DNA of 64,000 nucleotides, taken from the NCBI RefSeq assembly GCF_030811095.1, contig NZ_JAUSQL010000001.1, forward strand, positions 1,674,001-1,738,000, read 5' to 3'. Within the stretch, counting starts at the first letter, position 1. Each line of letters opens with the position of its first letter. Shown here piece by piece: positions 1 to 64,000 of the stretch. The stretch is from Trueperella abortisuis. GTDB lineage: Bacteria; Actinomycetota; Actinomycetes; Actinomycetales; Actinomycetaceae. The notes under the pieces were generated by a model that saw only the letters and a program-made list of their open reading frames with translations, was not told the DNA's origin and ran no database searches. The position numbers were made by a program, and so were the translations under genes.

Positions 1-814
1 GCGGGTACTTCTCTGCAATTGAGAGCGCGGCCGGTTGGAACTTGGAGGTCGTGATGAACACGCCAAGGCTCGCACCATGCGAATCCAGAGCTCCCATGAA
101 GTCACGCACTTCAGGTGTTCCCACGGTGTTGGAATCGGCGTATCGCTTGGCTTGAATGTAGACGTTGGTCAATCCCAGTGGGTCTTGGCGGATGATGCCA
201 TCGATTCCGTTGTCTCCGGACTTACCTACGCGCTGCTTCGCGCCGTGCGTGCCGCCATATCCCATGGCCCATAACAGTTCGACCACCGCGTTCTCGAAGA
301 ACTCAGGGCTTTCCTCTTGCAAGCGATGCCGCAAGCGGGTCTCGACTTCTGCGTTGAACTCACGAGCCAGTTCGTCGATTGCCTCGACAGGGTCGGATGC
401 CCCATCAGTGTCAAGATCATCGCCGTTTGAAGCAGACGACCCTGAAGCAGCGTTCTTACGTTCAGCAACCTCTTGTTGGTAAGCAACCCAGGCCGGCCAC
501 TCAAGCAAGTCCTTCTGGGTGTACGAGGTCAAACCGCGCGCATCTACCGCCAGTCCATCATCGGTGATTTGGTAAACGCCTCGCTTGGGCTTAGACACAA
601 GGCCCGCAGCGGAGAACGAGGAGCACGCCCAATTGATCCGGTTGACATAGCGCAGTCCACCGGAGGGTAGTTCTTGGGCGCGAGCCTGCTCATCAAGTCC
701 AGCCAAGTCGGCAGCGCGCTCGCACAGTTCCCTGAAAGCAAGCGGCTTGCCGTCTGCCAGCGCACGCAGCACCAACGGACGGAACTCATCAGCAGAAGGG
801 ACTTGCATAACCAC
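1..814 (-). CDS. mrr: Mrr-type restriction endonuclease (partial, 3' end beyond window)
   Basis: The minus strand reads open for 271 codons and runs off the left edge. The N-terminal ~95 residues look like the winged-helix Mrr_N region. A linker rich in Asp, Glu and Ser follows, then a C-terminal Mrr_cat domain with the motif GDNGIDG and, about 15 residues later, VYIQAKRY, the D...QxK catalytic core of this PD-(D/E)XK nuclease. Mrr enzymes cut modified foreign DNA (type IV restriction); E. coli Mrr is ~304 aa, so only the last few dozen residues are missing. I prefer GTG at 814 because TAGGAG lies 6 nt upstream; ATG at 808 is the alternative. It is divergent from the phage tail tube gene 102 bp away and sits where head-completion genes would be expected, so it is probably a cargo (moron) gene. 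Function is known from the family; cargo status is inferred. Confidence 0.85.
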   Translation of the reverse strand, partial: MVMQVPSADEFRPLVLRALADGKPLAFRELCERAADLAGLDEQARAQELPSGGLRYVNRINWACSSFSAAGLVSKPKRGVYQITDDGLAVDARGLTSYTQKDLLEWPAWVAYQQEVAERKNAASGSSASNGDDLDTDGASDPVEAIDELAREFNAEVETRLRHRLQEESPEFFENAVVELLWAMGYGGTHGAKQRVGKSGDNGIDGIIRQDPLGLTNVYIQAKRYADSNTVGTPEVRDFMGALDSHGASLGVFITTSKFQPAALSIAEKYP

Positions 815-916
815 AACAAACTCCTACCCGTCATAGGCGCGCAGTCCTTGCGTGCCTGACTCCCATCACCAAATTTACAGGCAGACATCACCCCTGACAC
901 GGAAGGATCACCCACC

Positions 917-1513
917 ATGGCCACTATTGGGCTCGACAGCCTCTACTACGCCACCATCACCGAGAACGATGACGGTGAAGAAACCTACGCCACCCCCGAG
1001 CGGCTGGCGAAAGCGATCAGTGCGGAACTGTCCGTCGAAGTCGCCGAAGCCATCCTCTACGCGGACGACGGTCCTGCCGAAGTCGTTAAAGAATTCCAGT
1101 CCGGCACCCTCACCCTGGGAGTAGACGACCTCACCCCAACGGTCGCCGCGGCCCTGGTGGGCGCGGTAGTGGACAAGAACAAAGTGCTCGTCTCCGCTTC
1201 CGAAGACGGTGGCGCTCCGGTCGCTATCGGGTTCCGAGCCCGTAAGGCTGACGGCACCTACCGGTACTTCTGGCTCTACAAGGTCCGCTTCGCCATCCCT
1301 GCCGCGTCCTTGAACACCAAGGGCGACAGTATTGAGTTCGCGACCCCGTCTATCGAGGGCACGATCCTGCGCCGCACCAAGCCCGATGCTTCCGGTAAGC
1401 ACCCGTGGAAGGCCGAAGCCACCGAAGGTGACGCCACCAAGAACATCACCGATGGCTGGTTCAAGAACGTCTATGAGCCCGCCTACGCCACCACCACCGT
1501 CACCGCCAGCTAA
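917..1513 (+). CDS. Phage major tail (tube) protein, phi13/TP901-1-like
   Basis: A 198-aa soluble protein resembling the phi13-family major tail protein of Gram-positive siphophages: N-terminal GLDSLYYA, a central beta-rich section with FRARKADGTYRYFWLYKV, and a C-terminal part ending near ENVYEPAYA-like sequence (KNVYEPAYA here). Such proteins polymerise as hexameric rings around the tape measure to make the non-contractile tail tube. GGAAGGA lies ~10 nt before the ATG. It is the first plus-strand gene of the tail module and directly precedes the tail chaperone genes, the usual siphophage order. Identification rests on recognisable sequence pattern plus gene order. Confidence 0.8.
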   Translation: MATIGLDSLYYATITENDDGEETYATPERLAKAISAELSVEVAEAILYADDGPAEVVKEFQSGTLTLGVDDLTPTVAAALVGAVVDKNKVLVSASEDGGAPVAIGFRARKADGTYRYFWLYKVRFAIPAASLNTKGDSIEFATPSIEGTILRRTKPDASGKHPWKAEATEGDATKNITDGWFKNVYEPAYATTTVTAS

Positions 1514-1530
1514 ACCGGAAGGAACCAGTC

Positions 1531-1935
1531 ATGGCTAAAACCAGTAAGAAAACCCCGGCCAGTGTGCTGCCAGACGGGGCAGGCCATTCATCGTTTATCC
1601 GTCTGGGTGGGCAGGATTTCGAGCTCATCCTCACCACCCGCGCCACCAGGGAAATCGCCTCCCGCTACGGGGGCCTGGAACAACTCGGCGAGAAACTCGA
1701 GAACGAGGCGGATCTGGGTGAGCAGATCGGTGAAATCGCATGGCTGATCGCGCTACTGGCCAACCAGTCCGTGTTGATCCACAACCTCACCCACCCCCAG
1801 GACGTGAAGCCTGAGGTGACTGCGGAGATGGTTGAGTTACTCACCGTGCCTGGTGAGCTGGCGGGCTATCGGGAGGCGATCACCGCTGCTCTGGCTGCTG
1901 GGACGGGGCGTGAGGTCGCCTCCCCAAAAGCCTAA
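1531..1935 (+). CDS. Tail assembly chaperone, short (zero-frame) product
   Basis: A 134-aa protein between the tail tube and tape measure genes, the position of the lambda gpG / lactococcal gp14-type chaperone. It begins with a Lys/Thr-rich stretch, then has a compact helical domain containing FELILTTRATREIASRYG. Chaperones of this class bind the tape measure and recruit tube subunits. The zero-frame product ends in SPKA and stops at TAA 1933-1935, just after a slippery heptamer (1923-1929) that gives the extended form described separately. GGAAGGA precedes the ATG. Confidence 0.8.
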   Translation: MAKTSKKTPASVLPDGAGHSSFIRLGGQDFELILTTRATREIASRYGGLEQLGEKLENEADLGEQIGEIAWLIALLANQSVLIHNLTHPQDVKPEVTAEMVELLTVPGELAGYREAITAALAAGTGREVASPKA

Positions 1936-2141
1936 CCACCAGCCCGTCAGCGAACTGGGGTGAGAACCTCACCCGCCTGGCCTACCTGGCCCACCGCTAC
2001 CTGCACCTGGACCGGTGGGAGGTCGCGCTCATGCCGCTCGGCGTGCTGCTCGACCTCATCGAGTGCCACTGGCAACACACCCAACCCGGCCGCAACAGCG
2101 CTGAGCCGAGCATCGACGACATCATCCCGCCAGGCATCTAA
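1531..2141 (+). CDS. Tail assembly chaperone, -1 frameshift fusion product (gpG-T type)
   Basis: The -1 frame relative to the 134-aa chaperone is open from 1929 to TAA 2139-2141. It encodes 70 residues that look like the second tail chaperone domain (NLTRLAYLAHRYLHLDRW, then a leucine-rich helix and a PGI terminus). It has no convincing start of its own: no ATG with a ribosome site lies between 1935 and the tape measure. A slip on C CCA AAA would give a ~203-aa fusion. Production of G and G-T forms in a fixed ratio by programmed frameshift is established for siphophage tails. That it happens here is inferred from the perfect heptamer, the open frame and gene order. Without frameshifting the downstream segment would be untranslated. 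Confidence 0.78.
1923..1929 (+). other. Slippery heptamer for programmed -1 ribosomal frameshift
   Basis: CCCAAAA is positioned so that the zero frame reads C CCA AAA, the X XXY YYZ pattern. The zero-frame stop follows six bases later, and the -1 frame leads directly into the second tail chaperone domain. Whether a downstream stimulatory hairpin or pseudoknot exists was not established. Confidence 0.75.
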
Positions 2142-2203
2142 GCCCCACGCTCACTCACGGGTCTGGGGCTTAGTCCTGTGCTTTACCCTCAAAGGAGGCC
2201 AGG

Positions 2204-4849
2204 GTGGCTGATTCATCGTTTGGTTTGAAGATTGGCTTGGAGGGCGAGCGGGAGTTTAAGAAGGCGATCACGGATATCAACCGTGAGATGCGGGTGCTGG
2301 GGTCTGAGATGAAGGTGGTGGCTTCCCAGTTCGGGAAGAACGCTGCTGACGCGGACGCTCTCACGGCCCGCAACGAGGTGTTGGGCAAGCAGATCGAAAC
2401 CCAGAAGGGCAAGATCGAGGCGCTGAAGGCCGCCCTCCAAAACGCCAGTAGTTCGTTTGGTGAGGCTGATAGTCGTACCCAGAACTGGCAGATCCAGCTC
2501 AACAACGCCACCGCGACCCTGAACGAGCTCGAGGGGGAACTGGGCCAGAACACCTCCAAAATCGAGCAGCTCACCAATGCTGCGGGCAATAGCGAGGGTG
2601 AGTTCAAGGACGCCGCCACTGGCGCAGACAAACTCAGTGGCGAGGTGGATGATCTCGGCCGGGAAATGGATGACACATCCGGGAAGACTCGTGTCTTTGG
2701 TGATGTCCTGAAAGCCAACCTGGCTGCCGAGGCCATTATCGGCGGGGTTAAGGCCATCGGGTCCGCGATCGCTGGTATCGGCCGCGGCTTCGCATCCGCG
2801 ATGAAAGACGGGGTGGCCTACAACGCGGAGATGGAGCAGTACACCACGAGCTTCACCACGATGCTGGGTGACCAGGCTAAAGCCCAACAGCTCGTCAATG
2901 ATCTGAAGGTGACGGCGGCTAAGACCCCGTTCGGTATGGGAGACCTGGCGAAAAACACGCAGACGCTCATGGCGTTTGGCATCAGCGCGGACGAAGCGAA
3001 ACTGCGTCTGGGCCAGCTTGGTGACATCTCCCAGGGTGATGCCCAAAAACTTGAGTCATTGACGCTGGCGTTCGCACAGGTTTCCTCTGCGGGGAAACTC
3101 TCCGGCCAGGATCTGCTGCAGATGATCAATGCCGGGTTTAACCCGTTGCAGGAGATGAGTAAGAAGACCGGCAAGAGCGTCGGCGAGCTCAAAGAGGAGA
3201 TGGAGAAGGGCGCGATCAGCGCCGACATGGTCGCTGAGGCGTTCGCGTCCGCGACTGCTGAGGGTGGCCAGTTCTACGGGGCGATGGAAGCCCAGTCCAA
3301 AACCTTCTCCGGACAAATGAGCACTCTCGAGGACGGCATTAACGGCCTCAAGGGCTCTCTCGCAGGGGGCCTGACGGGCATGCTGGCATCCACGGTTCTA
3401 CCCATGGTTAATGGCTGGGTTGACACGCTGACCACCGCCTTCGAACAAGGCGGGGTTGATGGGTTGCTGGGTGCGTTGGATGGGATCCTCACCCAGGCCC
3501 TGGATTTCCTCTCCGCCCAGCTCCCAGTCGTACTGGACGTGGCCTTGAAGGCGATCATGGCGCTAGTCGAAGCCCTCGTGAACAGCGCACCACAACTAGC
3601 CACGGCGGCGGTGCAGATTCTGCAAACCCTCGCCACCGCGATCCTCACCGCCCTGCCACTACTGGTAGACGCCGCGCTACAAATCATCGGGACCTTGGCT
3701 GCCGGTATTGGTCAGGCTCTGCCCACGTTGATTCCGGCGATCGTGGCGGCGTTGGTTGCGATCGTCCAAGCAATCATCGACAATCTCCCGCTCATCCTGG
3801 ACGGGGCGCTGCAGCTGGTGTTGGGTTTGGCGCAGGGGTTGATTGCGGCGATCCCGGTGTTGATCGAGGCTTTGCCGGCGCTGATTCAAGCGATCATCGA
3901 CTTCGTGATCGGGGCGATCCCGATGATCATCGACGCCGGCATCCAGCTCCTCACTGCTTTGGTGACGGCGTTGCCGACGATCATTGAGGCGATTGTGGCG
4001 GCCCTGCCGCAGATCATCACCTCCATCATCACAGCGATCCTGGGGGCCATTCCGCTGCTGATCGACGCAGGCATCAAACTGCTCACCGCCCTGATCGGGG
4101 CACTGCCGCAAATCATCCAAACCCTCGTGGCGGCCATGCCCACGATCATTGCAGCGGTCATCGGCGCGATCCTGGCGGCTGTACCGCAGTTGATCCAGGC
4201 CGGCATCCGGTTGCTTACCGCGCTTGTTGGGGCGTTGCCGCAGATCATCTCCACGATTGTCTCGGCGGTGCCCCAGATCCTCGGCTCGCTCATAAGTGGC
4301 TTGGCGCAGGGGTATGGGCAGATGCTGGACGTGGGTATGAACCTGGTGCGCGGCCTATGGTCGGGCATCCAGCAGCTCGCGGGATGGCTGTGGAACAAAG
4401 TCTCTAGCTGGGTGAGCAGCATCTGGGACGGGATCACCAGTTTCTTCGGGATCCATTCACCCTCACGGCAGATGGCCTGGGTCGGCGACATGCTCACACG
4501 CGGTCTCGCACAAGGAATCGATGCCACCGGAGCCCGTGCCGTGAACGCCGCCGAAGACATGGCAGCAGACGTCAGTGACACCCTCGGCAGCCTGACGTCC
4601 GGGGTACGCATCCCAGTCTCTATGGGCCCGTCCATGCCGAACCATGTAGGCGCACCCGGCTCCATGGGGGCCGGTAGCACGGTTATGGATGCGGAGGCTG
4701 TGGCGACAGCGGCGGCCAAGAGCGTGCTGGAGAAGCTGGACGTGAATGTGCGCCTGTCAGACGGGACGCTGGTCGGCAAACTCACCCCACTCATCGACCG
4801 CCAGTTGGCGGCCCGGGGCCGTACCAGCGCACTGCTCACACCCACCTAA
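2204..4849 (+). CDS. Phage tail tape measure protein
   Basis: An 881-aa protein starting at GTG 2204 behind a strong AAAGGAGG. Residues ~1-150 are predicted coiled coil, rich in Lys/Glu/Gln with Asn/Ser turns. Residues ~200-370 form the conserved tape-measure region, including YTTSFTTMLGDQAKAQQLV and GISADEAKLRLGQLGD. Residues ~400-690 are a long hydrophobic array of related units such as ALPQIIQTLV and AIPLLIDAGIKLLTAL. The C-terminus has a Trp-rich section (WSGIQQLAGWLWNKVSSWV) and a Ser/Gly tail. Tape measures fix tail length and pass with DNA into the host membrane; the hydrophobic array suits membrane insertion. Length and position after the chaperones support the call. Confidence 0.93.
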   Translation: MADSSFGLKIGLEGEREFKKAITDINREMRVLGSEMKVVASQFGKNAADADALTARNEVLGKQIETQKGKIEALKAALQNASSSFGEADSRTQNWQIQLNNATATLNELEGELGQNTSKIEQLTNAAGNSEGEFKDAATGADKLSGEVDDLGREMDDTSGKTRVFGDVLKANLAAEAIIGGVKAIGSAIAGIGRGFASAMKDGVAYNAEMEQYTTSFTTMLGDQAKAQQLVNDLKVTAAKTPFGMGDLAKNTQTLMAFGISADEAKLRLGQLGDISQGDAQKLESLTLAFAQVSSAGKLSGQDLLQMINAGFNPLQEMSKKTGKSVGELKEEMEKGAISADMVAEAFASATAEGGQFYGAMEAQSKTFSGQMSTLEDGINGLKGSLAGGLTGMLASTVLPMVNGWVDTLTTAFEQGGVDGLLGALDGILTQALDFLSAQLPVVLDVALKAIMALVEALVNSAPQLATAAVQILQTLATAILTALPLLVDAALQIIGTLAAGIGQALPTLIPAIVAALVAIVQAIIDNLPLILDGALQLVLGLAQGLIAAIPVLIEALPALIQAIIDFVIGAIPMIIDAGIQLLTALVTALPTIIEAIVAALPQIITSIITAILGAIPLLIDAGIKLLTALIGALPQIIQTLVAAMPTIIAAVIGAILAAVPQLIQAGIRLLTALVGALPQIISTIVSAVPQILGSLISGLAQGYGQMLDVGMNLVRGLWSGIQQLAGWLWNKVSSWVSSIWDGITSFFGIHSPSRQMAWVGDMLTRGLAQGIDATGARAVNAAEDMAADVSDTLGSLTSGVRIPVSMGPSMPNHVGAPGSMGAGSTVMDAEAVATAAAKSVLEKLDVNVRLSDGTLVGKLTPLIDRQLAARGRTSALLTPT

Positions 4850-4886
4850 ACCACTCACTGTCGCTACTTCTTTGGGAGGTGTTGTG

Positions 4887-5576
4887 ATGCGTGGATTCAT
4901 CCTCGGAGACTTTGATTCCCTGGCCAGTGGGTGCCGGGTGACGAGTCTGCCGGCTGTGTCTTTCACCGCCCGCGCCACCACTGATGTGGAGGTTGCGGGC
5001 GGTGAAGGCATCATCACCCGCACCACCGGCTGGAGTCCCCGCACCCTCAGTATTGGCTTGCTGGCTCCGAGCCTGGATGTGGTCGAGCACCTCGCAGGCA
5101 CCGCTACACACAGTGGTTTGTATCTGCGGTTGTCGCACCTACCAGGCCGATACCTCATCACCACCAAAGGCTCGGTGAGCGAGCTGTCCCGGTTCGGCAC
5201 CCGGTGGAAAGCCACCCTGGAGGTGACCTGCCGGCCCTTCACCTACCTGGATGCGGGCCTGACCCCAGTGCCCCTCAGGGCGGGCGGGGTGGTGCGGGTG
5301 GTCAACCCGACCCTGCTCGACTCCCGGCCCGTCATCACCCTGTCTGGTTCTGGCACCACCACGATCACGATCAACAACACCCCGTACCGGGTCGTGCTCC
5401 CAGGCTCGGGTGAGCTCGTGATCGATTGCGGCTCGATGACCTGCACGGTCTCAGGCAAAACCCTCACCGACGCCCTTTTGGCTCTCGACTTCCCAGTACT
5501 GGTGCCGGGCGTGAACACGCTGGCACTGCCGGCGGGTGTTTCTGGGCGCTTGATTCCGATGTGGAGGACACCATGA
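4887..5576 (+). CDS. Distal tail protein (Dit / siphovirus tail component)
   Basis: A 229-aa protein following the tape measure, as expected for the Dit hub that joins the tail tip to the tube. The N-terminus RGFILGDFDSLASG, a middle section with RYLITTKGSVSELSRFGTRW and a C-terminal all-beta part (LSGSGTTTITINN, then GELVIDCGSMTC) match the siphovirus Dit layout. GGGAGGT at 4874-4880 sits 6 nt before ATG 4887; the overlapping GTG at 4884 would be too close. The stop overlaps the next start as ATGA, so the two are translationally coupled. Confidence 0.8.
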   Translation: MRGFILGDFDSLASGCRVTSLPAVSFTARATTDVEVAGGEGIITRTTGWSPRTLSIGLLAPSLDVVEHLAGTATHSGLYLRLSHLPGRYLITTKGSVSELSRFGTRWKATLEVTCRPFTYLDAGLTPVPLRAGGVVRVVNPTLLDSRPVITLSGSGTTTITINNTPYRVVLPGSGELVIDCGSMTCTVSGKTLTDALLALDFPVLVPGVNTLALPAGVSGRLIPMWRTP

Positions 5577-8563
5577 TTACCACACACAACCCAACCCTCA
5601 CCACCGGACAGACCTTCACCGGCAGTGGCAGACAAGTACTCGACCCACACCTCGCCACCGCAGAGATCACTGAGGAACTGAACGGCGCATACACCCTGGA
5701 AATCTCCTGGCCCCACAACCCAGCAGTCATGCTGGAGGTGGGTGACATTGTTGCCGCACCCGTCCCAGACGGCACCCGCCAGGGGTTCCGGGTCGCCACG
5801 CTCACGATGGATGGGGAGCAGATGTGGCATGCGGCCTGCCACCACATCACCTTCGACCTGGCCACCAACGTCATCGTCGACGCCGCGGCAGTCAACATGA
5901 CCGGCAGCCAAGCCCTCGCACACCTACTCAGCCGCTTGGCTGCCCCACACTCCTTCACCCCAGGACCCGTGAGCAACCTTGGCCCCAGGGACAGTGTGCG
6001 GTGGGTGCGCAAGTCCGGCCTGGAAGCCTTGAGCGGGGATGACAACGGGATCCTTACCCGCTGGGGCGGAGACCTGACCCGCGACAACACGATCCTGTCC
6101 TGGCAGCCTCGGCGGGGGCGAATCAGCAAGGTGGTGGTGTGGGAGGGCAAAAACCTCGCCAGCATGGACAAAACCACCGACGCCACCGGCCTGACGACCA
6201 GGATTCTGCCGGTCGGCTTCGACGGACTCACCATCCCCGAGGTCTTCGTGGACTCACCCCGCATCGGCGACTTTCCGACACCCTTGGTGCGGGTGGAGCG
6301 GTTTGAGCACATCAAAGCCATCAAAGACCCCGATCGGCCTGCAGAGGGAGAACTCCCGCTATCCGAGGCCCAACAAGCACTCAGGGAGGCTGCAAAGGCG
6401 CGGTTCACCACCGACCACGTCGATGTTCCCGTTTTGACGTGCGAGGTGGTGATGGCATCACCCGAACACACCACCGGTCTCGAAGAGCTCCGCCTGGGCG
6501 ACACGGTCACCGTGCGCAGCTCGACCTATGGGGTAGACCTTGAGGCCCGCGTGACGGGCTACGTCTACAACGCCCTCACGAATGCATACACCTCAATCAC
6601 TCTCACGACGGGGAACGCTGGGACTCCGCGTGGGTTGGCAGGACAGATGCGCCAGCTTAGCCAGAGCATTGCTGCGCGGGCTGAGGAGTCCGCTGCGGTC
6701 TTGATTGCCGCTAACGGGTCTAACCGCTCCTACCACCAAGCCACTGCCCCTACCGGTGCGCGATTGGGGGATATCTGGTTCCAAGACGACGGCTCCGGCC
6801 AGGTCAACATCTGGATCTACCAGGCCACCAGCACGGGTGAGTCGGGCTGGGTCCAGGTCGCTGGTGACATCACTGCCGCTGCCCTGGAAGCAGAACTCGA
6901 GGCCGCCAGGCGTGAGGTTGCCGGGTTGAGTACTGACCTGACGGGGCGGATTGAGAAAGCACAGGCGGATTTCCAGGCCGGCGTCGAAGCCGTGCGTGCG
7001 GACATGGAGGCAGGTGAGCGGCAGGCCAGTGAGGCAATCGCTGCGCTGGACCGAAACATTGAGGCAGCTATCGCGCAAGCGAAAAGAGACAGCGAGGAGG
7101 TCGACACCAACGCTCGCGCACGTGAGGAGGAAATGGCTGCCGCCTTCGATAGTGCCCGCGCCAACCTCGAAGCAGACATGAAGGGCAAGGCGGATAAGAA
7201 CGGTTTGATTGCGCAGATTAATGCTTCACCCGAGAGTGAGCTCATCGCCGGCAAGCGCCTACACATCACTGGTCAGGCTCTGATCGATTCATCGATCATT
7301 ACCACCGCGATGATTCGGGATGCGGCGATCGTGAACGCGAAAATCGCCTCCCTAGACGCCTCCAAAATCACCACCGGATACCTCGACGCCGCCCGGATTA
7401 GGGCCGGGAGTATTAGTAGTGAGAAGTTGCTGGTGGCAGACGGGTTCATCACCACCGCCATGATTCGCGATGCGGCGATCACCAACGCCAAGATCGGAGC
7501 GGTGGACGCCGCGAAAATCACCACCGGATACCTGTCCGCAGCCAGGCTCAAGGCCGGGTCGATCACCTCGGACAAGCTGGTGATCGCAGCTGGCTTCATT
7601 AAGACTGCGATGATCGCGGACGCCGCCATCACCTCGGCGAAGATCGCCTCGTTGGATGCTGGGAAGATCACCACCGGCACCCTGGCTGCGGCCCGGATTG
7701 CGGCAGGCTCCATTACCAGCGACAAGCTCAGTATCGCGGCCGGGTTCATCAAGACCGCGATGATTGCCGATGCTGCGATCACGAGCGCGAAGATCGGCTC
7801 CCTAGACGCCGGCAAGATCACCACGGGGACGCTCAATGCGGCCCGTATCGGGGCTGGGTCGATTACGGCGGACAAGCTGGCCTCCAACGCGATCCAGGTC
7901 GGGCTGGCGGGGTGGACGAGCACGATCCGTATCACGCCGTCTGCGATCAGCTGGTACTCGGGTTCCACCCTGGAAGGGCAGATCACCAGCCGAGGCATGA
8001 CGTTTTGGTACGGGAGTCGTCAGATCGGGTGGATGGGTGAGCAGTACAAGAAGGACTACCCAGATATCCGTGGAATCACCAACGCTCTGGAATACCAGGG
8101 AGACTTCGTGGACTGGGCGTACAAGAAAACCCAGACCGCTGGCGTGTTCACCACGATGCTGTCGCTGGATCCGAAAGGAAAGATGTACTCCGGCCAGCCC
8201 GGTATCCATGTCGGTACCGACCTGCGCCTGCACGGCTGGGGGCTACTGACCTCAGAGGGCCGGAAAGTCATCTTGCAAGACTGTGCTCTCACCGGTCTTG
8301 GTACCCACCCAGGATGGGCCAGCGCGAACGGCAAAGCGAAAGTCGTCTTCCACACCAACGACCTGATGATCGTCACCGGCGGCAGCTACTACAACATGAC
8401 CAAACTGATGGCCCGCGTGGGTGAGCTCATTGCCCGCATGAACTCCCTGATCGGCTACTTCAACCAGGGCTGGATCAAAACCATCCGCAACACCAGCGGC
8501 GGAAACATCACCTGGGAGTACTTCTCCAGCACCGGCTGGTCCGCCATGTCCACCGACTTCTAA
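5573..8563 (+). CDS. Phage tail endopeptidase / tail fibre protein with 150-bp repeats
   Basis: A 996-aa protein. Residues ~1-360 resemble the prophage tail-hub/endopeptidase family of Gram-positive siphophages, for example the region AYTLEISWPHN to VTGYVYNALTNAY. Residues ~440-560 contain a carbohydrate-module-like GARLGDIWFQDDGSGQ and then a coiled coil rich in Ala/Glu/Arg. Residues ~576-775 are four 50-residue repeats built on ITTAMIRDAAI...AKI...KITTG...AARI.AGSI.S.KL. The last ~220 residues form a distinct C-terminal head with many Trp, Tyr and Gly, probably the receptor-binding part. It sits at the tail tip, and a peptidoglycan-processing role for the N-terminal part is a family-based guess. 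Start ATG 5573 overlaps the previous stop and follows GTGGAGG. Confidence 0.8.
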   Translation: MITTHNPTLTTGQTFTGSGRQVLDPHLATAEITEELNGAYTLEISWPHNPAVMLEVGDIVAAPVPDGTRQGFRVATLTMDGEQMWHAACHHITFDLATNVIVDAAAVNMTGSQALAHLLSRLAAPHSFTPGPVSNLGPRDSVRWVRKSGLEALSGDDNGILTRWGGDLTRDNTILSWQPRRGRISKVVVWEGKNLASMDKTTDATGLTTRILPVGFDGLTIPEVFVDSPRIGDFPTPLVRVERFEHIKAIKDPDRPAEGELPLSEAQQALREAAKARFTTDHVDVPVLTCEVVMASPEHTTGLEELRLGDTVTVRSSTYGVDLEARVTGYVYNALTNAYTSITLTTGNAGTPRGLAGQMRQLSQSIAARAEESAAVLIAANGSNRSYHQATAPTGARLGDIWFQDDGSGQVNIWIYQATSTGESGWVQVAGDITAAALEAELEAARREVAGLSTDLTGRIEKAQADFQAGVEAVRADMEAGERQASEAIAALDRNIEAAIAQAKRDSEEVDTNARAREEEMAAAFDSARANLEADMKGKADKNGLIAQINASPESELIAGKRLHITGQALIDSSIITTAMIRDAAIVNAKIASLDASKITTGYLDAARIRAGSISSEKLLVADGFITTAMIRDAAITNAKIGAVDAAKITTGYLSAARLKAGSITSDKLVIAAGFIKTAMIADAAITSAKIASLDAGKITTGTLAAARIAAGSITSDKLSIAAGFIKTAMIADAAITSAKIGSLDAGKITTGTLNAARIGAGSITADKLASNAIQVGLAGWTSTIRITPSAISWYSGSTLEGQITSRGMTFWYGSRQIGWMGEQYKKDYPDIRGITNALEYQGDFVDWAYKKTQTAGVFTTMLSLDPKGKMYSGQPGIHVGTDLRLHGWGLLTSEGRKVILQDCALTGLGTHPGWASANGKAKVVFHTNDLMIVTGGSYYNMTKLMARVGELIARMNSLIGYFNQGWIKTIRNTSGGNITWEYFSSTGWSAMSTDF
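7298..7897 (+). repeat. Four tandem 150-bp coding repeats in the tail fibre
   Basis: Units start at 7298, 7448, 7598 and 7748, an exact 150-bp period with no indels. Each unit encodes 50 residues. Units 3 and 4 are the most alike in protein sequence (IKTAMIADAAITSAKI and KITTGTL shared), and codon choice differs between copies, so the repeats are not freshly duplicated. The pattern suggests a fibrous shaft whose length could change by recombination. Confidence 0.93.
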
Positions 8564-8589
8564 CAAGCCCACGTTAAGGAGCACCCCCT

Positions 8590-9039
8590 ATGTCTCTCAT
8601 CATCACCAACACTGATCTCCAACCCATCCACACCCTCTTAGTGGAACTGCCCCTTGCGGGTGCTGCCTCGCGTGCCAGGTCCAAGCTCGCCGCCATGGTT
8701 GAGGCTGCTCTGGAATCCCTAGCCGCCAGCGAGCTCGAACTGGTCACGGAGTACGCCTCCAAGAACAGCGCTGGTGAGCCTGTCATCAGCCAGGCTGGCG
8801 AGATCTCGTTCCCCACCACTCAGGCGGGGCGTGAGTTCCTGGCCGAACGCACCAAACTCATGAACGAACAGGCCGAGCTGTCCGGTCAGTCGTACACGAC
8901 CATGACCGCCACCTTGTATGAGGCGCTGCTCGCGTATGAAGAGCCTCTGAGTGGCGAGGCGGCCCGGGCTTATGACCGGCTGTGTGACGCTCTCGAACAC
9001 CACCACGCAACCATCAACCAGCAGGAGGTGGCGTCATGA
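8590..9039 (+). CDS. Phage protein of unknown function (DUF1617-like)
   Basis: A 149-aa soluble, mainly helical protein between the tail fibre and the lysis genes. It carries two helical stretches rich in Ala/Glu (LAAMVEAALESLAASELELV and FLAERTKLMNEQAELSG) and ends in a His-rich EHHHATINQQE. Its position and size match the DUF1617-type proteins found after tail fibre genes in Gram-positive phages, but I cannot confirm the family. Its stop overlaps the next start, so it is part of the tail-lysis operon. AAGGAG precedes the ATG. Confidence 0.6.
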   Translation: MSLIITNTDLQPIHTLLVELPLAGAASRARSKLAAMVEAALESLAASELELVTEYASKNSAGEPVISQAGEISFPTTQAGREFLAERTKLMNEQAELSGQSYTTMTATLYEALLAYEEPLSGEAARAYDRLCDALEHHHATINQQEVAS

Positions 9040-9278
9040 GCGAAACCACCAACACCACTGAGACCGCGGGCCTGGAGTCGGTCCTAGAAACCCCGCCCAC
9101 CACTAGTGGGACCACCAGCCGGGCCCCGCTACCAGTGACGTTGCCGGCCGAAGCCACCTCATCCCGGAGCACGGCGCAGATCGCACGCCAGGTCCTGTCA
9201 CTGATCGTGCGGCCGGGGACGAACACGTTACGCAGCATCAGCGAACTCGACGCACTACTAGGTAAGGAGGACATGTGA
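9036..9278 (+). CDS. Small phage protein, unknown function
   Basis: An 80-aa protein rich in Thr and Ser, with no membrane segment. The C-terminal half (TAQIARQVLSLIVRPGTNTL) may form a helix. It overlaps the upstream gene by 4 nt, and its stop lies at the holin start (ATGTGATG), so it is made from the same message. I do not recognise it. Small proteins here are often tail or lysis accessories. Confidence 0.6.
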   Translation: MSETTNTTETAGLESVLETPPTTSGTTSRAPLPVTLPAEATSSRSTAQIARQVLSLIVRPGTNTLRSISELDALLGKEDM

Positions 9279-9850
9279 TGCGCACGCTGTGGCACATCTG
9301 GGAAGCACTCGCAGCAACGATCGGAGGAGTCGTGGGATGGCTGATTGGCGGCTTTGACGGCTTCCTCGCAGCCCTGGTCGCGCTGGTGACCATCGACTAC
9401 ATCACCGGCGTCATCGCCGCCTACGTCACCGGCGAGTTGTCCAGTGAGGTCGGGTTCAAAGGCATCGCCCGCAAGGTCGTCATCTTCACCCTTGTTGGTG
9501 TAGCCAACCTCCTCGACGTCCACGTGCTCGGCGAAGCAGGGATCCTGCGCACCGCCACCATCTTCTTCTACCTGGCCAACGAAGGCCTATCCATCATCGA
9601 AAACGCCACCCGCATCGGCCTGCCCGTCCCCGACAAACTCCGTGACGCCCTGGCCACCATCACCACCAAGAGCGGGGGCAAACACCGCCTCGAGGACGGG
9701 TTCATTGACCGGGTTCTCGACCCGGGACCGCCCGGAGACCCCGTACCCCCATCTTCGGGCTACACCGATGAAGACCACACGCCGTCAACCCCACGGGTTG
9801 GCGGCACTTCTATTTCACCCCCAACCACCAGCAGCGACAAGGAGGCCTAA
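9278..9850 (+). CDS. Phage holin (holin_4 / toxin-secretion type)
   Basis: A 190-aa membrane protein just upstream of the endolysin. It shows three hydrophobic segments: residues ~9-27, ~30-50 with the motif VTIDYITGVIAAYV, and ~68-85. The middle motif plus GFKGIARKV and FFYLANEGLSIIENA are characteristic of the phage_holin_4 family (phage lysis/toxin secretion holins). The C-terminal ~70 residues are charged and Pro/Thr-rich, probably cytoplasmic. Holins open the membrane for the endolysin. Start ATG 9278 lies 7 nt after AAGGAGG; a GTG at 9275 is possible but very close to the ribosome site. Confidence 0.88.
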   Translation: MRTLWHIWEALAATIGGVVGWLIGGFDGFLAALVALVTIDYITGVIAAYVTGELSSEVGFKGIARKVVIFTLVGVANLLDVHVLGEAGILRTATIFFYLANEGLSIIENATRIGLPVPDKLRDALATITTKSGGKHRLEDGFIDRVLDPGPPGDPVPPSSGYTDEDHTPSTPRVGGTSISPPTTSSDKEA

Positions 9851-9852
9851 CC

Positions 9853-10791
9853 ATGGGTTACAGCTACAGTTTCGATCCGGCCAGCCCCGCCAACTACACG
9901 GCCGGCCGTGGCGGCAAGCGCATCACGACCATCGTCATCCATCACTGGGACGACCCCGCACGCAATCCGCAACTGGCCGGTGTGGTGGCGACGTTTAAGA
10001 ACCCCGGCCGAGGGGCCAGTGCGCATTATGTGGTGGAGGCCGGCCGGGTGGTGCAGATGGTCGACCTCGCCAACACCGCCTGGCATGCCGGCAACTGGCC
10101 GGTCAACCAGTGCTCGATTGGTATCGAGTGCAACCCTCGCTGCTCTGAGGCGGATAAGGCCACTATCGGTGAGCTCATCCGTGACCTGCAGGCAAAGTAC
10201 GGGCCGCTGCGCATCATCGGTCACAAAGACGCCTCCAGCACCGCCTGCCCGGGTCGCTACTACCCGCCAGCCAGCGTCCTCGCCCCATACATCGGTGGTG
10301 GTGGTAGTAGTGCTCCCGCAGCCACCCCGGCTGTGGACGGCAGCATTGATGAGCTTGCACGCAGGGTGATTGCTGGCGAGTTCGGCAACGGCGAGGAACG
10401 CAAGACTCGCCTCGGATCTCAGTACAGCGCGGTGCAGGCCAGGGTCAACGAGATTCTTGCTGGCCGGCCCGCACAGCCAAACCCCGCGGAGCCTGCGACC
10501 CCGGCACCGGCGGCTGACATTGAGGCTCTGGCGGATGCGGTCATCCGCGGCGAGTACGGCAACGGGGCGGATCGCAAGGCACGCCTCGGCCACCTCTACG
10601 ACGCCGTACAGGCGCGGGTGAACGCCAAGCTCAGCGGGGCTGCACCCGCCCCGGCTCCGGGCCCGAACCTGGAGGCCATGGCCGATGCGGTCATCCGCGG
10701 CGAGTACGGCAACGGGGCGGAACGCCGCAACCGCCTCGGCCACCTTTACGACGCTGTTCAGGCGATCGTGAACCGCAAACTCGGCTACTAG
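9853..10791 (+). CDS. Endolysin: N-acetylmuramoyl-L-alanine amidase with three Cpl-7-like repeats
   Basis: A 312-aa lysin. Residues ~20-150 are an Amidase_2 domain (zinc amidase): TIVIHHWDD supplies the first histidine ligand, SAHYVVEAGRVVQMVD is the typical core, and IIGHKDASSTACPGRYYP supplies the second histidine, the catalytic-site lysine and the cysteine ligand. A Gly/Ser/Pro/Ala linker leads to three ~40-residue repeats at about residues 165, 222 and 272, each with the G-[EF]-[FY]-GNG..R..RLG..Y.AVQ..VN pattern of CW_7 (Cpl-7) modules that bind peptidoglycan muropeptides. It has no signal peptide, so export depends on the holin. Repeats 2 and 3 share nearly identical DNA 150 bp apart (10531-10570 and 10681-10720), suggesting recent duplication. 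Confidence 0.95.
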   Translation: MGYSYSFDPASPANYTAGRGGKRITTIVIHHWDDPARNPQLAGVVATFKNPGRGASAHYVVEAGRVVQMVDLANTAWHAGNWPVNQCSIGIECNPRCSEADKATIGELIRDLQAKYGPLRIIGHKDASSTACPGRYYPPASVLAPYIGGGGSSAPAATPAVDGSIDELARRVIAGEFGNGEERKTRLGSQYSAVQARVNEILAGRPAQPNPAEPATPAPAADIEALADAVIRGEYGNGADRKARLGHLYDAVQARVNAKLSGAAPAPAPGPNLEAMADAVIRGEYGNGAERRNRLGHLYDAVQAIVNRKLGY

Positions 10792-10813
10792 CCACCAGCC
10801 CATCACGGCACAC

Positions 10814-10862
10814 AGCGCCCTCACTCACCCCTGACGTCCTGGGGTGGGTGGGGGCGCTTTTG
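10814..10862 (+). terminator. Rho-independent terminator after the endolysin
   Basis: AGCGCCC...CTCACCCC pairs with GGGGTGGG...GGGCGCT across a TGACGTCC-type loop and is followed by TTTTGT. It ends the tail-lysis transcript. Confidence 0.85.
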
Positions 10863-10998
10863 TCGTTTCTAGGACTTTTCCATCGGTTCCGGATGCGGTG
10901 AATCCGTCGATGTACCGGCTACCCCGTCCGGTTTTGCCTGCTGCCACGCCCTACAGGTGCAAGGCCCCTTTTTGGGGCACACGGGCGATAGGACGGTG

Positions 10999-11391
10999 AT
11001 GGCTGCGATGACACCACTGGAGACGCGACGGATCGAAAACCTGCGGCGCGCGGGATGGGGATATAAGAACATCGCCGCGTTCTGCGGAATGTCGCGTGAG
11101 GTAGTGCGCGCGTACTGCCTGCGTGAGAGTCTCGAGGCCGACCCCGACTTGGTTGAGCAGGTGTGTGCCTGGTGCGGGCTGGCTTTAAGCGGGCGCAGCA
11201 ACAGTGCTCGTTTTTGCTGTGCATCATGTCGTTGGAGTGCGTGGAATGACAAACACCAGCGCGCCTCCGAGCACGCGCGCCCATGCCAGGCGTGCGGCAA
11301 GGACTTCATCAGTGCGAAGAAGCGGCAGAAGTACTGCTCGCACTCGTGTTACGTCCGGGCCCGCTTCGCTACCAAGGGTGGCCGGTCATGA
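10999..11391 (+). CDS. HTH plus double zinc-ribbon DNA-binding protein of the recombinase cassette
   Basis: A 130-aa protein. The N-terminal ~50 residues form a sigma-like/HTH unit (RRAGWGYKNIAAFCGMSREVVRAY). Two cysteine-rich modules follow: CAWCG...FCCASCR and CQACG...KYCSHSC, each able to hold one zinc. No catalytic motif is seen. It overlaps the next small gene by 4 nt and precedes two serine recombinases, so a role as transcription factor or recombination directionality factor for integration and excision is plausible but inferred. Start is uncertain: ATG 10999 after AGGACG, GTG 10996 or GTG 10957 are all possible. A perfect GCCCC/GGGGC hairpin lies at 10962-10979, just upstream. Confidence 0.7.
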   Translation: MAAMTPLETRRIENLRRAGWGYKNIAAFCGMSREVVRAYCLRESLEADPDLVEQVCAWCGLALSGRSNSARFCCASCRWSAWNDKHQRASEHARPCQACGKDFISAKKRQKYCSHSCYVRARFATKGGRS

Positions 11392-11600
11392 TCAGCCACT
11401 CAGCTGTCGAAGTGGATGACGCGATGGCTGATCCTGGCCGGTTCGCAAGCGAACTGGCGTTCCTTCTCGACCGCGCTCACCTGGCCACTATGACCGCTAT
11501 CGGGGCTATCACGGTTGAAGAAGCAGACCGGATTCATTTAGAGCTCGTCAACGAATACCAGCCTGTCTACACCCTCAGCTCTATTCCGACTTTGACTTGA
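11388..11600 (+). CDS. Small SHOCT-like protein of the recombinase cassette
   Basis: A 70-aa protein starting at an ATG that overlaps the upstream TGA. The C-terminal half, LATMTAIGAITVEEADRIHL and then LVNEY, resembles the short helical SHOCT-type motif (hydrophobic, G-I-T-x-E-E) found in small proteins beside large serine recombinases. Its function is not known. The gap to the recombinase is 51 nt and includes the recombinase ribosome site. Confidence 0.6.
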   Translation: MISHSAVEVDDAMADPGRFASELAFLLDRAHLATMTAIGAITVEEADRIHLELVNEYQPVYTLSSIPTLT

Positions 11601-11651
11601 TATCACGGGCTTATAGAGCGTGTATGGAAGTGAAGAAAAAGGAGGAAGACG

Positions 11652-12887
11652 TTGGAAGTGATAACAAGGCACACCGCCAGCCGACAGCCACGGCTTGCCC
11701 GGGTCGCTGCGTATTGCAGGGTCTCAACTGAGAACGACCACAGTTTCAAATCCTTGTCCGCGCAGGTGTCCTACTACAACCAGATCATCGGGGCCACGCC
11801 TGGCTGGGTGTTTGCTGGCGTGTATGCCGATAACGGCATCACCGGCACCTCAACGCGTCATCGGCAGCAGTTCAACCAGCTCATGCGTGATGCCAGAGCG
11901 GGCAAGATCGACATCATTCTGACCAAGAGCATCTCTCGGTTCGCGCGCAACACGGTGGATCTACTGGCGACGGTACGTGAGCTCAAGACGCTGGGAGTGG
12001 AGGTGCGCTTCGAGCGGGAAAACATTCATTCCTTGTCCAGTGATGGGGAACTGCTCCTGACCCTCCTGGCGTCATTCGCTCAGGAAGAGTCCCGCTCGAT
12101 CAGCGAGAACGTCAAATGGTCGATTCGCAAACGCTACGAACAAGGCATCACCAACTCCCACCGGATTTACGGATACACCTGGCGCGGGGGTCAGCTCGTA
12201 ATCAACGATGACGAAGCCTCCATCATCCGGCGCATCTTCGCCGATTACCTAGCCGGCACGAGCCCGGAAAAGATCGCTGACCGACTCAACAGCGAGGGTC
12301 ACCGTGCTCGTGAGGGAGGCCTGTTCCTCGGCTCCGTCATTCGCACGTGACTGGAAAACCCCCGCTACGTAGGCAATGAAATGCTTCAAGCCACCTACTG
12401 CGCCGACCCCGGAGGCAAACGCATCCCGAACGATGGGGTGCTGCCACGCTACTGGGTCCAGGGAACCAACCCGCCCATCATCAGTGAGGAAACCTGGGAG
12501 CGTACTCAAGCCGAGCTCGCACGACGGCGCGCGTCAGGAGGCCGGGCGCTCACCCCGACAGGAGGCACCGGCGCACTGACCCACCGGGTCTACTGCAGCA
12601 TATGTGGCAGGCGTTTTCACCGGCGAACCAAAACCCGACGGCATGTGTCGTACAAGTTCTGGTGGTGTGAAACCGCTACCCGGGGCAAGGGCAACCCTTG
12701 CCACGCGCCCCAAGTACGAGAAACCGAACTACGCCGCGCAATCACCTGTGTGCTCGATCTGGGTGAATGGGAAAACGACGCTGTCCTTGAGCAAGTTCGC
12801 ACCATCACCATCAGCCCGAACCGGCAAGCCGTGGTGACGCTAGAGGACGGCAGGGTTCACACCATCACACTCGGGGAGGAGAACTGA
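11652..12887 (+). pseudogene. Large serine recombinase 1, interrupted by an in-frame TGA
   Basis: TTG 11652 follows AAGGAGGAAG and opens a resolvase domain with the catalytic serine in AAYCRVSTE, DNGITGTSTRHR, and the LTKSISRFARN and SFAQEESRSISENV motifs. The recombinase domain follows. The frame is broken at TGA 12348-12350, where a Trp or similar would be expected (SVIRT-stop-LENPRYVGN). Reading continues in the same frame without indels to 12887, including a zinc ribbon (YCSICG, then WWC and CHAP) and a C-terminal tail. One G-to-A change from TGG would explain it. As written the product would be 232 aa: a catalytic domain with truncated DNA binding. Separate translation from ATG 12381 is possible. 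It overlaps recombinase 2 at TGATG. It could be a pseudogene, a readthrough gene or a split enzyme; the pseudogene is likeliest. Confidence 0.82.
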
Positions 12888-14464
12888 TGCCCACCATCAC
12901 CACAATCCCAGCCAAGCCACGTATCTCTGGGCCGCAAGCACCCGCCCTGGCACGCCGGAGGGTCGCAGCCTATGCGCGCGTGTCCACCGACATGGAAGAG
13001 CAGCAGTCCTCCTACCAGGCACAGGTGGACTACTACACCACCTACATTCAAGGCCGACCCGACTGGGAGTTCGTCAAGGTCTACGCCGACGAAGGCATCA
13101 GTGGTACTTCCACCAAGCATCGTGAGGGATTCCAGAACATGGTCACCGACGCCCTGGCCGGAAGAATCGACCTGATCCTGACTAAGAGCGTGTCCCGTTT
13201 CGCCCGTAACACCGTCGACTCCCTGACCACGGTGAGGGCCCTGAAAGAAGCCGGTGTGGAGGTGTACTTCGAGAAAGAAAACATCTGGACCCTGGATGCC
13301 AAAGGCGAACTCCTGATCACCATCATGAGTTCATTGGCGCAAGAAGAATCTCGCTCGATCAGTGAGAACGTGACCTGGGGGCACCGACGTCGTTTCGCCC
13401 AAGGTAAGGCCATCATCCCTTACGCCAGCCTGCTGGGATACAAGAAAGGCGAGGACGGGGGCCTAGCGATCGACGAGAGCCAAGCACCCACCGTGCGACG
13501 CATCTACCAGCTCTTCCTTGACGGCCACTCCCTGCTCGAGATTAAACACATCCTTGAATCCGAAGGCCATCTCACCTCACGCGGCAACAAAACCTGGGCA
13601 TCGACCACGATCCGCTCGATCCTGTCCAATGAGAAGTACCGCGGCGATGTGCTGCTGCAGAAAACCTATGTGGCGGACTTCCTGACCAAGCAAGTGAAGA
13701 AAAACGAAGGCGAGGTACCCCAGTACTATGTCGAAGGCCACCACGAGCCCATTATCGAACCAAGGGTTTGGGACCAGGTCCAAGTCGAACTTGCCACCCG
13801 CCACAGCAAAGGGGAGCGCAAGACAGGCGCATCCAAGACCGGCCTATTCGGATCACGCCTGAAGTGCGCGGATTGCGGAGGATGGTACGGGCGCAAAGTA
13901 TGGGCATCGAACACGAAGTACAAGCACACCATCTGGCGGTGCAACCACAAGTACGACGGGGATAACACCTGCACCACGCCCGCACTACGTGACGAGCAGA
14001 TCCAGGATGCGTTCCTCCAAGCCCTTGCTGAGCTCAACCAGGAACTAGGAACCACGGCGCGGATGAAGCAGGCCATCACACGAGCCTTCGACACCAGCGC
14101 GCTGAAAGCCGAAGTCAAGCAACTTCAGACCACGATTACAGCACTTGAGGAGGAATTCGAACGCCTGATCGCGGACAACCAGTCCAGGGTCCAAGACCAG
14201 GCTGAGTACCTGGCGCGCTTCGAGAAAACCGAAGCCACCTACAAGCGCACCCTAGCAAAGAAGGATGCTCTCGAAGCTGAGATCACCCAACGCTCCTCGC
14301 GCCGGACAAGCATCCTCGCTGCCTACGAGGAACTCTTGACTACCGAGCCGCTCCAACACTTCGAGCCACGCCAGTTCAACGCACTCGTCAGCCATGCCAT
14401 CATCGCGGCTGGACTCATCCGCTTCATTTTCAAGTCCGGCCACGAAATCGAAGTCACCCTATAA
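12887..14464 (+). CDS. Large serine recombinase 2 (prophage integrase)
   Basis: A 525-aa protein, intact. Residues ~25-170 are the resolvase domain: catalytic serine in AAYARVSTD, DEGISGTSTKHR, LTKSVSRFARN, LAQEESRSISEN. Residues ~190-300 are the recombinase domain (STTIRSILSNEKYRGDVLL). A zinc ribbon at ~335-380 (LKCADCGG, WRCNHK, NTCTTP) is followed by a coiled coil (~400-480), typical of large serine integrases. It is encoded directly after recombinase 1 with a 1-nt overlap, and the two N-termini are clearly related, so they are ancient paralogues that may act as a pair. As the last phage gene next to a likely attachment region, it is probably the integrase for this prophage. Confidence 0.92.
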   Translation: MPTITTIPAKPRISGPQAPALARRRVAAYARVSTDMEEQQSSYQAQVDYYTTYIQGRPDWEFVKVYADEGISGTSTKHREGFQNMVTDALAGRIDLILTKSVSRFARNTVDSLTTVRALKEAGVEVYFEKENIWTLDAKGELLITIMSSLAQEESRSISENVTWGHRRRFAQGKAIIPYASLLGYKKGEDGGLAIDESQAPTVRRIYQLFLDGHSLLEIKHILESEGHLTSRGNKTWASTTIRSILSNEKYRGDVLLQKTYVADFLTKQVKKNEGEVPQYYVEGHHEPIIEPRVWDQVQVELATRHSKGERKTGASKTGLFGSRLKCADCGGWYGRKVWASNTKYKHTIWRCNHKYDGDNTCTTPALRDEQIQDAFLQALAELNQELGTTARMKQAITRAFDTSALKAEVKQLQTTITALEEEFERLIADNQSRVQDQAEYLARFEKTEATYKRTLAKKDALEAEITQRSSRRTSILAAYEELLTTEPLQHFEPRQFNALVSHAIIAAGLIRFIFKSGHEIEVTL

Positions 14465-14489
14465 CGCGCGAGTTCTTAATCCTTCCCAG

Positions 14490-14523
14490 GCCCGTCATCG
14501 GTGTTCCGATGGCGGGCATTTTT
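14490..14523 (+). terminator. Rho-independent terminator after the recombinases
   Basis: GCCCGTCATCGG pairs perfectly with CCGATGGCGGGC around TGTT, followed by ATTTTT. It closes the recombinase transcript. Confidence 0.93.
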
Positions 14524-14542
14524 GACGCGAAAACCCAACCCG

Positions 14543-14627
14543 CCAAACACTAGTCAGACACTCACCAAACACTGGCCAAACGCTCACACCCCCCAATGGG
14601 CAACGCGCCTAACACCAGCCAAACACC
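14543..14627. repeat. Four CCAAACRCY direct repeats; candidate attachment/regulatory region
   Basis: Copies of CCAAACACT or close variants start at 14543, 14565, 14576 and 14619, in a pyrimidine/adenine-biased stretch with no gene. It lies between the recombinase terminator (ends 14523) and the tRNA-Gly terminator (from 14637), so phage and host DNA must meet within or next to it. Direct repeats beside an integrase may be accessory protein sites. The left attachment site is outside the window, so the core cannot be found. Confidence 0.5.
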
Positions 14628-14636
14628 CGCAAACGC

Positions 14637-14666
14637 AAAGACCCCGGACTTATCACATCCGAGGTC
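14637..14666 (-). terminator. Terminator of tRNA-Gly
   Basis: On the minus strand GACCTCGGA pairs with TCCGGGGTC (one mismatch) and is followed by TTTG. It begins five bases after the tRNA 3' end. Confidence 0.65.
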
Positions 14667-14670
14667 TAAT

Positions 14671-14744
14671 TGGAGCGAGTGACGGGAATCGAACCCGCGT
14701 CATCTGCTTGGAAGGCAGAGGCTTTACCATTAAGCTACACTCGC
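14671..14744 (-). tRNA. tRNA-Gly (anticodon TCC)
   Basis: On the minus strand the acceptor GCGAGTG pairs with CACTCGC, the D arm is short, the anticodon loop reads CTTCCAA with anticodon TCC, the T arm contains GGTTCGATTCC, and the 3' CCA is encoded. It is the first chromosomal gene right of the prophage. Confidence 0.97.
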
Positions 14745-14881
14745 ACATCACCCTAAGTGACCAGTTGATCTTAGCAAGCCCGCCACATTTCTCAAAAGGC
14801 ATTGCTCGTGAGATGATGCTCATCGACGCTGATTCGTATAAGACCCGGGCCTCCCTTAAGATGAAGAGGGCCGTATGGCTA

Positions 14882-14958
14882 CGGGGTATAGCGCAGTTTG
14901 GTAGCGCGTCCGCTTTGGGAGCGGAAGGTCGTGGGTTCAAATCCCGCTACCCCGACCA
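14882..14958 (+). tRNA. tRNA-Pro (anticodon TGG)
   Basis: Acceptor CGGGGTA pairs with TACCCCG, the anticodon loop reads TTTGGGA with anticodon TGG, the T arm has GGTTCAAATCC, and CCA is encoded. It is divergent from tRNA-Gly; the 137-bp gap should contain both promoters. Confidence 0.97.
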
Positions 14959-15075
14959 CACCAAACCCCGGATAGCACTGCACTTCAGGATATCATTGTG
15001 GGTTACCATGATCGCGATGGGCAAGGAATCTTGCTCATCATCGGCATCACCTTCCGTCTCACGCTTGGAGCCGAC

Positions 15076-16056
15076 ATGTACACCGACCTCCTCGCACGCC
15101 TCACTGCCGAGCACTCCGCTCGTCTGCGCGCGATCGATGCCGTGTGGGCGCCTCTGCCTGTGCCCAGCGTTAGCCCCGGCACGGTCGTCGTGCCTGCATG
15201 CGCTAACGCGGCCGCGGTGGTCACCACGTCTACCTTTCCAACCGATACGCCCGCCGCAATGTGGGCCACGCGAGTCTGTCACGACATCACGCTTCGGGTA
15301 GGCGCCGCCGCAACCGACTCCGACGTTGTCGAGACCTTGCGTCTAGCTATCGCCGAGGCGCGCCGCCACGACGCCCGCACGGCCCGCGCTGACCGCCCTA
15401 TCCCTGACGACGACCGCCACATCAGCCTGGTCCTTCCCGCCCAAGACGCCGAACTCGCCACCGCAGCCGCTAGAGCCGGATTTCGACTCCTGGCGGTGGA
15501 CGGTCTCAAACAACTCGCTACCATCGCAGATCCACCCGTACACGCTCAGGATCCCGCCGGGCAGAGCGCGCAAGTCAAGCTCTTCGACGCCCCTGGCCCC
15601 GACGACGTCGACCCGCTAACCACCGCTCTTTTCAAACTTGCTATGTTTGACACGTCGTTCATGTACGGAATCATCCGCGATGGCCTGCGCGATTTCATAC
15701 GTAAGGACGCCGAGGCGGCCGTGCGGGCGGGCGCCGGGTGGACGCAGGTCCTCCGTGGCGAGGGTCAGAGTCTCGACGCCGCCCTCGTGATCGTGTCCCC
15801 TAGCCAAGAGCCTTGGTGGAGCAACGGGGTCGACGTCGGGACAAGCGCCTACGTATCCTTCGCATGGACGGAGCCCACACTTCGCGGCAGGGGAATCGCG
15901 AGCGCCATGCTCCAGGCAGGCGAACGCTTCGCTGCAGCTCAGGGCGTCGACGCTCTGTTTATCAGCTACGCGGCGGGCAACCCGTTGTCAGGCCCGCTGT
16001 GGTCGCGGCACGGGTTCCGGCCGCTACGCGCCCACTGGTCGATGCCGCTCAGCTGA
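15076..16056 (+). CDS. GNAT-family N-acetyltransferase
   Basis: A 326-aa protein whose last ~150 residues form a GNAT fold. The acetyl-CoA motif A is visible as TEPTLRGRGIASAMLQAGERF, followed by DALFISYAAGNPLSGPLWSRHGF, the common end of the fold. The N-terminal ~170 residues are less conserved and may be a second, degenerate GNAT-like half. The substrate is unknown. I chose ATG 15076 with TTGGAG 5 nt before it; an in-frame upstream ATG at 14998 would add 26 residues without a good ribosome site. It is a single gene between tRNA-Pro and convergent lipoprotein genes. Confidence 0.75.
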   Translation: MYTDLLARLTAEHSARLRAIDAVWAPLPVPSVSPGTVVVPACANAAAVVTTSTFPTDTPAAMWATRVCHDITLRVGAAATDSDVVETLRLAIAEARRHDARTARADRPIPDDDRHISLVLPAQDAELATAAARAGFRLLAVDGLKQLATIADPPVHAQDPAGQSAQVKLFDAPGPDDVDPLTTALFKLAMFDTSFMYGIIRDGLRDFIRKDAEAAVRAGAGWTQVLRGEGQSLDAALVIVSPSQEPWWSNGVDVGTSAYVSFAWTEPTLRGRGIASAMLQAGERFAAAQGVDALFISYAAGNPLSGPLWSRHGFRPLRAHWSMPLS

Positions 16057-16127
16057 CTCGCCCGCGCCGCCGGCACACGCGCAGGTGAGCCTTTCGACTA
16101 GGCCTCTGCGGGAAGAGCCCACGGAGC

Positions 16128-16733
16128 TTACGAGATCTCCACCGACGCGGCGATATCCAATGCCCGCTGGAGAGCTGCGTTGTCGCTACCGCGCACGCTC
16201 ACCTCATACAGCGTGCCGTTCACGGTCACCAGGTAGAGGTTGGCGACGTAGCCATCCCCTATCACCTGGTATGCCGGGGCCGGCTCCCTGCCTAGATACT
16301 GTTGACCGAGGTAGGCCACCTGTCCGGCGTCAAGCCCCAGCTTTTCGGCGAGGAGAGTGGCGTAGACGTCGGCGGCGGGCATGAGGTCCACTGAGCCAAT
16401 TTCGCCGACGACGATGCGCTGGCTGCCGTCCTCATTGGCCAGTGCCACGGGGAACGCCCGTGAGCTGTCGACCACGCTCTTCCATGTCGCCGGGACTGCG
16501 AGGGAGAACTTATCCTTCGCGAAGCGGTAGATGATGTTGTCCCCCTCGGCCTGCGTGCTCAGATCCGAAGGCTCGGTGGTTTCTTGCGGTGTCGGCTCGG
16601 GGCTCGGTTCCGACGACGTCGTTGCACTAGCGGAGCTGGTGACCGTGGTCGGCTCCGAGGTCGAGTCGCTGGCCCCGGTGGTGCCGCAGCCAGCGAGTAG
16701 GAGGACGAGGAGAGTGGCGGTAGTCTTGCGCAT
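16128..16733 (-). CDS. Lipoprotein of unknown function (paralogue B)
   Basis: A 201-aa protein with a lipoprotein signal peptide: MRKTT, a Leu/Val core and a lipobox ending LLAGC at residues ~13-17. A Ser/Thr/Pro-rich spacer of ~45 residues follows, then a folded domain with YRFAKDKFSLAVPATWKSVV. It should be anchored to the outer face of the membrane. It is 12 nt downstream of paralogue A, and the two share domain architecture and the YRFA/YTLA...P.TW start of the folded region, so they arose by tandem duplication. Function is unknown; the domain resembles small exported lipid- or ligand-binding folds, but no family is certain. Confidence 0.8.
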   Translation of the reverse strand: MRKTTATLLVLLLAGCGTTGASDSTSEPTTVTSSASATTSSEPSPEPTPQETTEPSDLSTQAEGDNIIYRFAKDKFSLAVPATWKSVVDSSRAFPVALANEDGSQRIVVGEIGSVDLMPAADVYATLLAEKLGLDAGQVAYLGQQYLGREPAPAYQVIGDGYVANLYLVTVNGTLYEVSVRGSDNAALQRALDIAASVEIS

Positions 16734-16745
16734 CGGGTGTGGAAC

Positions 16746-17378
16746 TTACTTCTGGTTGATGAGGACGGAATCGATGATGGTCTGGAATACCTCCGCGTTA
16801 TCACCGCTATCCAGTAGCGTGATCTCATAGGCGGTGTTGCCAAGGATTACGGAGTAGATCGAGGCTTTCGAACCCGAGATGGACATGTCGAAGCGTTCGG
16901 CTGTGCCACCGTTGAGCTGGACGGTTCCCTTGTGGGTCACGTCACCATCCTTAAGGCTGAGGTTGTCGAGGAGGGCCTGGGCGTATTCCTCAGTGTCGGG
17001 TAGGAGCGCCGCCGGGCCGATCTCGGTCACGGCAACGAATGCTCCGGCGTCCTCCTTGAAGATGGAGATCGGGACTTCCTCGGTCGTCTCATCCGGCTGG
17101 CCCCAGGCCGTAGGGAGCTCGATGGAGAGCATGCCGTTCGCTAGGGTGTAACGCGTCATGTCGCCGTCGGCCTCGGTGGCGACGGGAAGATTGTTGCCGG
17201 CGGCGTCGGTCGGATCCTGCGCAGAAGCACTGGCAGAATCGTCGCCGGTGGGAGCCGCGGTCGTTTCCTCAACGCTTGTTTCGGAAGCGGTGTCGGTGGC
17301 GGACGGGGTGCCATCAGACTGTGAACAGCCGACGAGGGCGAGCAGGAGAACCGCAGCGGCGGCGATGGTCTTGGACAT
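16746..17378 (-). CDS. Lipoprotein of unknown function (paralogue A)
   Basis: A 210-aa lipoprotein, the first gene of a two-gene operon. Its signal peptide ends in LLALVGC (cysteine ~18), followed by a low-complexity acidic Ser/Thr/Asp/Ala spacer to residue ~70 and a folded domain with MTRYTLANGMLSIELPTAWGQP, then ILGNTAYEITLLDSG near the C-terminus. The matching LYEVSVRGSD in paralogue B shows common descent. AAGGAG lies 5 nt before the ATG, and a TAGAAT -10-like box lies ~25 bp upstream. Role unknown. Confidence 0.8.
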   Translation of the reverse strand: MSKTIAAAAVLLLALVGCSQSDGTPSATDTASETSVEETTAAPTGDDSASASAQDPTDAAGNNLPVATEADGDMTRYTLANGMLSIELPTAWGQPDETTEEVPISIFKEDAGAFVAVTEIGPAALLPDTEEYAQALLDNLSLKDGDVTHKGTVQLNGGTAERFDMSISGSKASIYSVILGNTAYEITLLDSGDNAEVFQTIIDSVLINQK

Positions 17379-17483
17379 GTCACTCCTTAGTGTCTTGATC
17401 CCTCAATTCTAACGCCTCACCAGTCATGCATCAGCCCCGCGCTGGATGGGAGCGGCGCCCGCGAACCGGTGGCTGCTCGCCCG

Positions 17484-17519
17484 GGCCGCCAACCGCGCCC
17501 AGGCCGCCAACCGCGCCCA
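17484..17519. repeat. Perfect 18-bp tandem duplication
   Basis: GGCCGCCAACCGCGCCCA occurs twice back to back (17484-17501, 17502-17519), with a third degraded copy at ~17530 (GCCGCCAACCGGG). It is intergenic, in a 216-bp gap between the lipoprotein promoter and the rpmF terminator. No function seen. Confidence 0.9.
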
Positions 17520-17542
17520 GACCCCGAGCCGCCAACCGGGCA

Positions 17543-17574
17543 TAAGAATGGGGCCCTCCCACCGGGAGAGCCCC
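17543..17574 (-). terminator. Terminator of rpmF
   Basis: GGGGCTCTCCC pairs with GGGAGGGCCCC (one mismatch) around GGT, followed on the minus strand by ATTCTT. It begins 20 nt past the rpmF stop. Confidence 0.8.
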
Positions 17575-17594
17575 ACTCTTGTCAAGCCTTAGTC

Positions 17595-17756
17595 TTAGTC
17601 AACAAGACCCTTCTGCGCGGCCTTCGCCAGACGACGGGGGATGCGCTTCTCAACGCCACCAACGCGAACAGGCTGAAGCTCGGTCAGCTTAGCCTTCCAC
17701 TGGGAGCGGCGAGAGCGGGTGTTGCTACGGGACATCTTGCGCTTAGGAACTGCCAT
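17595..17756 (-). CDS. rpmF: 50S ribosomal protein L32
   Basis: A 53-aa protein with the diagnostic start [20 protein letters not shown] and a basic middle. It has none of the four zinc-binding cysteines seen in C+ L32 proteins, so it is the zinc-independent C- form; many actinobacteria carry both forms, so a C+ copy may exist elsewhere. ATG 17756 follows GGAGCGGAAGGAC. It is monocistronic and divergent from the IMPACT gene. Confidence 0.97.
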
Positions 17757-17913
17757 GTCCTTCCGCTCCTTTCGATACTCATGTGGCCGCGTGGCCACCC
17801 CTTGATTCGGAGGTAAACCTCCGAGCAGACAACGTTCGATAATACCCACCGCGGGCCACGAAAGCCACATGGGTGGGTGCAACTGTGCTACGAAACACTG
17901 CAATAATAGCGCC

Positions 17914-18555
17914 ATGACCGAACTTCGCCTCACCCGCCCCGGCCGCGCGGAAATCGAGATCAAGCGTTCTCGCTTTATTGCGCTCGCCCGCCCGGTGTCC
18001 TCTGTCGAGGAAGCCCGCGCGCTCCTCGCCGACGCGCGCTCCGAATTCCCCGACGCCCGTCACCACTGCTCCGCCTACGTCGTCTCGGTGCCCGGTGCAC
18101 AGCCGATCCTCCACTCCTCCGACGACGGCGAGCCCTCCGGTACCGCCGGACGGCCCATGCTCGACGTGCTCACCGGGCATGAGCTGATGGACGTGGCCGT
18201 GGTCGTGGTGCGCTACTTCGGCGGCACGCTACTGGGCACGGGCGGGCTCGTGCGGGCCTACTCCGACGCCGTGCGGGCGGTGCTCTCCGGCGAGCCGGTC
18301 ACCTACCGCACCACCCGCCCGCTCATGCGGGTTTCGGCTATGCACGCGAGGGCCGGCAAGCTCGAGGCGGACCTGCGCGGGCGGGGCTATGACGTGGTGG
18401 GCACGGAGTACGGGCCAACCCGGGTCCATATTGACGTGGCCGGGGAAGACGGCTTCGCCCAGGAGGTGGCCGAGCTCAGCGCGGGGGCGGCGCTGGTGGA
18501 GGAGGTCGGCGTCGTCGTGAGGGACGTGCCGGCTGGGACGTTGCCCACATGGTGA
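17914..18555 (+). CDS. YigZ/IMPACT family protein
   Basis: A 213-aa protein. Residues ~15-120 are the UPF0029/IMPACT domain with [27 protein letters not shown] and [19 protein letters not shown]. The C-terminal ~65 residues are a ferredoxin-like DUF1949 region. Family members act on translation or nucleic acids in poorly defined ways; the E. coli homologue is YigZ. It is upstream of the cysK leader on the same strand but separated from it by a promoter, so it is not in the cysteine operon. Confidence 0.92.
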
Positions 18556-18563
18556 GCCCCACA

Positions 18564-18591
18564 TTGACTGCCGCGCCGAAAAAAGTAAACT
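18564..18591 (+). promoter_or_regulatory. Predicted promoter of the cys leader and cysK-cysE
   Basis: TTGACT (18564-18569) and TAAACT (18586-18591) are separated by 16 bp, close to the primary sigma consensus. Transcription would start near 18598, giving a leader of about 227 nt before cysK. Confidence 0.65.
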
Positions 18592-18652
18592 GAAACTGTT
18601 GAACTTTCACATACATGACTCGCGCATGGCAACCTCGGAAAGGACGGTCCTG

Positions 18653-18694
18653 ATGATGATGACCGCACCGATGTGTTGCTGTGAGTGTCGATAA
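18653..18694 (+). CDS. Cysteine-rich leader peptide (attenuation uORF) of cysK
   Basis: A 13-codon reading frame, MMMTAPMCCCECR, follows GGAAAGGACGG. Four of its last six residues are cysteine, three of them consecutive. Cysteine-rich short ORFs upstream of sulfur-assimilation genes are known in actinobacteria, where ribosome stalling at Cys codons in cysteine-starved cells controls the downstream genes. Here the next gene is cysteine synthase. No such cluster would be expected by chance, as Cys is rare. Starts at 18656 or 18659 are equally possible. An overlapping out-of-frame ATG at 18615 gives no Cys-rich product. Confidence 0.8.
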   Translation: MMMTAPMCCCECR

Positions 18695-18699
18695 GGTGG

Positions 18700-18771
18700 C
18701 ATGCCGTAGCTTGGTGCCCTTTTCATGTGGGCATGTGTGTCACCTCGGGTAGCTCCCCGCAAGAGCTTTTC
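18700..18771 (+). promoter_or_regulatory. Candidate attenuator structures between the leader peptide and cysK
   Basis: Mutually exclusive pairings can be drawn by hand. CATGCC (18700-18705) or TGCCC (~18715-18719) can each pair with GGGCATG (18729-18735). AGCTC (18751-18755) can pair with GAGCT (18763-18767) followed by TTTT, a weak terminator. AGCTTG (18708-18713) can instead pair with CAAG-AGCT (18760-18767), which would disrupt that hairpin. This fits translation-coupled control, but no folding was computed. Confidence 0.4.
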
Positions 18772-18824
18772 TACAAACCATCTGAAGACCCGTGGGCACA
18801 GGTCGCCCGTGTGAAGGAAGAACA

Positions 18825-19754
18825 ATGATTTACAACAACGCTACTGAACTCATCGGCAACACTCCCCTCGTCCGCATGAATCGCATCGTCTCAACCGATC
18901 AGGCCCAGGTGCTGGCCAAGCTCGAGTTTTACAACCCGGCCAACTCCGTCAAGGACCGCGTCGGCGTGGCGATCGTCGACGCCGCGGAGGCATCCGGCCA
19001 GCTCAAGCCGGGGGGCACGATCGTGGAGGCGACGTCGGGTAACACCGGTATCGCGCTGGCCTGGGTGGGTGCAGCGCGCGGCTACAAGGTTGTCCTGACG
19101 ATGCCGGCGTCGATGTCGAAAGAGCGTCGTGCGCTGCTGCGCGGCTTCGGCGCGGAACTGGAACTGACCGAGCCGGCCAAGGGCATGAAGGGCGCCGTCG
19201 AACGCGCCCAGGAGATCGCGGCCGAGCGCCCCGGCTCCATCCTCGCCTCCCAGTTTGCCAACCCGGCCAACCCGGCCAAGCATGAGGCGACCACCGGCCC
19301 GGAGATCTGGCAGGCCACTGAGAGCAAGGTCGATATCTTCGTGGCTGGCATCGGCACCGGCGGCACCCTCACCGGCGCCGGCACCTACCTGCGCAAGCAG
19401 AACCCCGAGATCAAGATCGTGGCGGTTGAGCCCGCCGAGTCCCCGCTCCTGTCCGAGGGTAAGGCCGGCCCGCACGGTATCCAGGGCATCGGTGCGAACT
19501 TTGTGCCCGATGTGCTCGACACCGAGCTCTACGACGAGGTGATAGCCGTTACCTCGCCCGACGCGATCGAGATGGCCCGCCGCGTCGCTCACGAAGAGGG
19601 GCTGCTCGTCGGCATCTCCTCCGGTGCGGCCCTCAAGGCGGCGGCCGAACTGGCAGCCCGCCCGGAGAACACCGGCAAAACGATCGTGGCGATCGTTCCC
19701 GACTTCGGCGAACGCTACCTGTCCACCCCGCTGTTCGAGGGCCTCGTCGACTAG
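18825..19754 (+). CDS. cysK: Cysteine synthase A (O-acetylserine sulfhydrylase)
   Basis: A 309-aa PLP enzyme that joins sulfide to O-acetylserine to make cysteine. Visible motifs: IGNTPLVRMN; the PLP lysine in NPANSVKDRVG; TSGNTGIALAW, the substrate loop; GTGGTLTGAG, the PLP phosphate loop; and GISSGAAL near the C-terminus. Length is normal for the family. ATG 18825 follows GAAGGAAG; an in-frame GTG at 18792 lacks a ribosome site. It is followed 52 nt later by cysE, so both steps from serine to cysteine sit in one operon under the leader peptide. Confidence 0.97.
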   Translation: MIYNNATELIGNTPLVRMNRIVSTDQAQVLAKLEFYNPANSVKDRVGVAIVDAAEASGQLKPGGTIVEATSGNTGIALAWVGAARGYKVVLTMPASMSKERRALLRGFGAELELTEPAKGMKGAVERAQEIAAERPGSILASQFANPANPAKHEATTGPEIWQATESKVDIFVAGIGTGGTLTGAGTYLRKQNPEIKIVAVEPAESPLLSEGKAGPHGIQGIGANFVPDVLDTELYDEVIAVTSPDAIEMARRVAHEEGLLVGISSGAALKAAAELAARPENTGKTIVAIVPDFGERYLSTPLFEGLVD

Positions 19755-19806
19755 ACCGTAAAACCAGCGTCAGAAGCGAACAGGACCCGAGAATAACGAG
19801 AAGACG

Positions 19807-20379
19807 ATGACGAACCCCAGCCTATGGAAGAAGATGGGCGAAGACCTGCGCGCCGCGGTCGACAACGACCCGGCGGCCCGCTCCGAGCTCGAGGTGTTCC
19901 TCACCTACCCGGGCGTACACGCCGTGTGGGCTTACCGCATCGCGCACGCCATGTGGAACAAAAGCGACCGCCTCAAGCTCCCCGCACGCCTGATCACCCA
20001 GACGGCGCGTGCGATCACGGGCATCGAGATTCACCCGGCGGCCAAGCTCGGCCGGCGTCTGTTCATCGACCACGGCATGGGGGTGGTCATCGGCGAGACC
20101 GCCGAGGTGGGTGAGGACGTGGTCATCTTCCACGGCACCACCCTCGGCGGCACGTCCATGAACCCCGGCAAGCGCCACCCCACGGTGGGCAACCGGGTCA
20201 CGATCGGTTCGGGCGCGAAGGTGCTCGGCCCGATCGAGATTGGCGACGACGCCGCCGTGGGGGCGAACGCCGTCGTCGTGCGGGACGTACCGGCGGGCAA
20301 CGTCGCGGTGGGGATTCCCGCCAAGACGCGCGAGAAGCGCACCACCGAGCACCTCATCGACCCCGCGATCTACATCTAG
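19807..20379 (+). CDS. cysE: Serine O-acetyltransferase
   Basis: A 190-aa enzyme making O-acetylserine from serine and acetyl-CoA. The C-terminal half is a left-handed beta-helix of hexapeptide repeats, with IDHGMGVVIGETAEVG, the active-site His in FHGTTLGGTS and GAGAKVLG-type turns (GSGAKVLGPIEIG). The N-terminal helical region is shorter than in E. coli CysE (273 aa), as is usual for Gram-positive forms. It lies in the cysK operon, so feedback through the cysteine leader would affect it too. A strong terminator follows at 20421. Confidence 0.95.
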   Translation: MTNPSLWKKMGEDLRAAVDNDPAARSELEVFLTYPGVHAVWAYRIAHAMWNKSDRLKLPARLITQTARAITGIEIHPAAKLGRRLFIDHGMGVVIGETAEVGEDVVIFHGTTLGGTSMNPGKRHPTVGNRVTIGSGAKVLGPIEIGDDAAVGANAVVVRDVPAGNVAVGIPAKTREKRTTEHLIDPAIYI

Positions 20380-20383
20380 CCCC

Positions 20384-20418
20384 TATCCGGGCGCGCTGCC
20401 GAACGGCGGGCCCGGATA
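20384..20418. terminator. Inverted repeat after cysE
   Basis: TATCCGGGC pairs perfectly with GCCCGGATA over a 17-nt GC-rich loop. It lies between the cysE stop and the main terminator and may aid it. Confidence 0.55.
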
Positions 20419-20420
20419 TG

Positions 20421-20459
20421 GCGAAGGCCCCCATCCCTATCGGTTGGGGGCCTTCGCTT
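20421..20459 (+). terminator. Rho-independent terminator of cysK-cysE
   Basis: GCGAAGGCCCCCA pairs with TGGGGGCCTTCGC around a 10-nt loop. The stem is long and perfect; only two T follow, so strength may come from the stem. Confidence 0.85.
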
Positions 20460-20537
20460 GTCAGCCAGTTGGATTCCAGCCTCGGCCCGAGCACCCGTGG
20501 CGGGCCTGATGGGTCGGCGGTTGCCGAGGACGCGCGA

Positions 20538-20990
20538 CTAGCGTTCGCCGGCCTCGTAGTCGCTCAGCATATCGATGCGCGACTGGTGGCGCGAGGCCGG
20601 GTCGTAGCCGGTGGCGAGGAAGATGTCGACGAAGCGCGTGGCCTCTTCCAGCGTGTGCTGGCGGGCGCCAAGTGACATGACGTTGGCGTTGTTGTGCTCG
20701 CGGGCGAGCTCTGCGGTGGACGCGTTCCACACGAGGGCCGCGCGCACGCCACGCACCTTGTTCGCCGCCATCTGCTCGCCGTTGCCCGAGCCACCGATGA
20801 CGATGCCGAGCGAGCCGGGATCGGCGACGACGGCCTCGCCCGCGGCGAAGCAGACGGGCGGATAGGCGTCCAGCTTGTCGTACTCCTTGTAGCCGTGGTC
20901 GACGACGTCGTGACCGGCCGCTGTCAGGTGCTCGATCAGGTGTTCCTTCAACTCAAAACCCGCATGGTCCGCGGCAATGTGTATACGCAT
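20538..20990 (-). CDS. rpiB: Ribose-5-phosphate isomerase B
   Basis: A 150-aa RpiB/LacAB-family enzyme interconverting ribose 5-phosphate and ribulose 5-phosphate in the pentose phosphate pathway. Motifs: IAADHAGFELKEHL at the N-terminus, GIVIGGSGNGEQMAANKV (catalytic loop; Ser in place of the usual catalytic Cys, as in mycobacterial enzymes) and REHNNANVMSLGAR. Length is standard. It is a single gene, divergent from pepO. Confidence 0.96.
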   Translation of the reverse strand: MRIHIAADHAGFELKEHLIEHLTAAGHDVVDHGYKEYDKLDAYPPVCFAAGEAVVADPGSLGIVIGGSGNGEQMAANKVRGVRAALVWNASTAELAREHNNANVMSLGARQHTLEEATRFVDIFLATGYDPASRHQSRIDMLSDYEAGER

Positions 20991-21080
20991 GGTTAGAGTA
21001 TACCGAGCCGTGTTCGCCGGGAGACCGGTTTAGTCCGCGCAGGTGTGCTTTCTTCGCGCGTTGGCAATTACACTGGTGGA

Positions 21081-23078
21081 ATGGATAACACGACGAAAGA
21101 CATCATCGACGGCATCGACGCAAGCGTTCGCCCACAGGACGACCTCTTCCGTCACGTCAATGGAACGTGGCTGGCAACTGCTCAGATCCCTGCCGACCAG
21201 TCACAGACCGGCGGATTCACGGATCTGCGCCTTGAGTCCGAGGCCGCCGTCCACGAGATCATCCTAGACGCCGTCGCCCACGTTCAGGCCGGGCAGGCCG
21301 GGGACGAGGAACGCAAGATCGCGGCCCTCTACGACTCCTTTATGGACGAGGACCGGATTAATGGCCTGGGTGCCTCCCCGCTGGTGGAGGATTTCGCGCT
21401 CATTGACGCGGCGACCACGAAGGAAGAGCTCGAGCATGTGGTCGGGCGCCTGTACCAGGTAGGGGTGGCGATGCCCTTCGGCTTGGAGGTCTCCGCGGAT
21501 CGCAACAATCCCTCCGAGTACATCTCCTGGCTCTACCAGTCCGGGCTGAGCCTGCCGGATGAGGCCTTCTACCGCGAGCAGCAGTATGAGCAGTTCCGCG
21601 AGCTGTTCAAGGACTTCATCCCCACGCTCTACGCGCTGGCCACGGGCGTGAACGACGCCGAGGCGAAGGCCGCGGCCGACGTCATTTACGACGTCGAGTC
21701 CCGGCTCGCATCCCACCACATGAGTGCGGTCGATTCGCGCGACTCGGACAAGACGAACAACGTGCTGAGCTGGGAGGAACTGCTTGAGGCCGCACCGGGC
21801 TTCGGTTGGACGACGGCGTTTAGCGGGCTTGGCCTCACGCGCGAGCAGGCTCCGACCTTCCTCGTCATGATGCCGGACGCCCTCGCCGGTTTCGCACGCG
21901 AGTGGGCGGGCGCCGATATTGACCAGCTAAAGACATACTTGACGTGGAACGTGATCCGGGCGCGGGCCCCGTACCTGAGCCAGGACATCGCGCAGACCAA
22001 CTTCAACTTTTTCGGCAAGGTGCTTTCCGGGGCGACCGAGATGCGCGATCGCTGGAAGCGCGCAGTCTCCCTCGTCGACGCCACGCTCGGCGAGGCCGTG
22101 GGCAAGCTGTACGTGGAACGCCACTTCCCGCCCCATCACAAGGAGCTCATGGAGCAGCTGGTGGAGGATCTGCTGGCGGCCTACCATGACTCAATTTCGA
22201 CGTTGGAGTGGATGACCGACGCGACGCGCGAGAAGGCGCTGGCCAAGCTCGCCACTACCGTGACCAAGATTGGCTACCCGGACACGTGGCGCGACTACGC
22301 CGCGCTGGAGATCACGGACTCCCTGGTTGCGAACGTGCGTGCGGCGCAGAAGTTTGAGTCCGACAGGCAGATCAGCAAGCTCGGCACGCCCGTCGACCGC
22401 GGCGAATGGTTCATGAATCCGCAGACCGTCAACGCCTACTACAACCCGGTGGCCAACGAGATCGTCTTCCCGGCGGCCATCCTCCAGCCCCCGTTCTTCG
22501 ACGCCGAGGCGGACCCGGCCTACAACTATGGCGGAATTGGAGCCGTGATCGGCCACGAGATCGGCCACGCCTTTGACGACCAGGGTTCGAAGTACGACGG
22601 CGAGGGGCGGCTAAAGAACTGGTGGACCGACCAGGACCGGGCCGAGTTCGAGAAGCGGACCGCCTCGCTGGTTGGCCAGTACGACGTCTACGTCCCCGTC
22701 CAGCTTGCCGGCACGCCGCACCACGTCAACGGCTCGCTTACCCTCGGGGAGAACATCGGCGACCTAGGCGGCCTGTCGATCGCGCTCAGAGCCTACGACA
22801 TCGCGATGCGGCGCGAGGGCTACCCCTCCAGCTCGCAGGCTCCCGTGATCGAGGGCTACACCGGCCGCCAGCGCGTCTTCCTCAACTGGGCGCGGATCTG
22901 GAAGAACAAGTGCCGCGATGAGATCGCCATCAACCTCCTGGCAATCGACCCGCACTCCCCCTCCGAGTTCCGCTGCAACGGCGTGGTGAAGAACATCGAC
23001 GCCTTCGCCGAGGAATTCGGCGTATCCGAGGGCGACGAACTCTACCTCGCGCCCGAGGAGCGGGTGCGCATCTGGTAG
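21081..23078 (+). CDS. pepO: M13-family metallopeptidase (neprilysin/PepO-like)
   Basis: A 665-aa zinc endopeptidase without a signal peptide, so probably cytoplasmic. The catalytic HExxH is in AVIGHEIGHAFDDQGSKYDG; the third ligand glutamate is in LGENIGDLGGLSIA; substrate-binding NAYYNP precedes them; RVFLNWARIWK and a C-terminal RVRIW complete the family signature. The usual C-terminal CxxW is RxxW here. N-terminal residues ~20-370 form the M13 cap domain (PQDDLFRHVNGTWL). I chose ATG 21081 (GGTGGA upstream); upstream in-frame starts have poorer context. It probably degrades peptides, like the M1 peptidase nearby. Confidence 0.95.
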   Translation: MDNTTKDIIDGIDASVRPQDDLFRHVNGTWLATAQIPADQSQTGGFTDLRLESEAAVHEIILDAVAHVQAGQAGDEERKIAALYDSFMDEDRINGLGASPLVEDFALIDAATTKEELEHVVGRLYQVGVAMPFGLEVSADRNNPSEYISWLYQSGLSLPDEAFYREQQYEQFRELFKDFIPTLYALATGVNDAEAKAAADVIYDVESRLASHHMSAVDSRDSDKTNNVLSWEELLEAAPGFGWTTAFSGLGLTREQAPTFLVMMPDALAGFAREWAGADIDQLKTYLTWNVIRARAPYLSQDIAQTNFNFFGKVLSGATEMRDRWKRAVSLVDATLGEAVGKLYVERHFPPHHKELMEQLVEDLLAAYHDSISTLEWMTDATREKALAKLATTVTKIGYPDTWRDYAALEITDSLVANVRAAQKFESDRQISKLGTPVDRGEWFMNPQTVNAYYNPVANEIVFPAAILQPPFFDAEADPAYNYGGIGAVIGHEIGHAFDDQGSKYDGEGRLKNWWTDQDRAEFEKRTASLVGQYDVYVPVQLAGTPHHVNGSLTLGENIGDLGGLSIALRAYDIAMRREGYPSSSQAPVIEGYTGRQRVFLNWARIWKNKCRDEIAINLLAIDPHSPSEFRCNGVVKNIDAFAEEFGVSEGDELYLAPEERVRIW

Positions 23079-23109
23079 CGCGTGGCCGGCACGCGTCGCC
23101 AAAGCCGGC

Positions 23110-23157
23110 GCGGTAGTGGCCGGGGGTGGCTCGCGAGCCTCCCCCGGCCACTACCGC
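23110..23157. terminator. Long perfect hairpin between convergent pepO and a DsbA-like gene
   Basis: GCGGTAGTGGCCGGGGG pairs with CCCCCGGCCACTACCGC with an inner GGCTC/GAGCC extension. It has no T tract. It probably serves both convergent genes. Confidence 0.75.
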
Positions 23158-23196
23158 ATTCTCAACGTCCCGGCCGTGCTCTAGTCGAGCCTGGCC

Positions 23197-23796
23197 CTAG
23201 TCGAAGATGGGCCCGACATCCCGCGAGCGCTTAAGTTCGAAGAACCCCGGGGTCGTGGCGAGCGCGAGCGTGCCGTCCCAGGCGCGGGCGGCCGCCTCCC
23301 CGTGCGGGGCGGGCGACATGACAGGTCCGAAAAAGGCCGTGGGGCCGACGGCGATGACCGGCACCCCGACGTCGTCGCCCACCTTGTCGAGCGCGGCGCG
23401 GGTGGAGGCGGCCAGCGCCTCATCGTATTCGCCGGCGTTGGCCCGGTCGAGGATGGCGGCGTCGAGGCCGGTTGCCTCCAGCGCGGCGGCGAGGGCGGCG
23501 TCGTCCTTGGGCATCTTGTTAGTGTGGATGGCGCTTCCCAGCTCGGTGTAGAACTGCGCAAGCCGCTCCGGCGCCTCGAGCTCGACACCCATGGACACGC
23601 GCGAGAAGCCGCGGATCTCGTCGATGTGGGCGCGGTAGCCGGGGTCAAGTTCGCGGCCGCGGTTGAGCTCCCACAGTGAGAATGAATGCCAGGTGATACT
23701 AAGGTCGCGCAAGCCGGAGACCTCCACCAACCAGCGGGAGGTGATCCAGGTCCACGGGCAGGACGGGTCAAACCAGAAATCTACGTTATCGCTCAT
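23197..23796 (-). CDS. DsbA-fold protein, Rv2466c-like (mycothiol-linked thioredoxin-fold)
   Basis: A 199-aa thioredoxin-fold protein of the DsbA/FrnE type. The N-terminus VDFWFDPSCPWTWITSRWLVEV matches the actinobacterial Rv2466c group, studied in mycobacteria as a mycothiol-dependent nitroreductase. A helical insert follows, then the cis-proline region VGVPVIAVGPTAFFGPV. The active site is CPWT, not CPWC, and this is the only cysteine in the protein, so it cannot make an internal disulfide; a monothiol mechanism using mycothiol is possible. It is cytoplasmic, a single gene, divergent from pepN. Confidence 0.8.
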   Translation of the reverse strand: MSDNVDFWFDPSCPWTWITSRWLVEVSGLRDLSITWHSFSLWELNRGRELDPGYRAHIDEIRGFSRVSMGVELEAPERLAQFYTELGSAIHTNKMPKDDAALAAALEATGLDAAILDRANAGEYDEALAASTRAALDKVGDDVGVPVIAVGPTAFFGPVMSPAPHGEAAARAWDGTLALATTPGFFELKRSRDVGPIFD

Positions 23797-23927
23797 GGCT
23801 CCATTCTTCCCTCCCTCCGCCCGTCTCCCGCCTCAGCTACGCCAGCGGCGAATCGGCGCTTTGGGACGCGGCGCCCCGCCTGAGTATCCTTGTTCTCAGG
23901 CCTATGATCAGCGGGAGAAAGGACACC

Positions 23928-26474
23928 ATGCCCGGAACCAACCTCACGCGCGCAGAAGCCGAAGAGCGCGCGCAACTCATCCAGACCGAGACCTACCGGG
24001 TCGAGCTCGACCTTACTGGAGAGGAGACGTTCCGTTCGGCGACGACGGTGCGTTTCACCGCCACCCCCGGCGCGTCCTCATTCATCGACCTCATCGCTCA
24101 GGAGGTTGTGGCGATCCGCCTCAACGGCGAGGAGCTCCCCGTCGATTCGTATGCCGATTCGCGCATACCGCTGCCGAATCTTGCGGCCGATAACGAGCTG
24201 TACGTGGAAGCGATCTGCCCCTTCTCACACACGGGCGAGGGCCTGCACCACGCCGTCGACCCGGCGGACGGCCAGGTCTACCTCTACTCTCAGTTCGAGG
24301 TACCTGACGCGCGGCGCGTGTACGCCAATTTCGAACAGCCCGATTTGAAGGCGCAGTTCACCTTCGTGGTCGACGCGCCCGAGCAGTGGAAAGTCTTTTC
24401 CGTCTCGCCAACCCCGGAACCCACCTCGCTCGGCGACGGCGTGGCACGCTGGGAGTTCACGCCCACCGAGCGTATCTCCACCTACCTCACCGCGATTATT
24501 GCCGGCCCCTACGTGGGCGGGACGGGCAGCTACACCTCCACCGACGGGCGCGTAATCCCGATGGGTGTGTACGCCCGCGCTTCACTTGGCGAGTACCTCG
24601 ACGTCGATGAGTGCCTCGACATCACTGTCCGGGGCATGGAGTTCTTCGAGAACGCGTTCGACGTGCCCTACCCGTTCCGCAAGTACGATCAGATCTTCGT
24701 ACCGGAATACAACGCCGGCGCCATGGAGCACCCCGGCTGCGTGACTATCCTCGACGACTACGTCTTCCGCTCCCGCCCCACCGCCGCCCTCGTGGAACGC
24801 CGTGCGATCACGATTCTCCACGAGCTGGCCCACATGTGGTTCGGAGACCTGGTGACGATGAAGTGGTGGAACGACCTGTGGCTGAACGAGTCGTTCGCCG
24901 AGTTTATGAGCCACGTGGCCACCGCGAAGGCCACCCGCTGGACGGAAGCCTGGGTGACGTTCAACGCCTCGGAGAAGGTGTGGGCGCAGGCTCAGGATCA
25001 GCTGCCCTCCACCCACCCGATCGCGGCCGAGATCCGCGATCTGGAGGACGTGATGGTCAACTTCGACGGCATCACCTACGGCAAGGGCGCTTCCGTTTTC
25101 CAGCAGCTCGTGGCATACGTCGGCTACGACGAATTCATGACGGGGGTCTCGCGGTACCTGAAGAAGAAGGCCTGGGGCAACGCCACCCTGGAGGACCTCC
25201 TGGTGGAGTTGGAGGCCGCCTCCGGGCGCGACCTCAAGGCGTGGTCGAAGTTGTGGCTGGAGGAGGCCGGCATCAACACTCTCACCCCCGTCATCGAGGC
25301 GGACGGGGAGACGATCAAGTCCTTCGCCATCCGCCAGACCTGTGACGAGCACGCCTCCTTGCGCCCGCATCGCATCGGCGTCGGCGGTTACAGCCTCAAG
25401 GACGGCAAGCTCGAGCGGGTCTTCACCCACGAGCTCGACGTCGACGGCGAGCTGACCGAGGTGAGCGAGCTGGCCGGCGTCGTTCGCCCGGACCTCATCC
25501 TCATTAACGACGGCGACCTCGCCTACGCCAAGGTTCGCCTTGACGAACGTTCTGCCGCCACCGCACGCGACCACATTAACGCTTTCACCGAGCGCCTTCC
25601 GCGTACGCTCGTGTTGGCCTCCATGTGGAACATGTGCCGCGACGCCGAGCTAGCCGCCACCGACTACGTGGCACTCGCTTTGACCGCGCTCGAGACCGAG
25701 GATCACGGTACGGTCTTGCGCTACCTGCTCTCTCAACTCCAGATGGCCACCGATCTGTACTCGGCGCCGGCGAAGCGCCCGGAGCTCAAGAAGAAGGTGG
25801 CGGCCCGCCTGTTCGAGATTCTAGCAACCACCGAGCCTGGCTCGGACCGCCAGCTGCAGATCGCGATGGCGGCGGTGACGATGAGCGGATCCGAGCAGCT
25901 GGATCGTGTGGCCGGGTGGCTTTCCGACGACGACGTCCCGGCAGGTCTAGCCGTGGACGCCAACTTCCGCTGGGTCATCCTTCGCCGCCTGGCCGCGGCT
26001 GGCTGGGTTGACGAGGAGACGATCGCCGCCGAGCTCGCCGAACGCGATAACACGGCATCGGGTGCCGCGGGTGCGGCGCGGGCCAGGGCCTCGATCTCGC
26101 GGGCCGGGGCCAAGGAGCGCGCCTGGGAGGACATCGTGGGCGGGAAGACGTCCAACTCCGTCCAGCGCGCGCTGGGCTGGGGCTTCACCGAGGGCGATCC
26201 GGAATTGCTCGTGCCCTACGTGGATCGTTACTTCGGGGAGCTCCTCAACCAGTGGGAGAACCGGACCCTGGAGTTTTCGCAGAACTTCGTCAACCTCGTC
26301 TACCCTGCCCCGCTCAACGGCCTGGGTCTCGGCGTCGACCTGGTCGCGCGCACCGAGCAGTGGCTGGAGGAGAATGCCGACGCGGCCCCCGCGCTGCGCC
26401 GCTTGGTATCCGAGCGGCTGAGCAACGCCCAGCGGGCCGCGGCAGCCCAGGCCTGCGACGCCCGCCGTGGGTGA
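23928..26474 (+). CDS. pepN: Aminopeptidase N (M1 family)
   Basis: An 848-aa zinc aminopeptidase. Zinc motif HELAHMWFGDLVTMKWW and downstream NESFAEF glutamate are present. The exopeptidase motif reads GAMEH where most relatives have GAMEN. The catalytic-tyrosine region FDGITYGKGASVFQQL follows. The C-terminal ~400 residues are the ERAP1-like helical domain. Length fits actinobacterial PepN. ATG 23928 follows GAGAAAGGA; an in-frame ATG at 23904 lacks one. It removes N-terminal residues in the cytoplasm. The gene stands alone and ends at a terminator at 26536. Confidence 0.95.
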   Translation: MPGTNLTRAEAEERAQLIQTETYRVELDLTGEETFRSATTVRFTATPGASSFIDLIAQEVVAIRLNGEELPVDSYADSRIPLPNLAADNELYVEAICPFSHTGEGLHHAVDPADGQVYLYSQFEVPDARRVYANFEQPDLKAQFTFVVDAPEQWKVFSVSPTPEPTSLGDGVARWEFTPTERISTYLTAIIAGPYVGGTGSYTSTDGRVIPMGVYARASLGEYLDVDECLDITVRGMEFFENAFDVPYPFRKYDQIFVPEYNAGAMEHPGCVTILDDYVFRSRPTAALVERRAITILHELAHMWFGDLVTMKWWNDLWLNESFAEFMSHVATAKATRWTEAWVTFNASEKVWAQAQDQLPSTHPIAAEIRDLEDVMVNFDGITYGKGASVFQQLVAYVGYDEFMTGVSRYLKKKAWGNATLEDLLVELEAASGRDLKAWSKLWLEEAGINTLTPVIEADGETIKSFAIRQTCDEHASLRPHRIGVGGYSLKDGKLERVFTHELDVDGELTEVSELAGVVRPDLILINDGDLAYAKVRLDERSAATARDHINAFTERLPRTLVLASMWNMCRDAELAATDYVALALTALETEDHGTVLRYLLSQLQMATDLYSAPAKRPELKKKVAARLFEILATTEPGSDRQLQIAMAAVTMSGSEQLDRVAGWLSDDDVPAGLAVDANFRWVILRRLAAAGWVDEETIAAELAERDNTASGAAGAARARASISRAGAKERAWEDIVGGKTSNSVQRALGWGFTEGDPELLVPYVDRYFGELLNQWENRTLEFSQNFVNLVYPAPLNGLGLGVDLVARTEQWLEENADAAPALRRLVSERLSNAQRAAAAQACDARRG

Positions 26475-26535
26475 CTGGTCTCGCCTGGTAGGGCACCCGC
26501 GCTAGGGGCCAATGCAGGCGAGTACCTGCCAGATG

Positions 26536-26578
26536 GGTGCACGGGTTCGGACGCCAGTTCGAACCCGTGCACCTTTCT
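26536..26578 (+). terminator. Terminator after pepN
   Basis: GGTGCACGGGTTCG pairs perfectly with CGAACCCGTGCACC, followed by TTTCTC. Confidence 0.85.
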
Positions 26579-26681
26579 CATCCGCGCACGAAGCTGTCCA
26601 CAGATTGTGGATGTGAAGGACGCATCCACAATCCGCCCTCAATCGGCGGGGAACGGTTGCACAGTTTCCTAGGATGTCACC

Positions 26682-27203
26682 ATGAACCAGATTCGACCCG
26701 CATGGGCTAACACATCCGACCTGCTTCGCCAGTACTATGACGAGGAGTGGGGCTTTCCCATCACCGATTCGGCTGGAATCTTCGAGCGCATCGTGCTCGA
26801 GTCTTTCCAGTCCGGGCTGTCGTGGGAGACCGTGCTACGCAAACGCCCCGCCTTCCGTGAGGCCTTCGCCGGCTTTGACCCCAACGCCGTGGCCGCATTC
26901 AACGACGACGACGTGGCGCGTCTCCTATCCAACCCAGCTATCATTCGCAACGAACGAAAGATCCGCGCCGCCATCACCAACGCCCAGGCCACACTTGCCC
27001 TGGAGGAATCCGGCCGGCCCCTGTCCACACTGGTGTGGTCCTTCGCCCCTCAGGATTCCTACGGGGCGGGTCCAGATGCGGGTAGCTCACCAGAATCGTC
27101 CGCACTGGCCAGGGAGCTCAAGGCGGCTGGTTTCACCTTCGTCGGCCCGGTGACGATGTTCGCCCTCATGCAGGCGATCGGCATGTACGACCACCGGCTC
27201 TGA
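26682..27203 (+). CDS. tag: DNA-3-methyladenine glycosylase I-like protein
   Basis: A 173-aa protein of the Tag family, which removes 3-methyladenine from alkylated DNA. Recognisable parts: YYDEEWGFPITDSAGIFERIVLESFQSGLSW, where a His is usual at the second Tyr and the catalytic Glu lies in LESFQSGLSW, then NPAIIRNERKIRAAITNA and GFTFVGPVTMFALMQAIGMYDH. It has no cysteine at all, and the N-terminal Cys and His zinc ligands of E. coli Tag are absent, so this is a zinc-free variant. It is a single gene, convergent with the EIIB-like gene. Confidence 0.88.
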   Translation: MNQIRPAWANTSDLLRQYYDEEWGFPITDSAGIFERIVLESFQSGLSWETVLRKRPAFREAFAGFDPNAVAAFNDDDVARLLSNPAIIRNERKIRAAITNAQATLALEESGRPLSTLVWSFAPQDSYGAGPDAGSSPESSALARELKAAGFTFVGPVTMFALMQAIGMYDHRL

Positions 27204-27206
27204 GCT

Positions 27207-27239
27207 CGGTGTTGCTCCCGGCGGGCGGGAGCAACACCG
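27207..27239. terminator. Perfect hairpin between convergent tag and the EIIB-like gene
   Basis: CGGTGTTGCTCCC pairs with GGGAGCAACACCG over a 7-nt loop. There is no T tract. It fills the whole gap between the two stop codons. Confidence 0.75.
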
Positions 27240-27485
27240 CTACTCTTCCGGTTCGCCGAAGAGGCGGCGGTCCAGCTCCACGCCGACCTGCTCGGCCTCC
27301 GGGCCGATGATGAGCTGGACGGCCCGCTTCTGCACCACGACGCCAAGCGCGCCCATCCGCTCCAGGCGCGGCTTATCCACCAGGTTCTTGTCCACCACCC
27401 CCACGCGGATCCGCGCAAGGGCCACGTCCACTTTACGCACGTTTTTCGCCCCGCCGACCGCGGCGAGGAGCTCTTCGAGGTCCAC
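27240..27485 (-). CDS. Stand-alone PTS EIIB-like domain lacking the phosphorylated cysteine
   Basis: An 81-aa protein matching the glucose-family PTS EIIB fold: LLAAVGGAKNVRKVDVALARIRV, then ERMGALGVVV and QLIIGPEAEQVGVEL. Active EIIB domains have D-x-C-x-T-R-[LI]-R, with cysteine carrying the phosphate; here the line reads DVALARIR, with Ala at that place and no cysteine anywhere. It cannot transfer phosphate in the known way. GTG 27485 overlaps the malQ stop as TAGTG, so it is translated by coupling after malQ. A regulatory or sugar-sensing role linked to maltodextrin use is a guess. Confidence 0.8.
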   Translation of the reverse strand: MDLEELLAAVGGAKNVRKVDVALARIRVGVVDKNLVDKPRLERMGALGVVVQKRAVQLIIGPEAEQVGVELDRRLFGEPEE

Positions 27486-29620
27486 TATCGCATGCTTTCC
27501 AGCTCGTGGGTCAGCGTCGCGACAAGGGACTGAAGGCGCGGGTTCGTGGCCAAGTCCTCAACAAGCACGACCTTCTCGGTGCCGTCCGCCAGTGGCAGGC
27601 GCCAATTCGGGTATTCCTGATCCGTGCCCGGCTGGTTCTGAGCACGGCGCTCCCCCACCGCGTTGACGAGCGACACCTGCAAAATCGGGGAAGGCGTGCG
27701 CACGATGTAGGCGTGCAGGGCCTCCACGATCTCGCGCTCCGAGGGGTCCTCCCCGAGGAGACCAAATTCGCGCAGGCGATACATAACCCGGTTGCGCTCC
27801 TCGCGCGCCTCGGCGCGCATCTCCTCAACAGGCTTCACCAGCAGCCCCAGGCTCTCGCGCAGATCCACGTGCTCGCCCGCCAGGTAGCTGGCGGCTGGTG
27901 GCAAGTCGTGGGTGTCCACGGAGACCATCGCATCCGAGCGGTAATCCTGCGGGCGGATCGGCCAGCCACTAGCGTCCTTCTCGAACCAGAACACTGACGT
28001 GCCAAAGATGCCGCGCTCGCGCAGGTATTCGCGCACCCACGGCTCCACCGTGCCCAGGTCCTCACCAACCACGATGACGCCGGCCCGGTGCGCCTCCAAG
28101 AGTAGAACACCCACCATCGCCTCATGGTTGAAGCGCACGTAGGTGCCCTCCGTCGGTGCCGCACCCTCCGGGATCCACCACAACCGGAACAGGCCCATGA
28201 TGTGATCCACGCGGAGCAACCCGGCGTGGCGCATGACCGTGCGTGCCATGTCGCGTAGCGGGGCATAGTTCATCTCCTCCAAGGAGTCCGGGCGCCACGG
28301 CGGCTGAGACCAGTTCTGCCCCTGCTGGTTATACATATCCGGCGGCGCCCCCACCCCGATGCCCTTCGCGAACGCGTCCGGAAGCATCCACACGTCCGCA
28401 CCATTCGGGTGGACGCCCACTGCGAGATCGTGCGAAATACCGATCCGCATGCCCGCAGCGCGCGATTCGTTCTGCGCCCGGCTCAGCTGCTCATCCATGA
28501 CCCACTGTAGCCACGCCCAGAAATCCACGCGGTCGGAAAGCTCACGCCGCTCGCGAGCCACGTGGGGGGAGCTAATGTTACGGAGCTTGAGCGGGAACTC
28601 TGTTCCGTACTTCTCCACCAGTGCACACCACAACGCGAAGTCCTCCAGGCCCTGGCCCTCCATTTCGCGGAAACGCTCGAAGTCACGCTGGCGGGCTTGA
28701 GAACGGCCCACGGCGAAGATGACGTCAAGTGCCTCGCGCTTGGCCTTCCACGCTGCGTCCCGATCAATCAGCTCGTTCTCCAGCGACATCTTCTTGACGT
28801 TTTCGCTGGCCCACGTCACCAGCGAACGCTCCGGCCCGGACAGGTAAGCCACCTCGCGGATGTCTTCCGGGCGAATGTAGATCGGGTTGAAGAAACGCCT
28901 GGTCACCGGCAGATAGGGTGAGGCTGACATCGGCTCGATCGGCTCGGCCGCGTGCAACGGGTTAACCAGAAGGAAGTCGGCACCCAGATCGCCGAACAGC
29001 GAACCCATCTCCGCCAAGTCCGCGGCGTCGCCAATCCCCCACGACTGGCGCGAGCGAGTCGAATACAGCTGCGCCATCATGCCCCAAACACGCCCGCGAA
29101 GCCGGGATTCGACATCGAGGCGGGTGGGAGTGACGATGAGACTCGCCTCCTCCACGTGCTCTTCGTCGCCGTTGTGAAAGCGAGCGCGCAGCGTATGGTA
29201 GCCCAGCGGCGTGCCAACGGGAACCACGAACGACGCCTGGCCGATGAGGACGCCGTCGATGTTACGCGGCAACTCCCAGTCGTCAATCTGGCGGGCGCCG
29301 ATCGTGCCGCCACCCTCCACGACGATCTCAACCTCCACGGAGCACCCGTGCGGGACGTGAACGTGAAAAGTGGTCTCGCGGTCGTCGCGGGCAATCGTAC
29401 AATGCGGCAAGACGCGGCGCCACGGCCGCTCGTCGCGGGCCTTCAACTCGGCGCGGATTGACTCGTCACTCGAGGCGTCCACCCCCATCGCGGCGAGAAC
29501 GGAAATCAACGTCGAGGTAGAAACTTCCCGGAAGTTACCATCGAAATCCCAAAAGTCGAGCGCCACCCCATAGCCCTCCGCAAGGGTCTTGAGCAGATCT
29601 CGGTTTACCTCATGCGACAT
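27485..29620 (-). CDS. malQ: 4-alpha-glucanotransferase (amylomaltase)
   Basis: A 711-aa GH77 enzyme that moves glucan units between maltodextrins. The N-terminal ~150 residues are an extra domain typical of actinobacterial MalQ. The catalytic nucleophile Asp is in LLRVDHIMGLFRLWWIPEG, the acid/base Glu in VVGEDLGTVEPWVREYL, and the third carboxylate in SVDTHDLPPAASYLAGEH. SWGIGDAADLAEMGSLFGD is also typical. It acts in the cytoplasm. AAAAGGAGATGC precedes the ATG. It is coupled to the EIIB-like gene and divergent from tesB. Confidence 0.96.
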   Translation of the reverse strand: MSHEVNRDLLKTLAEGYGVALDFWDFDGNFREVSTSTLISVLAAMGVDASSDESIRAELKARDERPWRRVLPHCTIARDDRETTFHVHVPHGCSVEVEIVVEGGGTIGARQIDDWELPRNIDGVLIGQASFVVPVGTPLGYHTLRARFHNGDEEHVEEASLIVTPTRLDVESRLRGRVWGMMAQLYSTRSRQSWGIGDAADLAEMGSLFGDLGADFLLVNPLHAAEPIEPMSASPYLPVTRRFFNPIYIRPEDIREVAYLSGPERSLVTWASENVKKMSLENELIDRDAAWKAKREALDVIFAVGRSQARQRDFERFREMEGQGLEDFALWCALVEKYGTEFPLKLRNISSPHVARERRELSDRVDFWAWLQWVMDEQLSRAQNESRAAGMRIGISHDLAVGVHPNGADVWMLPDAFAKGIGVGAPPDMYNQQGQNWSQPPWRPDSLEEMNYAPLRDMARTVMRHAGLLRVDHIMGLFRLWWIPEGAAPTEGTYVRFNHEAMVGVLLLEAHRAGVIVVGEDLGTVEPWVREYLRERGIFGTSVFWFEKDASGWPIRPQDYRSDAMVSVDTHDLPPAASYLAGEHVDLRESLGLLVKPVEEMRAEAREERNRVMYRLREFGLLGEDPSEREIVEALHAYIVRTPSPILQVSLVNAVGERRAQNQPGTDQEYPNWRLPLADGTEKVVLVEDLATNPRLQSLVATLTHELESMR

Positions 29621-29757
29621 TGCATCTCCTTTTCTGTGCTAGAGCCAAGTTTAGCCAGGTCACATTATTTTTGACGAAAGCGTAAAAGTAGTTTGCAAAG
29701 TTACCAAAGAGTAGGATTGCGCAGTGACAGTGTCGGTACTCGCGAAAGCTAGGTAAA

Positions 29758-30645
29758 ATGTCGTATCTACCCACGCCTGAGACGAACGATGAGCCCTTAT
29801 CCTCAGTGCTTCGCACCCTGAAGATGAAAGAATGCGAGCCGGGATCCTACGAAGGAACCAACCTCAACCAGGTCTCCGGGCGCGTCTACGGTGGTCAGGT
29901 CTTTGCACAGGCGGTCGTTGCCGCGCAGGCCACCGTCGCCGACGAGTATCTCAGCCGCCAGATCCACTCCATCACGGCCGCCTTCCTGCGCCCCGGAAGG
30001 CTCGACGTCCCCACCCGCCTCGACGTCGAGGAAGTGCTCGACGGTCGTTCCTTCTCCACCCGCCGCGTCCACGCCTCCCAGAACGGCAAGACGATCCTCA
30101 CCGCGCGCGCGTCCTTCCAGGAAATCCAGCCCGGCATGGAGCACGAAAGCCCCATGCCCGACGCGCCCGCACCGGAGACCCTGCCCTCGTCGGCCGACTA
30201 CTTCGCCAACATGGATAATCCCGTGGGACGGATCATGAACTCGACCAACGCCACCGACCTGCGTTACGTCGACGGGCCGATCTGGCTCAAGCCCTCACCG
30301 CATCGCTCCGAGCGCACTCTCATCTGGTTCCGTCTGCGCAACCCTGTTCCGGACACTTCCCAGTTTATGCACCGCGCGCTGCTGGCCTACTCTACTGACC
30401 AGTTCATGCTCGAGCCTGTGCTTCGCCGCCACGGCCTGTTTTGGATGAGCCCGAAGCTATCGCTCGCCACCCTCGACCACTCGATCTGGTGGCACCGCGA
30501 CGTCAACATGTCCGAGTGGATCTTGGCCGAACTGACCTCCCCCTCAGCCCAAGGTGGGCGCGGCCTGTCGCTGGCACGCTTCTTCCAAGATGGGAAGCAT
30601 GTGGCCACCATGTCCCAGGAGGGCATGGTCCGCTCGAGGGACTGA
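29758..30645 (+). CDS. tesB: Acyl-CoA thioesterase II
   Basis: A 295-aa double-hotdog thioesterase hydrolysing acyl-CoA. Hotdog 1 starts with NLNQVSGRVYGGQVFAQAVV. The active-site Asp is in LLAYSTDQFMLEP, followed by SLATLDHSIWWHR and, near the end, LARFFQDGKHVATMSQEGMVR, which supplies the catalytic Gln. Length matches E. coli TesB (286 aa). No clear Shine-Dalgarno lies before ATG 29758, only TAGG. It is followed by a very long perfect hairpin. Confidence 0.95.
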   Translation: MSYLPTPETNDEPLSSVLRTLKMKECEPGSYEGTNLNQVSGRVYGGQVFAQAVVAAQATVADEYLSRQIHSITAAFLRPGRLDVPTRLDVEEVLDGRSFSTRRVHASQNGKTILTARASFQEIQPGMEHESPMPDAPAPETLPSSADYFANMDNPVGRIMNSTNATDLRYVDGPIWLKPSPHRSERTLIWFRLRNPVPDTSQFMHRALLAYSTDQFMLEPVLRRHGLFWMSPKLSLATLDHSIWWHRDVNMSEWILAELTSPSAQGGRGLSLARFFQDGKHVATMSQEGMVRSRD

Positions 30646-30700
30646 CCGGCCCGCGAGCGCGCGTTGCTGACGTGGGCAGCTCGTCGATCCTTGGCTCAAG

Positions 30701-30750
30701 GCTGACGGCGCGGTGGTGCGGGCGTGAGCCCGCACCACCGCGCCGTCAGC
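30701..30750. terminator. 23-bp perfect GC-rich hairpin between convergent tesB and ettA
   Basis: Positions 30701-30723 pair with 30728-30750 without mismatch, around GTGA. It has no T tract. It ends six bases before the ettA stop and so can serve both genes. Confidence 0.85.
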
Positions 30751-30756
30751 TAACGC

Positions 30757-32439
<1,683 letters not shown>

Positions 32440-32560
32440 AGTACTCCCATAGTTGTCTTCGGATACTAGCCCAAGCCTAATTTATCCTCCCCGGGTGGCA
32501 AAGACCCGCGCCTGGGCGTTTGGTCACCCGGCGCGGAATCTTCAGCCTCATCGCCTCGTT

Positions 32561-33154
32561 CTACGCCATCAGATCGACCTCCTGCGCATCCTCGAGATCC
32601 TCCAGCTCGGCGTCGACGTCGGCGCCGAGGGCCTCGGCATCGAGTGCGGCGGCCTCGATGTCGACGACATCGAGGCTGTCCTCGCCGCGGCCCTCCGGCA
32701 GGGCTTGGCCCGCCTCGGCGGTCTCCGAGCTCTCAGCCTTCGGTTCGACCCGCCACTGCTCATCGCCTGGCGCGGCGGGAGGCGTATTCATAATCTTCAC
32801 GAAGTTGGCCATTCCCGTGGATATTTCCACCCCCACCGAGTCTGCGTGGATGACGAGGGAGGTCCGGGCCACCCCGTCCCTATCCGCCCACATACGCTGG
32901 GTCAGCCTGCCGCGCACCAACACCGGGGTACCCTTGTGTAAGGATGTAGCGGCGTTCTTCGCCAAGGATCCATAGCAGCGCACCGAGTACCACGTTGTCA
33001 CGCCCTTCCGGAATTCGCTGTGTGCCCGGCTAAAGTAGCGCGGGGTCACCCCCACGTTCACGATGGTCGCGGCCCCGGCCCCGTTCTCGTCCGGCGGGAA
33101 GTAGCGTGGGACACCGCCCACCCATCCGCGAATTGTCACAATGGTGTCGTTCAT
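32561..33154 (-). CDS. ssb: Single-stranded DNA-binding protein (paralogue)
   Basis: A 197-aa protein with an OB-fold SSB domain in residues 1-115 (TIVTIRGWVGGVPRYF, WYSVRCYGSLAKNAATSLHKGTPVLV split by short loops, RTSLVIHADSVG). The C-terminal ~70 residues are very acidic but end in DLMA, not the DDDIPF-type tip by which canonical SSB recruits replication partners. So it is likely a second SSB, with the main copy elsewhere near rpsF. ATG 33154 follows GGAGAACT; longer in-frame starts to 33259 lack ribosome sites. It is expressed separately from the GTPase genes upstream, with a ~130-bp gap. Confidence 0.85.
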   Translation of the reverse strand: MNDTIVTIRGWVGGVPRYFPPDENGAGAATIVNVGVTPRYFSRAHSEFRKGVTTWYSVRCYGSLAKNAATSLHKGTPVLVRGRLTQRMWADRDGVARTSLVIHADSVGVEISTGMANFVKIMNTPPAAPGDEQWRVEPKAESSETAEAGQALPEGRGEDSLDVVDIEAAALDAEALGADVDAELEDLEDAQEVDLMA

Positions 33155-33286
33155 CAGTTCTCCTTCATTACTGGAAAGTGGCACTTCCGACTCTGCCAAC
33201 TTCCTCAAGGCGGCGTCGGGGGCACCTACCCGAAAAGGGGGTTCCTCCAGCCTCAGCAACGCCTGTGGAGAACTTTTTTCGCGAAT

Positions 33287-34750
33287 TTATGCGGTTTTCT
33301 CCTTCGCGAAAAAGACCGTCGAGTCAAGCGCCTCGCGCGTGAGGCGGTGCTGGTCGAGGATCTCACGCGGCCCGGCCACGAGGTGCTCCTGCGTGGCCTG
33401 CGCCATCGCCTCGCGCACATCACGTTCGTATGCCGCGGCCGCCCGCGCGGCACTGCGCGCCACCGCCTTCTTACCAAGCCACCCGGCCACGAACCCCACA
33501 AGCACGCCTCCCACGACGACGCCGACCTTCACCGCCGTGCTCATGGAGCCAAGCACGGCGAGCACCACGCCAGCCACCGCGAGCGCCACTCCCCCGACGA
33601 GCCCCACGAAAGCCGGGATGTGGGAGACCGCGGGCAACGGCGTCGTGCGAATCGCCGTCCCGAGCGCCCGCCTGAAGCGGTCCGCCGGCGACACCGCGGA
33701 GGTCACGGCCTCCTGCCACACCGGCGGAAGGCCGGTGCGCACGTGCGCCACCCACGCGTCACGGATCGCATGAACCATGGTATTCGCGGGCTGCTCAGGT
33801 ACCACCAGCGCCGCGGCTTGGTAGGATCGGCCCGACGCTCGGATCGACTCCACGACGGAGGGGATGCCAGAGGAACGCACGATACGGTCGTTGATGTCAT
33901 CGACAGCCTCGCCCTCGACGGCCGGCTCCTCACGGCCCACGTTTTGCCGCAACCGTCCCGCGATCGCGTCAAGCTCAGCGGCCGCCGTGCGGGCATTGAA
34001 CGACTGGCCGGCAACCGCCCGCGCGAGCACGTCACGCACACCGTCGACTCCATCACCAGTCAGCGCCGACGCGGCCAGGATCGGCACCTCCGTCAGCCCG
34101 TCGCGGTCCAGGAGGTTACGCAGGTCGCCAAGCAGGGTCTCACGCTGGTTCGCCGGCACGCGGTCGATCTGGTTCATCACCACGACCATCGCCTCCTGGC
34201 GCCCGCCCAGGCTCTCGAAGAAGCCCTTGTGGAGGACCTCGTCGGCGTACTTTTGCGGATCAACGATCCAGATGAGCACGTCAGCCATCGGCAGCAGCCG
34301 ATCCACTTGCGCCGAATGTGCGATCGCCACCGAATCATGGTCGGGCAGGTCGAGCAGCACTAGCCCATCGAGCCTGTCGTGGCCCACCGTCAGGATCGAG
34401 GAGTGCTCGATCCTGCGATCGGGATCCACCTGCAGGTAGTCCAGCAGCTCGGAGGCGTCCACGTCGAACGTGCAGGCAGCCGCACGCTCCGTCGTCGGGC
34501 GGATGTCACCCGAGTCCGCGAAGTCCAGCTCCGTGATCGCGTTGAACATGGTCGACTTGCCCGAGCCGGTGCCGCCCACCAGCACGGCGACCGTCGTATC
34601 GAGCCCGAGGCGCATGCGCTCCTGGGCGCGGCGCAGATCGTCCTGGGCGCGACTGGCCACATACGGGTCGAAGTAGGGCCCGCCCGCGCCGACTGCGCTT
34701 TGCAACGCCTTCAGCCGCCCAATGACCTCTTCATCTGCCTGGCGATCCAT
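33287..34750 (-). CDS. Dynamin-like/YfjP-type membrane GTPase
   Basis: A 487-aa protein, second gene of a GTPase pair. G1 is LVGGTGSGKSTMFNAI, G3 is LLDLPDHDS, and G4 is VMNQIDRV. The middle is helical. Two membrane segments near residues ~395-440 (FVGLVGGVALAVAGVVLAVLG and VGVVVGGVLVGFVAGWLG split by a short basic loop) precede a coiled, basic C-terminus. Such proteins may shape membranes or aid ribosome or division processes; the function here is unknown. ATG 34750 follows GGGGAAG. The gap to the upstream gene is only 7 nt, so the two likely work as a pair, like heterodimeric bacterial dynamins. Confidence 0.8.
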   Translation of the reverse strand: MDRQADEEVIGRLKALQSAVGAGGPYFDPYVASRAQDDLRRAQERMRLGLDTTVAVLVGGTGSGKSTMFNAITELDFADSGDIRPTTERAAACTFDVDASELLDYLQVDPDRRIEHSSILTVGHDRLDGLVLLDLPDHDSVAIAHSAQVDRLLPMADVLIWIVDPQKYADEVLHKGFFESLGGRQEAMVVVMNQIDRVPANQRETLLGDLRNLLDRDGLTEVPILAASALTGDGVDGVRDVLARAVAGQSFNARTAAAELDAIAGRLRQNVGREEPAVEGEAVDDINDRIVRSSGIPSVVESIRASGRSYQAAALVVPEQPANTMVHAIRDAWVAHVRTGLPPVWQEAVTSAVSPADRFRRALGTAIRTTPLPAVSHIPAFVGLVGGVALAVAGVVLAVLGSMSTAVKVGVVVGGVLVGFVAGWLGKKAVARSAARAAAAYERDVREAMAQATQEHLVAGPREILDQHRLTREALDSTVFFAKEKTA

Positions 34751-34757
34751 ACTTCCC

Positions 34758-36302
34758 CTATCGGTGTAAAAACTCGGTGGCGCGCAGCCGCAGCGAGGCC
34801 GCGTCGCCCACGTATATCTCATTCACGACGCCGGTGTAGGCGGCTACCAGCTCATCCATCGCGCCCCGGACCTGGTTCGACAGATCCTCGCGGGCCTCCC
34901 GGACCGCGCTCTTCGCCCCGAGGTTCTCCGCCACCTTCCGGGCGCCCGAGATGCCCGCGGCCGCCGCACCCAACAGCGCCGCCTGCCCCGCCTTGCCCAG
35001 CCACGGGTTGTCTGGTACGTGCTTGGCCAGCAGGTCGCCCTTCCACGCGTCCACCGCGCGCTGCGCGATCCCATCCAGATCGACCAGCTCGTTCGCCCGC
35101 TGACGAAGGGCCTGCGTGTTGACGGCGTCGAAGGCCCACGCCTCGTTCACGTTCGCCCGCGCCGCCGTCAGCCCCTGGGTCAGGGCCACGTTGACTGAAG
35201 TCGCCACCGCGTCGAAGATCGCGGTCATCGCCCGGTCGCGCGTGCCGCTACGACGATCGAAGACGTTCGGCTTGCGCCCGGCAACCATGCCAGCCAGCGG
35301 CCCACCCGTCGAGGCGAGCGAGAGCCACGCCGTCGTCGGCGCGCCCTGTCCAAAGCGGCCGTGCTCGATGTTGGTGGCCAGCTTCTCCAGCGGCGCCTGC
35401 GCCCCCTCCAGCGCCTTATCCTTGAGGTCTGTCAGGGCGTTCTCCTGGGCTTCCACCGCGTCGGCCAGCAGGAGCAGATCCTGGCGCAGCTGCGGCAGGG
35501 TCGCGGAGGTGGTGCGCGCCACGAGGGAGTCAGCCGCCTTCGTTCTTGCCACTACCTCCAGCCACTGGCGCAAATCGGCCACGTATTCCTCGGGTAGCAG
35601 CCCGTCGTGCGCCCCGGCGTCGGGGACGATGAACAGCGGGCTTTCCGCCAGACCCATGCGCCCCATACGCTCGGCCAAGTCGCGCCGCACCACCGACAGG
35701 GCAGAAGCCGGCACGCGGTCAAGCACCACGGCACACGTCACCCCGCGCGCGTTCGCCATCTGTAGCGTATCCCAGGCCACCGCGTCACCATAGCGCGATG
35801 CCGTCGTGACGAAGACCCACAGGTCCGCGGCGTCGATGAGGCGCGAGGAAAGCTCACGGTTGGCGTCGTCCACCGAGTCCAAGTCCGGCGCATCAACAAC
35901 GACGATGCCCTCAATCCCGGATTCGACCGCCTCGTACTTGCCCATCTTTGCGAGCGCATGGTTGGCCATCGCCGAAAAGTCGTTCGGGTGCATGACCATA
36001 ACGGGCGTGCGCGTGGTGGGACGCAACACCGACGCCGGCGAGATCTCCCGCCCAACCAGCGAGTTGACCAGCGTGGACTTGCCCGCCCCCGACGATCCGC
36101 CGAACACGATCACTGCCGGCAGCTCATCCGAGTGCAGGTGTGGCAGAATCCGGCTCTCCAGCTGGGTCAACAGCTGCGAACGCGACTCCATCAACTCGCG
36201 CGCACCAGGCATCTCCAAGGGCAGCTCGACCTTGCGAAGCTCCTCGATCGTGCGCGTGACGAGGCCAGCCAGGCTGGCTCGGGAAAATGCTGGAGTACTC
36301 AC
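34758..36302 (-). CDS. Dynamin-like GTPase, partner of the downstream GTPase
   Basis: A 514-aa protein, first of the pair. G1 is FGGSSGAGKSTLVNSL, the G2-like threonines are in LRPTTRTPV, G3 is VVDAPDLDS, and G4 appears as VLDRV in place of NKxD, so nucleotide specificity may be relaxed. The C-terminal half is helical with a weakly hydrophobic Ala-rich stretch (AGQAALLGAAAAGISG) that could touch the membrane. The start is uncertain: GTG 36302 has GAGGG directly upstream, and TTG 36320 is also possible. Its paralogy with the next gene, adjacency and differing membrane parts suggest a two-component complex; that is inferred. Confidence 0.8.
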   Translation of the reverse strand: MSTPAFSRASLAGLVTRTIEELRKVELPLEMPGARELMESRSQLLTQLESRILPHLHSDELPAVIVFGGSSGAGKSTLVNSLVGREISPASVLRPTTRTPVMVMHPNDFSAMANHALAKMGKYEAVESGIEGIVVVDAPDLDSVDDANRELSSRLIDAADLWVFVTTASRYGDAVAWDTLQMANARGVTCAVVLDRVPASALSVVRRDLAERMGRMGLAESPLFIVPDAGAHDGLLPEEYVADLRQWLEVVARTKAADSLVARTTSATLPQLRQDLLLLADAVEAQENALTDLKDKALEGAQAPLEKLATNIEHGRFGQGAPTTAWLSLASTGGPLAGMVAGRKPNVFDRRSGTRDRAMTAIFDAVATSVNVALTQGLTAARANVNEAWAFDAVNTQALRQRANELVDLDGIAQRAVDAWKGDLLAKHVPDNPWLGKAGQAALLGAAAAGISGARKVAENLGAKSAVREAREDLSNQVRGAMDELVAAYTGVVNEIYVGDAASLRLRATEFLHR

Positions 36303-36393
36303 CCCTCTATTGTGTCGCAAAAGTCCCTAAATATCGATCAGGCTCCCCGGCATTTGACCGCCTCGGCAATACCGGCGGTATCATAAACTGATT

Positions 36394-36466
36394 GCCTCCA
36401 TAGCTCAGCGGATAGAGCAGTGGCCTTCTAAGCCATGTGTCGCAGGTTCGAGTCCTGCTGGGGGCG
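36394..36466 (+). tRNA. tRNA-Arg (anticodon TCT)
   Basis: Acceptor GCCTCCA pairs with TGGGGGC, the anticodon loop reads CTTCTAA with anticodon TCT, and the T arm has GGTTCGAGTCC. CCA is not encoded, unlike in most tRNAs here. It ends 11 nt before orn. Confidence 0.95.
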
Positions 36467-36477
36467 CTTGGTAGGAT

Positions 36478-37137
36478 ATGGCTGTGAGCATCAATAACGA
36501 AAAAGCACCTATTGTTTGGATTGACTGCGAAATGACGGGCCTCGACCTTGGCCTCGACGCCCTCGTGGAGATCGCCGTGGTCGTCACGGACTCCCAGCTC
36601 AATCCGCTCGACGCCGGTCTGCGCCTCGTCATGAAGCCCTCCGAGCAAGCCGTGGCGCAGATGGATCCCTTCGTCCGCAACATGCACACCGTCACCGGAC
36701 TGATCGACGAGTGGGACGACGGGCTTGCGATGGCCGACGCCGAAGAACAGGTCCTCGCCTACGTCAAGCGCTTCGTCCCCGAGGCACGCAAGGCCCCGCT
36801 CGGCGGCAACTCCGTGGGCACGGATCGCACCTTCCTCGCCCGCGACATGCCCAAGCTGGTCGAGCACCTGCACTACCGCGTCATCGACGTCTCCTCCATC
36901 AAAGAGCTCGCCAAGCGCTGGTATCCCCGCACCTACTTCGCCTCCCCCGAAAAGACGGGCAATCACACGGCCCTGGGCGACATCTACGATTCCATCGACG
37001 AGTTGCGCTACTACCGGGCCATCCTCATGCCCGCCGGCGAGGGGCCGAGCACCGAGGAGTCCCGAGCGGCCGCCCACGAGATCCTTTCCGACCTCACGCG
37101 CACCCGGGCCGAGGCCGCTAGCGCAAAGGCCAACTGA
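36478..37137 (+). CDS. orn: Oligoribonuclease
   Basis: A 219-aa DEDDh exonuclease that degrades 2- to 5-nt RNA and pGpG. The first acidic pair is in IDCEMTGLDLG, the middle motif is GNSVGTDRTFLARDMP, and the last His and Asp lie in NHTALGDIYDSIDELRYYR. The C-terminal extension is acidic. Start ATG 36478 is 11 nt from tRNA-Arg, so both may share one transcript that is cut by RNase P/Z. GTG 36484 is an alternative. Confidence 0.95.
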   Translation: MAVSINNEKAPIVWIDCEMTGLDLGLDALVEIAVVVTDSQLNPLDAGLRLVMKPSEQAVAQMDPFVRNMHTVTGLIDEWDDGLAMADAEEQVLAYVKRFVPEARKAPLGGNSVGTDRTFLARDMPKLVEHLHYRVIDVSSIKELAKRWYPRTYFASPEKTGNHTALGDIYDSIDELRYYRAILMPAGEGPSTEESRAAAHEILSDLTRTRAEAASAKAN

Positions 37138-37235
37138 CGGCGGAAACCCGCACCCACGCCGCACATGGCCCCATGACCGCGCTCGCGGCTGGGCGAGTTA
37201 GTTACCCCTGAGTTACTCCACGGGGCAAAAGGGAA

Positions 37236-37275
37236 CCCCGGTTTCTCACTTTTCGTTGAGACTCCGGGGCTTTAT
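37236..37275 (+). terminator. Terminator after orn
   Basis: CCCCGG pairs with CCGGGG, with an inner TCTCA/TTGAGA stem, followed by CTTTATT. It lies just before convergent tRNA-His. Confidence 0.75.
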
Positions 37276-37279
37276 TCCG

Positions 37280-37352
37280 GGTGGCTGACGGGGCTTGAAC
37301 CCGCGACCCCCTGGACCACAACCAGGTGCTCTACCACTGAGCTACAGCCACC
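37280..37352 (-). tRNA. tRNA-His (anticodon GTG)
   Basis: On the minus strand acceptor GTGGCTG pairs with CAGCCAC, with an encoded G at -1 (37352) facing C73 (37280), the histidine identity pair. The anticodon loop reads TTGTGGT with anticodon GTG. CCA is not encoded. Confidence 0.95.
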
Positions 37353-37437
37353 ATGCGCGCCGGCTTTCGCCGCGGCAACGAATTGAAACTATACCAAGCC
37401 CTACGCCAGCTCACCTAAACGGCGACGGTGAAGCATA

Positions 37438-38367
37438 TCACCAGAAAGCGCGCATTTGGATGGCATCGGCGAATCCGGTGAGATGATCCTCGTCCACAGA
37501 CAGGTAAAGCTGGCCGTCGATAAGCGAGACCTCCATGACGTAGAACTCCTCATCCGAGTCCGGCGCACCGCGCACGAGATCCACCCGGTTAAACAGGAGC
37601 AGCTCGTCGCGCCCAGACATGTTCTTGATGTGGGCGTGCAGGGTTTGTCGGATGCGTTCGCCCCAACGCCACGTCTCCTCCGAGGCCCGAGTGGCCCGAA
37701 CCACTTCCTCCACGACGCCGGCCCCGCTGGTGTTGCGGTAACGCGGGTGAAGCATCGGGTCCTTCTCCACCTGGTAGGAGGCGAGGCCGTTGAGGTAAAC
37801 GAGCGAGGTTTCACCGGCAACGTCGATATCCTCCAGGTAGCGCTGCACCATCACGGAGCGCCCAGCGTTGAGTTCGTACTGGGCATGGAGAATCGCCTCG
37901 GCGCGCGACGTGGCATTGGTCGCCGTGTAGCGTCCGGTGCCTCGACCTCCGGAGGAGACGGCGGGCTTGATGACGAAATCGCCGTAGGAGGGGAAGCGGG
38001 AGTGGATCTGCTGCTTGGTCAGGTGCTGCTCAGGCTCGAGCCAGACGGTGGGAATGATCGGAAGCCCAAGCTTTTCCAACGCCTGCATGTAATGCTTGTC
38101 CATGTTCCATTCCATGGTGCTCGCCGAGTTGGCGATGCGCGGGATGGAACGCGCCCACTCGATGAACTTCTTGGGCGCTTTGGCATAGTCACGCACGGAG
38201 CGAACCACGGTCAGGTCAGATTCGTCCCAGTTCACGCTGGGATCGGACCACACGGCGATGACAGGTTCGATCCCCCGATCGCGCAGGGCGTCAGGAAGGC
38301 CTTGTTCATCTTCGCTCAGGTTCGGAAGATACTCGGAGGTCGCAAGGAAAACTTTTGGTTGAGCCAC
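37438..38367 (-). CDS. ATP-grasp protein of unknown substrate (RimK/GshB-like)
   Basis: A 309-aa protein with an ATP-grasp fold. The N-terminal ~90 residues look like a pre-ATP-grasp domain (VFLATSEYLPNLSEDEQGLPD). ATP-binding parts include GDFVIKPAVSSGGRGTGRY and MVQRYLEDIDVAGETSLVYL. C-terminal metal ligands lie in FNRVDLVRG and FYVMEVSLIDGQLYL. Such enzymes ligate an amine to a carboxylate; the substrate is not visible. Start GTG 38367 has no ribosome site, but a TAGAAT box ends 7 bases upstream, which suggests a leaderless message. It is a single gene between tRNA-His and tRNA-Lys. Confidence 0.75.
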   Translation of the reverse strand: MAQPKVFLATSEYLPNLSEDEQGLPDALRDRGIEPVIAVWSDPSVNWDESDLTVVRSVRDYAKAPKKFIEWARSIPRIANSASTMEWNMDKHYMQALEKLGLPIIPTVWLEPEQHLTKQQIHSRFPSYGDFVIKPAVSSGGRGTGRYTATNATSRAEAILHAQYELNAGRSVMVQRYLEDIDVAGETSLVYLNGLASYQVEKDPMLHPRYRNTSGAGVVEEVVRATRASEETWRWGERIRQTLHAHIKNMSGRDELLLFNRVDLVRGAPDSDEEFYVMEVSLIDGQLYLSVDEDHLTGFADAIQMRAFW

Positions 38368-38374
38368 GCTTGCG

Positions 38375-38380
38375 ATTCTA
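38375..38380 (-). promoter_or_regulatory. -10 box for a leaderless ATP-grasp transcript
   Basis: TAGAAT on the minus strand lies 7 nt before GTG 38367, so transcription should begin at or next to the start codon. No clear -35 is seen. Confidence 0.5.
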
Positions 38381-38572
38381 GTTGATTTACCGCCCCGGCG
38401 CGCGCCCAACGGGCAAATCGACGCAATGCGGGCGGCGGGCCCGATCCCGGGTCGCGCCACGCACCAGCACCATCTCGACACGCAGCCCGATCACGTGCCC
38501 CAGTTCACACCAAAATGGCCCGCATCGATTTGCGCAAGACGCCCAGCCCGGACTACAGTAAAACATCGTTGC

Positions 38573-38649
38573 GCACCGCTAGCTCAACTGGCTAGAGCAT
38601 CTGACTCTTAATCAGAGGGTTCTGGGTTCGAGTCCCAGGCGGTGTACCA
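38573..38649 (+). tRNA. tRNA-Lys (anticodon CTT)
   Basis: Acceptor GCACCGC pairs with GCGGTGT, the anticodon loop reads CTCTTAA with anticodon CTT, the T arm has GGTTCGAGTCC, and CCA is encoded. Confidence 0.96.
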
Positions 38650-38653
38650 AAGG

Positions 38654-38684
38654 AAGGCGATCAGCTCAGGCTGGTCGCCTTTCG
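38654..38684 (+). terminator. Terminator of tRNA-Lys
   Basis: AAGGCGA pairs with TCGCCTT over a 14-nt loop, followed by TTCGT. Confidence 0.75.
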
Positions 38685-38721
38685 TATAGGATAGCCCAGT
38701 AGTCAACTGGGAGGATGTGTC

Positions 38722-38961
38722 GTGGAAACTTTGCAACGTGTGTTTTGGCATTCCACGTTTAACCCGCTGGTCGTCTTCGCCGGGATCCTGCTCGCCTTCT
38801 TGGCTTTCCAGGCCAACTCCACCGAGCGCGTCATCCTCCTCACCGGCTTGGCGGCCCTCCTCGCCGTCCAGGTTTGGCGCGCACGTGCCCGGCGTCGTGC
38901 TGACGGCGCTGCACAGCAACGCGATGACACCGGCGACCAGGATGGTGAGGGGCGCCCATGA
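38722..38961 (+). CDS. Small membrane protein of unknown function
   Basis: A 79-aa protein with two hydrophobic segments, residues ~15-30 (PLVVFAGILLAFLAF) and ~36-52 (RVILLTGLAALLAVQVW), followed by a basic then acidic tail. It overlaps the helicase start (ATGA), so the two are co-translated. I do not recognise the family. Its first two predicted helices with a short loop suggest a hairpin with both ends inside. Confidence 0.65.
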   Translation: METLQRVFWHSTFNPLVVFAGILLAFLAFQANSTERVILLTGLAALLAVQVWRARARRRADGAAQQRDDTGDQDGEGRP

Positions 38962-41630
38962 TCCTCAACCGCGCCCTCGACGCCCTGGAAGACGCCCACG
39001 GCCTGACCCCCTCCCCCGACGCGATCCTCGAGGCGTTCACCGAGGCCTTCGAGTCCTCGGGCAAGACGATGTATCCCCACCAGGAGGAGGCCCTGCTCCA
39101 CATCGTCGCTGGCGACCACGTTATCGTGGCCACGCCCACCGGTTCGGGCAAGTCACTCATCGCCGCCCAGGCGCTGTTCACCGGGCTCGCCACTGGCCGC
39201 ACGGCCTACTACACCGCCCCGCTGAAGGCACTGGTCTCTGAGAAGTTCTTCGACCTCATCGGCGAGTTCGGCGCCCACAACGTCGGCATGATCACCGGCG
39301 ACTCCTCCATCAACCCCGGCGCGCCTATCATCTGCGCCACGGCCGAGATTCTGGCCAACATCGCGTTACGCGAGGGTGAGGAGGCGGACGTCGGCGTCGT
39401 CGTCATGGATGAGTTTCACTTCTACGGCGACCCGCAGCGCGGCTGGGCGTGGCAGGTGCCGCTCCTCGAGCTTCCGCAGGCACAGCAGATCCTGCTTTCG
39501 GCGACCTTGGGCGACACGTCCTTTTTCGTCACGGACCTCGAGCGGCGCACGGGTCGGCCCGTCTCGATTGTCGACGACGCCGTCCGCCCGGTTCCGCTGC
39601 ACTTCACCTACTCCGCTGAACCGGTTAACGAGATGATCGAGGAGCTGGTGGTCACCCACATGGCCCCGGTTTACGTGGTGCATTTCTCTCAGCGCGAGGC
39701 GGTGGCCCAGGCTCAGGCGCTCATGTCGACCGCGCTGATCAGCAAGGATCAGCGCGAGCGGATCCGCGCGGCACTCGGCAATTTCAAGTTCAGTCCCGGC
39801 TTCGGTCAGACCCTGTCGAAAATGCTGCGCAACGGGGTGGGTGTCCACCATGCTGGCCTTCTGCCGCGTTACCGTCGCCTCGTGGAGAAGCTGACCCAGG
39901 CGGGGCTTCTGGTGGTCATCTGCGGCACGGACACGCTCGGCGTGGGGATCAACGTGCCGATCCGGACGGTGCTCATCACGTCGCTGGTCAAGTTTGACGG
40001 GTCCAAGAGGCGTAACCTTGGCGCGCGCGAGTTTCACCAGATTGCGGGGCGTGCGGGCCGGGCGGGCTACGACACGGTGGGCTACGTCGTCGTGCAGGCC
40101 CCTGAGCACGACGTCGAAAACGCACGCCGCCTGCGCAAGGCCGGGGACGACCCGGCGCGGATCAAGGGCGTCCAAAAGGTTAAGCCGCCGGAGGGAGAGG
40201 TGTCGTGGTCTGAGAAGACCTTCGAGCGGCTGAAGGAGGCTCAGCCGGAGAAGCTGACCTCACACTTCCGCGTGGATCACGCGATGATCCTCAACCTGCT
40301 TCAGCGTCCCGACCCGGTGCCGGCGATCGTGAAGATTCTCACCGATAACCACGAGCCGGCCACCGCGCGTAACCGCTTCGTGCGCCAGGCGATCGATATC
40401 TACTCCTCCCTGCGTACCGCCGAGGTCATTAGGCACGAGGACCGTGACTGGCGTCGCGCCCACCCGGACCGCCCGGCGATTCACTTCTCCAAGGATGTCC
40501 CGGACGACTTTGCGCTCAACTCCCCGCTGGCACCCTTCGCGCTGGCGGCCCTCGAGTTGCTCGACCCGGAGGATCCCGACTTCGCGCTTAACGTGGTCTC
40601 GGTGATCGAGGCCGTCCAGGAGAACCCGAGCCCGGTGCTCAACGCTCAGCGCCGGGTGGCTCGCGGGGAGCTGATCGGCAAGCTCAAAGTTGAGGGAGTG
40701 GAATACAGCGAGCGGATGGCGCTCGCCGACGAGGTGACCTGGCCGCGCCCGCTGGCTGATCTGCTCGAGCCGGCCCTGCAGATGTACGCGAAGTCGAACC
40801 CGTGGGTGGCGGGCCATGAGCTGGAGCCGAAGTCCGTGGTGCGGCAGATGATCGAGGAGGGGATGACCTTCACCGAACTCATTTCGCGCTACGACCTGGA
40901 CCGCTCCGAGGGCGTGGTGTTGCGCTACCTCACCGACACTTACCGTGCCCTGCGCCAGAGCGTGCCGCACGAGTACCGCGATGAGGAGGTCGACCAGATC
41001 ATTGGCTGGTTGGGTAGGCTTGTGCGCTCGATCGATTCCTCGCTCCTCGACGAGTGGGAGGCGCTCGCCGACGGCCGCCTGACCCTGGACGAGATCAACG
41101 GGCTGGCCGGCGACGGAACGACGGGCGAGGAGGCCGCCTTCGGTGCGGACGAGGACGGCAACGTCACCTTCACCCGCAACAGGCACGCCCTGCGCACCGC
41201 TGTCCGTAACGCCATGTTCGCTCGGGTGGAGGCTCTTGACCGTGACGATTTCGACTACCTTGCGCGCCTCGACCCCGCATGGGATGCCGGCCGTTGGGCG
41301 GATGCGATTGACCCGTACTGGGACGTCTACGCCCGGCTGGGCACCACCACGGACTCCCGCTCGGAGCGCTTCTTCTCCATCCTTGAGGACCCCTCCTATG
41401 CCGACCTGCTTCAGGCTGGCATGGATGAGGACGATGCCTCCGACTGGTTGGAGAGCCACAAGCCGGGGCGGGTGTGGCTCGTCATGCAGATCCTCGACGA
41501 TGAGGGCTCGGCCGAACCGGAGACGGGCGAGGCGGAGATGACGTGGGCGATGTGGGCGCTCGTCGACCTCGACGCCTCCGACGACGCCGATAGGCTTGTT
41601 CTTCACATGATTCGCCTCGATCAGCGCTAG
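38958..41630 (+). CDS. Ski2/HelY-like DEAD/DEAH-box helicase
   Basis: An 890-aa superfamily 2 helicase. Motif I ATPTGSGKSLIA, Ia APLKAL, II VVMDEFHFYG (DEFH, not DEVH), III LSATLG, IV-V region GVGINVPIRTV, VI QIAGRAGRAGYD. After ~residue 450 comes a long C-terminal region (DUF3516-type) typical of actinobacterial members. Its relatives unwind RNA or act in RNA decay. GGGGCGCCC and an ATGA overlap with the upstream membrane protein mark coupled translation. The YggS-like gene follows 7 nt after its stop. Confidence 0.9.
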   Translation: MILNRALDALEDAHGLTPSPDAILEAFTEAFESSGKTMYPHQEEALLHIVAGDHVIVATPTGSGKSLIAAQALFTGLATGRTAYYTAPLKALVSEKFFDLIGEFGAHNVGMITGDSSINPGAPIICATAEILANIALREGEEADVGVVVMDEFHFYGDPQRGWAWQVPLLELPQAQQILLSATLGDTSFFVTDLERRTGRPVSIVDDAVRPVPLHFTYSAEPVNEMIEELVVTHMAPVYVVHFSQREAVAQAQALMSTALISKDQRERIRAALGNFKFSPGFGQTLSKMLRNGVGVHHAGLLPRYRRLVEKLTQAGLLVVICGTDTLGVGINVPIRTVLITSLVKFDGSKRRNLGAREFHQIAGRAGRAGYDTVGYVVVQAPEHDVENARRLRKAGDDPARIKGVQKVKPPEGEVSWSEKTFERLKEAQPEKLTSHFRVDHAMILNLLQRPDPVPAIVKILTDNHEPATARNRFVRQAIDIYSSLRTAEVIRHEDRDWRRAHPDRPAIHFSKDVPDDFALNSPLAPFALAALELLDPEDPDFALNVVSVIEAVQENPSPVLNAQRRVARGELIGKLKVEGVEYSERMALADEVTWPRPLADLLEPALQMYAKSNPWVAGHELEPKSVVRQMIEEGMTFTELISRYDLDRSEGVVLRYLTDTYRALRQSVPHEYRDEEVDQIIGWLGRLVRSIDSSLLDEWEALADGRLTLDEINGLAGDGTTGEEAAFGADEDGNVTFTRNRHALRTAVRNAMFARVEALDRDDFDYLARLDPAWDAGRWADAIDPYWDVYARLGTTTDSRSERFFSILEDPSYADLLQAGMDEDDASDWLESHKPGRVWLVMQILDDEGSAEPETGEAEMTWAMWALVDLDASDDADRLVLHMIRLDQR

Positions 41631-41637
41631 GAGTGAG

Positions 41638-42348
41638 ATGATCAGCGCAAATATCGATTCCGTTCGCGGGCGCATTGCCCGCGCCGAGCAGGCCGCCGGA
41701 CGTGCGCCGGGCTCCGTCACGTTAGAGGTGGCGGCCAAGCACCAGCCGCTCGCCAACCTTGTGGAGGCGGCCGCGTGCGGGGTCACGACCTTCGGTCACA
41801 ATCTTGTCCCCCAGCTGGTTGAGTCCGCCGCCGGACTCGCGGACGCCGGCGTGCGCGCCACCCACACGGTGATTGGGCCGGTGCAATCGAACAAGCTGCG
41901 CGCGGCGATGGACCGCGCGGATCGCATCGACACCGTCGATTCGGTCAAGGAGGCCATGCGCATAGCCCGCCGCCAGGAGGCCCGTATCGAGGAGGAGATA
42001 GCCGAGGGGCCCTACCCCATCCTCATCCAGGTTAACTCGGCCGGGGCGCACACGCAGTCGGGGTGCGCACCTGCTGAGCTGATCGACATCGCGGGCCAGA
42101 TTTGCGAGCTTGGGTTGATCCGCATCGATGGGCTCATGACCATCGGCGCCCACACCACCGACGACGCCGCCATCCACGCCTCCTTCGCGCTCACCCGCGA
42201 GTTGTCGGAAAAGATGCGGGAGCTGTCCGGACTGGAAGGCGCGGCCGAGCTGTCGATGGGTATGACCCACGATCTGGAGATCGCGGTGGCCGAGGGCTCC
42301 ACGATGGTTCGGGTGGGCACGGCCATTTTCGGTCCGCGCCCCGCATGA
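41638..42348 (+). CDS. YggS/PROSC-type PLP homeostasis protein
   Basis: A 236-aa alanine-racemase-fold protein that binds PLP and balances B6 vitamers. Visible elements: EVAAKHQPLANLVEA with the PLP lysine, HTVIGPVQSNKLRA, ILIQVNSAGAHTQSG, GLMTIGAH and LSMGMTHDLEIAVAEGSTMVRVGTAIFG (in two parts around HD). Two usual residues differ: AKH for SKT/TKT at the lysine, and FGHN for FGEN. The first likely keeps PLP binding. It is the third gene of an operon with the helicase. Start ATG 41638 follows AGGAGTG. Confidence 0.88.
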   Translation: MISANIDSVRGRIARAEQAAGRAPGSVTLEVAAKHQPLANLVEAAACGVTTFGHNLVPQLVESAAGLADAGVRATHTVIGPVQSNKLRAAMDRADRIDTVDSVKEAMRIARRQEARIEEEIAEGPYPILIQVNSAGAHTQSGCAPAELIDIAGQICELGLIRIDGLMTIGAHTTDDAAIHASFALTRELSEKMRELSGLEGAAELSMGMTHDLEIAVAEGSTMVRVGTAIFGPRPA

Positions 42349-42383
42349 GCGCAATCAGCGCGTAGCCTCGGCGCCTAGGTGGT

Positions 42384-42417
42384 GGTTCGCGCCGGGCGCG
42401 AGCGTCCGGCGCGAACC
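42384..42417. terminator. Perfect hairpin between convergent yggS and pflA
   Basis: GGTTCGCGCCGG pairs with CCGGCGCGAACC over a 10-nt loop; no T tract. Confidence 0.75.
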
Positions 42418-42431
42418 TGTACCTGGATAGG

Positions 42432-43337
42432 CTAGAAGGTCTTCAACCCGGCGGAGCGGAAGATGTCGCGGATGAGGTCCGTGTGCGCCTTGGTGGGCGG
42501 CTCGACGTCCTTGAGCTGGTACTCCATCCCGAGCGTTTCCCACTTGTCGCGGCCCATCTGGTGGAAGGGAAGCACCTCCACTCGGGTCAGTGAGCTGAAC
42601 TCTTTCATGATCTCGGCGGTGGCCTCGATGTTGTCGATGTCGTCGGTGAGGCCGGGCACGAGCACGAAGCGCGCCCAGATCTCCACGCCAGCCTCCGAGA
42701 GCCGGTGGCCAAAGTCGATGGTGGGTTGGAGTTGGCGTCCGGTCGTGCGCTCGTAATAGTCGGGCAGGCCGGACTTGACGTCGAGGAGGACGAGGTCCGT
42801 GTCGGCCATCATCTGATCGGTCAGGTTGCGCCCGAGGAAGCCGGAGGTGTCGATCGCGGTGTGGATCCCCATCTCCTTCGCCCCGCGTAGGAGTTTGCCG
42901 AGGAAGGCGGGCTGCATGAGCGGTTCGCCGCCCGAGAAGGTCACCCCGCCGTTGGTGACCTTGAAGACGGCCTTGTAGCGGCTCATCCGATCGAGGATCG
43001 CCTCGGGGGTGGCCACCGTTCCCTCGCGGGCCCGGAGCGTATCAGGGTTGTGGCAGTACAGGCAGCGCAGCGGGCAGCCGGCGAAGAAGACGGTCATGCG
43101 GGTGCCGGGCCCATCCATCGCGGTGACCAGTTCCCACGAGTGGAGCGAGCCAAGGTCCCCGTTCCGGATCGCCATGATGTGCTCATGGCGCGTCATCTCC
43201 GGGGCGCGTGCGATGCCGTCCAGCCCCTTACCCGCCACGCGCGGGATTTCATCCTCGAGCGGGGCGGGAGCGTACTCGCCGGTGGAGCCCTCGCCCACCT
43301 GGAAGTACTTGCGTGCATCTAGCTGATAATTCGCCAA
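42432..43337 (-). CDS. pflA: Pyruvate formate-lyase-activating enzyme (radical SAM)
   Basis: A 301-aa radical SAM enzyme that puts the glycyl radical on pyruvate formate-lyase. The 4Fe-4S motif is CPLRCLYC (C-x3-C-x2-C), followed by the SAM-binding TFSGGEPLMQP and DTSGFL; LLDVKSG is also typical. E. coli PflA is 246 aa; the extra ~50 residues at the N-terminus lack known motifs. TTG 43337 follows AGGGAGA. A 14-bp hairpin separates it from the glycyl-radical gene, so its level may be set by readthrough or by its own promoter. Its substrate here is the separate 82-aa protein. Confidence 0.95.
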   Translation of the reverse strand: MANYQLDARKYFQVGEGSTGEYAPAPLEDEIPRVAGKGLDGIARAPEMTRHEHIMAIRNGDLGSLHSWELVTAMDGPGTRMTVFFAGCPLRCLYCHNPDTLRAREGTVATPEAILDRMSRYKAVFKVTNGGVTFSGGEPLMQPAFLGKLLRGAKEMGIHTAIDTSGFLGRNLTDQMMADTDLVLLDVKSGLPDYYERTTGRQLQPTIDFGHRLSEAGVEIWARFVLVPGLTDDIDNIEATAEIMKEFSSLTRVEVLPFHQMGRDKWETLGMEYQLKDVEPPTKAHTDLIRDIFRSAGLKTF

Positions 43338-43381
43338 TCAATCTCCCTCATCAAAAGCGGCTCGGTCGCCGCGTAATGATA

Positions 43382-43413
43382 GCGGGCGCGCGGGAAGGCT
43401 CCCGCGCGCCCGC
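43382..43413. terminator. 14-bp perfect hairpin between grcA-like and pflA
   Basis: GCGGGCGCGCGGGA pairs with TCCCGCGCGCCCGC around AGGC, with no T tract. It lies within the pfl gene group, so it may lower pflA expression relative to pflB. Confidence 0.75.
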
Positions 43414-43428
43414 CTCACCGAACCTACA

Positions 43429-43677
43429 CTACATGTGGTCGTGGAACGTACGCGACAGGACGTCGAGCTGCTGCTCGCGGGTGAGGCGAACGAAGTTGAC
43501 GGCGTAGCCCGACACGCGGACGGTCAGCTGGGGGTACTTCTCCGGGTGCTCCATCGCGTCCTCGAGGGTCTCGCGGTTGAGGACGTTGACGTTGGCGTGG
43601 TACAGACCCTGAACGCCACCGTTCTCCTCGCGCTGGGCCTTCATGGACGCAAGGCGCTCATCGTATGTCATAGCCAT
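43429..43677 (-). CDS. grcA: Stand-alone glycyl-radical domain protein (GrcA-like, C-terminal part of pyruvate formate-lyase)
   Basis: An 82-aa protein. Residues ~28-82 match the C-terminal end of pyruvate formate-lyase ([20 protein letters not shown], then [17 protein letters not shown]). Gly57 in RVSGYAV is the expected radical site. E. coli GrcA (YfiD, 127 aa) is similar but serves as a spare for damaged enzyme. Here the neighbouring catalytic protein ends just before this domain, so this small protein is probably an obligate subunit. The first ~22 residues ([19 protein letters not shown]) are Glu/Arg-rich and may dock it. AAGGAG precedes ATG 43677; the gap from pflB is 28 nt. Obligate use is inference. 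Confidence 0.9.
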
Positions 43678-43705
43678 GTTTTTTCTCCTTGTGTTGTGTA
43701 ATTAT

Positions 43706-45787
43706 TTAGCCCTTGCGCACCATGCCGGCATCCATGATGCCAACAAGGTTGGTGACCTGCTCATCGTGGTCGCGGCCGAGCGAGCTGGGAACAATGGTGT
43801 TGGTCAGCGAGATGCCGTCCAGGGCATCCGCGTAGTCAAGCTTGCCCACCGAGAGCATGGAGGCGAGCATGCCGTGCGTGTCAGCGCCGTTCTCCGGGTT
43901 GGCACCCGGGGCAAACGGCGTGCCGGCGCGGTGGCCGGAGGGGAAGTTGCCGGTGTTCTTGCCGTAGACCACGTTGGAGGTGATCGTTAGCACGGACTGG
44001 GTGGGGACGGCGCCGCGGTACATCGGGATTGCCTTGATCTTGCTCATCACCGTGTGAACGATGGTGGCCGCGATCTCGTCAGCGCGGTCGTCGTCGTTGC
44101 CGTAGCGCGGGAAGTTGCCCTCGGTACGGTAGTCGACGATGAGGCCGGACTCGTCGCGGATCGGGTAGACCTTGGCGTACTTGATGGCGGACAGGGAGTC
44201 GGCGACGATCGACAGGCCGGCGATGCCGCAGCCCATCGTCCGCAGGATGTCCGTGTCGTGGAGCGCCATCTCGAGGGCCTCGTAGGCGTACTTGTCGTGG
44301 CTCCAGTGGATGATGTTGAGGGCCTCAACGTAGGTCTCGACAACCCAGGTGAGCATGTCCTCGTACTTCTCCCACACCTCGTCGAAGTCGAGCGGGCCGT
44401 CGCCTTGGATGGGTTCGTAGCCGGTCACGATCTGCTTGCCGGTCATCTCGTCCCGGCCGCCATTGATCGCGTACAGGAGCGACTTGGCCGCATTGACGCG
44501 GGCGCCGAAGAACTGCATCTGCTTGCCCACCTGCATCGGGGACACGCAGCACGCGATCGCCGCGTCGTCGCCCCAGTGGCCGCAGATCTGTCGGTCGGCC
44601 TCGTACTGGATGGAGGAGGTCTCGATGGAGACCTCGGCGCAGAAGCGCTTGTAGCCCTCCGGTAGCCGCTCGGACCAGAAGATCGTGATGTTCGGCTCCG
44701 GTGCCGGGCCGAGGTTCATGAGGGTCTGCAGCAGGCGGAAGGAGGTCTTGGTCACGAGCGTGCGGCCGTCGACGCCGAAGCCCGCGTCCGACCAGGTTGC
44801 CCAGTACGGATCGCCGGAGAAGATCTGGTCGTAGGCCTCGGTGCGCAGGAAGCGCACGATACGCAGCTTGATGACGAGGGAGTCGATGATCTCCTGCGCC
44901 TCGCTCTCGGTGAGGACGCCGCGGGCGAAGTCGCGCTCGAAGTAGATGTCGAAGAAGGCCGAGACGCGGCCGAAGGACATCGCGGCGCCGTCTTGCGACT
45001 TGATCGCGCCGAGGTAGCCGAAGTACGTCCACTGCACGGCTTCCTTCGCCGTCTCAGCCGGGCGGGAGATGTCGAAGCCGTAGCTTTCCGCCATCTTCTT
45101 CAGCTTCTTCAGGGCGTTGATCTGCTCGGATATTTCCTCCTGGTCGCGAGCCCAATCCTGGGAGAAGGGCAGGTCGGCGCGCGCGAGCTTGTCCGCCTGC
45201 TTCTCCTCGATCAGGCGGTCCACGCCGTAGAGGGCCACGCGGCGGTAGTCGCCGATGATGCGGCCACGGCCATAGGCGTCGGGCAGACCGGTGATGATGT
45301 GCGAGGAACGGGCGGCGCGGATGCGCGGGGTGTAGACATCGAAGACGCCCTGGTTGTGGGTCTTGCGGTAGCGGGTGAAGATCTCCTTGACGTCCGGGTT
45401 GATCTCCTTGCCCGCCTCGTGGATCGCTGTCTCGACCATGCGCCATCCGCCATAGGGCATCATGGCGCGCTTGAGCGGGACATCCGTCTGCAGGCCGACG
45501 ATCACGTCGTCCTTGTCGCAAATGTAGCCCGGGCCGAAGGCGTCGATGTCCGCCGGAACGTTGACGTCGACGTCGTAGACGCGCCTCTCGCGCTCCACTG
45601 ACAGGTACTTCTCGTCAAGTTCCTTCCACAGCCCCAACGTCTTGTCCGTCGGGCCCTCGAGGAAGGACTTGTCGCCTTCATAGGGGGTGTAGTTCTTCTG
45701 GATGAAGTCGCGCACGTCAATCGTTTGCTGCCATGCGCCTTCCGTGAATCCTTGCCACTGCTGGATGGTCGTTGCCTCGGTGGTCAC
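43706..45787 (-). CDS. pflB: Pyruvate formate-lyase catalytic subunit lacking the glycyl-radical domain
   Basis: A 693-aa protein. It converts pyruvate and CoA to acetyl-CoA and formate in anaerobic fermentation. The catalytic Cys pair, Cys413-Cys414 in AIACCVSPM, is present. The sequence tracks typical PFL to NTIVPSSLGRDHDEQVTNLVGIMD, then stops after AGMVRKG. Full-length enzymes (~760 aa) go on from this point through the glycyl-radical domain. The stop is a clean TAA, followed by a separate gene with its own ribosome site that encodes the missing part. This is therefore a split gene, not a random truncation. GTG 45787 follows GAGGAG. Confidence 0.93.
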   Translation of the reverse strand: MTTEATTIQQWQGFTEGAWQQTIDVRDFIQKNYTPYEGDKSFLEGPTDKTLGLWKELDEKYLSVERERRVYDVDVNVPADIDAFGPGYICDKDDVIVGLQTDVPLKRAMMPYGGWRMVETAIHEAGKEINPDVKEIFTRYRKTHNQGVFDVYTPRIRAARSSHIITGLPDAYGRGRIIGDYRRVALYGVDRLIEEKQADKLARADLPFSQDWARDQEEISEQINALKKLKKMAESYGFDISRPAETAKEAVQWTYFGYLGAIKSQDGAAMSFGRVSAFFDIYFERDFARGVLTESEAQEIIDSLVIKLRIVRFLRTEAYDQIFSGDPYWATWSDAGFGVDGRTLVTKTSFRLLQTLMNLGPAPEPNITIFWSERLPEGYKRFCAEVSIETSSIQYEADRQICGHWGDDAAIACCVSPMQVGKQMQFFGARVNAAKSLLYAINGGRDEMTGKQIVTGYEPIQGDGPLDFDEVWEKYEDMLTWVVETYVEALNIIHWSHDKYAYEALEMALHDTDILRTMGCGIAGLSIVADSLSAIKYAKVYPIRDESGLIVDYRTEGNFPRYGNDDDRADEIAATIVHTVMSKIKAIPMYRGAVPTQSVLTITSNVVYGKNTGNFPSGHRAGTPFAPGANPENGADTHGMLASMLSVGKLDYADALDGISLTNTIVPSSLGRDHDEQVTNLVGIMDAGMVRKG

Positions 45788-45819
45788 GTTACTCCTCAGG
45801 TTGTTCTAAGTACACCCTC

Positions 45820-45825
45820 ATTCTA
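45820..45825 (-). promoter_or_regulatory. Predicted -10 box of the pflB promoter
   Basis: TAGAAT on the minus strand, ~33 bp before the pflB start. No clear -35 or known redox-regulator site is seen in the 131-bp gap. Confidence 0.45.
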
Positions 45826-45918
45826 GGAGATCGTCCTTCGAGCACAGCACATGGGGAGCTAACTCACATCGCACAATTCAGACAAAACACACCCCGGCGC
45901 TCCATGCCGTGAATGGAG

Positions 45919-47556
45919 TCATTCCACCCCGGGACTAAAGGTCCGATCTACCCCACGAGCTGGAGAAACAGGCTCATGCCCCGAGCGGATGAGGCCATAG
46001 TGATAACCGTCCGTCAACGCCTCCCACGCCGCCTCGATCACGTCAGCCCCGACCCCGACGGTCGTCCACGTCCCCGCCGCATCATTCATCGTCAGCAACA
46101 CGCGCGTCACCGCGCTGGTACCGTCGGCCGAGTCAAGGATACGCACCTTGAAGTCGGTCAGCCGCATGTCCTCCAGCTCGGCATACACCGGGGTCAGCGC
46201 GGCGCGCAAAGCCTGGTCGAGGGCGTGCACCGGGCCCACGCCCTCCCCCATCCGCATGATTCGATGCCCACCGGCGTACAGCTTGACGCGCGCCTCACTC
46301 ACCGTTTCCGACGGCGACGCCGCCGAGCGCACGTCTGCCGCCCACTGCTCCACCTCAAAGTAGCTCACCAGCTCCCCCAGCACCTCGCGTACGAGTAGCT
46401 CGAAGGACGCGTCCGCGGCGTCGTAGCTGTAACCCATCGCCTCGGCCGCCTTGACCCGCTCCGTGATCTGCCGCAACTCCTCGCCTCGGCCCGTCAGATC
46501 CACCCCAAACTCGCGGCACTTGAGCTCCACCGACGAGCGGCCAGCCATGTCGGAGACGAGCATGCGCATCCCGTTGCCCACCGCGGCCGGGTCAGTGTGC
46601 TGGTAAAGATTGGGATCCACGCGGATCGCGGAGGCGTGCAGACCGGCCTTGTGGGCGAACGACGAACGCCCCACATAGGGCTGACGCGGCTGCGGGGCCA
46701 TATTGGTCAACTCGGCGATAGCGTGGGAGACGGAGGTGAAGTCAGCCAGCTGCTCCGGCGTCACGGCCTGAAAATCTGTCTTGAGCGCAAGATTCGCCGC
46801 CACGGTCAGCAGGTTGGCATTCCCGGTGCGCTCCCCGTAGCCGTTGATGGTGCCCTGCACCTGACGACACCCGGCCTCCACCGCAGCGATCGTGTTCGCG
46901 ACGGCGCACCCGGCGTCGTCGTGCGTGTGAATGCCGAGCCTCGGCGTAACGCGCTGTGCCGCCAGCCGCGTCTCGAGGTCGGCGACCGTGTCGGAGACTG
47001 CCTTTGGCAACGAGCCGCCGTTGGTGTCGCACAGGATCGCCCAGCTCGCCCCCGCGCCCAAGGCCTCGGCCACGACGGCGGTGGCGTAGTCGGCGTCGGC
47101 GGCGAAGCCGTCAAAGAAGTGTTCCATGTCCACCATCACCTCACGCCCACACGAGCGCAGGTAGGTGACCGTGTCGCGCACCATGCGCAGGTTCTCCTCT
47201 GGCGTGGTGCGCAACGCGCCGACGACGTGGCGGATGTCCGACTTGGCCACCAGGCAGATGACCGGTGCGCCCGAGTCAATAAGAGCAGCCACCTGCGGAT
47301 CCTCCGCGGCGGGTACCCCCGCCTTGGCGGTGGCGCCGAAGGCGGTCAGCGTGGCGGACCGTAGCGGATTGGCGGACTTGAGGGCCGCGAAGAACTCCGT
47401 GTCACGCGGGATAGCACCCGGCCAGCCGCCCTCGATGTAGTCCGCGCCCATCGCCTCAATGTGGGGCAACATGGCGATCTTGTCCGCCACAGACAGGCTG
47501 ATGCCCTCCATCTGGGCGCCGTCGCGTAGCGTCGTGTCGTAGATGAAGACCTTCAT
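45919..47556 (-). CDS. cimA: (R)-citramalate synthase
   Basis: A 545-aa HMGL-like/LeuA-family enzyme that joins acetyl-CoA and pyruvate to citramalate, the threonine-independent entry to isoleucine. Motifs: IYDTTLRDGAQMEGISLS, DYIEGGWPGAIPRD, LCDTNGGSLP, GIHTHDDAGCAVANTIAAVEA, GTINGYGERTGNANLL. SFAHKAGLHASA marks the end of the catalytic part. The last ~150 residues form a LeuA-type allosteric dimer domain. The GGWPG motif points to CimA (type 2) rather than LeuA. It is the third gene of leuB-ilvE-cimA, 10 nt after ilvE. Confidence 0.92.
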   Translation of the reverse strand: MKVFIYDTTLRDGAQMEGISLSVADKIAMLPHIEAMGADYIEGGWPGAIPRDTEFFAALKSANPLRSATLTAFGATAKAGVPAAEDPQVAALIDSGAPVICLVAKSDIRHVVGALRTTPEENLRMVRDTVTYLRSCGREVMVDMEHFFDGFAADADYATAVVAEALGAGASWAILCDTNGGSLPKAVSDTVADLETRLAAQRVTPRLGIHTHDDAGCAVANTIAAVEAGCRQVQGTINGYGERTGNANLLTVAANLALKTDFQAVTPEQLADFTSVSHAIAELTNMAPQPRQPYVGRSSFAHKAGLHASAIRVDPNLYQHTDPAAVGNGMRMLVSDMAGRSSVELKCREFGVDLTGRGEELRQITERVKAAEAMGYSYDAADASFELLVREVLGELVSYFEVEQWAADVRSAASPSETVSEARVKLYAGGHRIMRMGEGVGPVHALDQALRAALTPVYAELEDMRLTDFKVRILDSADGTSAVTRVLLTMNDAAGTWTTVGVGADVIEAAWEALTDGYHYGLIRSGHEPVSPARGVDRTFSPGVE

Positions 47557-47566
47557 CGCCGGCCGC

Positions 47567-48709
47567 CTAGGCGTCGGCGATCTTGTACAGCCAGCCGAAG
47601 CGGTCTTCCCGGTGGCCGAGCTGGATCGCGGTGAGCTCGTCGTAGATCGCGGCGGTCTTCTCCCCCACCGGCACCTCGACGTCGAAATCCGTAGAGGCCA
47701 GGCGCCCGATCGGTGTCACGACGGCGGCCGTACCGCACGCGAACATCTCCGCGACCTCTCCCGACTCGATACCGTTGACTACCGATGCCAGCGAGATCGT
47801 TTCCTCGCTGACTGCCACGCCCTCGGACTCGAGGAAATCCAGGATGGAGGAGCGGGTGCCGCCAGGCAAAATGTTGCCCGTCAGTTTCGGGGTCTTCACA
47901 GAGCCGTCCGCCATGACGATAAAGACGTTCATACCGCCCAGCTCATCGATGTTGGTGTTGGTTGCCGCATCCAGGAAGAGCACCTCGTCGTAGCCGGCGT
48001 CGTGAGCCGTGACCTTGGGCAGGAGCGAGGCGGCGTAGTTCCCGCCCGTCTTCACGTCTCCCATACCGCCCGGGCCGGCGCGGTGGTAGTCGCGATCCAC
48101 GAAGACGTTGATCGGCTTGAGCCCATTCGGGAAGTACGCCCCCGACGGCGAGGCGATTACCAAGTATTCATAGCGCGTGGCGGCCCGCACGCCGAGGAAT
48201 GCCTCGGAGGCGAAGACGAAGGGACGCAGGTAGAGCGAGGAGCCGGGCGCTGAGGGCACCCAGCGCGCATCGGCGCGCACGAGGTCCACGATCGAGCCCA
48301 TGAAGTCCGCCAGCGGGATCTCAGGGATCGCAAGGCGCCGGCAGGACATGTTGATCCGCGCCGCGTTGTAGGTTGGGCGGAAGGTCCAGATCGAGCCGTC
48401 ATCGTGGCGGTAGGCCTTCATCCCCTCGAAGGCCTCCTGGCCGTAGTGGAGGATCGCGCCGGCCGGGTCGAGACTCAGCGGGCCGTAGGGAACGATACCC
48501 TTGTTGTGCCACCCCTTCTGCGCGCTCCACGTGGCGCGGGCCATGTAGTCCGAGAAGTCGGTGCCGAATCCCAGGTGGTCCATCACCTGCTCGTACTCCG
48601 CCTCCGACTTGAGTGCCTCGTTGCGCTGAAGCGCGAACGTGCCGGCGAAACTATCGGCGCTCGCCACAGGCTGGGCTGAAAGCTTTTCGAGTTCCGTGTG
48701 CTGACGCAT
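47567..48709 (-). CDS. ilvE: Branched-chain amino acid aminotransferase
   Basis: A 380-aa class IV PLP transaminase for Leu, Ile and Val. Typical features: GLGFGTDFSDYMARATWSA-like start of fold (HLGFGTDFSDYM), LHYGQEAFEGMKAY, RPYVFASE-type RPFVFASEAFLG, the PLP lysine in DVKTGGNYAASLL, and GTRSSILDF. Length is standard for actinobacterial IlvE. It lies between leuB and cimA with a 24-nt gap to leuB. Confidence 0.96.
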   Translation of the reverse strand: MRQHTELEKLSAQPVASADSFAGTFALQRNEALKSEAEYEQVMDHLGFGTDFSDYMARATWSAQKGWHNKGIVPYGPLSLDPAGAILHYGQEAFEGMKAYRHDDGSIWTFRPTYNAARINMSCRRLAIPEIPLADFMGSIVDLVRADARWVPSAPGSSLYLRPFVFASEAFLGVRAATRYEYLVIASPSGAYFPNGLKPINVFVDRDYHRAGPGGMGDVKTGGNYAASLLPKVTAHDAGYDEVLFLDAATNTNIDELGGMNVFIVMADGSVKTPKLTGNILPGGTRSSILDFLESEGVAVSEETISLASVVNGIESGEVAEMFACGTAAVVTPIGRLASTDFDVEVPVGEKTAAIYDELTAIQLGHREDRFGWLYKIADA

Positions 48710-48733
48710 GATTGTCCTTCCTTCGCCCCAATT

Positions 48734-49783
48734 CTAGCGCTTGAGTAGCTTCACGATCGCGTCGCCGATCTGCGCGGTGGTGCGCACGAGCGGCGCTCCG
48801 GCAGCGGCGGCTTCGGCGCGGGCTGCCATGTCGGCGTCGACGGCCTCACGCACCTTCTCTCCCAGCTCGGGGTAGCCGAGGAAGTCCAGCATGAGCGCCA
48901 CCGAGGAGATCGTGGCGGTCGGGTCCGCGATCCCCTTGCCCGCGATGTCCGGGGCCGAGCCGTGGACGGGCTCGAACATCGAGGGGAACGTACGGTCGGG
49001 GTTGATGTTTCCCGACGCCGCCAGACCGATTCCGCCCGTGACCGCGCCGGCCTCGTCCGTGAGGATGTCGCCGAAAAGGTTGTCGGTGACGATGACATCG
49101 AATCGGGAGGGATCGGTGACGAGGAAGATCGTGGCGGCGTCCACATGCAGGTAGTCAGTGACGACGTCGGGGTAGTCGGCGCCGACTTCTTCAACCGTGC
49201 GACGCCACAGGTGGCCGGCGTGGACGAGGACGTTGTGCTTGTGGACGAGGGTGAGCTTCTTGCGCCGCGCGCGAGCCTGCTCGAACGCGAATCGCACCAC
49301 GCGCTCGACCCCGAAACGGGTGTTGAGCGAGACCTCAGTGGCGATCTCCTGGGCCGTGCCCTCGCGCAAATTACCACCGTTTCCGGCGTACAGTCCCTCG
49401 GTTCCCTCGCGCACCACGACGAAGTCGATCTTTCCAGGATTGGCCAGCGGGGTGGGCAGGCCCGGGTAGTACTTCGACGGGCGCAAGTTGACATACTGGT
49501 CGAGGTCGAAGCGCAACTTGAGTAGCAAGCCACGCTCGAGCACGCCGGAGGGCATCGACGGATCGCCCACCGCGCCGAGCAGGATCGCATCCTTGCCCTT
49601 AATCTCCTCCAGCTCCGCGTCCGTGATGACCTCACCCGTGCGGTGATAGCGCCCCGCGCCGAGATCGTAGGTGGTCAGGGCAAAGTCCACGTCGCCGGCG
49701 ACGGCGGAGAGCGTCTTCAGCCCCTCGGCCACGACTTCGGGGCCGATGCCGTCGCCAGGGATCACTGCAAGTTCAATAGCCAT
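48734..49783 (-). CDS. leuB: 3-isopropylmalate dehydrogenase
   Basis: A 349-aa NAD-dependent decarboxylating dehydrogenase. Motifs: [57 protein letters not shown] and [19 protein letters not shown]. The [12 protein letters not shown] signature and length fit LeuB. Since cimA follows, the same enzyme may also oxidise 3-methylmalate for isoleucine, as known for some LeuB proteins. It is the first gene of the branched-chain operon; a GTG-led ORF overlaps its leader but is not leucine-rich. Confidence 0.95.
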
Positions 49784-49867
49784 GGAGCAAGTCTAGGTCC
49801 TGTCCGCGACGTGGTACGAACCGTTCACCTTTCGGACGCTGTGCTCCTTGCCGCACCGCCTAGAGGC

Positions 49868-49897
49868 GGGCCCGAGGGATTCGACTCCCTCAGGCCC
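49868..49897 (-). terminator. Terminator-like hairpin after the surface-protein gene
   Basis: GGGCCTGAGGGA pairs with TCCCTCGGGCCC (one bulge or mismatch). It sits 17 nt past the stop at 49914, without a T tract. Part of it, GAGTCGAATCCCTC, looks like a tRNA T arm, but no tRNA can be folded. Confidence 0.6.
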
Positions 49898-49913
49898 GTT
49901 GCGGCTCAGACCT

Positions 49914-51557
49914 TTATTCCGCGCGAGGACGACGCGAACCGGACGCGGCAAAGAGGCCAAGCCCGCCAAGGAGGAAGGCAAGCGCTGTAGCCGCCGCCGA
50001 TTCGGTGGTGGCCCCGGCGCGGGCGAGCTTCTTCACCCCGGCATCCTGCTGGGCGACTGCGGCTCCGGCAGTCTTCGCGTTTACGGCCGGAGCGACGGGG
50101 GTTGCCGGTGCGGACTCGACCTTCGGTGCGGGCTCAGGCTTCGGCTCAGGCTCAGCCTTCGGCTCAGGCTCAGCCTTCGGCTCAGGCTCAGCCTTCGGTG
50201 CGATCTTGCAGATCTCCCGGGCCTGCGCCTCAGCCAGTTGCTTGGTCACTTTCGCGAGGGCTGCCTCGACGTCCGACAGGGCCTTGTCGGCGACGCCGGC
50301 GCCGGCGGTGGCGACCTTGAGGGCCTGCTCCGCCTCAGAGAGCGAGGCCTGGGCCTGATCGTTGGCGGTCTTGGCGGCGGATAGCCCGGCCTCGGCGGCC
50401 TTCAGCTCGGCTGCCGCCTTCTTAGCCGCGTCTCCTAGGACGTTGGCATCGCCCGCCTCGATGGAGGCTTTGTTGGTTTCCTTCATCTTCTTCTCGAGGG
50501 CGTCGAGGTTGGCCTTGGCGGCCTTAGCCTTGGCGAGGCGATCCTGGGCCGCCTGGTAGGCGTCCGGATCGAAGTTCTCCTGCGCCGCCTCAAGCGCGGC
50601 GTTCACATTCCGCAAGTGCTCGACGGCACTCTGAAGCTGCTGCTTCGTCACTTCAACGTCGGCATCGATTCGGTCGGCCTGCTCCCGTGCCTTTTTCAAA
50701 GCCTCGCCTGCTTCGCGCACCGTCGCCTCGGCCTTGACTGCACGGTCGTAGAAGTACTTGGCACTGGCGAGGGTGCGCTCAAGCTCCTCCTTGGCCGCCT
50801 TCAGCCCAAGATCTTCCGGATGCTCATTGAATTTGGCGATGCTCTCAGCCAGTAACCGCTCGGCTTCCTCGACGTCACTTTTCAGAGCTTCCGCCGTTCC
50901 CAGTTCGAGCTCCTTTCCGGCCTCCTCAATGACATTGGTGAGGCTTTGTACGGTTGTCTTGGCAGCTTCGGCGTCTTTCTGTTGCTTGCCCAGGAGCGCC
51001 TCCAGATTGCGGAAATCCCGGGTTGCCTCACTGGCGCGCTGCTTCACCGAGGCCAGCGCCTGCTTCGCCTGTTCGGCTTGTTCGGCAACGCGGGACGCGT
51101 CCTCGAACTCCTTATTGACGGCGTCGACGTCGATCTTCTTGTATTCCTCGTAGGCCTTCATGGCGGCCCTCTCGGCCTCAACCGCGTCGTCGAGAGCTTT
51201 CTTCGCAGCTGCTTCGGCAACCCGCGCAACTTCAAGGGCGCGAGTCTTGCCCTCCAGATCCTTGGCGACTTTGGCGGCGTCGCGCGTGGCGGCGTCGTGA
51301 GCGCGTGTTGCCTCCTCGACATGACGACGAACTACCTCGACGTTCGCCCTGGCCTCCTCGAGTGACGTGGTGGCCTCCACGAGCATTGCCTTGAGGCCCT
51401 CGACCGTCTGCGCCTTGTCCTCGGCACTGATGCAGGTCACTACCGGTGCGCTGTCCATGGGCGCCGCCACGGCGGACGCCGCTCCACCGAAAAGCACAAC
51501 GCCGCTGAGTATCGTCGCCATGGCCGTCTTCATCGCCAGTGAGTACTTAACGTTCAT
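49914..51557 (-). CDS. Secreted coiled-coil surface protein with degenerate sorting signal
   Basis: A 547-aa protein. A signal peptide (LAMKTAMATILSGVVLFGG ending AVAAP) is followed by long charged coiled coils from residue ~40 to ~430, rich in Ala/Glu/Lys with heptads. A Pro-rich wall-spanning stretch carries EPKAEPEPK repeats, then ~30 Ala/Val-rich residues. The C-terminus has a sorting-signal shape: LARAGA, a hydrophobic helix (AATALAFLLGGLGLF) and a basic tail. LPxTG or LAxTG would be usual; here Thr is Ala, so sortase anchoring is doubtful. ATG 51557 follows GGAGAAG. Role unknown; adhesin or wall stalk is likely. Confidence 0.82.
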   Translation of the reverse strand: MNVKYSLAMKTAMATILSGVVLFGGAASAVAAPMDSAPVVTCISAEDKAQTVEGLKAMLVEATTSLEEARANVEVVRRHVEEATRAHDAATRDAAKVAKDLEGKTRALEVARVAEAAAKKALDDAVEAERAAMKAYEEYKKIDVDAVNKEFEDASRVAEQAEQAKQALASVKQRASEATRDFRNLEALLGKQQKDAEAAKTTVQSLTNVIEEAGKELELGTAEALKSDVEEAERLLAESIAKFNEHPEDLGLKAAKEELERTLASAKYFYDRAVKAEATVREAGEALKKAREQADRIDADVEVTKQQLQSAVEHLRNVNAALEAAQENFDPDAYQAAQDRLAKAKAAKANLDALEKKMKETNKASIEAGDANVLGDAAKKAAAELKAAEAGLSAAKTANDQAQASLSEAEQALKVATAGAGVADKALSDVEAALAKVTKQLAEAQAREICKIAPKAEPEPKAEPEPKAEPEPKPEPAPKVESAPATPVAPAVNAKTAGAAVAQQDAGVKKLARAGATTESAAATALAFLLGGLGLFAASGSRRPRAE

Positions 51558-51998
51558 TCTTCTCCATTCGTTTGTCGCGAGGGTTCGACCATCATGACAC
51601 GCGCACAAGGGCACCGGCCGTCATGCTTTCATACCGAAGAATGACCTGGTTACGCGCCGGTATCGCCCCCAAGTAGCACAGCGAAAATGAGGCCAACGCC
51701 TTGCTATTATGCACGGTGTGGAAACCCCGCGCAGGCAAAGGAAAAGACAGCGCTCACCGACGAATTATTAAGTGCGCGATGCGCAGGGCATCGCTCGCCA
51801 GCGACCCCGCCGACAGCTCAGCCCGCTTCGCCTTAGAGTGAACTCGCGTGGGAGAAAGACCTTTCATGAGGAGACTGAGCCCAACGTTGTCATTGCATGA
51901 CGCTATTGCGTCTCCTATGACCGTCTTGCCCTTGTCACTCGCCACTAAAATCCATAGAGTTTAGAATCGCACTATGACTTTAGCAGTAGGACATCCCG
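51558..51998. other. Intergenic region between the surface protein and polysaccharide cluster
   Basis: These 441 bp are flanked by divergent genes. A TAGAAT box (51962-51967) lies ~32 bp before the permease start. On the minus strand 51754-51945 is open for 63 codons from GTG, but it has no ribosome site and no recognisable motif; I do not call it a gene. Base composition drops toward AT here, at the boundary of the polysaccharide cluster. Confidence 0.5.
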
Positions 51999-52937
51999 GT
52001 GACAGACAGCACGGACGATAAAGACCCCCTCGAACTATGGATGGAGCTCATCCACCCCGAGTCTCTCAAAGACAGTCGGGAGATTGTCGCTGCCGTTGAC
52101 GCGCGAAAATTCTTGCGCCTCAGTAGCAGACCACTTATCACTGCTTATGTCCGCGATGTTTGGCACAGACGGCACTTCACCCTGATGGAGAGCAAAGCCA
52201 GAGCCTTTGGATCTATCAAGGATACTGCCCTCGGAAAGGCATGGCTCATCCTCGAGCCCTTCCTGAACTCCGCTATATACTATTTCATATTCGCGGTCCT
52301 ATTAAGTTTCGACCGTGGAATGGACAACTTTGTTGCATTTCTCGTCATTGGACTCATCTCGTTCACGTTGCTCTCCAAAGGGCTGAACGCTACTTCCGCC
52401 ATTGAAGGATCCGGACGGAATCTGGTCAAGTCCTTCCAGTTCCCCAAATTCTCCCTCGTACTCTCCTATACGTTACGTACCTATTACGATTTCGTCCCCA
52501 CCGTCATTGCGATGATTATCTTCATCGTGGTAATCCCGCCACACGCATTGCCGACGACGTCGTGGACGTTGGTCCCACTGGTTTACCTTCTTGTTGCACC
52601 ACTGGCGATTGGAATTGCCTCAATTACGGCAACACTTGCTACGCTTCTGCCAGACATCCGCTTCATCATTGGCCTATTCTCGCGGCTGTGGTTCTATGCT
52701 TCAGGAATATTCTGGTCAGTCGACATGTTCGCAGACAAGCCATTTCTTCAAGACCTCATGCGCTTGAACCCGGCGTGTACCTACCTTGATATCCTACGCA
52801 CAATTCTCCTTACAGGATCGCCCGCAGCGGCTAGCCAGTGGGTCTACCTCACAGTATGGTCAATTACCCTTTTTGTCGTGGGATTCCTCTTCCTTTGGCG
52901 ATCTGAAGTAAAAATGAGCAAAGCCTTGGAGCGCTAA
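51999..52937 (+). CDS. ABC-2 type polysaccharide/teichoic acid export permease (Wzm/TarG-like)
   Basis: A 312-aa membrane protein. The N-terminal ~55 residues are cytoplasmic; six hydrophobic segments follow, starting at YYFIFAVLLSF and ending with WSITLFVVGFLFLW. The pre-TM motif ALGKAWLILEPFLNSAIYYF and the conserved late motif FYASGIFWSVDMF with LNPACTYLDILR are typical of Wzm/TarG permeases that export lipid-linked polymers. GTG 51999 follows AGGACA. It overlaps the ATPase gene (TAATG), forming a two-gene transporter. Confidence 0.9.
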   Translation: MTDSTDDKDPLELWMELIHPESLKDSREIVAAVDARKFLRLSSRPLITAYVRDVWHRRHFTLMESKARAFGSIKDTALGKAWLILEPFLNSAIYYFIFAVLLSFDRGMDNFVAFLVIGLISFTLLSKGLNATSAIEGSGRNLVKSFQFPKFSLVLSYTLRTYYDFVPTVIAMIIFIVVIPPHALPTTSWTLVPLVYLLVAPLAIGIASITATLATLLPDIRFIIGLFSRLWFYASGIFWSVDMFADKPFLQDLMRLNPACTYLDILRTILLTGSPAAASQWVYLTVWSITLFVVGFLFLWRSEVKMSKALER

Positions 52938-53827
52938 TGACTGTCAACGTCTCGATCATCGTCAATAACGTGTCGGTCAATTACCTGACCTCATCGTCCG
53001 ATCCACGCCAGCGTAAAAACGCGCCATTGAACCAGAAGATCATTGGGCGGCTTCTTGGACGGACTCCGAAAGTCCTTGTACCCGCAGTCAAGGACGTCTC
53101 ATTTGTTACTTATGAGGGAGACTTTATTGGTCTCTTGGGTGCGAACGGAGCGGGCAAATCGACCCTCCTGCGTGTGCTTTCCGGCGGCGAACCGCCGTCA
53201 TCGGGCGTCGTTTATGCGCAAAGCCGTCCCTCGCTCCTAGGCGTGAACGGAGCGCTCCTTCCCGAACTGTCGGGAATTGAAAACGCAACTCTTGGTCTGC
53301 TTGCGCTTGGGTTTACGCCCAAGGAGGCTGAGGAGCGCTTGCCCGAGATCGAAGATTTTTGCTCAATAGGGGATGCAATTTACCGCCCGATGAAAACGTA
53401 CTCTTCCGGCATGGCGGCACGCCTCCGATTCGCAATTTCAACTGCGGCACGGCCAGATATTCTCTTGATCGATGAGGCTCTTTCTACCGGCGATTCGACT
53501 TTTCAACGGAAGTCCGAAGAACGTATGAACGCCATGCTTGAGGATACTGGAACGATTTTCCTCGTATCCCACTCGGCACAGATGATTGAACGGATGTGCA
53601 ATCGGGCTATTTGGATGCACAACGGAAGCATCGTGACTGACGGGGAGGCCAAGAGAGTCTCTGCCTGGTATCAGCAATGGTCGGTCAATGTGTCGAATCA
53701 CGATGTTGAAGCAGCCAATAAGGTGATGGCTAAGGCGCGGTACTCCTACCAGCCCGTGAGTTTTTTCCCAGCGGGGACGAAATACAACAAAGTTGCCTAC
53801 CAGCCCCGGCACCGAGCCGCTCGCTAA
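52937..53827 (+). CDS. ABC transporter ATP-binding protein (Wzt/TarH-like)
   Basis: A 296-aa ATPase. Walker A GANGAGKSTLLRVLSGG, a Q-loop region with PSLLGVNGALLPELSG, signature YSSGMAARLRFAI, Walker B ILLIDEALSTGD, and H-loop LVSHSAQM. The extended ~25-residue part before the core and the ELSGIENATLGLL region are typical of O-antigen/teichoic acid ATPases. There is no C-terminal carbohydrate-binding domain, so export does not need a specific end cap. It overlaps the permease gene by one base, and its stop overlaps the convergent LCP gene by 4 bp. Confidence 0.92.
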   Translation: MTVNVSIIVNNVSVNYLTSSSDPRQRKNAPLNQKIIGRLLGRTPKVLVPAVKDVSFVTYEGDFIGLLGANGAGKSTLLRVLSGGEPPSSGVVYAQSRPSLLGVNGALLPELSGIENATLGLLALGFTPKEAEERLPEIEDFCSIGDAIYRPMKTYSSGMAARLRFAISTAARPDILLIDEALSTGDSTFQRKSEERMNAMLEDTGTIFLVSHSAQMIERMCNRAIWMHNGSIVTDGEAKRVSAWYQQWSVNVSNHDVEAANKVMAKARYSYQPVSFFPAGTKYNKVAYQPRHRAAR

Positions 53828-54885
53828 TAGATTCCCCCACTGCCGAGCGTCCGAAGGTATTGAGAGTTCTCAGAAATATACTCCGCCGCACGGTCCTCAA
53901 CAAAAGCTTGGGTCAATTCCTTGAACTTGCCATCATTGAGAACGACAATCGACTGACGATCCGGCGACCACCCTGTACCATTGTTCGGCGCGGTAACAAA
54001 GTTAAAGTTCGCAGAACTAATCCTCGCCAGGCTGGGACCAAGATCTAGAACCGTCCTTAAGCCAACCGCGTCATCGACCGCCACATAAGGGCTAATTGTG
54101 TTGTACAGATCCATGAGTTTCACCGGATTCGTCAGGTTTTCGCGAGTCAAGATCGAACTGAGTACGGTGCGCATCCAAAGCTGCTGCCGACGCACCCGAT
54201 CGAAATCACCGCCAGGCAACGACTTCCGCTCCCTGACAAATGCGAGCGCTTCCTCGCCGTTATAAACCTTAGTTCCGTCGGTGATGGTGGTCATCTCAAC
54301 CCCGCCGACAGCGTCCGTCAAGGCAGAGAAGGACGTGAAATCAACAACCGCAACGTGATCGATGGGAATACCCGTCAACTGTTCCACCGTGGCAATCGTC
54401 AGAGTCGGGCCACCAAAGGAAAATGCGGCGTTAATCTTTTGCTGTCCATGCCCAGGAATATCCACCCATGAGTCTCGTGGAATAGAGAGCACGTTCATAG
54501 ACTCTCGATCCCCTGAAATCTGCAGGATCATGAATGCGTCCGTGCGCTGCGCTCCAGCTTGCCATTGGCTGGGATCACCTGCGGAAACACGCGAATCAGT
54601 CCCCAGCACAAGAATGTTAACCGGCTTATCTTCCTGTTTCGGATCGTGCGTTGGTCGGGACTCTACCCCGTCAAGCTCCGTGATGCCGACAAAGGGATCA
54701 GCCAAAGTCTGAATCTCATCGAGTTTGGCACTCAGCCACGCAGCCGAAGCGACAACGAAAGCAAGGAGCAGACCTAGAATAATCAGGATCGCGACAACAG
54801 CACGCCGCACTCCCCTCTTCTCCGACGGAGGCAAATACTCAACCTTAACAGGTGTACCATCAGACTGGCTATTCGGAGTGCCCAT
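53824..54885 (-). CDS. LytR-CpsA-Psr family wall-polymer ligase
   Basis: A 353-aa protein with a cytoplasmic basic start, one membrane segment (~27-50) and an extracellular LCP domain. LCP enzymes transfer undecaprenyl-linked polymers onto peptidoglycan. Key residues: NILVLGTDSR, RTDAFMIL, VLSIPRDSWVDIPG, then KINAAFSFGG and the arginines in FVRERKSLPGGDFDRVRRQQ. Placed beside an export ABC system and UDP-ManNAcA genes, it most likely attaches the polymer made by this cluster. It is convergent with the ATPase gene. Confidence 0.95.
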   Translation of the reverse strand: MGTPNSQSDGTPVKVEYLPPSEKRGVRRAVVAILIILGLLLAFVVASAAWLSAKLDEIQTLADPFVGITELDGVESRPTHDPKQEDKPVNILVLGTDSRVSAGDPSQWQAGAQRTDAFMILQISGDRESMNVLSIPRDSWVDIPGHGQQKINAAFSFGGPTLTIATVEQLTGIPIDHVAVVDFTSFSALTDAVGGVEMTTITDGTKVYNGEEALAFVRERKSLPGGDFDRVRRQQLWMRTVLSSILTRENLTNPVKLMDLYNTISPYVAVDDAVGLRTVLDLGPSLARISSANFNFVTAPNNGTGWSPDRQSIVVLNDGKFKELTQAFVEDRAAEYISENSQYLRTLGSGGIY

Positions 54886-55249
54886 GTTGATCCATTCTCG
54901 TTCAGTTTGATGCCATGTCTCAGGGCTAGATTACCCTTTCCCCTCAAGTTTCGAAAGCACCGGACGCTTTTGTGACGCTGATTGGCCAGAGCGAACCTCC
55001 CGGAGCGTGGGGACCAATGAGGAACGCCGATTCTGGCTCCGAGACGAATGTCTCTTTTTGAGCGTAGGACATGCCTTTCACCTGATTGGAAATCGTCAGA
55101 AGAACAAGGCCCCACGCCACACCGCCATCTGCCCAAAAGCCAAGGATGATCCGACACTGCATTTACAACACCCAAGCTGATAGACTGACGAGAGCACACA
55201 ACCGGCGAGCCTCATTTTCTGCACATGTACATTGAGGGGACGTACACAT
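54886..55249. other. Intergenic region between LCP and wecB
   Basis: A 364-bp gap between divergent genes, relatively AT-rich. Short minus-strand frames exist (e.g. 54944-55162, 72 codons), but they lack ribosome sites and recognisable motifs. Both promoters should be here. TAGACT at ~55181-55186 could be a -10 for wecB; no good -35 is seen. Confidence 0.5.
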
Positions 55250-56398
55250 ATGAAAACTGTCATGGTCGTATATGGAACCCGCCCAGAGGGCATCAAAGTG
55301 TCCCCTATTATTAAAGCACTCGAGGAGTCACCGAATCTTCAGCCCCTGGTCGTATCTACTGGCCAACATAAGGAAATGCTCGCCCAAGTGAATGAACTAT
55401 TCGGCATTACGCCCGATATAGACCTTGATGTTTTTGAACACGGACAGAGCTTAAACAAGATTGCGGCAAAGATCTTTGATCGGCTTGAACTGATCCTTGT
55501 AGAGTACGAACCGGACGCGCTGTTGGTTCAGGGAGACACCAGTACTGTCACGATCGCCTCCATCGCAGCTTTCTACAGTGGCATCCCTGTGATCCATCTA
55601 GAAGCAGGATTGCGCTCGCACGACCTGTTTTCCCCCTTCCCCGAAGAAGCTAACCGCAAACTGACCTCACAGATTTCGACATTACATTTTGCCCCCACTG
55701 CCCAGGCCAAAGAGAATCTCCTGCGTGAAGGAGTACCGGAATCGGCTATTACGGTCACGGGCAATACGGTGATTGATGCTCTCCTGCATACGGTAAGCAT
55801 GGACTTACCTGTCACATCTCCGAAACTCCAAAGGGTCCTCACTTCTGGCAAACGTATCCTTCTCGTCACTTCCCATCGACGCGAAAACCTCGGGGAGCCG
55901 ATGCTGAAGATCGCCCACGCTCTCCGAGAGATTGCTCTTCGGTACCCAGACGACCTCATAGTGTTCCCGATTCACCGCAATCCCAAGGTTCGGGAAATCT
56001 TCACGCCCTTCCTTAAGGATCGACCGAACGTCGTATTTCTCGACCCCTTGAGCTACCCCGAGTTTGCGCAAGCCATGAGCGCGGCACAGATTATCCTCAC
56101 TGACTCCGGTGGCGTTCAAGAAGAAGCTCCCTCCCTTGGGAAGCCGGTGTTGGTGATGCGTGAGAACACCGAACGTCCCGAAGCTGCCGACGCGGGAACT
56201 GTATTGCTCGTTGGCACTGATACCGACCGCATCGTTGCAGAGGTCTCGAAGTTAAAAGACGATCGAAACGCCTATGCGGCTATGGCGAGCATTGTTAATC
56301 CGTATGGGGATGGCACCGCCACTGCTCGGTGCATCGCCGCAATCGAGCACCTTTTCGGCTTGGGCGACCGCATGCCAGAGTTTAACCCACAAGGATAG
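55250..56398 (+). CDS. wecB: UDP-N-acetylglucosamine 2-epimerase (non-hydrolysing)
   Basis: A 382-aa enzyme that converts UDP-GlcNAc to UDP-ManNAc. Motifs: VVYGTRPEGIKVSPII (Gly where Ala is common), VVSTGQHKEML, LVQGDTSTV, HLEAGLRSHDLFSPFPEEANRKL in two parts, TSHRRENLG, FPIHRNPKV, LTDSGGVQEEAPSLGKPVLVMRENTERPEA (listed in parts). ATG 55250 has GAGGGGA 9 nt upstream. Together with wecC it supplies UDP-ManNAcA. First gene of wecB-GT4-GT. Confidence 0.95.
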   Translation: MKTVMVVYGTRPEGIKVSPIIKALEESPNLQPLVVSTGQHKEMLAQVNELFGITPDIDLDVFEHGQSLNKIAAKIFDRLELILVEYEPDALLVQGDTSTVTIASIAAFYSGIPVIHLEAGLRSHDLFSPFPEEANRKLTSQISTLHFAPTAQAKENLLREGVPESAITVTGNTVIDALLHTVSMDLPVTSPKLQRVLTSGKRILLVTSHRRENLGEPMLKIAHALREIALRYPDDLIVFPIHRNPKVREIFTPFLKDRPNVVFLDPLSYPEFAQAMSAAQIILTDSGGVQEEAPSLGKPVLVMRENTERPEAADAGTVLLVGTDTDRIVAEVSKLKDDRNAYAAMASIVNPYGDGTATARCIAAIEHLFGLGDRMPEFNPQG

Positions 56399-56410
56399 TT
56401 TGACCCGGAA

Positions 56411-57676
56411 ATGCGCGTCCTCTTAATAGCTCAACAGTGGGAACCGGAACAAGGTGTCCCTCCACGGCGAGGGCGTTGGATGGTCGACGAGCTCATTGCT
56501 CGCAGACACAGCGTTGACGTGGTGGCGCCACCACCCCATTACCCTTCGGGGACATTGATGTCCCCGAATCCGGAGGATCAGGCAGGCGCAGTTTACCAGT
56601 CGCCCAAAGGCGAGACCATTTATCGCTCACAATTCCGCCCGCATACTGCAAGCATTGCGTCACGAATCCTCGACCAGGCTACGGTTGCCTTATCCTCCGT
56701 GGCTGTTGCGCTGCGGGTAGCGCGACGTGTGCGGCCGGACATTATTCTGGCGACAGCACCTCCGCTCCCCACCTCATTTACCTCGTATGTTGTGTCGAAG
56801 GTTTTCCGCGTACCCGTCGTCATTGACCTTAGAGATGTCTGGCCTGAGCTCACAAGGTTTGTCACGTGTGCAACTCCCAGAACCACATGGAAGAAACGCG
56901 CTCTCAAGGCCGTCGCCGACTCCGCATTTCTTTTGGCCGGAAGAGTCTTTAATGCAACTCTCAGACGAGCCGACGGCATTATAACCACGTCATCGTGGCA
57001 CGCCAAGAGCCTCAAAATGAGGCTTGGAGTGAGGACCTACACCCTTGCGAACGACATCCTGGTGGATCTTACGGTGGCCCCAGAATCGCCGAAGAAGGTT
57101 CGTCCGCCCGAGCTCCACGTTCTGTACACGGGAAATGTCGGCCGCGCACAAGGGCTAGAAAACGCGATTGAAGCAGTCCGCCTTGCAGCAGCGGAAAACA
57201 CTAACGTGATCCTCCGCTTTATCGGTGGTGGCGCACATCTCAACCTAGTCAAGGAGCTGGCTTCTGATTTGCCAAACGTCGAGTTCGTCCGGCCGGGGAC
57301 CCCTGAAGCTTTGAAAACGCACCACGAATGGGCAGACACGATCCTCGTTCACCTCAAGGGTTGGCCACCGCTCGAACAAACGGTTCCTTCGAAGGTCTTT
57401 TCGGCTATTGGATCAGGTAGACACGTCACTCTTGCTGCGAATGGAGAGAGCGTTGAGATCCTTCGACACGCAGACGTAGGCGACGCTGTTCCTGCGATGA
57501 ACCCTCAGGCCCTTGCAGACCTGTGGGTTGACCTCGCGCGCAACCCCGAGAGACTAGAAGTGGGGTCGCGCGGCATCGAGTGGTTACGTGCACTCCGCGT
57601 CGAAAACGATCCAGGTCGGGCGTTCGTTGATTTCCTGGAAGACACCGTGCGGCGCACTCGCGACGATCATGTGTGA
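56411..57676 (+). CDS. Glycosyltransferase family 4 (WbuB-like)
   Basis: A 421-aa GT-B enzyme. The N-terminal domain (LLIAQQWEPEQGVPPRRG, VVAPPPHYPSG) and the C-terminal domain with LYTGNVGRAQGLENAIEAV and PSKVFSAIGSGRHVTLAA resemble WbuB-type transferases, which often use UDP-N-acetylhexosamines on lipid-linked acceptors. The E-x7-E motif is partly altered (PPLEQTVPSKVFSAIG). Only 12 nt separate it from wecB. The sugar is unknown; ManNAc or ManNAcA is plausible from context. Confidence 0.85.
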   Translation: MRVLLIAQQWEPEQGVPPRRGRWMVDELIARRHSVDVVAPPPHYPSGTLMSPNPEDQAGAVYQSPKGETIYRSQFRPHTASIASRILDQATVALSSVAVALRVARRVRPDIILATAPPLPTSFTSYVVSKVFRVPVVIDLRDVWPELTRFVTCATPRTTWKKRALKAVADSAFLLAGRVFNATLRRADGIITTSSWHAKSLKMRLGVRTYTLANDILVDLTVAPESPKKVRPPELHVLYTGNVGRAQGLENAIEAVRLAAAENTNVILRFIGGGAHLNLVKELASDLPNVEFVRPGTPEALKTHHEWADTILVHLKGWPPLEQTVPSKVFSAIGSGRHVTLAANGESVEILRHADVGDAVPAMNPQALADLWVDLARNPERLEVGSRGIEWLRALRVENDPGRAFVDFLEDTVRRTRDDHV

Positions 57677-57719
57677 AATGACTACCATGACAATGTCTAA
57701 TGTCTAAGGACCCTCGCGC

Positions 57720-59264
57720 ATGAAGCTTGCAACGTTGGTATACAAAGGAAAGCGTGCAGTTTGGCACGTGCGTTCCAGTGGACGCGGTGCGGTTAAGGAG
57801 TTTTTCCGACGACGCCGGCTCGTTCGACGTGGCCCCAACCCTCGTTACACCCGCGGCCGGCAGTTTCCTGAGTGGCCAATCCCTGCCCCTGTGTCCCAGT
57901 TGGATACCAGGGTTGCACTGATAGCTCCCGATTCCATCGCGACCGCCCTCAATTTCGAATGGTGTCAGACCCTTCTTCGTCTGCAAGACTGGCAGCGTCA
58001 AATCCACGATCCAGCCGACGTCCTGGTCGTCACAAGCTCATCGTATAAGTTGCCCATCAGTGAATTCATTCCTTCGATTCTCGCCTCATTTCAATCCCGC
58101 GGCATTAAACGCATACTTTGGATCGACGAGCCAACCGAGATCGACGAGGCGATCCTCGATCAATTTGATGTTATTTCCGACATGGAACCCGCTGTTCAGC
58201 CGATGATTCACAACCCACAGGCGCTCACGCGTAATGGCCGTGTGGCTCCGAGGAAGCGTGGCACGCCCATAGCGGTTCTGCACAATCTCCCCTATCGCGA
58301 GACTCTCAGCGCATATCGGAGTTTTCGGCTCTTCTTTGAATCGGAAACGAAACTCCCAGACTGTCTCGATCGAGTGCGCATGGAAATACTCAGTTGCAAT
58401 GCCGACGTCATTCCAACTGGAGAGGATCGCGATCCGCTCGATTCTATGTGGCGTGCCTATGTCGCCCGCCAGGAGTACTGGCTCACATCTACTTACCGCC
58501 ACCGAGCACGCGCGTTGCTATCATCGGTAGGACTAGCGGATCCCGATCTCCCGCACATTGCCGTCACGCCGCTGATCGCGACGAACCGTCCGCATCAGTT
58601 ACCTCACGTTCTCGATTATTTGGCCGCCCAACGCGGTGTCGAACTCCAGCCGATCATTTCGACACACGGTTTTGAAGCGACGAGCAGGCATCGGATGCTG
58701 GCAACGGAACGCGGGCTTGATGTGATTTGGCTTCAGCATCGATCTGATCTGAGCCTTGGCGAAATATACAACCTGATGATTGACCGGGCCGACACTCCGC
58801 TTATCGCAAAAATGGACGACGACGACTATTACGACTCAACCTATCTTCTCGATTCCGCCATAACGCGCCTCCATTCAGGAGCGGAGTTGGTTGGGAAGCG
58901 TGCATCGTTCGTCTACGTGGAGGGGATGGCTGCCACCTATTTCTGTTTTGGCGCAGATGAAAACAAGTTTGTACACGAAATAGCAGGACCCACATTGCTC
59001 TGCGATACCCAAATCGCGCGCGAGATCGGGTTCTCCCCACTATCCCGCGGTGAAGATAGCGACTTCCTCAAGCGTGTGACAGCCGAGGGTGCCTCCATTT
59101 ATGCCGGTTCTCGTTTTGGATTCCTTAGGGTACGCGCACAGCAGCACACATGGAATGTACCCCACTCCGTTTTCACATCCAACGGCATGCAAGTTCATTC
59201 TGGCGGACCCTCCCAGCTTGAGCTGCCAGGTATTTTTGGTGTCATCTCCTCACTTCCGCGATAG
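57720..59264 (+). CDS. Two-domain glycosyltransferase, compact paralogue (CgeB-like + GT2)
   Basis: A 514-aa protein. Residues ~265-514 are a GT2 domain: TPLIATNRPHQLPHVLDYLAAQ, then DDDDYY in AKMDDDDYYDSTYLL (the metal/nucleotide-sugar motif) and SRGEDSDFL. Residues ~50-260 are a shortened form of the CgeB-like domain seen in its paralogue: IHNPQA and LPYRETLSAYRSFRLFFESET align with IHNPMV and LTYPQTLSAYRGYRAFINVNS, but about 60-70 residues between these blocks are missing. So the N-terminal enzyme may be inactive or trimmed. Start ATG 57720 matches the N-terminal layout of the third paralogue. Confidence 0.82.
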   Translation: MKLATLVYKGKRAVWHVRSSGRGAVKEFFRRRRLVRRGPNPRYTRGRQFPEWPIPAPVSQLDTRVALIAPDSIATALNFEWCQTLLRLQDWQRQIHDPADVLVVTSSSYKLPISEFIPSILASFQSRGIKRILWIDEPTEIDEAILDQFDVISDMEPAVQPMIHNPQALTRNGRVAPRKRGTPIAVLHNLPYRETLSAYRSFRLFFESETKLPDCLDRVRMEILSCNADVIPTGEDRDPLDSMWRAYVARQEYWLTSTYRHRARALLSSVGLADPDLPHIAVTPLIATNRPHQLPHVLDYLAAQRGVELQPIISTHGFEATSRHRMLATERGLDVIWLQHRSDLSLGEIYNLMIDRADTPLIAKMDDDDYYDSTYLLDSAITRLHSGAELVGKRASFVYVEGMAATYFCFGADENKFVHEIAGPTLLCDTQIAREIGFSPLSRGEDSDFLKRVTAEGASIYAGSRFGFLRVRAQQHTWNVPHSVFTSNGMQVHSGGPSQLELPGIFGVISSLPR

Positions 59265-59271
59265 CTTCCCC

Positions 59272-61215
59272 TTACTGTGTGATCGCAGCCGTCTTGGGGA
59301 CGAAGACCCCCGGAAACTCGGTTTCATTGGGCACGCCCCAGTGCGAAATCTTGCCAGTAGCCAGAACCTCGTCAGCCTCAATAGCCCACGTATGACCACC
59401 TGACTTCACGTGACGGATCTGCGCAAAGCCATAACGTTGAGCCGAGTATATTTTCCCGCCAGATTTGCTGACTCTCTCAAGGAAATCTGAATCTTCGCCA
59501 TGGGTCATTTCCGAGAAACGGATCGCTTTCATAATGTCGGACGTTCCAACAATCGTGGGCCCACTAACGAACTTCGAGAACTGATTTTCCCACTCGGGAA
59601 AGCGAAGGACAGTAACGTTCTTATCTGTAAGATACATGTAATGAGCATGCTTGCCGACCACGTCGGCCCGCGAATAGCGCGTAGCGATCAATGAATCGAA
59701 CAGGTAACCGGGCCCGTAAAGGTCATCGTCATCGATCTTGGCGATGTAGTCACCGTCAGCTCGTTCAATGAGCATGTTGTAACAGCCGCCGAGCGTGAGA
59801 GTGTTATCCAGCTCCTGCCACATCACATTCATGCCATTGTCCTGAGCGTATGCTCTGACATCGTCCCGCGCAGAAAAACCGTGTGTTCCGACGAGGATCT
59901 GGGCTTCGACGTCGACCTGTGCGGCGAGTGTGTCAATCACGTGCCGAAGTTGGTGCGGTCTATTGGTTGATACCATTGCGGTCACGGTCGGCATGCGGTA
60001 GACCCGCTCCCCGAGGCCGAGATCACGGAGGATGGAATCGACCCGATGCGTATACGTATGCTCACGCCAGATTTTCTGCTGTGCAAGGTAAGCCATTCGG
60101 TCCGATAGCTCAGGGTTCGACACCAGGGCTCGGATCGCGAATTCTGCATCACCCACTGTCTCCGGAGTAGCAACCATGTCGCTCGTGAAGAAATTGTGTG
60201 TAGCTGGCGTCGGAGTGGAGACGATCGGGGTTCCACAGGCGGGTAGCTCGAAAAGCCGCATGGAGCTCATGGTCGGACTATCCACCACGGAATTGACGTT
60301 AATGAAAGCCCGATAGCCACGGTAGGCGGAGAGTGTTTGCGGGTAGGTCAAGGAACCGCGAATTCTAGAACGGAATCTCTTGGGGAACCGGTAGAGCTTT
60401 CCCCCACCCATGTCTCGAGCAAAAATGTCTAGGCCGTATTCCATTCGATCTTCACCCTGGATGGCAGCAGAAAGGAGAACGTCCATCTGGCGCTGTCGTT
60501 CAGGATACTTCTTTCCATAATATGCACCCGCAAACGCTACGTCGCGTCGTTTAGCCGGCCGATAGCCATCCATCAGCACCATTGGATTGTGGATCGCTAG
60601 CTGGGCGGCAAAAGGCAGGACCCCCACATTCTCATGCCCTAAATCCTTCCGATAAGACGGCAGGCGATTCGAGTCAGTCGTGTACACCCAATCAAACAGC
60701 TTCGCTGTGGCAATCGCGTCATCGTAGTGGGGTGGGTCTTCCCGATTCCAGAATACGGTGGGGGTGCCGTTCTCACGGCAATATGCCACAAGGTCTTTCA
60801 GTTCCTGCCGGGGTGCGCTGTCTCCAAGGACTTGGTACTTCCACTTGTCACCATGTTCCATCTGCCACGCCGAATCGACAAAGAGAAAGTCGATCGGATT
60901 CTCTGCCAGTTCCTCTTTCCAGCGTTCAGGCGTCAGGTAGATGGCCGTCCATTCATACTCGAACGCACGTCGAAAAAACTCATCCGCGATCACGCCCACA
61001 ACAATCTGGTGTGTCGGCCTATTTGCGGGTGGCAATGCCCACTCCGGAAAGGAGACTCGGCGAGGGGATACCAGGTGGAACAGGCCAGAGCAGGAAGGGA
61101 GGTTGACCCCCTTCCCACGCAGATAACGCCGCACGCCACCCATACCATATTGGCGAAAATGTGAGTATGCCCTGCGCATGAACCGCACACTATCCTTCAT
61201 CGCACTCATTGACAT
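59272..61215 (-). CDS. Two-domain glycosyltransferase (CgeB-like + GT2), inverted in the cluster
   Basis: A 647-aa protein with two transferase domains. Residues ~50-370 are a GT-B, CgeB-like domain with VFWNREDPPHYDD, DVAFAGAYYGKKYPERQRQMD and MRLFELPACGTPIVSTPTPA. Residues ~395-647 are GT2 with MVSTNRPHQLRHVIDTLAAQ, LGGCYNMLIERADGDYIAKIDDDDLYGPGYL in parts and HGEDSDFLERV. ATG 61215 puts 13 residues before RRAYSHF, exactly as in the 62642 paralogue; ATG 61293, 61209 and 61200 are alternatives. It is convergent with the compact paralogue (7-nt gap) and divergent from wecC. It probably adds two sugars of the wall polymer. Confidence 0.88.
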   Translation of the reverse strand: MSMSAMKDSVRFMRRAYSHFRQYGMGGVRRYLRGKGVNLPSCSGLFHLVSPRRVSFPEWALPPANRPTHQIVVGVIADEFFRRAFEYEWTAIYLTPERWKEELAENPIDFLFVDSAWQMEHGDKWKYQVLGDSAPRQELKDLVAYCRENGTPTVFWNREDPPHYDDAIATAKLFDWVYTTDSNRLPSYRKDLGHENVGVLPFAAQLAIHNPMVLMDGYRPAKRRDVAFAGAYYGKKYPERQRQMDVLLSAAIQGEDRMEYGLDIFARDMGGGKLYRFPKRFRSRIRGSLTYPQTLSAYRGYRAFINVNSVVDSPTMSSMRLFELPACGTPIVSTPTPATHNFFTSDMVATPETVGDAEFAIRALVSNPELSDRMAYLAQQKIWREHTYTHRVDSILRDLGLGERVYRMPTVTAMVSTNRPHQLRHVIDTLAAQVDVEAQILVGTHGFSARDDVRAYAQDNGMNVMWQELDNTLTLGGCYNMLIERADGDYIAKIDDDDLYGPGYLFDSLIATRYSRADVVGKHAHYMYLTDKNVTVLRFPEWENQFSKFVSGPTIVGTSDIMKAIRFSEMTHGEDSDFLERVSKSGGKIYSAQRYGFAQIRHVKSGGHTWAIEADEVLATGKISHWGVPNETEFPGVFVPKTAAITQ

Positions 61216-61370
61216 TCCCGTCACTGGTTGTAGCAATACCAACGTCACTGCCCTCTGCCCATGGGAACATGTGAGGTTAATGACGTCCCTCATCGAGTTT
61301 ACCCTAAGAAAAAGGGCGCCGACTGAGATACGATGGCTATGCTCAAACGAATACTAGAGATGAGACAAAC

Positions 61371-62633
61371 ATGGAAAACTGTATTGTCGTTGTTGGGCTT
61401 GGCTACATTGGCCTTCCGACAGCTATTGTTTTGGCTAATAGCGGCTGGAAGGTCATCGGAGTCGATGTTTCGGACCGGACTCTCGAATTCGTCAGCGCAG
61501 GGAAACTCCCCTTTGTTGAAGAGGGTCTTGAGCTGGCTCTCGCAGGCGCCGTGAGCGAAGGCCGATTGGCAGCACAAAAAGAGGTGCCTCACGCAGGGAT
61601 TTACATTGTTGCGGTTCCCTCCCCTGTGAATGCCGACCACCAACTTGATTACTCCTATATTGACGCGGCAACTGACTCGATCATTCCGCAACTTCGTGGT
61701 GGAGAACTTATCGTGCTCGAATCTACTGTCTCGCCGGGCACGACTGACCGTATGGCAGATCGTGTCTTTGCCGCGCGACCCGAGCTTCGTGAGAACCCCG
61801 ATACAGGTAGCCCTGGCCTACTTTTTGCCCACGCACCCGAGCGTGTTCTTCCGGGCCGAATCTTGGTCGAGATGCGTTCTAACGATCGCATCATTGGGGG
61901 CACGACCCCAGAAGCAACAGAGAGGGCCGCTGAGATCTATCGGAGCTTTACCTCGGGAGAAGTCGTTCTCACCGACGCACGCACTGCCGAGATGAGCAAG
62001 CTGGCTGAGAACGCCTTCCGCGATGTCAACATCGCCTATGCTAACGAGCTTTCTTTGATCTGCGATGAGCTTGGAATCGATGTGTGGGAGCTGATCGAGC
62101 TCGCCAATCGACATCCTCGGGTAAATATTCTGAACCCTGGTCCTGGCGTTGGTGGCCACTGCATTGCCGTGGATCCTTGGTTCATTGTTTCGGCAACGCC
62201 CACGGCAAGGCTCATAAAGCAGGCCCGTGAAGTCAACGATTCGAAACCCCATTGGGTGATCTCAAAGATTGACGACGCCGTCATGGCCTGCTCTGATAAC
62301 CCCACGATTGCCCTGCTGGGTCTCGCGTTTAAGCCAAATATTGACGATCTGCGCGAATCCCCCGCGATGGTTATTGCACATGACGTGGCACAGCGGTATG
62401 CCAACAACCGGATCATGATTGTTGAACCGAATATCTCTGCTCTACCGGAGAGTCTTGCCACGTACCCTAATGTTGAGTTCGCGTCCGTCGACAAGGCAAT
62501 TTCAACTGCGGATGTGGTCGTTTTGTTGGTCTCACATGACGAATTTGGCGGAATGAATCTTCGCACCGATTCCGACACGATAATCGTTGACACTACCGGC
62601 CTGTGGCGGGATCCGACTGGCTCCGTCGCCTAA
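61371..62633 (+). CDS. wecC: UDP-N-acetyl-D-mannosamine dehydrogenase
   Basis: A 420-aa NAD-dependent enzyme that oxidises UDP-ManNAc to UDP-ManNAcA. Rossmann motif VVVGLGYIGLPTAIVLA, STVSPGTTD, HAPERVLPGRIL, KLAENAFRDVNIAYANEL and the catalytic cysteine in GVGGHCIAVDPWF. The C-terminal UDP-binding domain has LGLAFKPNIDDLRESPA. The PERV-PG-IL pattern and length suit WecC. It pairs with wecB 5 kb to the left. The next glycosyltransferase starts 8 nt later. Confidence 0.95.
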   Translation: MENCIVVVGLGYIGLPTAIVLANSGWKVIGVDVSDRTLEFVSAGKLPFVEEGLELALAGAVSEGRLAAQKEVPHAGIYIVAVPSPVNADHQLDYSYIDAATDSIIPQLRGGELIVLESTVSPGTTDRMADRVFAARPELRENPDTGSPGLLFAHAPERVLPGRILVEMRSNDRIIGGTTPEATERAAEIYRSFTSGEVVLTDARTAEMSKLAENAFRDVNIAYANELSLICDELGIDVWELIELANRHPRVNILNPGPGVGGHCIAVDPWFIVSATPTARLIKQAREVNDSKPHWVISKIDDAVMACSDNPTIALLGLAFKPNIDDLRESPAMVIAHDVAQRYANNRIMIVEPNISALPESLATYPNVEFASVDKAISTADVVVLLVSHDEFGGMNLRTDSDTIIVDTTGLWRDPTGSVA

Positions 62634-62641
62634 GAACTGAT

Positions 62642-64000
62642 ATGGGAGTTCGTCACTGGCCGTTCAGTATCCGGCAGGCTAGGCGCGCCTTCTGGCACTT
62701 CAGGAACGGAGGGACTGCCGGGGTTCGGCGTTTTCTCGAAAAGGAACGGATGGATACACCCGTGGATGCCGTTAAACAGTGCCACGGCCATTCGAGGTTC
62801 GACTTACCTCTCCCTACGCCCCGCAGGGCGCTACGGGTCGGGACAATTCTTGATCCGTTCACCGACCTCGCATTTAGCTACGAGTGGCATCAAGTTCCCC
62901 TCACGCCTGATAACTGGCGAACTAGAATCAATGGTCTCGATCTGCTGTTCGTCGAATCTGCGTGGCACGGCAATTCCGATTCTTGGCAGTACCAGCTAAC
63001 CGGTAGTGCTGCGCCATCGCAACAACTCCGAGCTCTCGTGAGCGAGTGCCAGAATCTCGCAATTCCGACTGTTTTCTGGAATAAAGAAGATCCGTACCAT
63101 TTCGATGATTTTATCGATACGGCTAGACTTTTTGATTGGACTTTCACCACCGAAGCCAAGCTGGTCACTCGGTACGTGCAAGAACTCGGTCATGATCGTG
63201 TCGGTGCGCTTCTTTTTGCTGCCCAGCCAGCTATCCACAACCCGTCAGGGTCATTGCCCCCAGAGAATCGTCGCGGCGTCTGCTTTGCAGGAACATACTT
63301 CAGTCACAAATTCCCCGAGCGCCGAGACCAAATCGAGATGCTTCTCGATGGTGCCCTGACCGCACAGAAAGATGGATGCACGAAGCTTGAGATCTTCTCG
63401 AGATTCCAAGATCTGAGCGACACCTACCGATTCCCTGATCGCTACCAGCCATTCGTCTCTGGCGAACTTAACTATGAAGAAATGCTCTCTGCATATCGGG
63501 CATATGAGTGCTTTCTCAATGTGAATTCAATTCCCGATAGCCAGACGATGTTTTCAAGGCGAGTCTTTGAAGTACTGGCGTGTGGAACCCCGGTGATCTC
63601 GGCGCCGAGCCCTGCGCTGGAACCAATTTTTGGGCAGGGAGTTATTCAGGTTCAAACAAGCGAAGATGCCGCAAATTGGATTAAAGCACTCCATCGATCC
63701 CCCGCGCTCCGGGACGAACTCACATACGAAGCCCGCATGCGAATTCTCATGGATCACACCTATTCACACCGCGTCGATGACGTTTTGAGATTCACTGGCT
63801 TAGACGATTTCGTGATTGGTGAGCCCGAGGTTTCTATCATCGTCTCTACGAATCGTCCCTATCAGGTTGACCACCTCCTCCGCCAAGTTGCTCACCAGGT
63901 TGGCGTGAAGGTCCAGTTACTTCTCGGAACTCACGGCTTTAGAGCCTCTGAAGACCAGGTTTCAACAGCGCTCAACCTCGGTCTTGACGCGCAGTGGATC
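62642..64000 (+). CDS. Two-domain glycosyltransferase, third paralogue (partial, 3' end beyond window)
   Basis: 453 codons are open to the window edge. The first ~380 residues match the CgeB-like domain of the 59272-61215 gene: RRAFWHF, VPTVFWNKEDPYHFDD (VFWNKEDPYHFDD), GVCFAGTYFSHKFPERRDQ, LSAYRAYECFLNVNSIPDSQTM and EVLACGTPVISAPSPA. A GT2 domain then starts with VSIIVSTNRPYQVDHLLRQ, the same junction as in the paralogues. Its DDDD motif lies beyond the window. ATG 62642 follows the wecC stop by 8 nt, so it is in the wecC operon. Confidence 0.88.
   Translation, partial: MGVRHWPFSIRQARRAFWHFRNGGTAGVRRFLEKERMDTPVDAVKQCHGHSRFDLPLPTPRRALRVGTILDPFTDLAFSYEWHQVPLTPDNWRTRINGLDLLFVESAWHGNSDSWQYQLTGSAAPSQQLRALVSECQNLAIPTVFWNKEDPYHFDDFIDTARLFDWTFTTEAKLVTRYVQELGHDRVGALLFAAQPAIHNPSGSLPPENRRGVCFAGTYFSHKFPERRDQIEMLLDGALTAQKDGCTKLEIFSRFQDLSDTYRFPDRYQPFVSGELNYEEMLSAYRAYECFLNVNSIPDSQTMFSRRVFEVLACGTPVISAPSPALEPIFGQGVIQVQTSEDAANWIKALHRSPALRDELTYEARMRILMDHTYSHRVDDVLRFTGLDDFVIGEPEVSIIVSTNRPYQVDHLLRQVAHQVGVKVQLLLGTHGFRASEDQVSTALNLGLDAQWI

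Follow-up and report, generated by a model that had tools for sequence, protein, structure and literature searches.

Organisation of the pfl locus

The genes described here lie on the minus strand of a 64,000-nucleotide stretch of Trueperella abortisuis DNA (the window), in the order pflB, grcA2, pflA. The first gene (43706..45787) encodes the catalytic subunit of pyruvate formate-lyase (PFL), without a glycyl-radical domain, as a 693-residue protein of 77.5 kDa. Reading of the ORF places its GTG start at 45787 and its TAA stop at 43706-43708. After an intergenic gap that is 28 nt long in the DNA (43678..43705), grcA2 (43429..43677) encodes a glycyl-radical subunit of the NF008341 type, with 82 residues and a mass of 9.5 kDa. 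This small gene has its own ribosome-binding site, AAGGAG (43685-43690), 7 nt ahead of the ATG. Note that the two reading frames differ and that the TAA stands between them. The third gene, pflA (42432..43337), encodes the 301-residue radical SAM enzyme that activates PFL, and scores 296 bits against TIGR02493 (cut-off 231.75). PflA has an unusual N-terminal extension of about 60 residues, also present in fused actinobacterial systems. Hence, the extension is no marker of the split, and a split-specific activase was rejected.

A strong GC-rich hairpin lies between grcA2 and pflA (43382..43414, minus strand). The fold of 43345-43432 has a minimum free energy of -50.9 kcal/mol and a z-score of -4.05; folding of the 28-nt pflB-grcA2 gap gave no hairpin. 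Strong folds occur at the same place in five relatives from the genus (L043-L047) and, for these and the window, energies calculated without a shuffle control range from -39.9 to -52.3 kcal/mol. In that comparison, one more locus of the genus (L067) lacked a stretch that could be measured, and G129 and G136 were left out. Some of the more distant loci have a fold between grcA2 and pflA and others do not. The hairpin may set the level of the activase, which is catalytic, below or apart from that of the two stoichiometric subunits. A scan of 42300-46000 for sigma-70-like promoters found none. At the gathering threshold, Rfam detected no family in the window besides five tRNAs (14674-14744, 14882-14955, 36394-36466, 37280-37351, and 38573-38646).

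Two proteins tile a single PFL

The core alone scores 1003.3 bits against the PFL profile TIGR01255, where the cut-off is 994.2. Alignment to PFL chains from the PDB identifies the adjacent catalytic cysteines, Cys413-Cys414, in the sequence AIACCVSP (codons 44546-44551, minus strand). The glycyl-radical domain, expected in the same chain of a PFL, is instead encoded by the next ORF. Its radical glycine, Gly57, lies within RVSGYAV (codon 43507-43509, minus strand). Core residues 10-687 align with residues 10-691 of E. coli PFL, and GrcA2 residues 19-80 with residues 696-757; hence, the two pieces abut without overlap. The core terminates at the equivalent of about E. coli residue 695-697. Similarly, the Pfam Gly_radical domain (PF01228) is divided, with positions 1-64 at the core C-terminus and 65-106 in GrcA2.

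An original prediction, made from this DNA, had described a 693-residue PflB that keeps Cys413-Cys414 and ends at the linker, followed 28 nt later by an 82-residue protein with Gly57 in RVSGYAV and its own AAGGAG. Both descriptions hold, on reading of the sequence and on alignment. It had also proposed comparison with PFL structures. The core and GrcA2 do tile PFL, meeting near residue 695, and a structure model from a relative agrees; that model used a read-through linker, with fused PFLs making up 44 of the 57 rows of its alignment, and so would seat the radical domain regardless.

The small protein belongs to the NCBIfam family GrcA2 (NF008341, PRK11127.1-1), scoring 165 bits (cut-off 145) and covering profile positions 2-79 of 80, including the N-terminal motif discussed below. 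Conversely, its score with the YfiD/GrcA profile TIGR04365 is 95.2 bits, where the cut-off is 170. In sequence comparisons, the radical domain of YfiD (6owr) is homologous to the C-terminus of PFL, as is GrcA2.

The two-part enzyme is the only PFL found in the genome

The genome is a single contig of 2,447,956 bases, with a completeness of 100. A search with PF02901 gave two places, namely this core and an 893-residue glycyl-radical enzyme. PF01228 gave four: the 893-residue enzyme, both PFL halves, and an ORF that, from its sequence, we take to be NrdD-like. Neither a full-length PFL (PF02901 and PF01228 searches) nor a YfiD-type GrcA was found in the single-contig 2.45-Mb genome. Hence, the two-part form is the only PFL.

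These results bear on whether GrcA2 is simply a spare part, in the manner of E. coli YfiD, with the core or another PFL working without it. The homology to the YfiD radical domain, and the NCBIfam name 'autonomous glycyl radical cofactor', would fit. However, the core has no glycine-radical site of its own, and no full-length PFL for a spare part to repair was found in the genome. The small protein also falls well short of the YfiD-family cut-off (95.2 against 170 bits) and its gene sits between pflB and pflA. Hence, despite the family name, GrcA2 is here the sole radical-bearing part of the sole PFL found. We consider the spare part explanation very unlikely.

The 893-residue enzyme is encoded outside the window (G000:C1:1996500-2006500, L207), together with a 319-residue activase, an MFS transporter of the lactate/oxalate-formate type (below cut-offs), and a 567-residue protein that has no NCBIfam match at E 1e-20. 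It is nearest to 4-hydroxyphenylacetate and indoleacetate decarboxylases, while scoring under their cut-offs. Hence, it is possibly an arylacetate decarboxylase.

The split recurs in much of the family

To define recurrence, we used a sample of 200 genomes from the family and counted the small protein if it scored above the NF008341 cut-off. This was so in 143 genomes. A core with 77-100% identity was present in 144, and the next matches listed were 67-69% identical. In all 143 cases, the small match is on the same strand, directly downstream of the core match, after a gap of 16-429 nt. In the 144th genome with a core (G036), the copy is interrupted by a contig end. The remaining 56 genomes comprise 17 with no core match, seven with weak matches and 32 with a strong but less similar PFL. 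The weak matches (G025, G087, G111, G127, G130, G143, and G150) have best E values of 1.5e-4 to 2.4e-6 and are presumably other glycyl-radical enzymes. Eight of the 32 less similar PFLs were re-examined (G076, G002, G015, G033, G101, G070, G045, and G013) and each is one fused chain; for the other 24 we have, at most, the length of the open frame among the matches listed.

Since the two ORFs are just 28 nt apart, a sequencing error could in principle have divided one gene, or a programmed frameshift or read-through could produce one fused protein. The variation between genomes argues against both. Core and small matches share one frame in 38 of the 143 genomes and lie in different frames in 105, and gaps differ greatly in length. 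Stop codons of the core gene vary across seven named loci (TAA, TAG, and TGA), a ribosome-site-like sequence precedes 45 of 55 small genes, and the N-terminal motif is conserved behind the small gene's own start. The split is not a sequencing error, because every one of the 143 family genomes has a same-strand small gene just downstream of a split core. We regard recoding or error as so improbable that it can be set aside.

A degenerate, inactive PFL would also lack its radical domain. However, the pflB-grcA2 pair has been kept across many genera, with the core identity given above, and the cysteine pair and RVSGYAV are intact in the window. Inactivity is thus extremely unlikely. One exception is a Trueperella MAG (L101/G136), where pflB has an internal TAG, through either an assembly error or a real lesion, and grcA2 is intact.

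Some apparent departures from the pattern were rejected. In G063, a 764-residue open frame over grcA2 is an arginine-rich, out-of-frame reading of the pflB region, and the core is separate. Open frames of 875 and 829 residues, over both halves in G599 and G600, have the length of two frames plus one in-frame stop (TGA and TAA in the DNA); hence, we take them as reading across that stop. The 381-nt gap in G160 contains an inverted copy of core DNA and is probably an assembly fault.

The original prediction held that the two-part form is the normal enzyme, named a sequencing error or a full-length PFL elsewhere as grounds for abandoning it, and suggested a survey of relatives. All three points have come out in its favour. 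The genome has no full-length PFL, the split is common to all 143 sampled family genomes with a small protein above the cut-off, in varying frames, and the pieces tile PFL.

Splitting occurred at least twice

A scan of named records confirmed 582 loci, of which 80 were kept. Among these 80, eight (L101-L108) are split in the same way as our locus; six are Corynebacterium records, and the other two are a Trueperella MAG and Dermabacter hominis. The other 72 (L109-L180, two partial) are fused. In a sample of 396 genomes from the phylum, the small protein was above the cut-off in two, our own genome included.

From this phylum sample, genomes were chosen for short frames encoding the small protein. 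Nine, from another class that is probably Coriobacteriia, have a second type of split, hereafter type II (G276, G509, G211, G500, G427, G594, G480, G587, and G527). As at our locus, adjacent genes encode a separate core and a small glycyl-radical protein (families f20 and f41, and G823 below). The seam is different. Type II cores stop before the segment NL-x-x-M-x-D-G-Y, which is found instead close to the N-terminus of their small proteins, so that the cut is about 15 residues earlier than the split described here. The cores also have their own tails and, in L086, L087, L091, L094, and L095, these C-terminal tails are cysteine-rich (e.g. CGCC, CDCC, CSCC). Related cores have already been solved: PDB 38lb is a core without a radical domain, 79.8% identical to type II core L093 over the 307 residues compared. 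The 38la chain likewise ends at the core end, which may be natural or cut.

A second phylum, that of a named Clostridium (L162), was sampled with 249 genomes. Matches at E 1e-20 or better were found in 79 and, among these, G823 alone is split, in the type II manner. Short frames in G628 and G799 are explained by a contig end and a stretch of masked bases. Frames are long in the other 76 genomes.

For a tree of cores, we used 110 of the 175 loci having both parts, after a manual selection that removed near copies, partial cores and further loci from a genome already represented. The two split types are far apart in this tree, and a topology that unites all 43 split cores is rejected (p-AU 7e-62). 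Hence, the split has arisen on two or more occasions, with seams that differ in position by about 15 residues.

The nearest fused relatives in the trees are the PFLs of Bifidobacteriaceae and Cellulomonas citrea, the latter with 79% core identity. They share the seam sequence LDxG...GLYHANINVL with the two-part form but, unlike it, are one chain and lack the N-terminal motif. In our careful tree, both fall inside the split clade and so may be re-fusions. Alternatives to re-fusion are not rejected (p-AU 0.127, 0.261, and 0.163, and 0.604 in a larger tree). An uncorrected comparison, useful as a lead only, picked out P465, T575, H578, and I587 as split-specific core residues, which differ also in C. 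citrea. Separately, in the fused PFL of a Lachnospiraceae bacterium MAG (L148, about 2856-5180), an insert separates the core from the radical domain. The insert resembles a type II tail joined to a small-protein start, and L148 is sister to the type II cores in the tree; it could be an ancestor-like or a re-fused form.

An invariant motif at the start of GrcA2

Residues 4-16 of GrcA2 (43630..43668, minus strand) form a motif, T-Y/F-x-E-R-L-x-x-M-K-x-x-R. Its conservation was assessed in 55 non-identical proteins, from 72 loci in about 68 genomes; note that these are fetched loci, biased to high scorers, and a subset of the 143. R8, M12, and R16 are invariant in 55/55. E7 (53/55), K13 (52/55), and L9 (48/55) are nearly so, while residues 17-19 vary. 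Arginine codons differ among the proteins at both R8 and R16 (50 proteins compared). In 91 fused loci, including C. citrea and Bifidobacterium, the R...M...R pattern was not found once in the 60 residues before strand 10. The original prediction had spoken of an extra charged start. An extra N-terminus is indeed present, and its character is more specific than charge: a conserved motif particular to split systems.

The invariant residues are spaced by four, a periodicity that fits one side of a helix. Both structure models place a helix at the motif, with low confidence: pLDDT for the block is 54-59 in the model from a relative, and GrcA2 modelled alone has a mean pLDDT of 68.1 and a pTM of 0.47. 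Because the motif is invariant, split-specific and helix-spaced, and the core has lost a segment proposed to mediate recognition in E. coli (see below), we take it as the best candidate for a docking helix that replaces this segment. Conservation of the motif also fits a role in stability or in recognition by the activase.

Discussion

Taken as read from sequence, the pflB-grcA2-pflA cluster very probably encodes an obligate two-subunit PFL. By analogy with E. coli PFL, the core would provide most of the barrel, the cysteine pair, and the pyruvate and CoA sites. GrcA2 would contribute strand 10, the glycyl-radical loop, and the C-terminal helix. It would dock on the core, and the loop would flip outward to PflA; Gly57 would then acquire the radical and the loop return beside Cys413/414. 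We propose that the conserved N-terminal helix of GrcA2 takes on docking, because the core is without the segment (E. coli residues 696-733) that aids YfiD binding.

Oxygen cleaves the E. coli enzyme at Gly734, after which a new radical domain is contributed by YfiD. YfiD has a disordered N-terminal half of 60 residues and repairs an otherwise complete PFL. GrcA2 differs in having a conserved 23-residue start, a gene within the pfl cluster, and a core partner without its own radical domain.

As of 2021, E. coli YfiD and phage Y06I were the only characterised GrcAs (PMC8683613). The same study (Andorfer et al. 2021, PMC8683613) describes tPFL, which is E. coli PFL cut after residue 695 (residues 1-695). 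This truncation is no more than about two residues away from the end of the natural core. With YfiD, tPFL gave no measurable binding by ITC and 32-fold poorer activation but, once activated, the complex had a normal kcat (PMC8683613). Residues 696-733 of PFL were proposed as the recognition element, and residues 1-60 of YfiD were given a role (PMC8683613). The engineered pair is artificial and resembles ours in its cut site. If functional, the natural pair must have overcome the weak binding and activation seen with tPFL and YfiD. That a radical domain can work in trans is evident from E. coli, where YfiD acts in trans on a core (PMC8683613, PMC12338860) and a PFL G734A core with GrcA produced intermediate amounts of formate in vivo (PMC12338860). 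Elsewhere, F. nucleatum is described as being without GrcA (PMC12288474), and the accessible part of a study of PFL in vaginal bacteria makes no mention of a split (PMC12208373).

Exchange of GrcA2 after oxygen damage, the further idea of the original prediction, is an attractive possibility. Oxygen might cleave GrcA2 alone, so that a fresh copy would be enough to restore the enzyme, with the 77-kDa core kept and not remade. Note that easy swapping cannot be assumed, since a similarly truncated E. coli core binds YfiD poorly (PMC8683613). There is close to an even chance that the split is a neutral gene fission that became fixed, giving an obligate two-subunit enzyme with the radical piece bound for life and no exchange. 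The genes are adjacent and in the same order in 143/143 genomes, the conserved motif could serve tight, permanent binding, and close relatives (C. citrea and Bifidobacteriaceae) stay fused. Against this, the split has more than one origin, and its seam falls where E. coli is known to have an exchangeable part; both observations are suggestive only. A more speculative proposal, which we think less likely than not, is of a consumable radical subunit. Here, a dedicated N-terminal helix would let a 9.5-kDa piece dock on a long-lived 77-kDa core, be activated there, and give way to a fresh copy. Such splits would have arisen at least twice, at different seams, and maybe been reversed by re-fusion in Bifidobacteriaceae and C. 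citrea. If so, oxygen damage would cost the cell a small part only.

Enzymes of this kind are partly known already, from the NCBIfam GrcA2 family and the PDB core of the second type. Among the papers listed in our literature search, whose coverage largely leaves out preprints and subscription papers, none describes a PFL that is split in nature. This analysis adds that the two-part form is the sole PFL found in a single-contig genome, with fixed linkage, two origins, a seam that coincides with the engineered cut, and a split-specific motif. Annotation should treat such cores as subunits complete in themselves, not as truncated genes, and 'GrcA2' as a subunit, not a spare. Two-part PFL spans much of one actinobacterial family, plus Corynebacterium and Dermabacter. 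An engineered E. coli core that stops at residue 695 has no measurable affinity for YfiD; in these bacteria, nearly the same cut marks the normal version of an enzyme central to fermentation. The matched partners and candidate docking motif offer a ready system for understanding how the radical loop is held, handed over to the activase, and possibly renewed.
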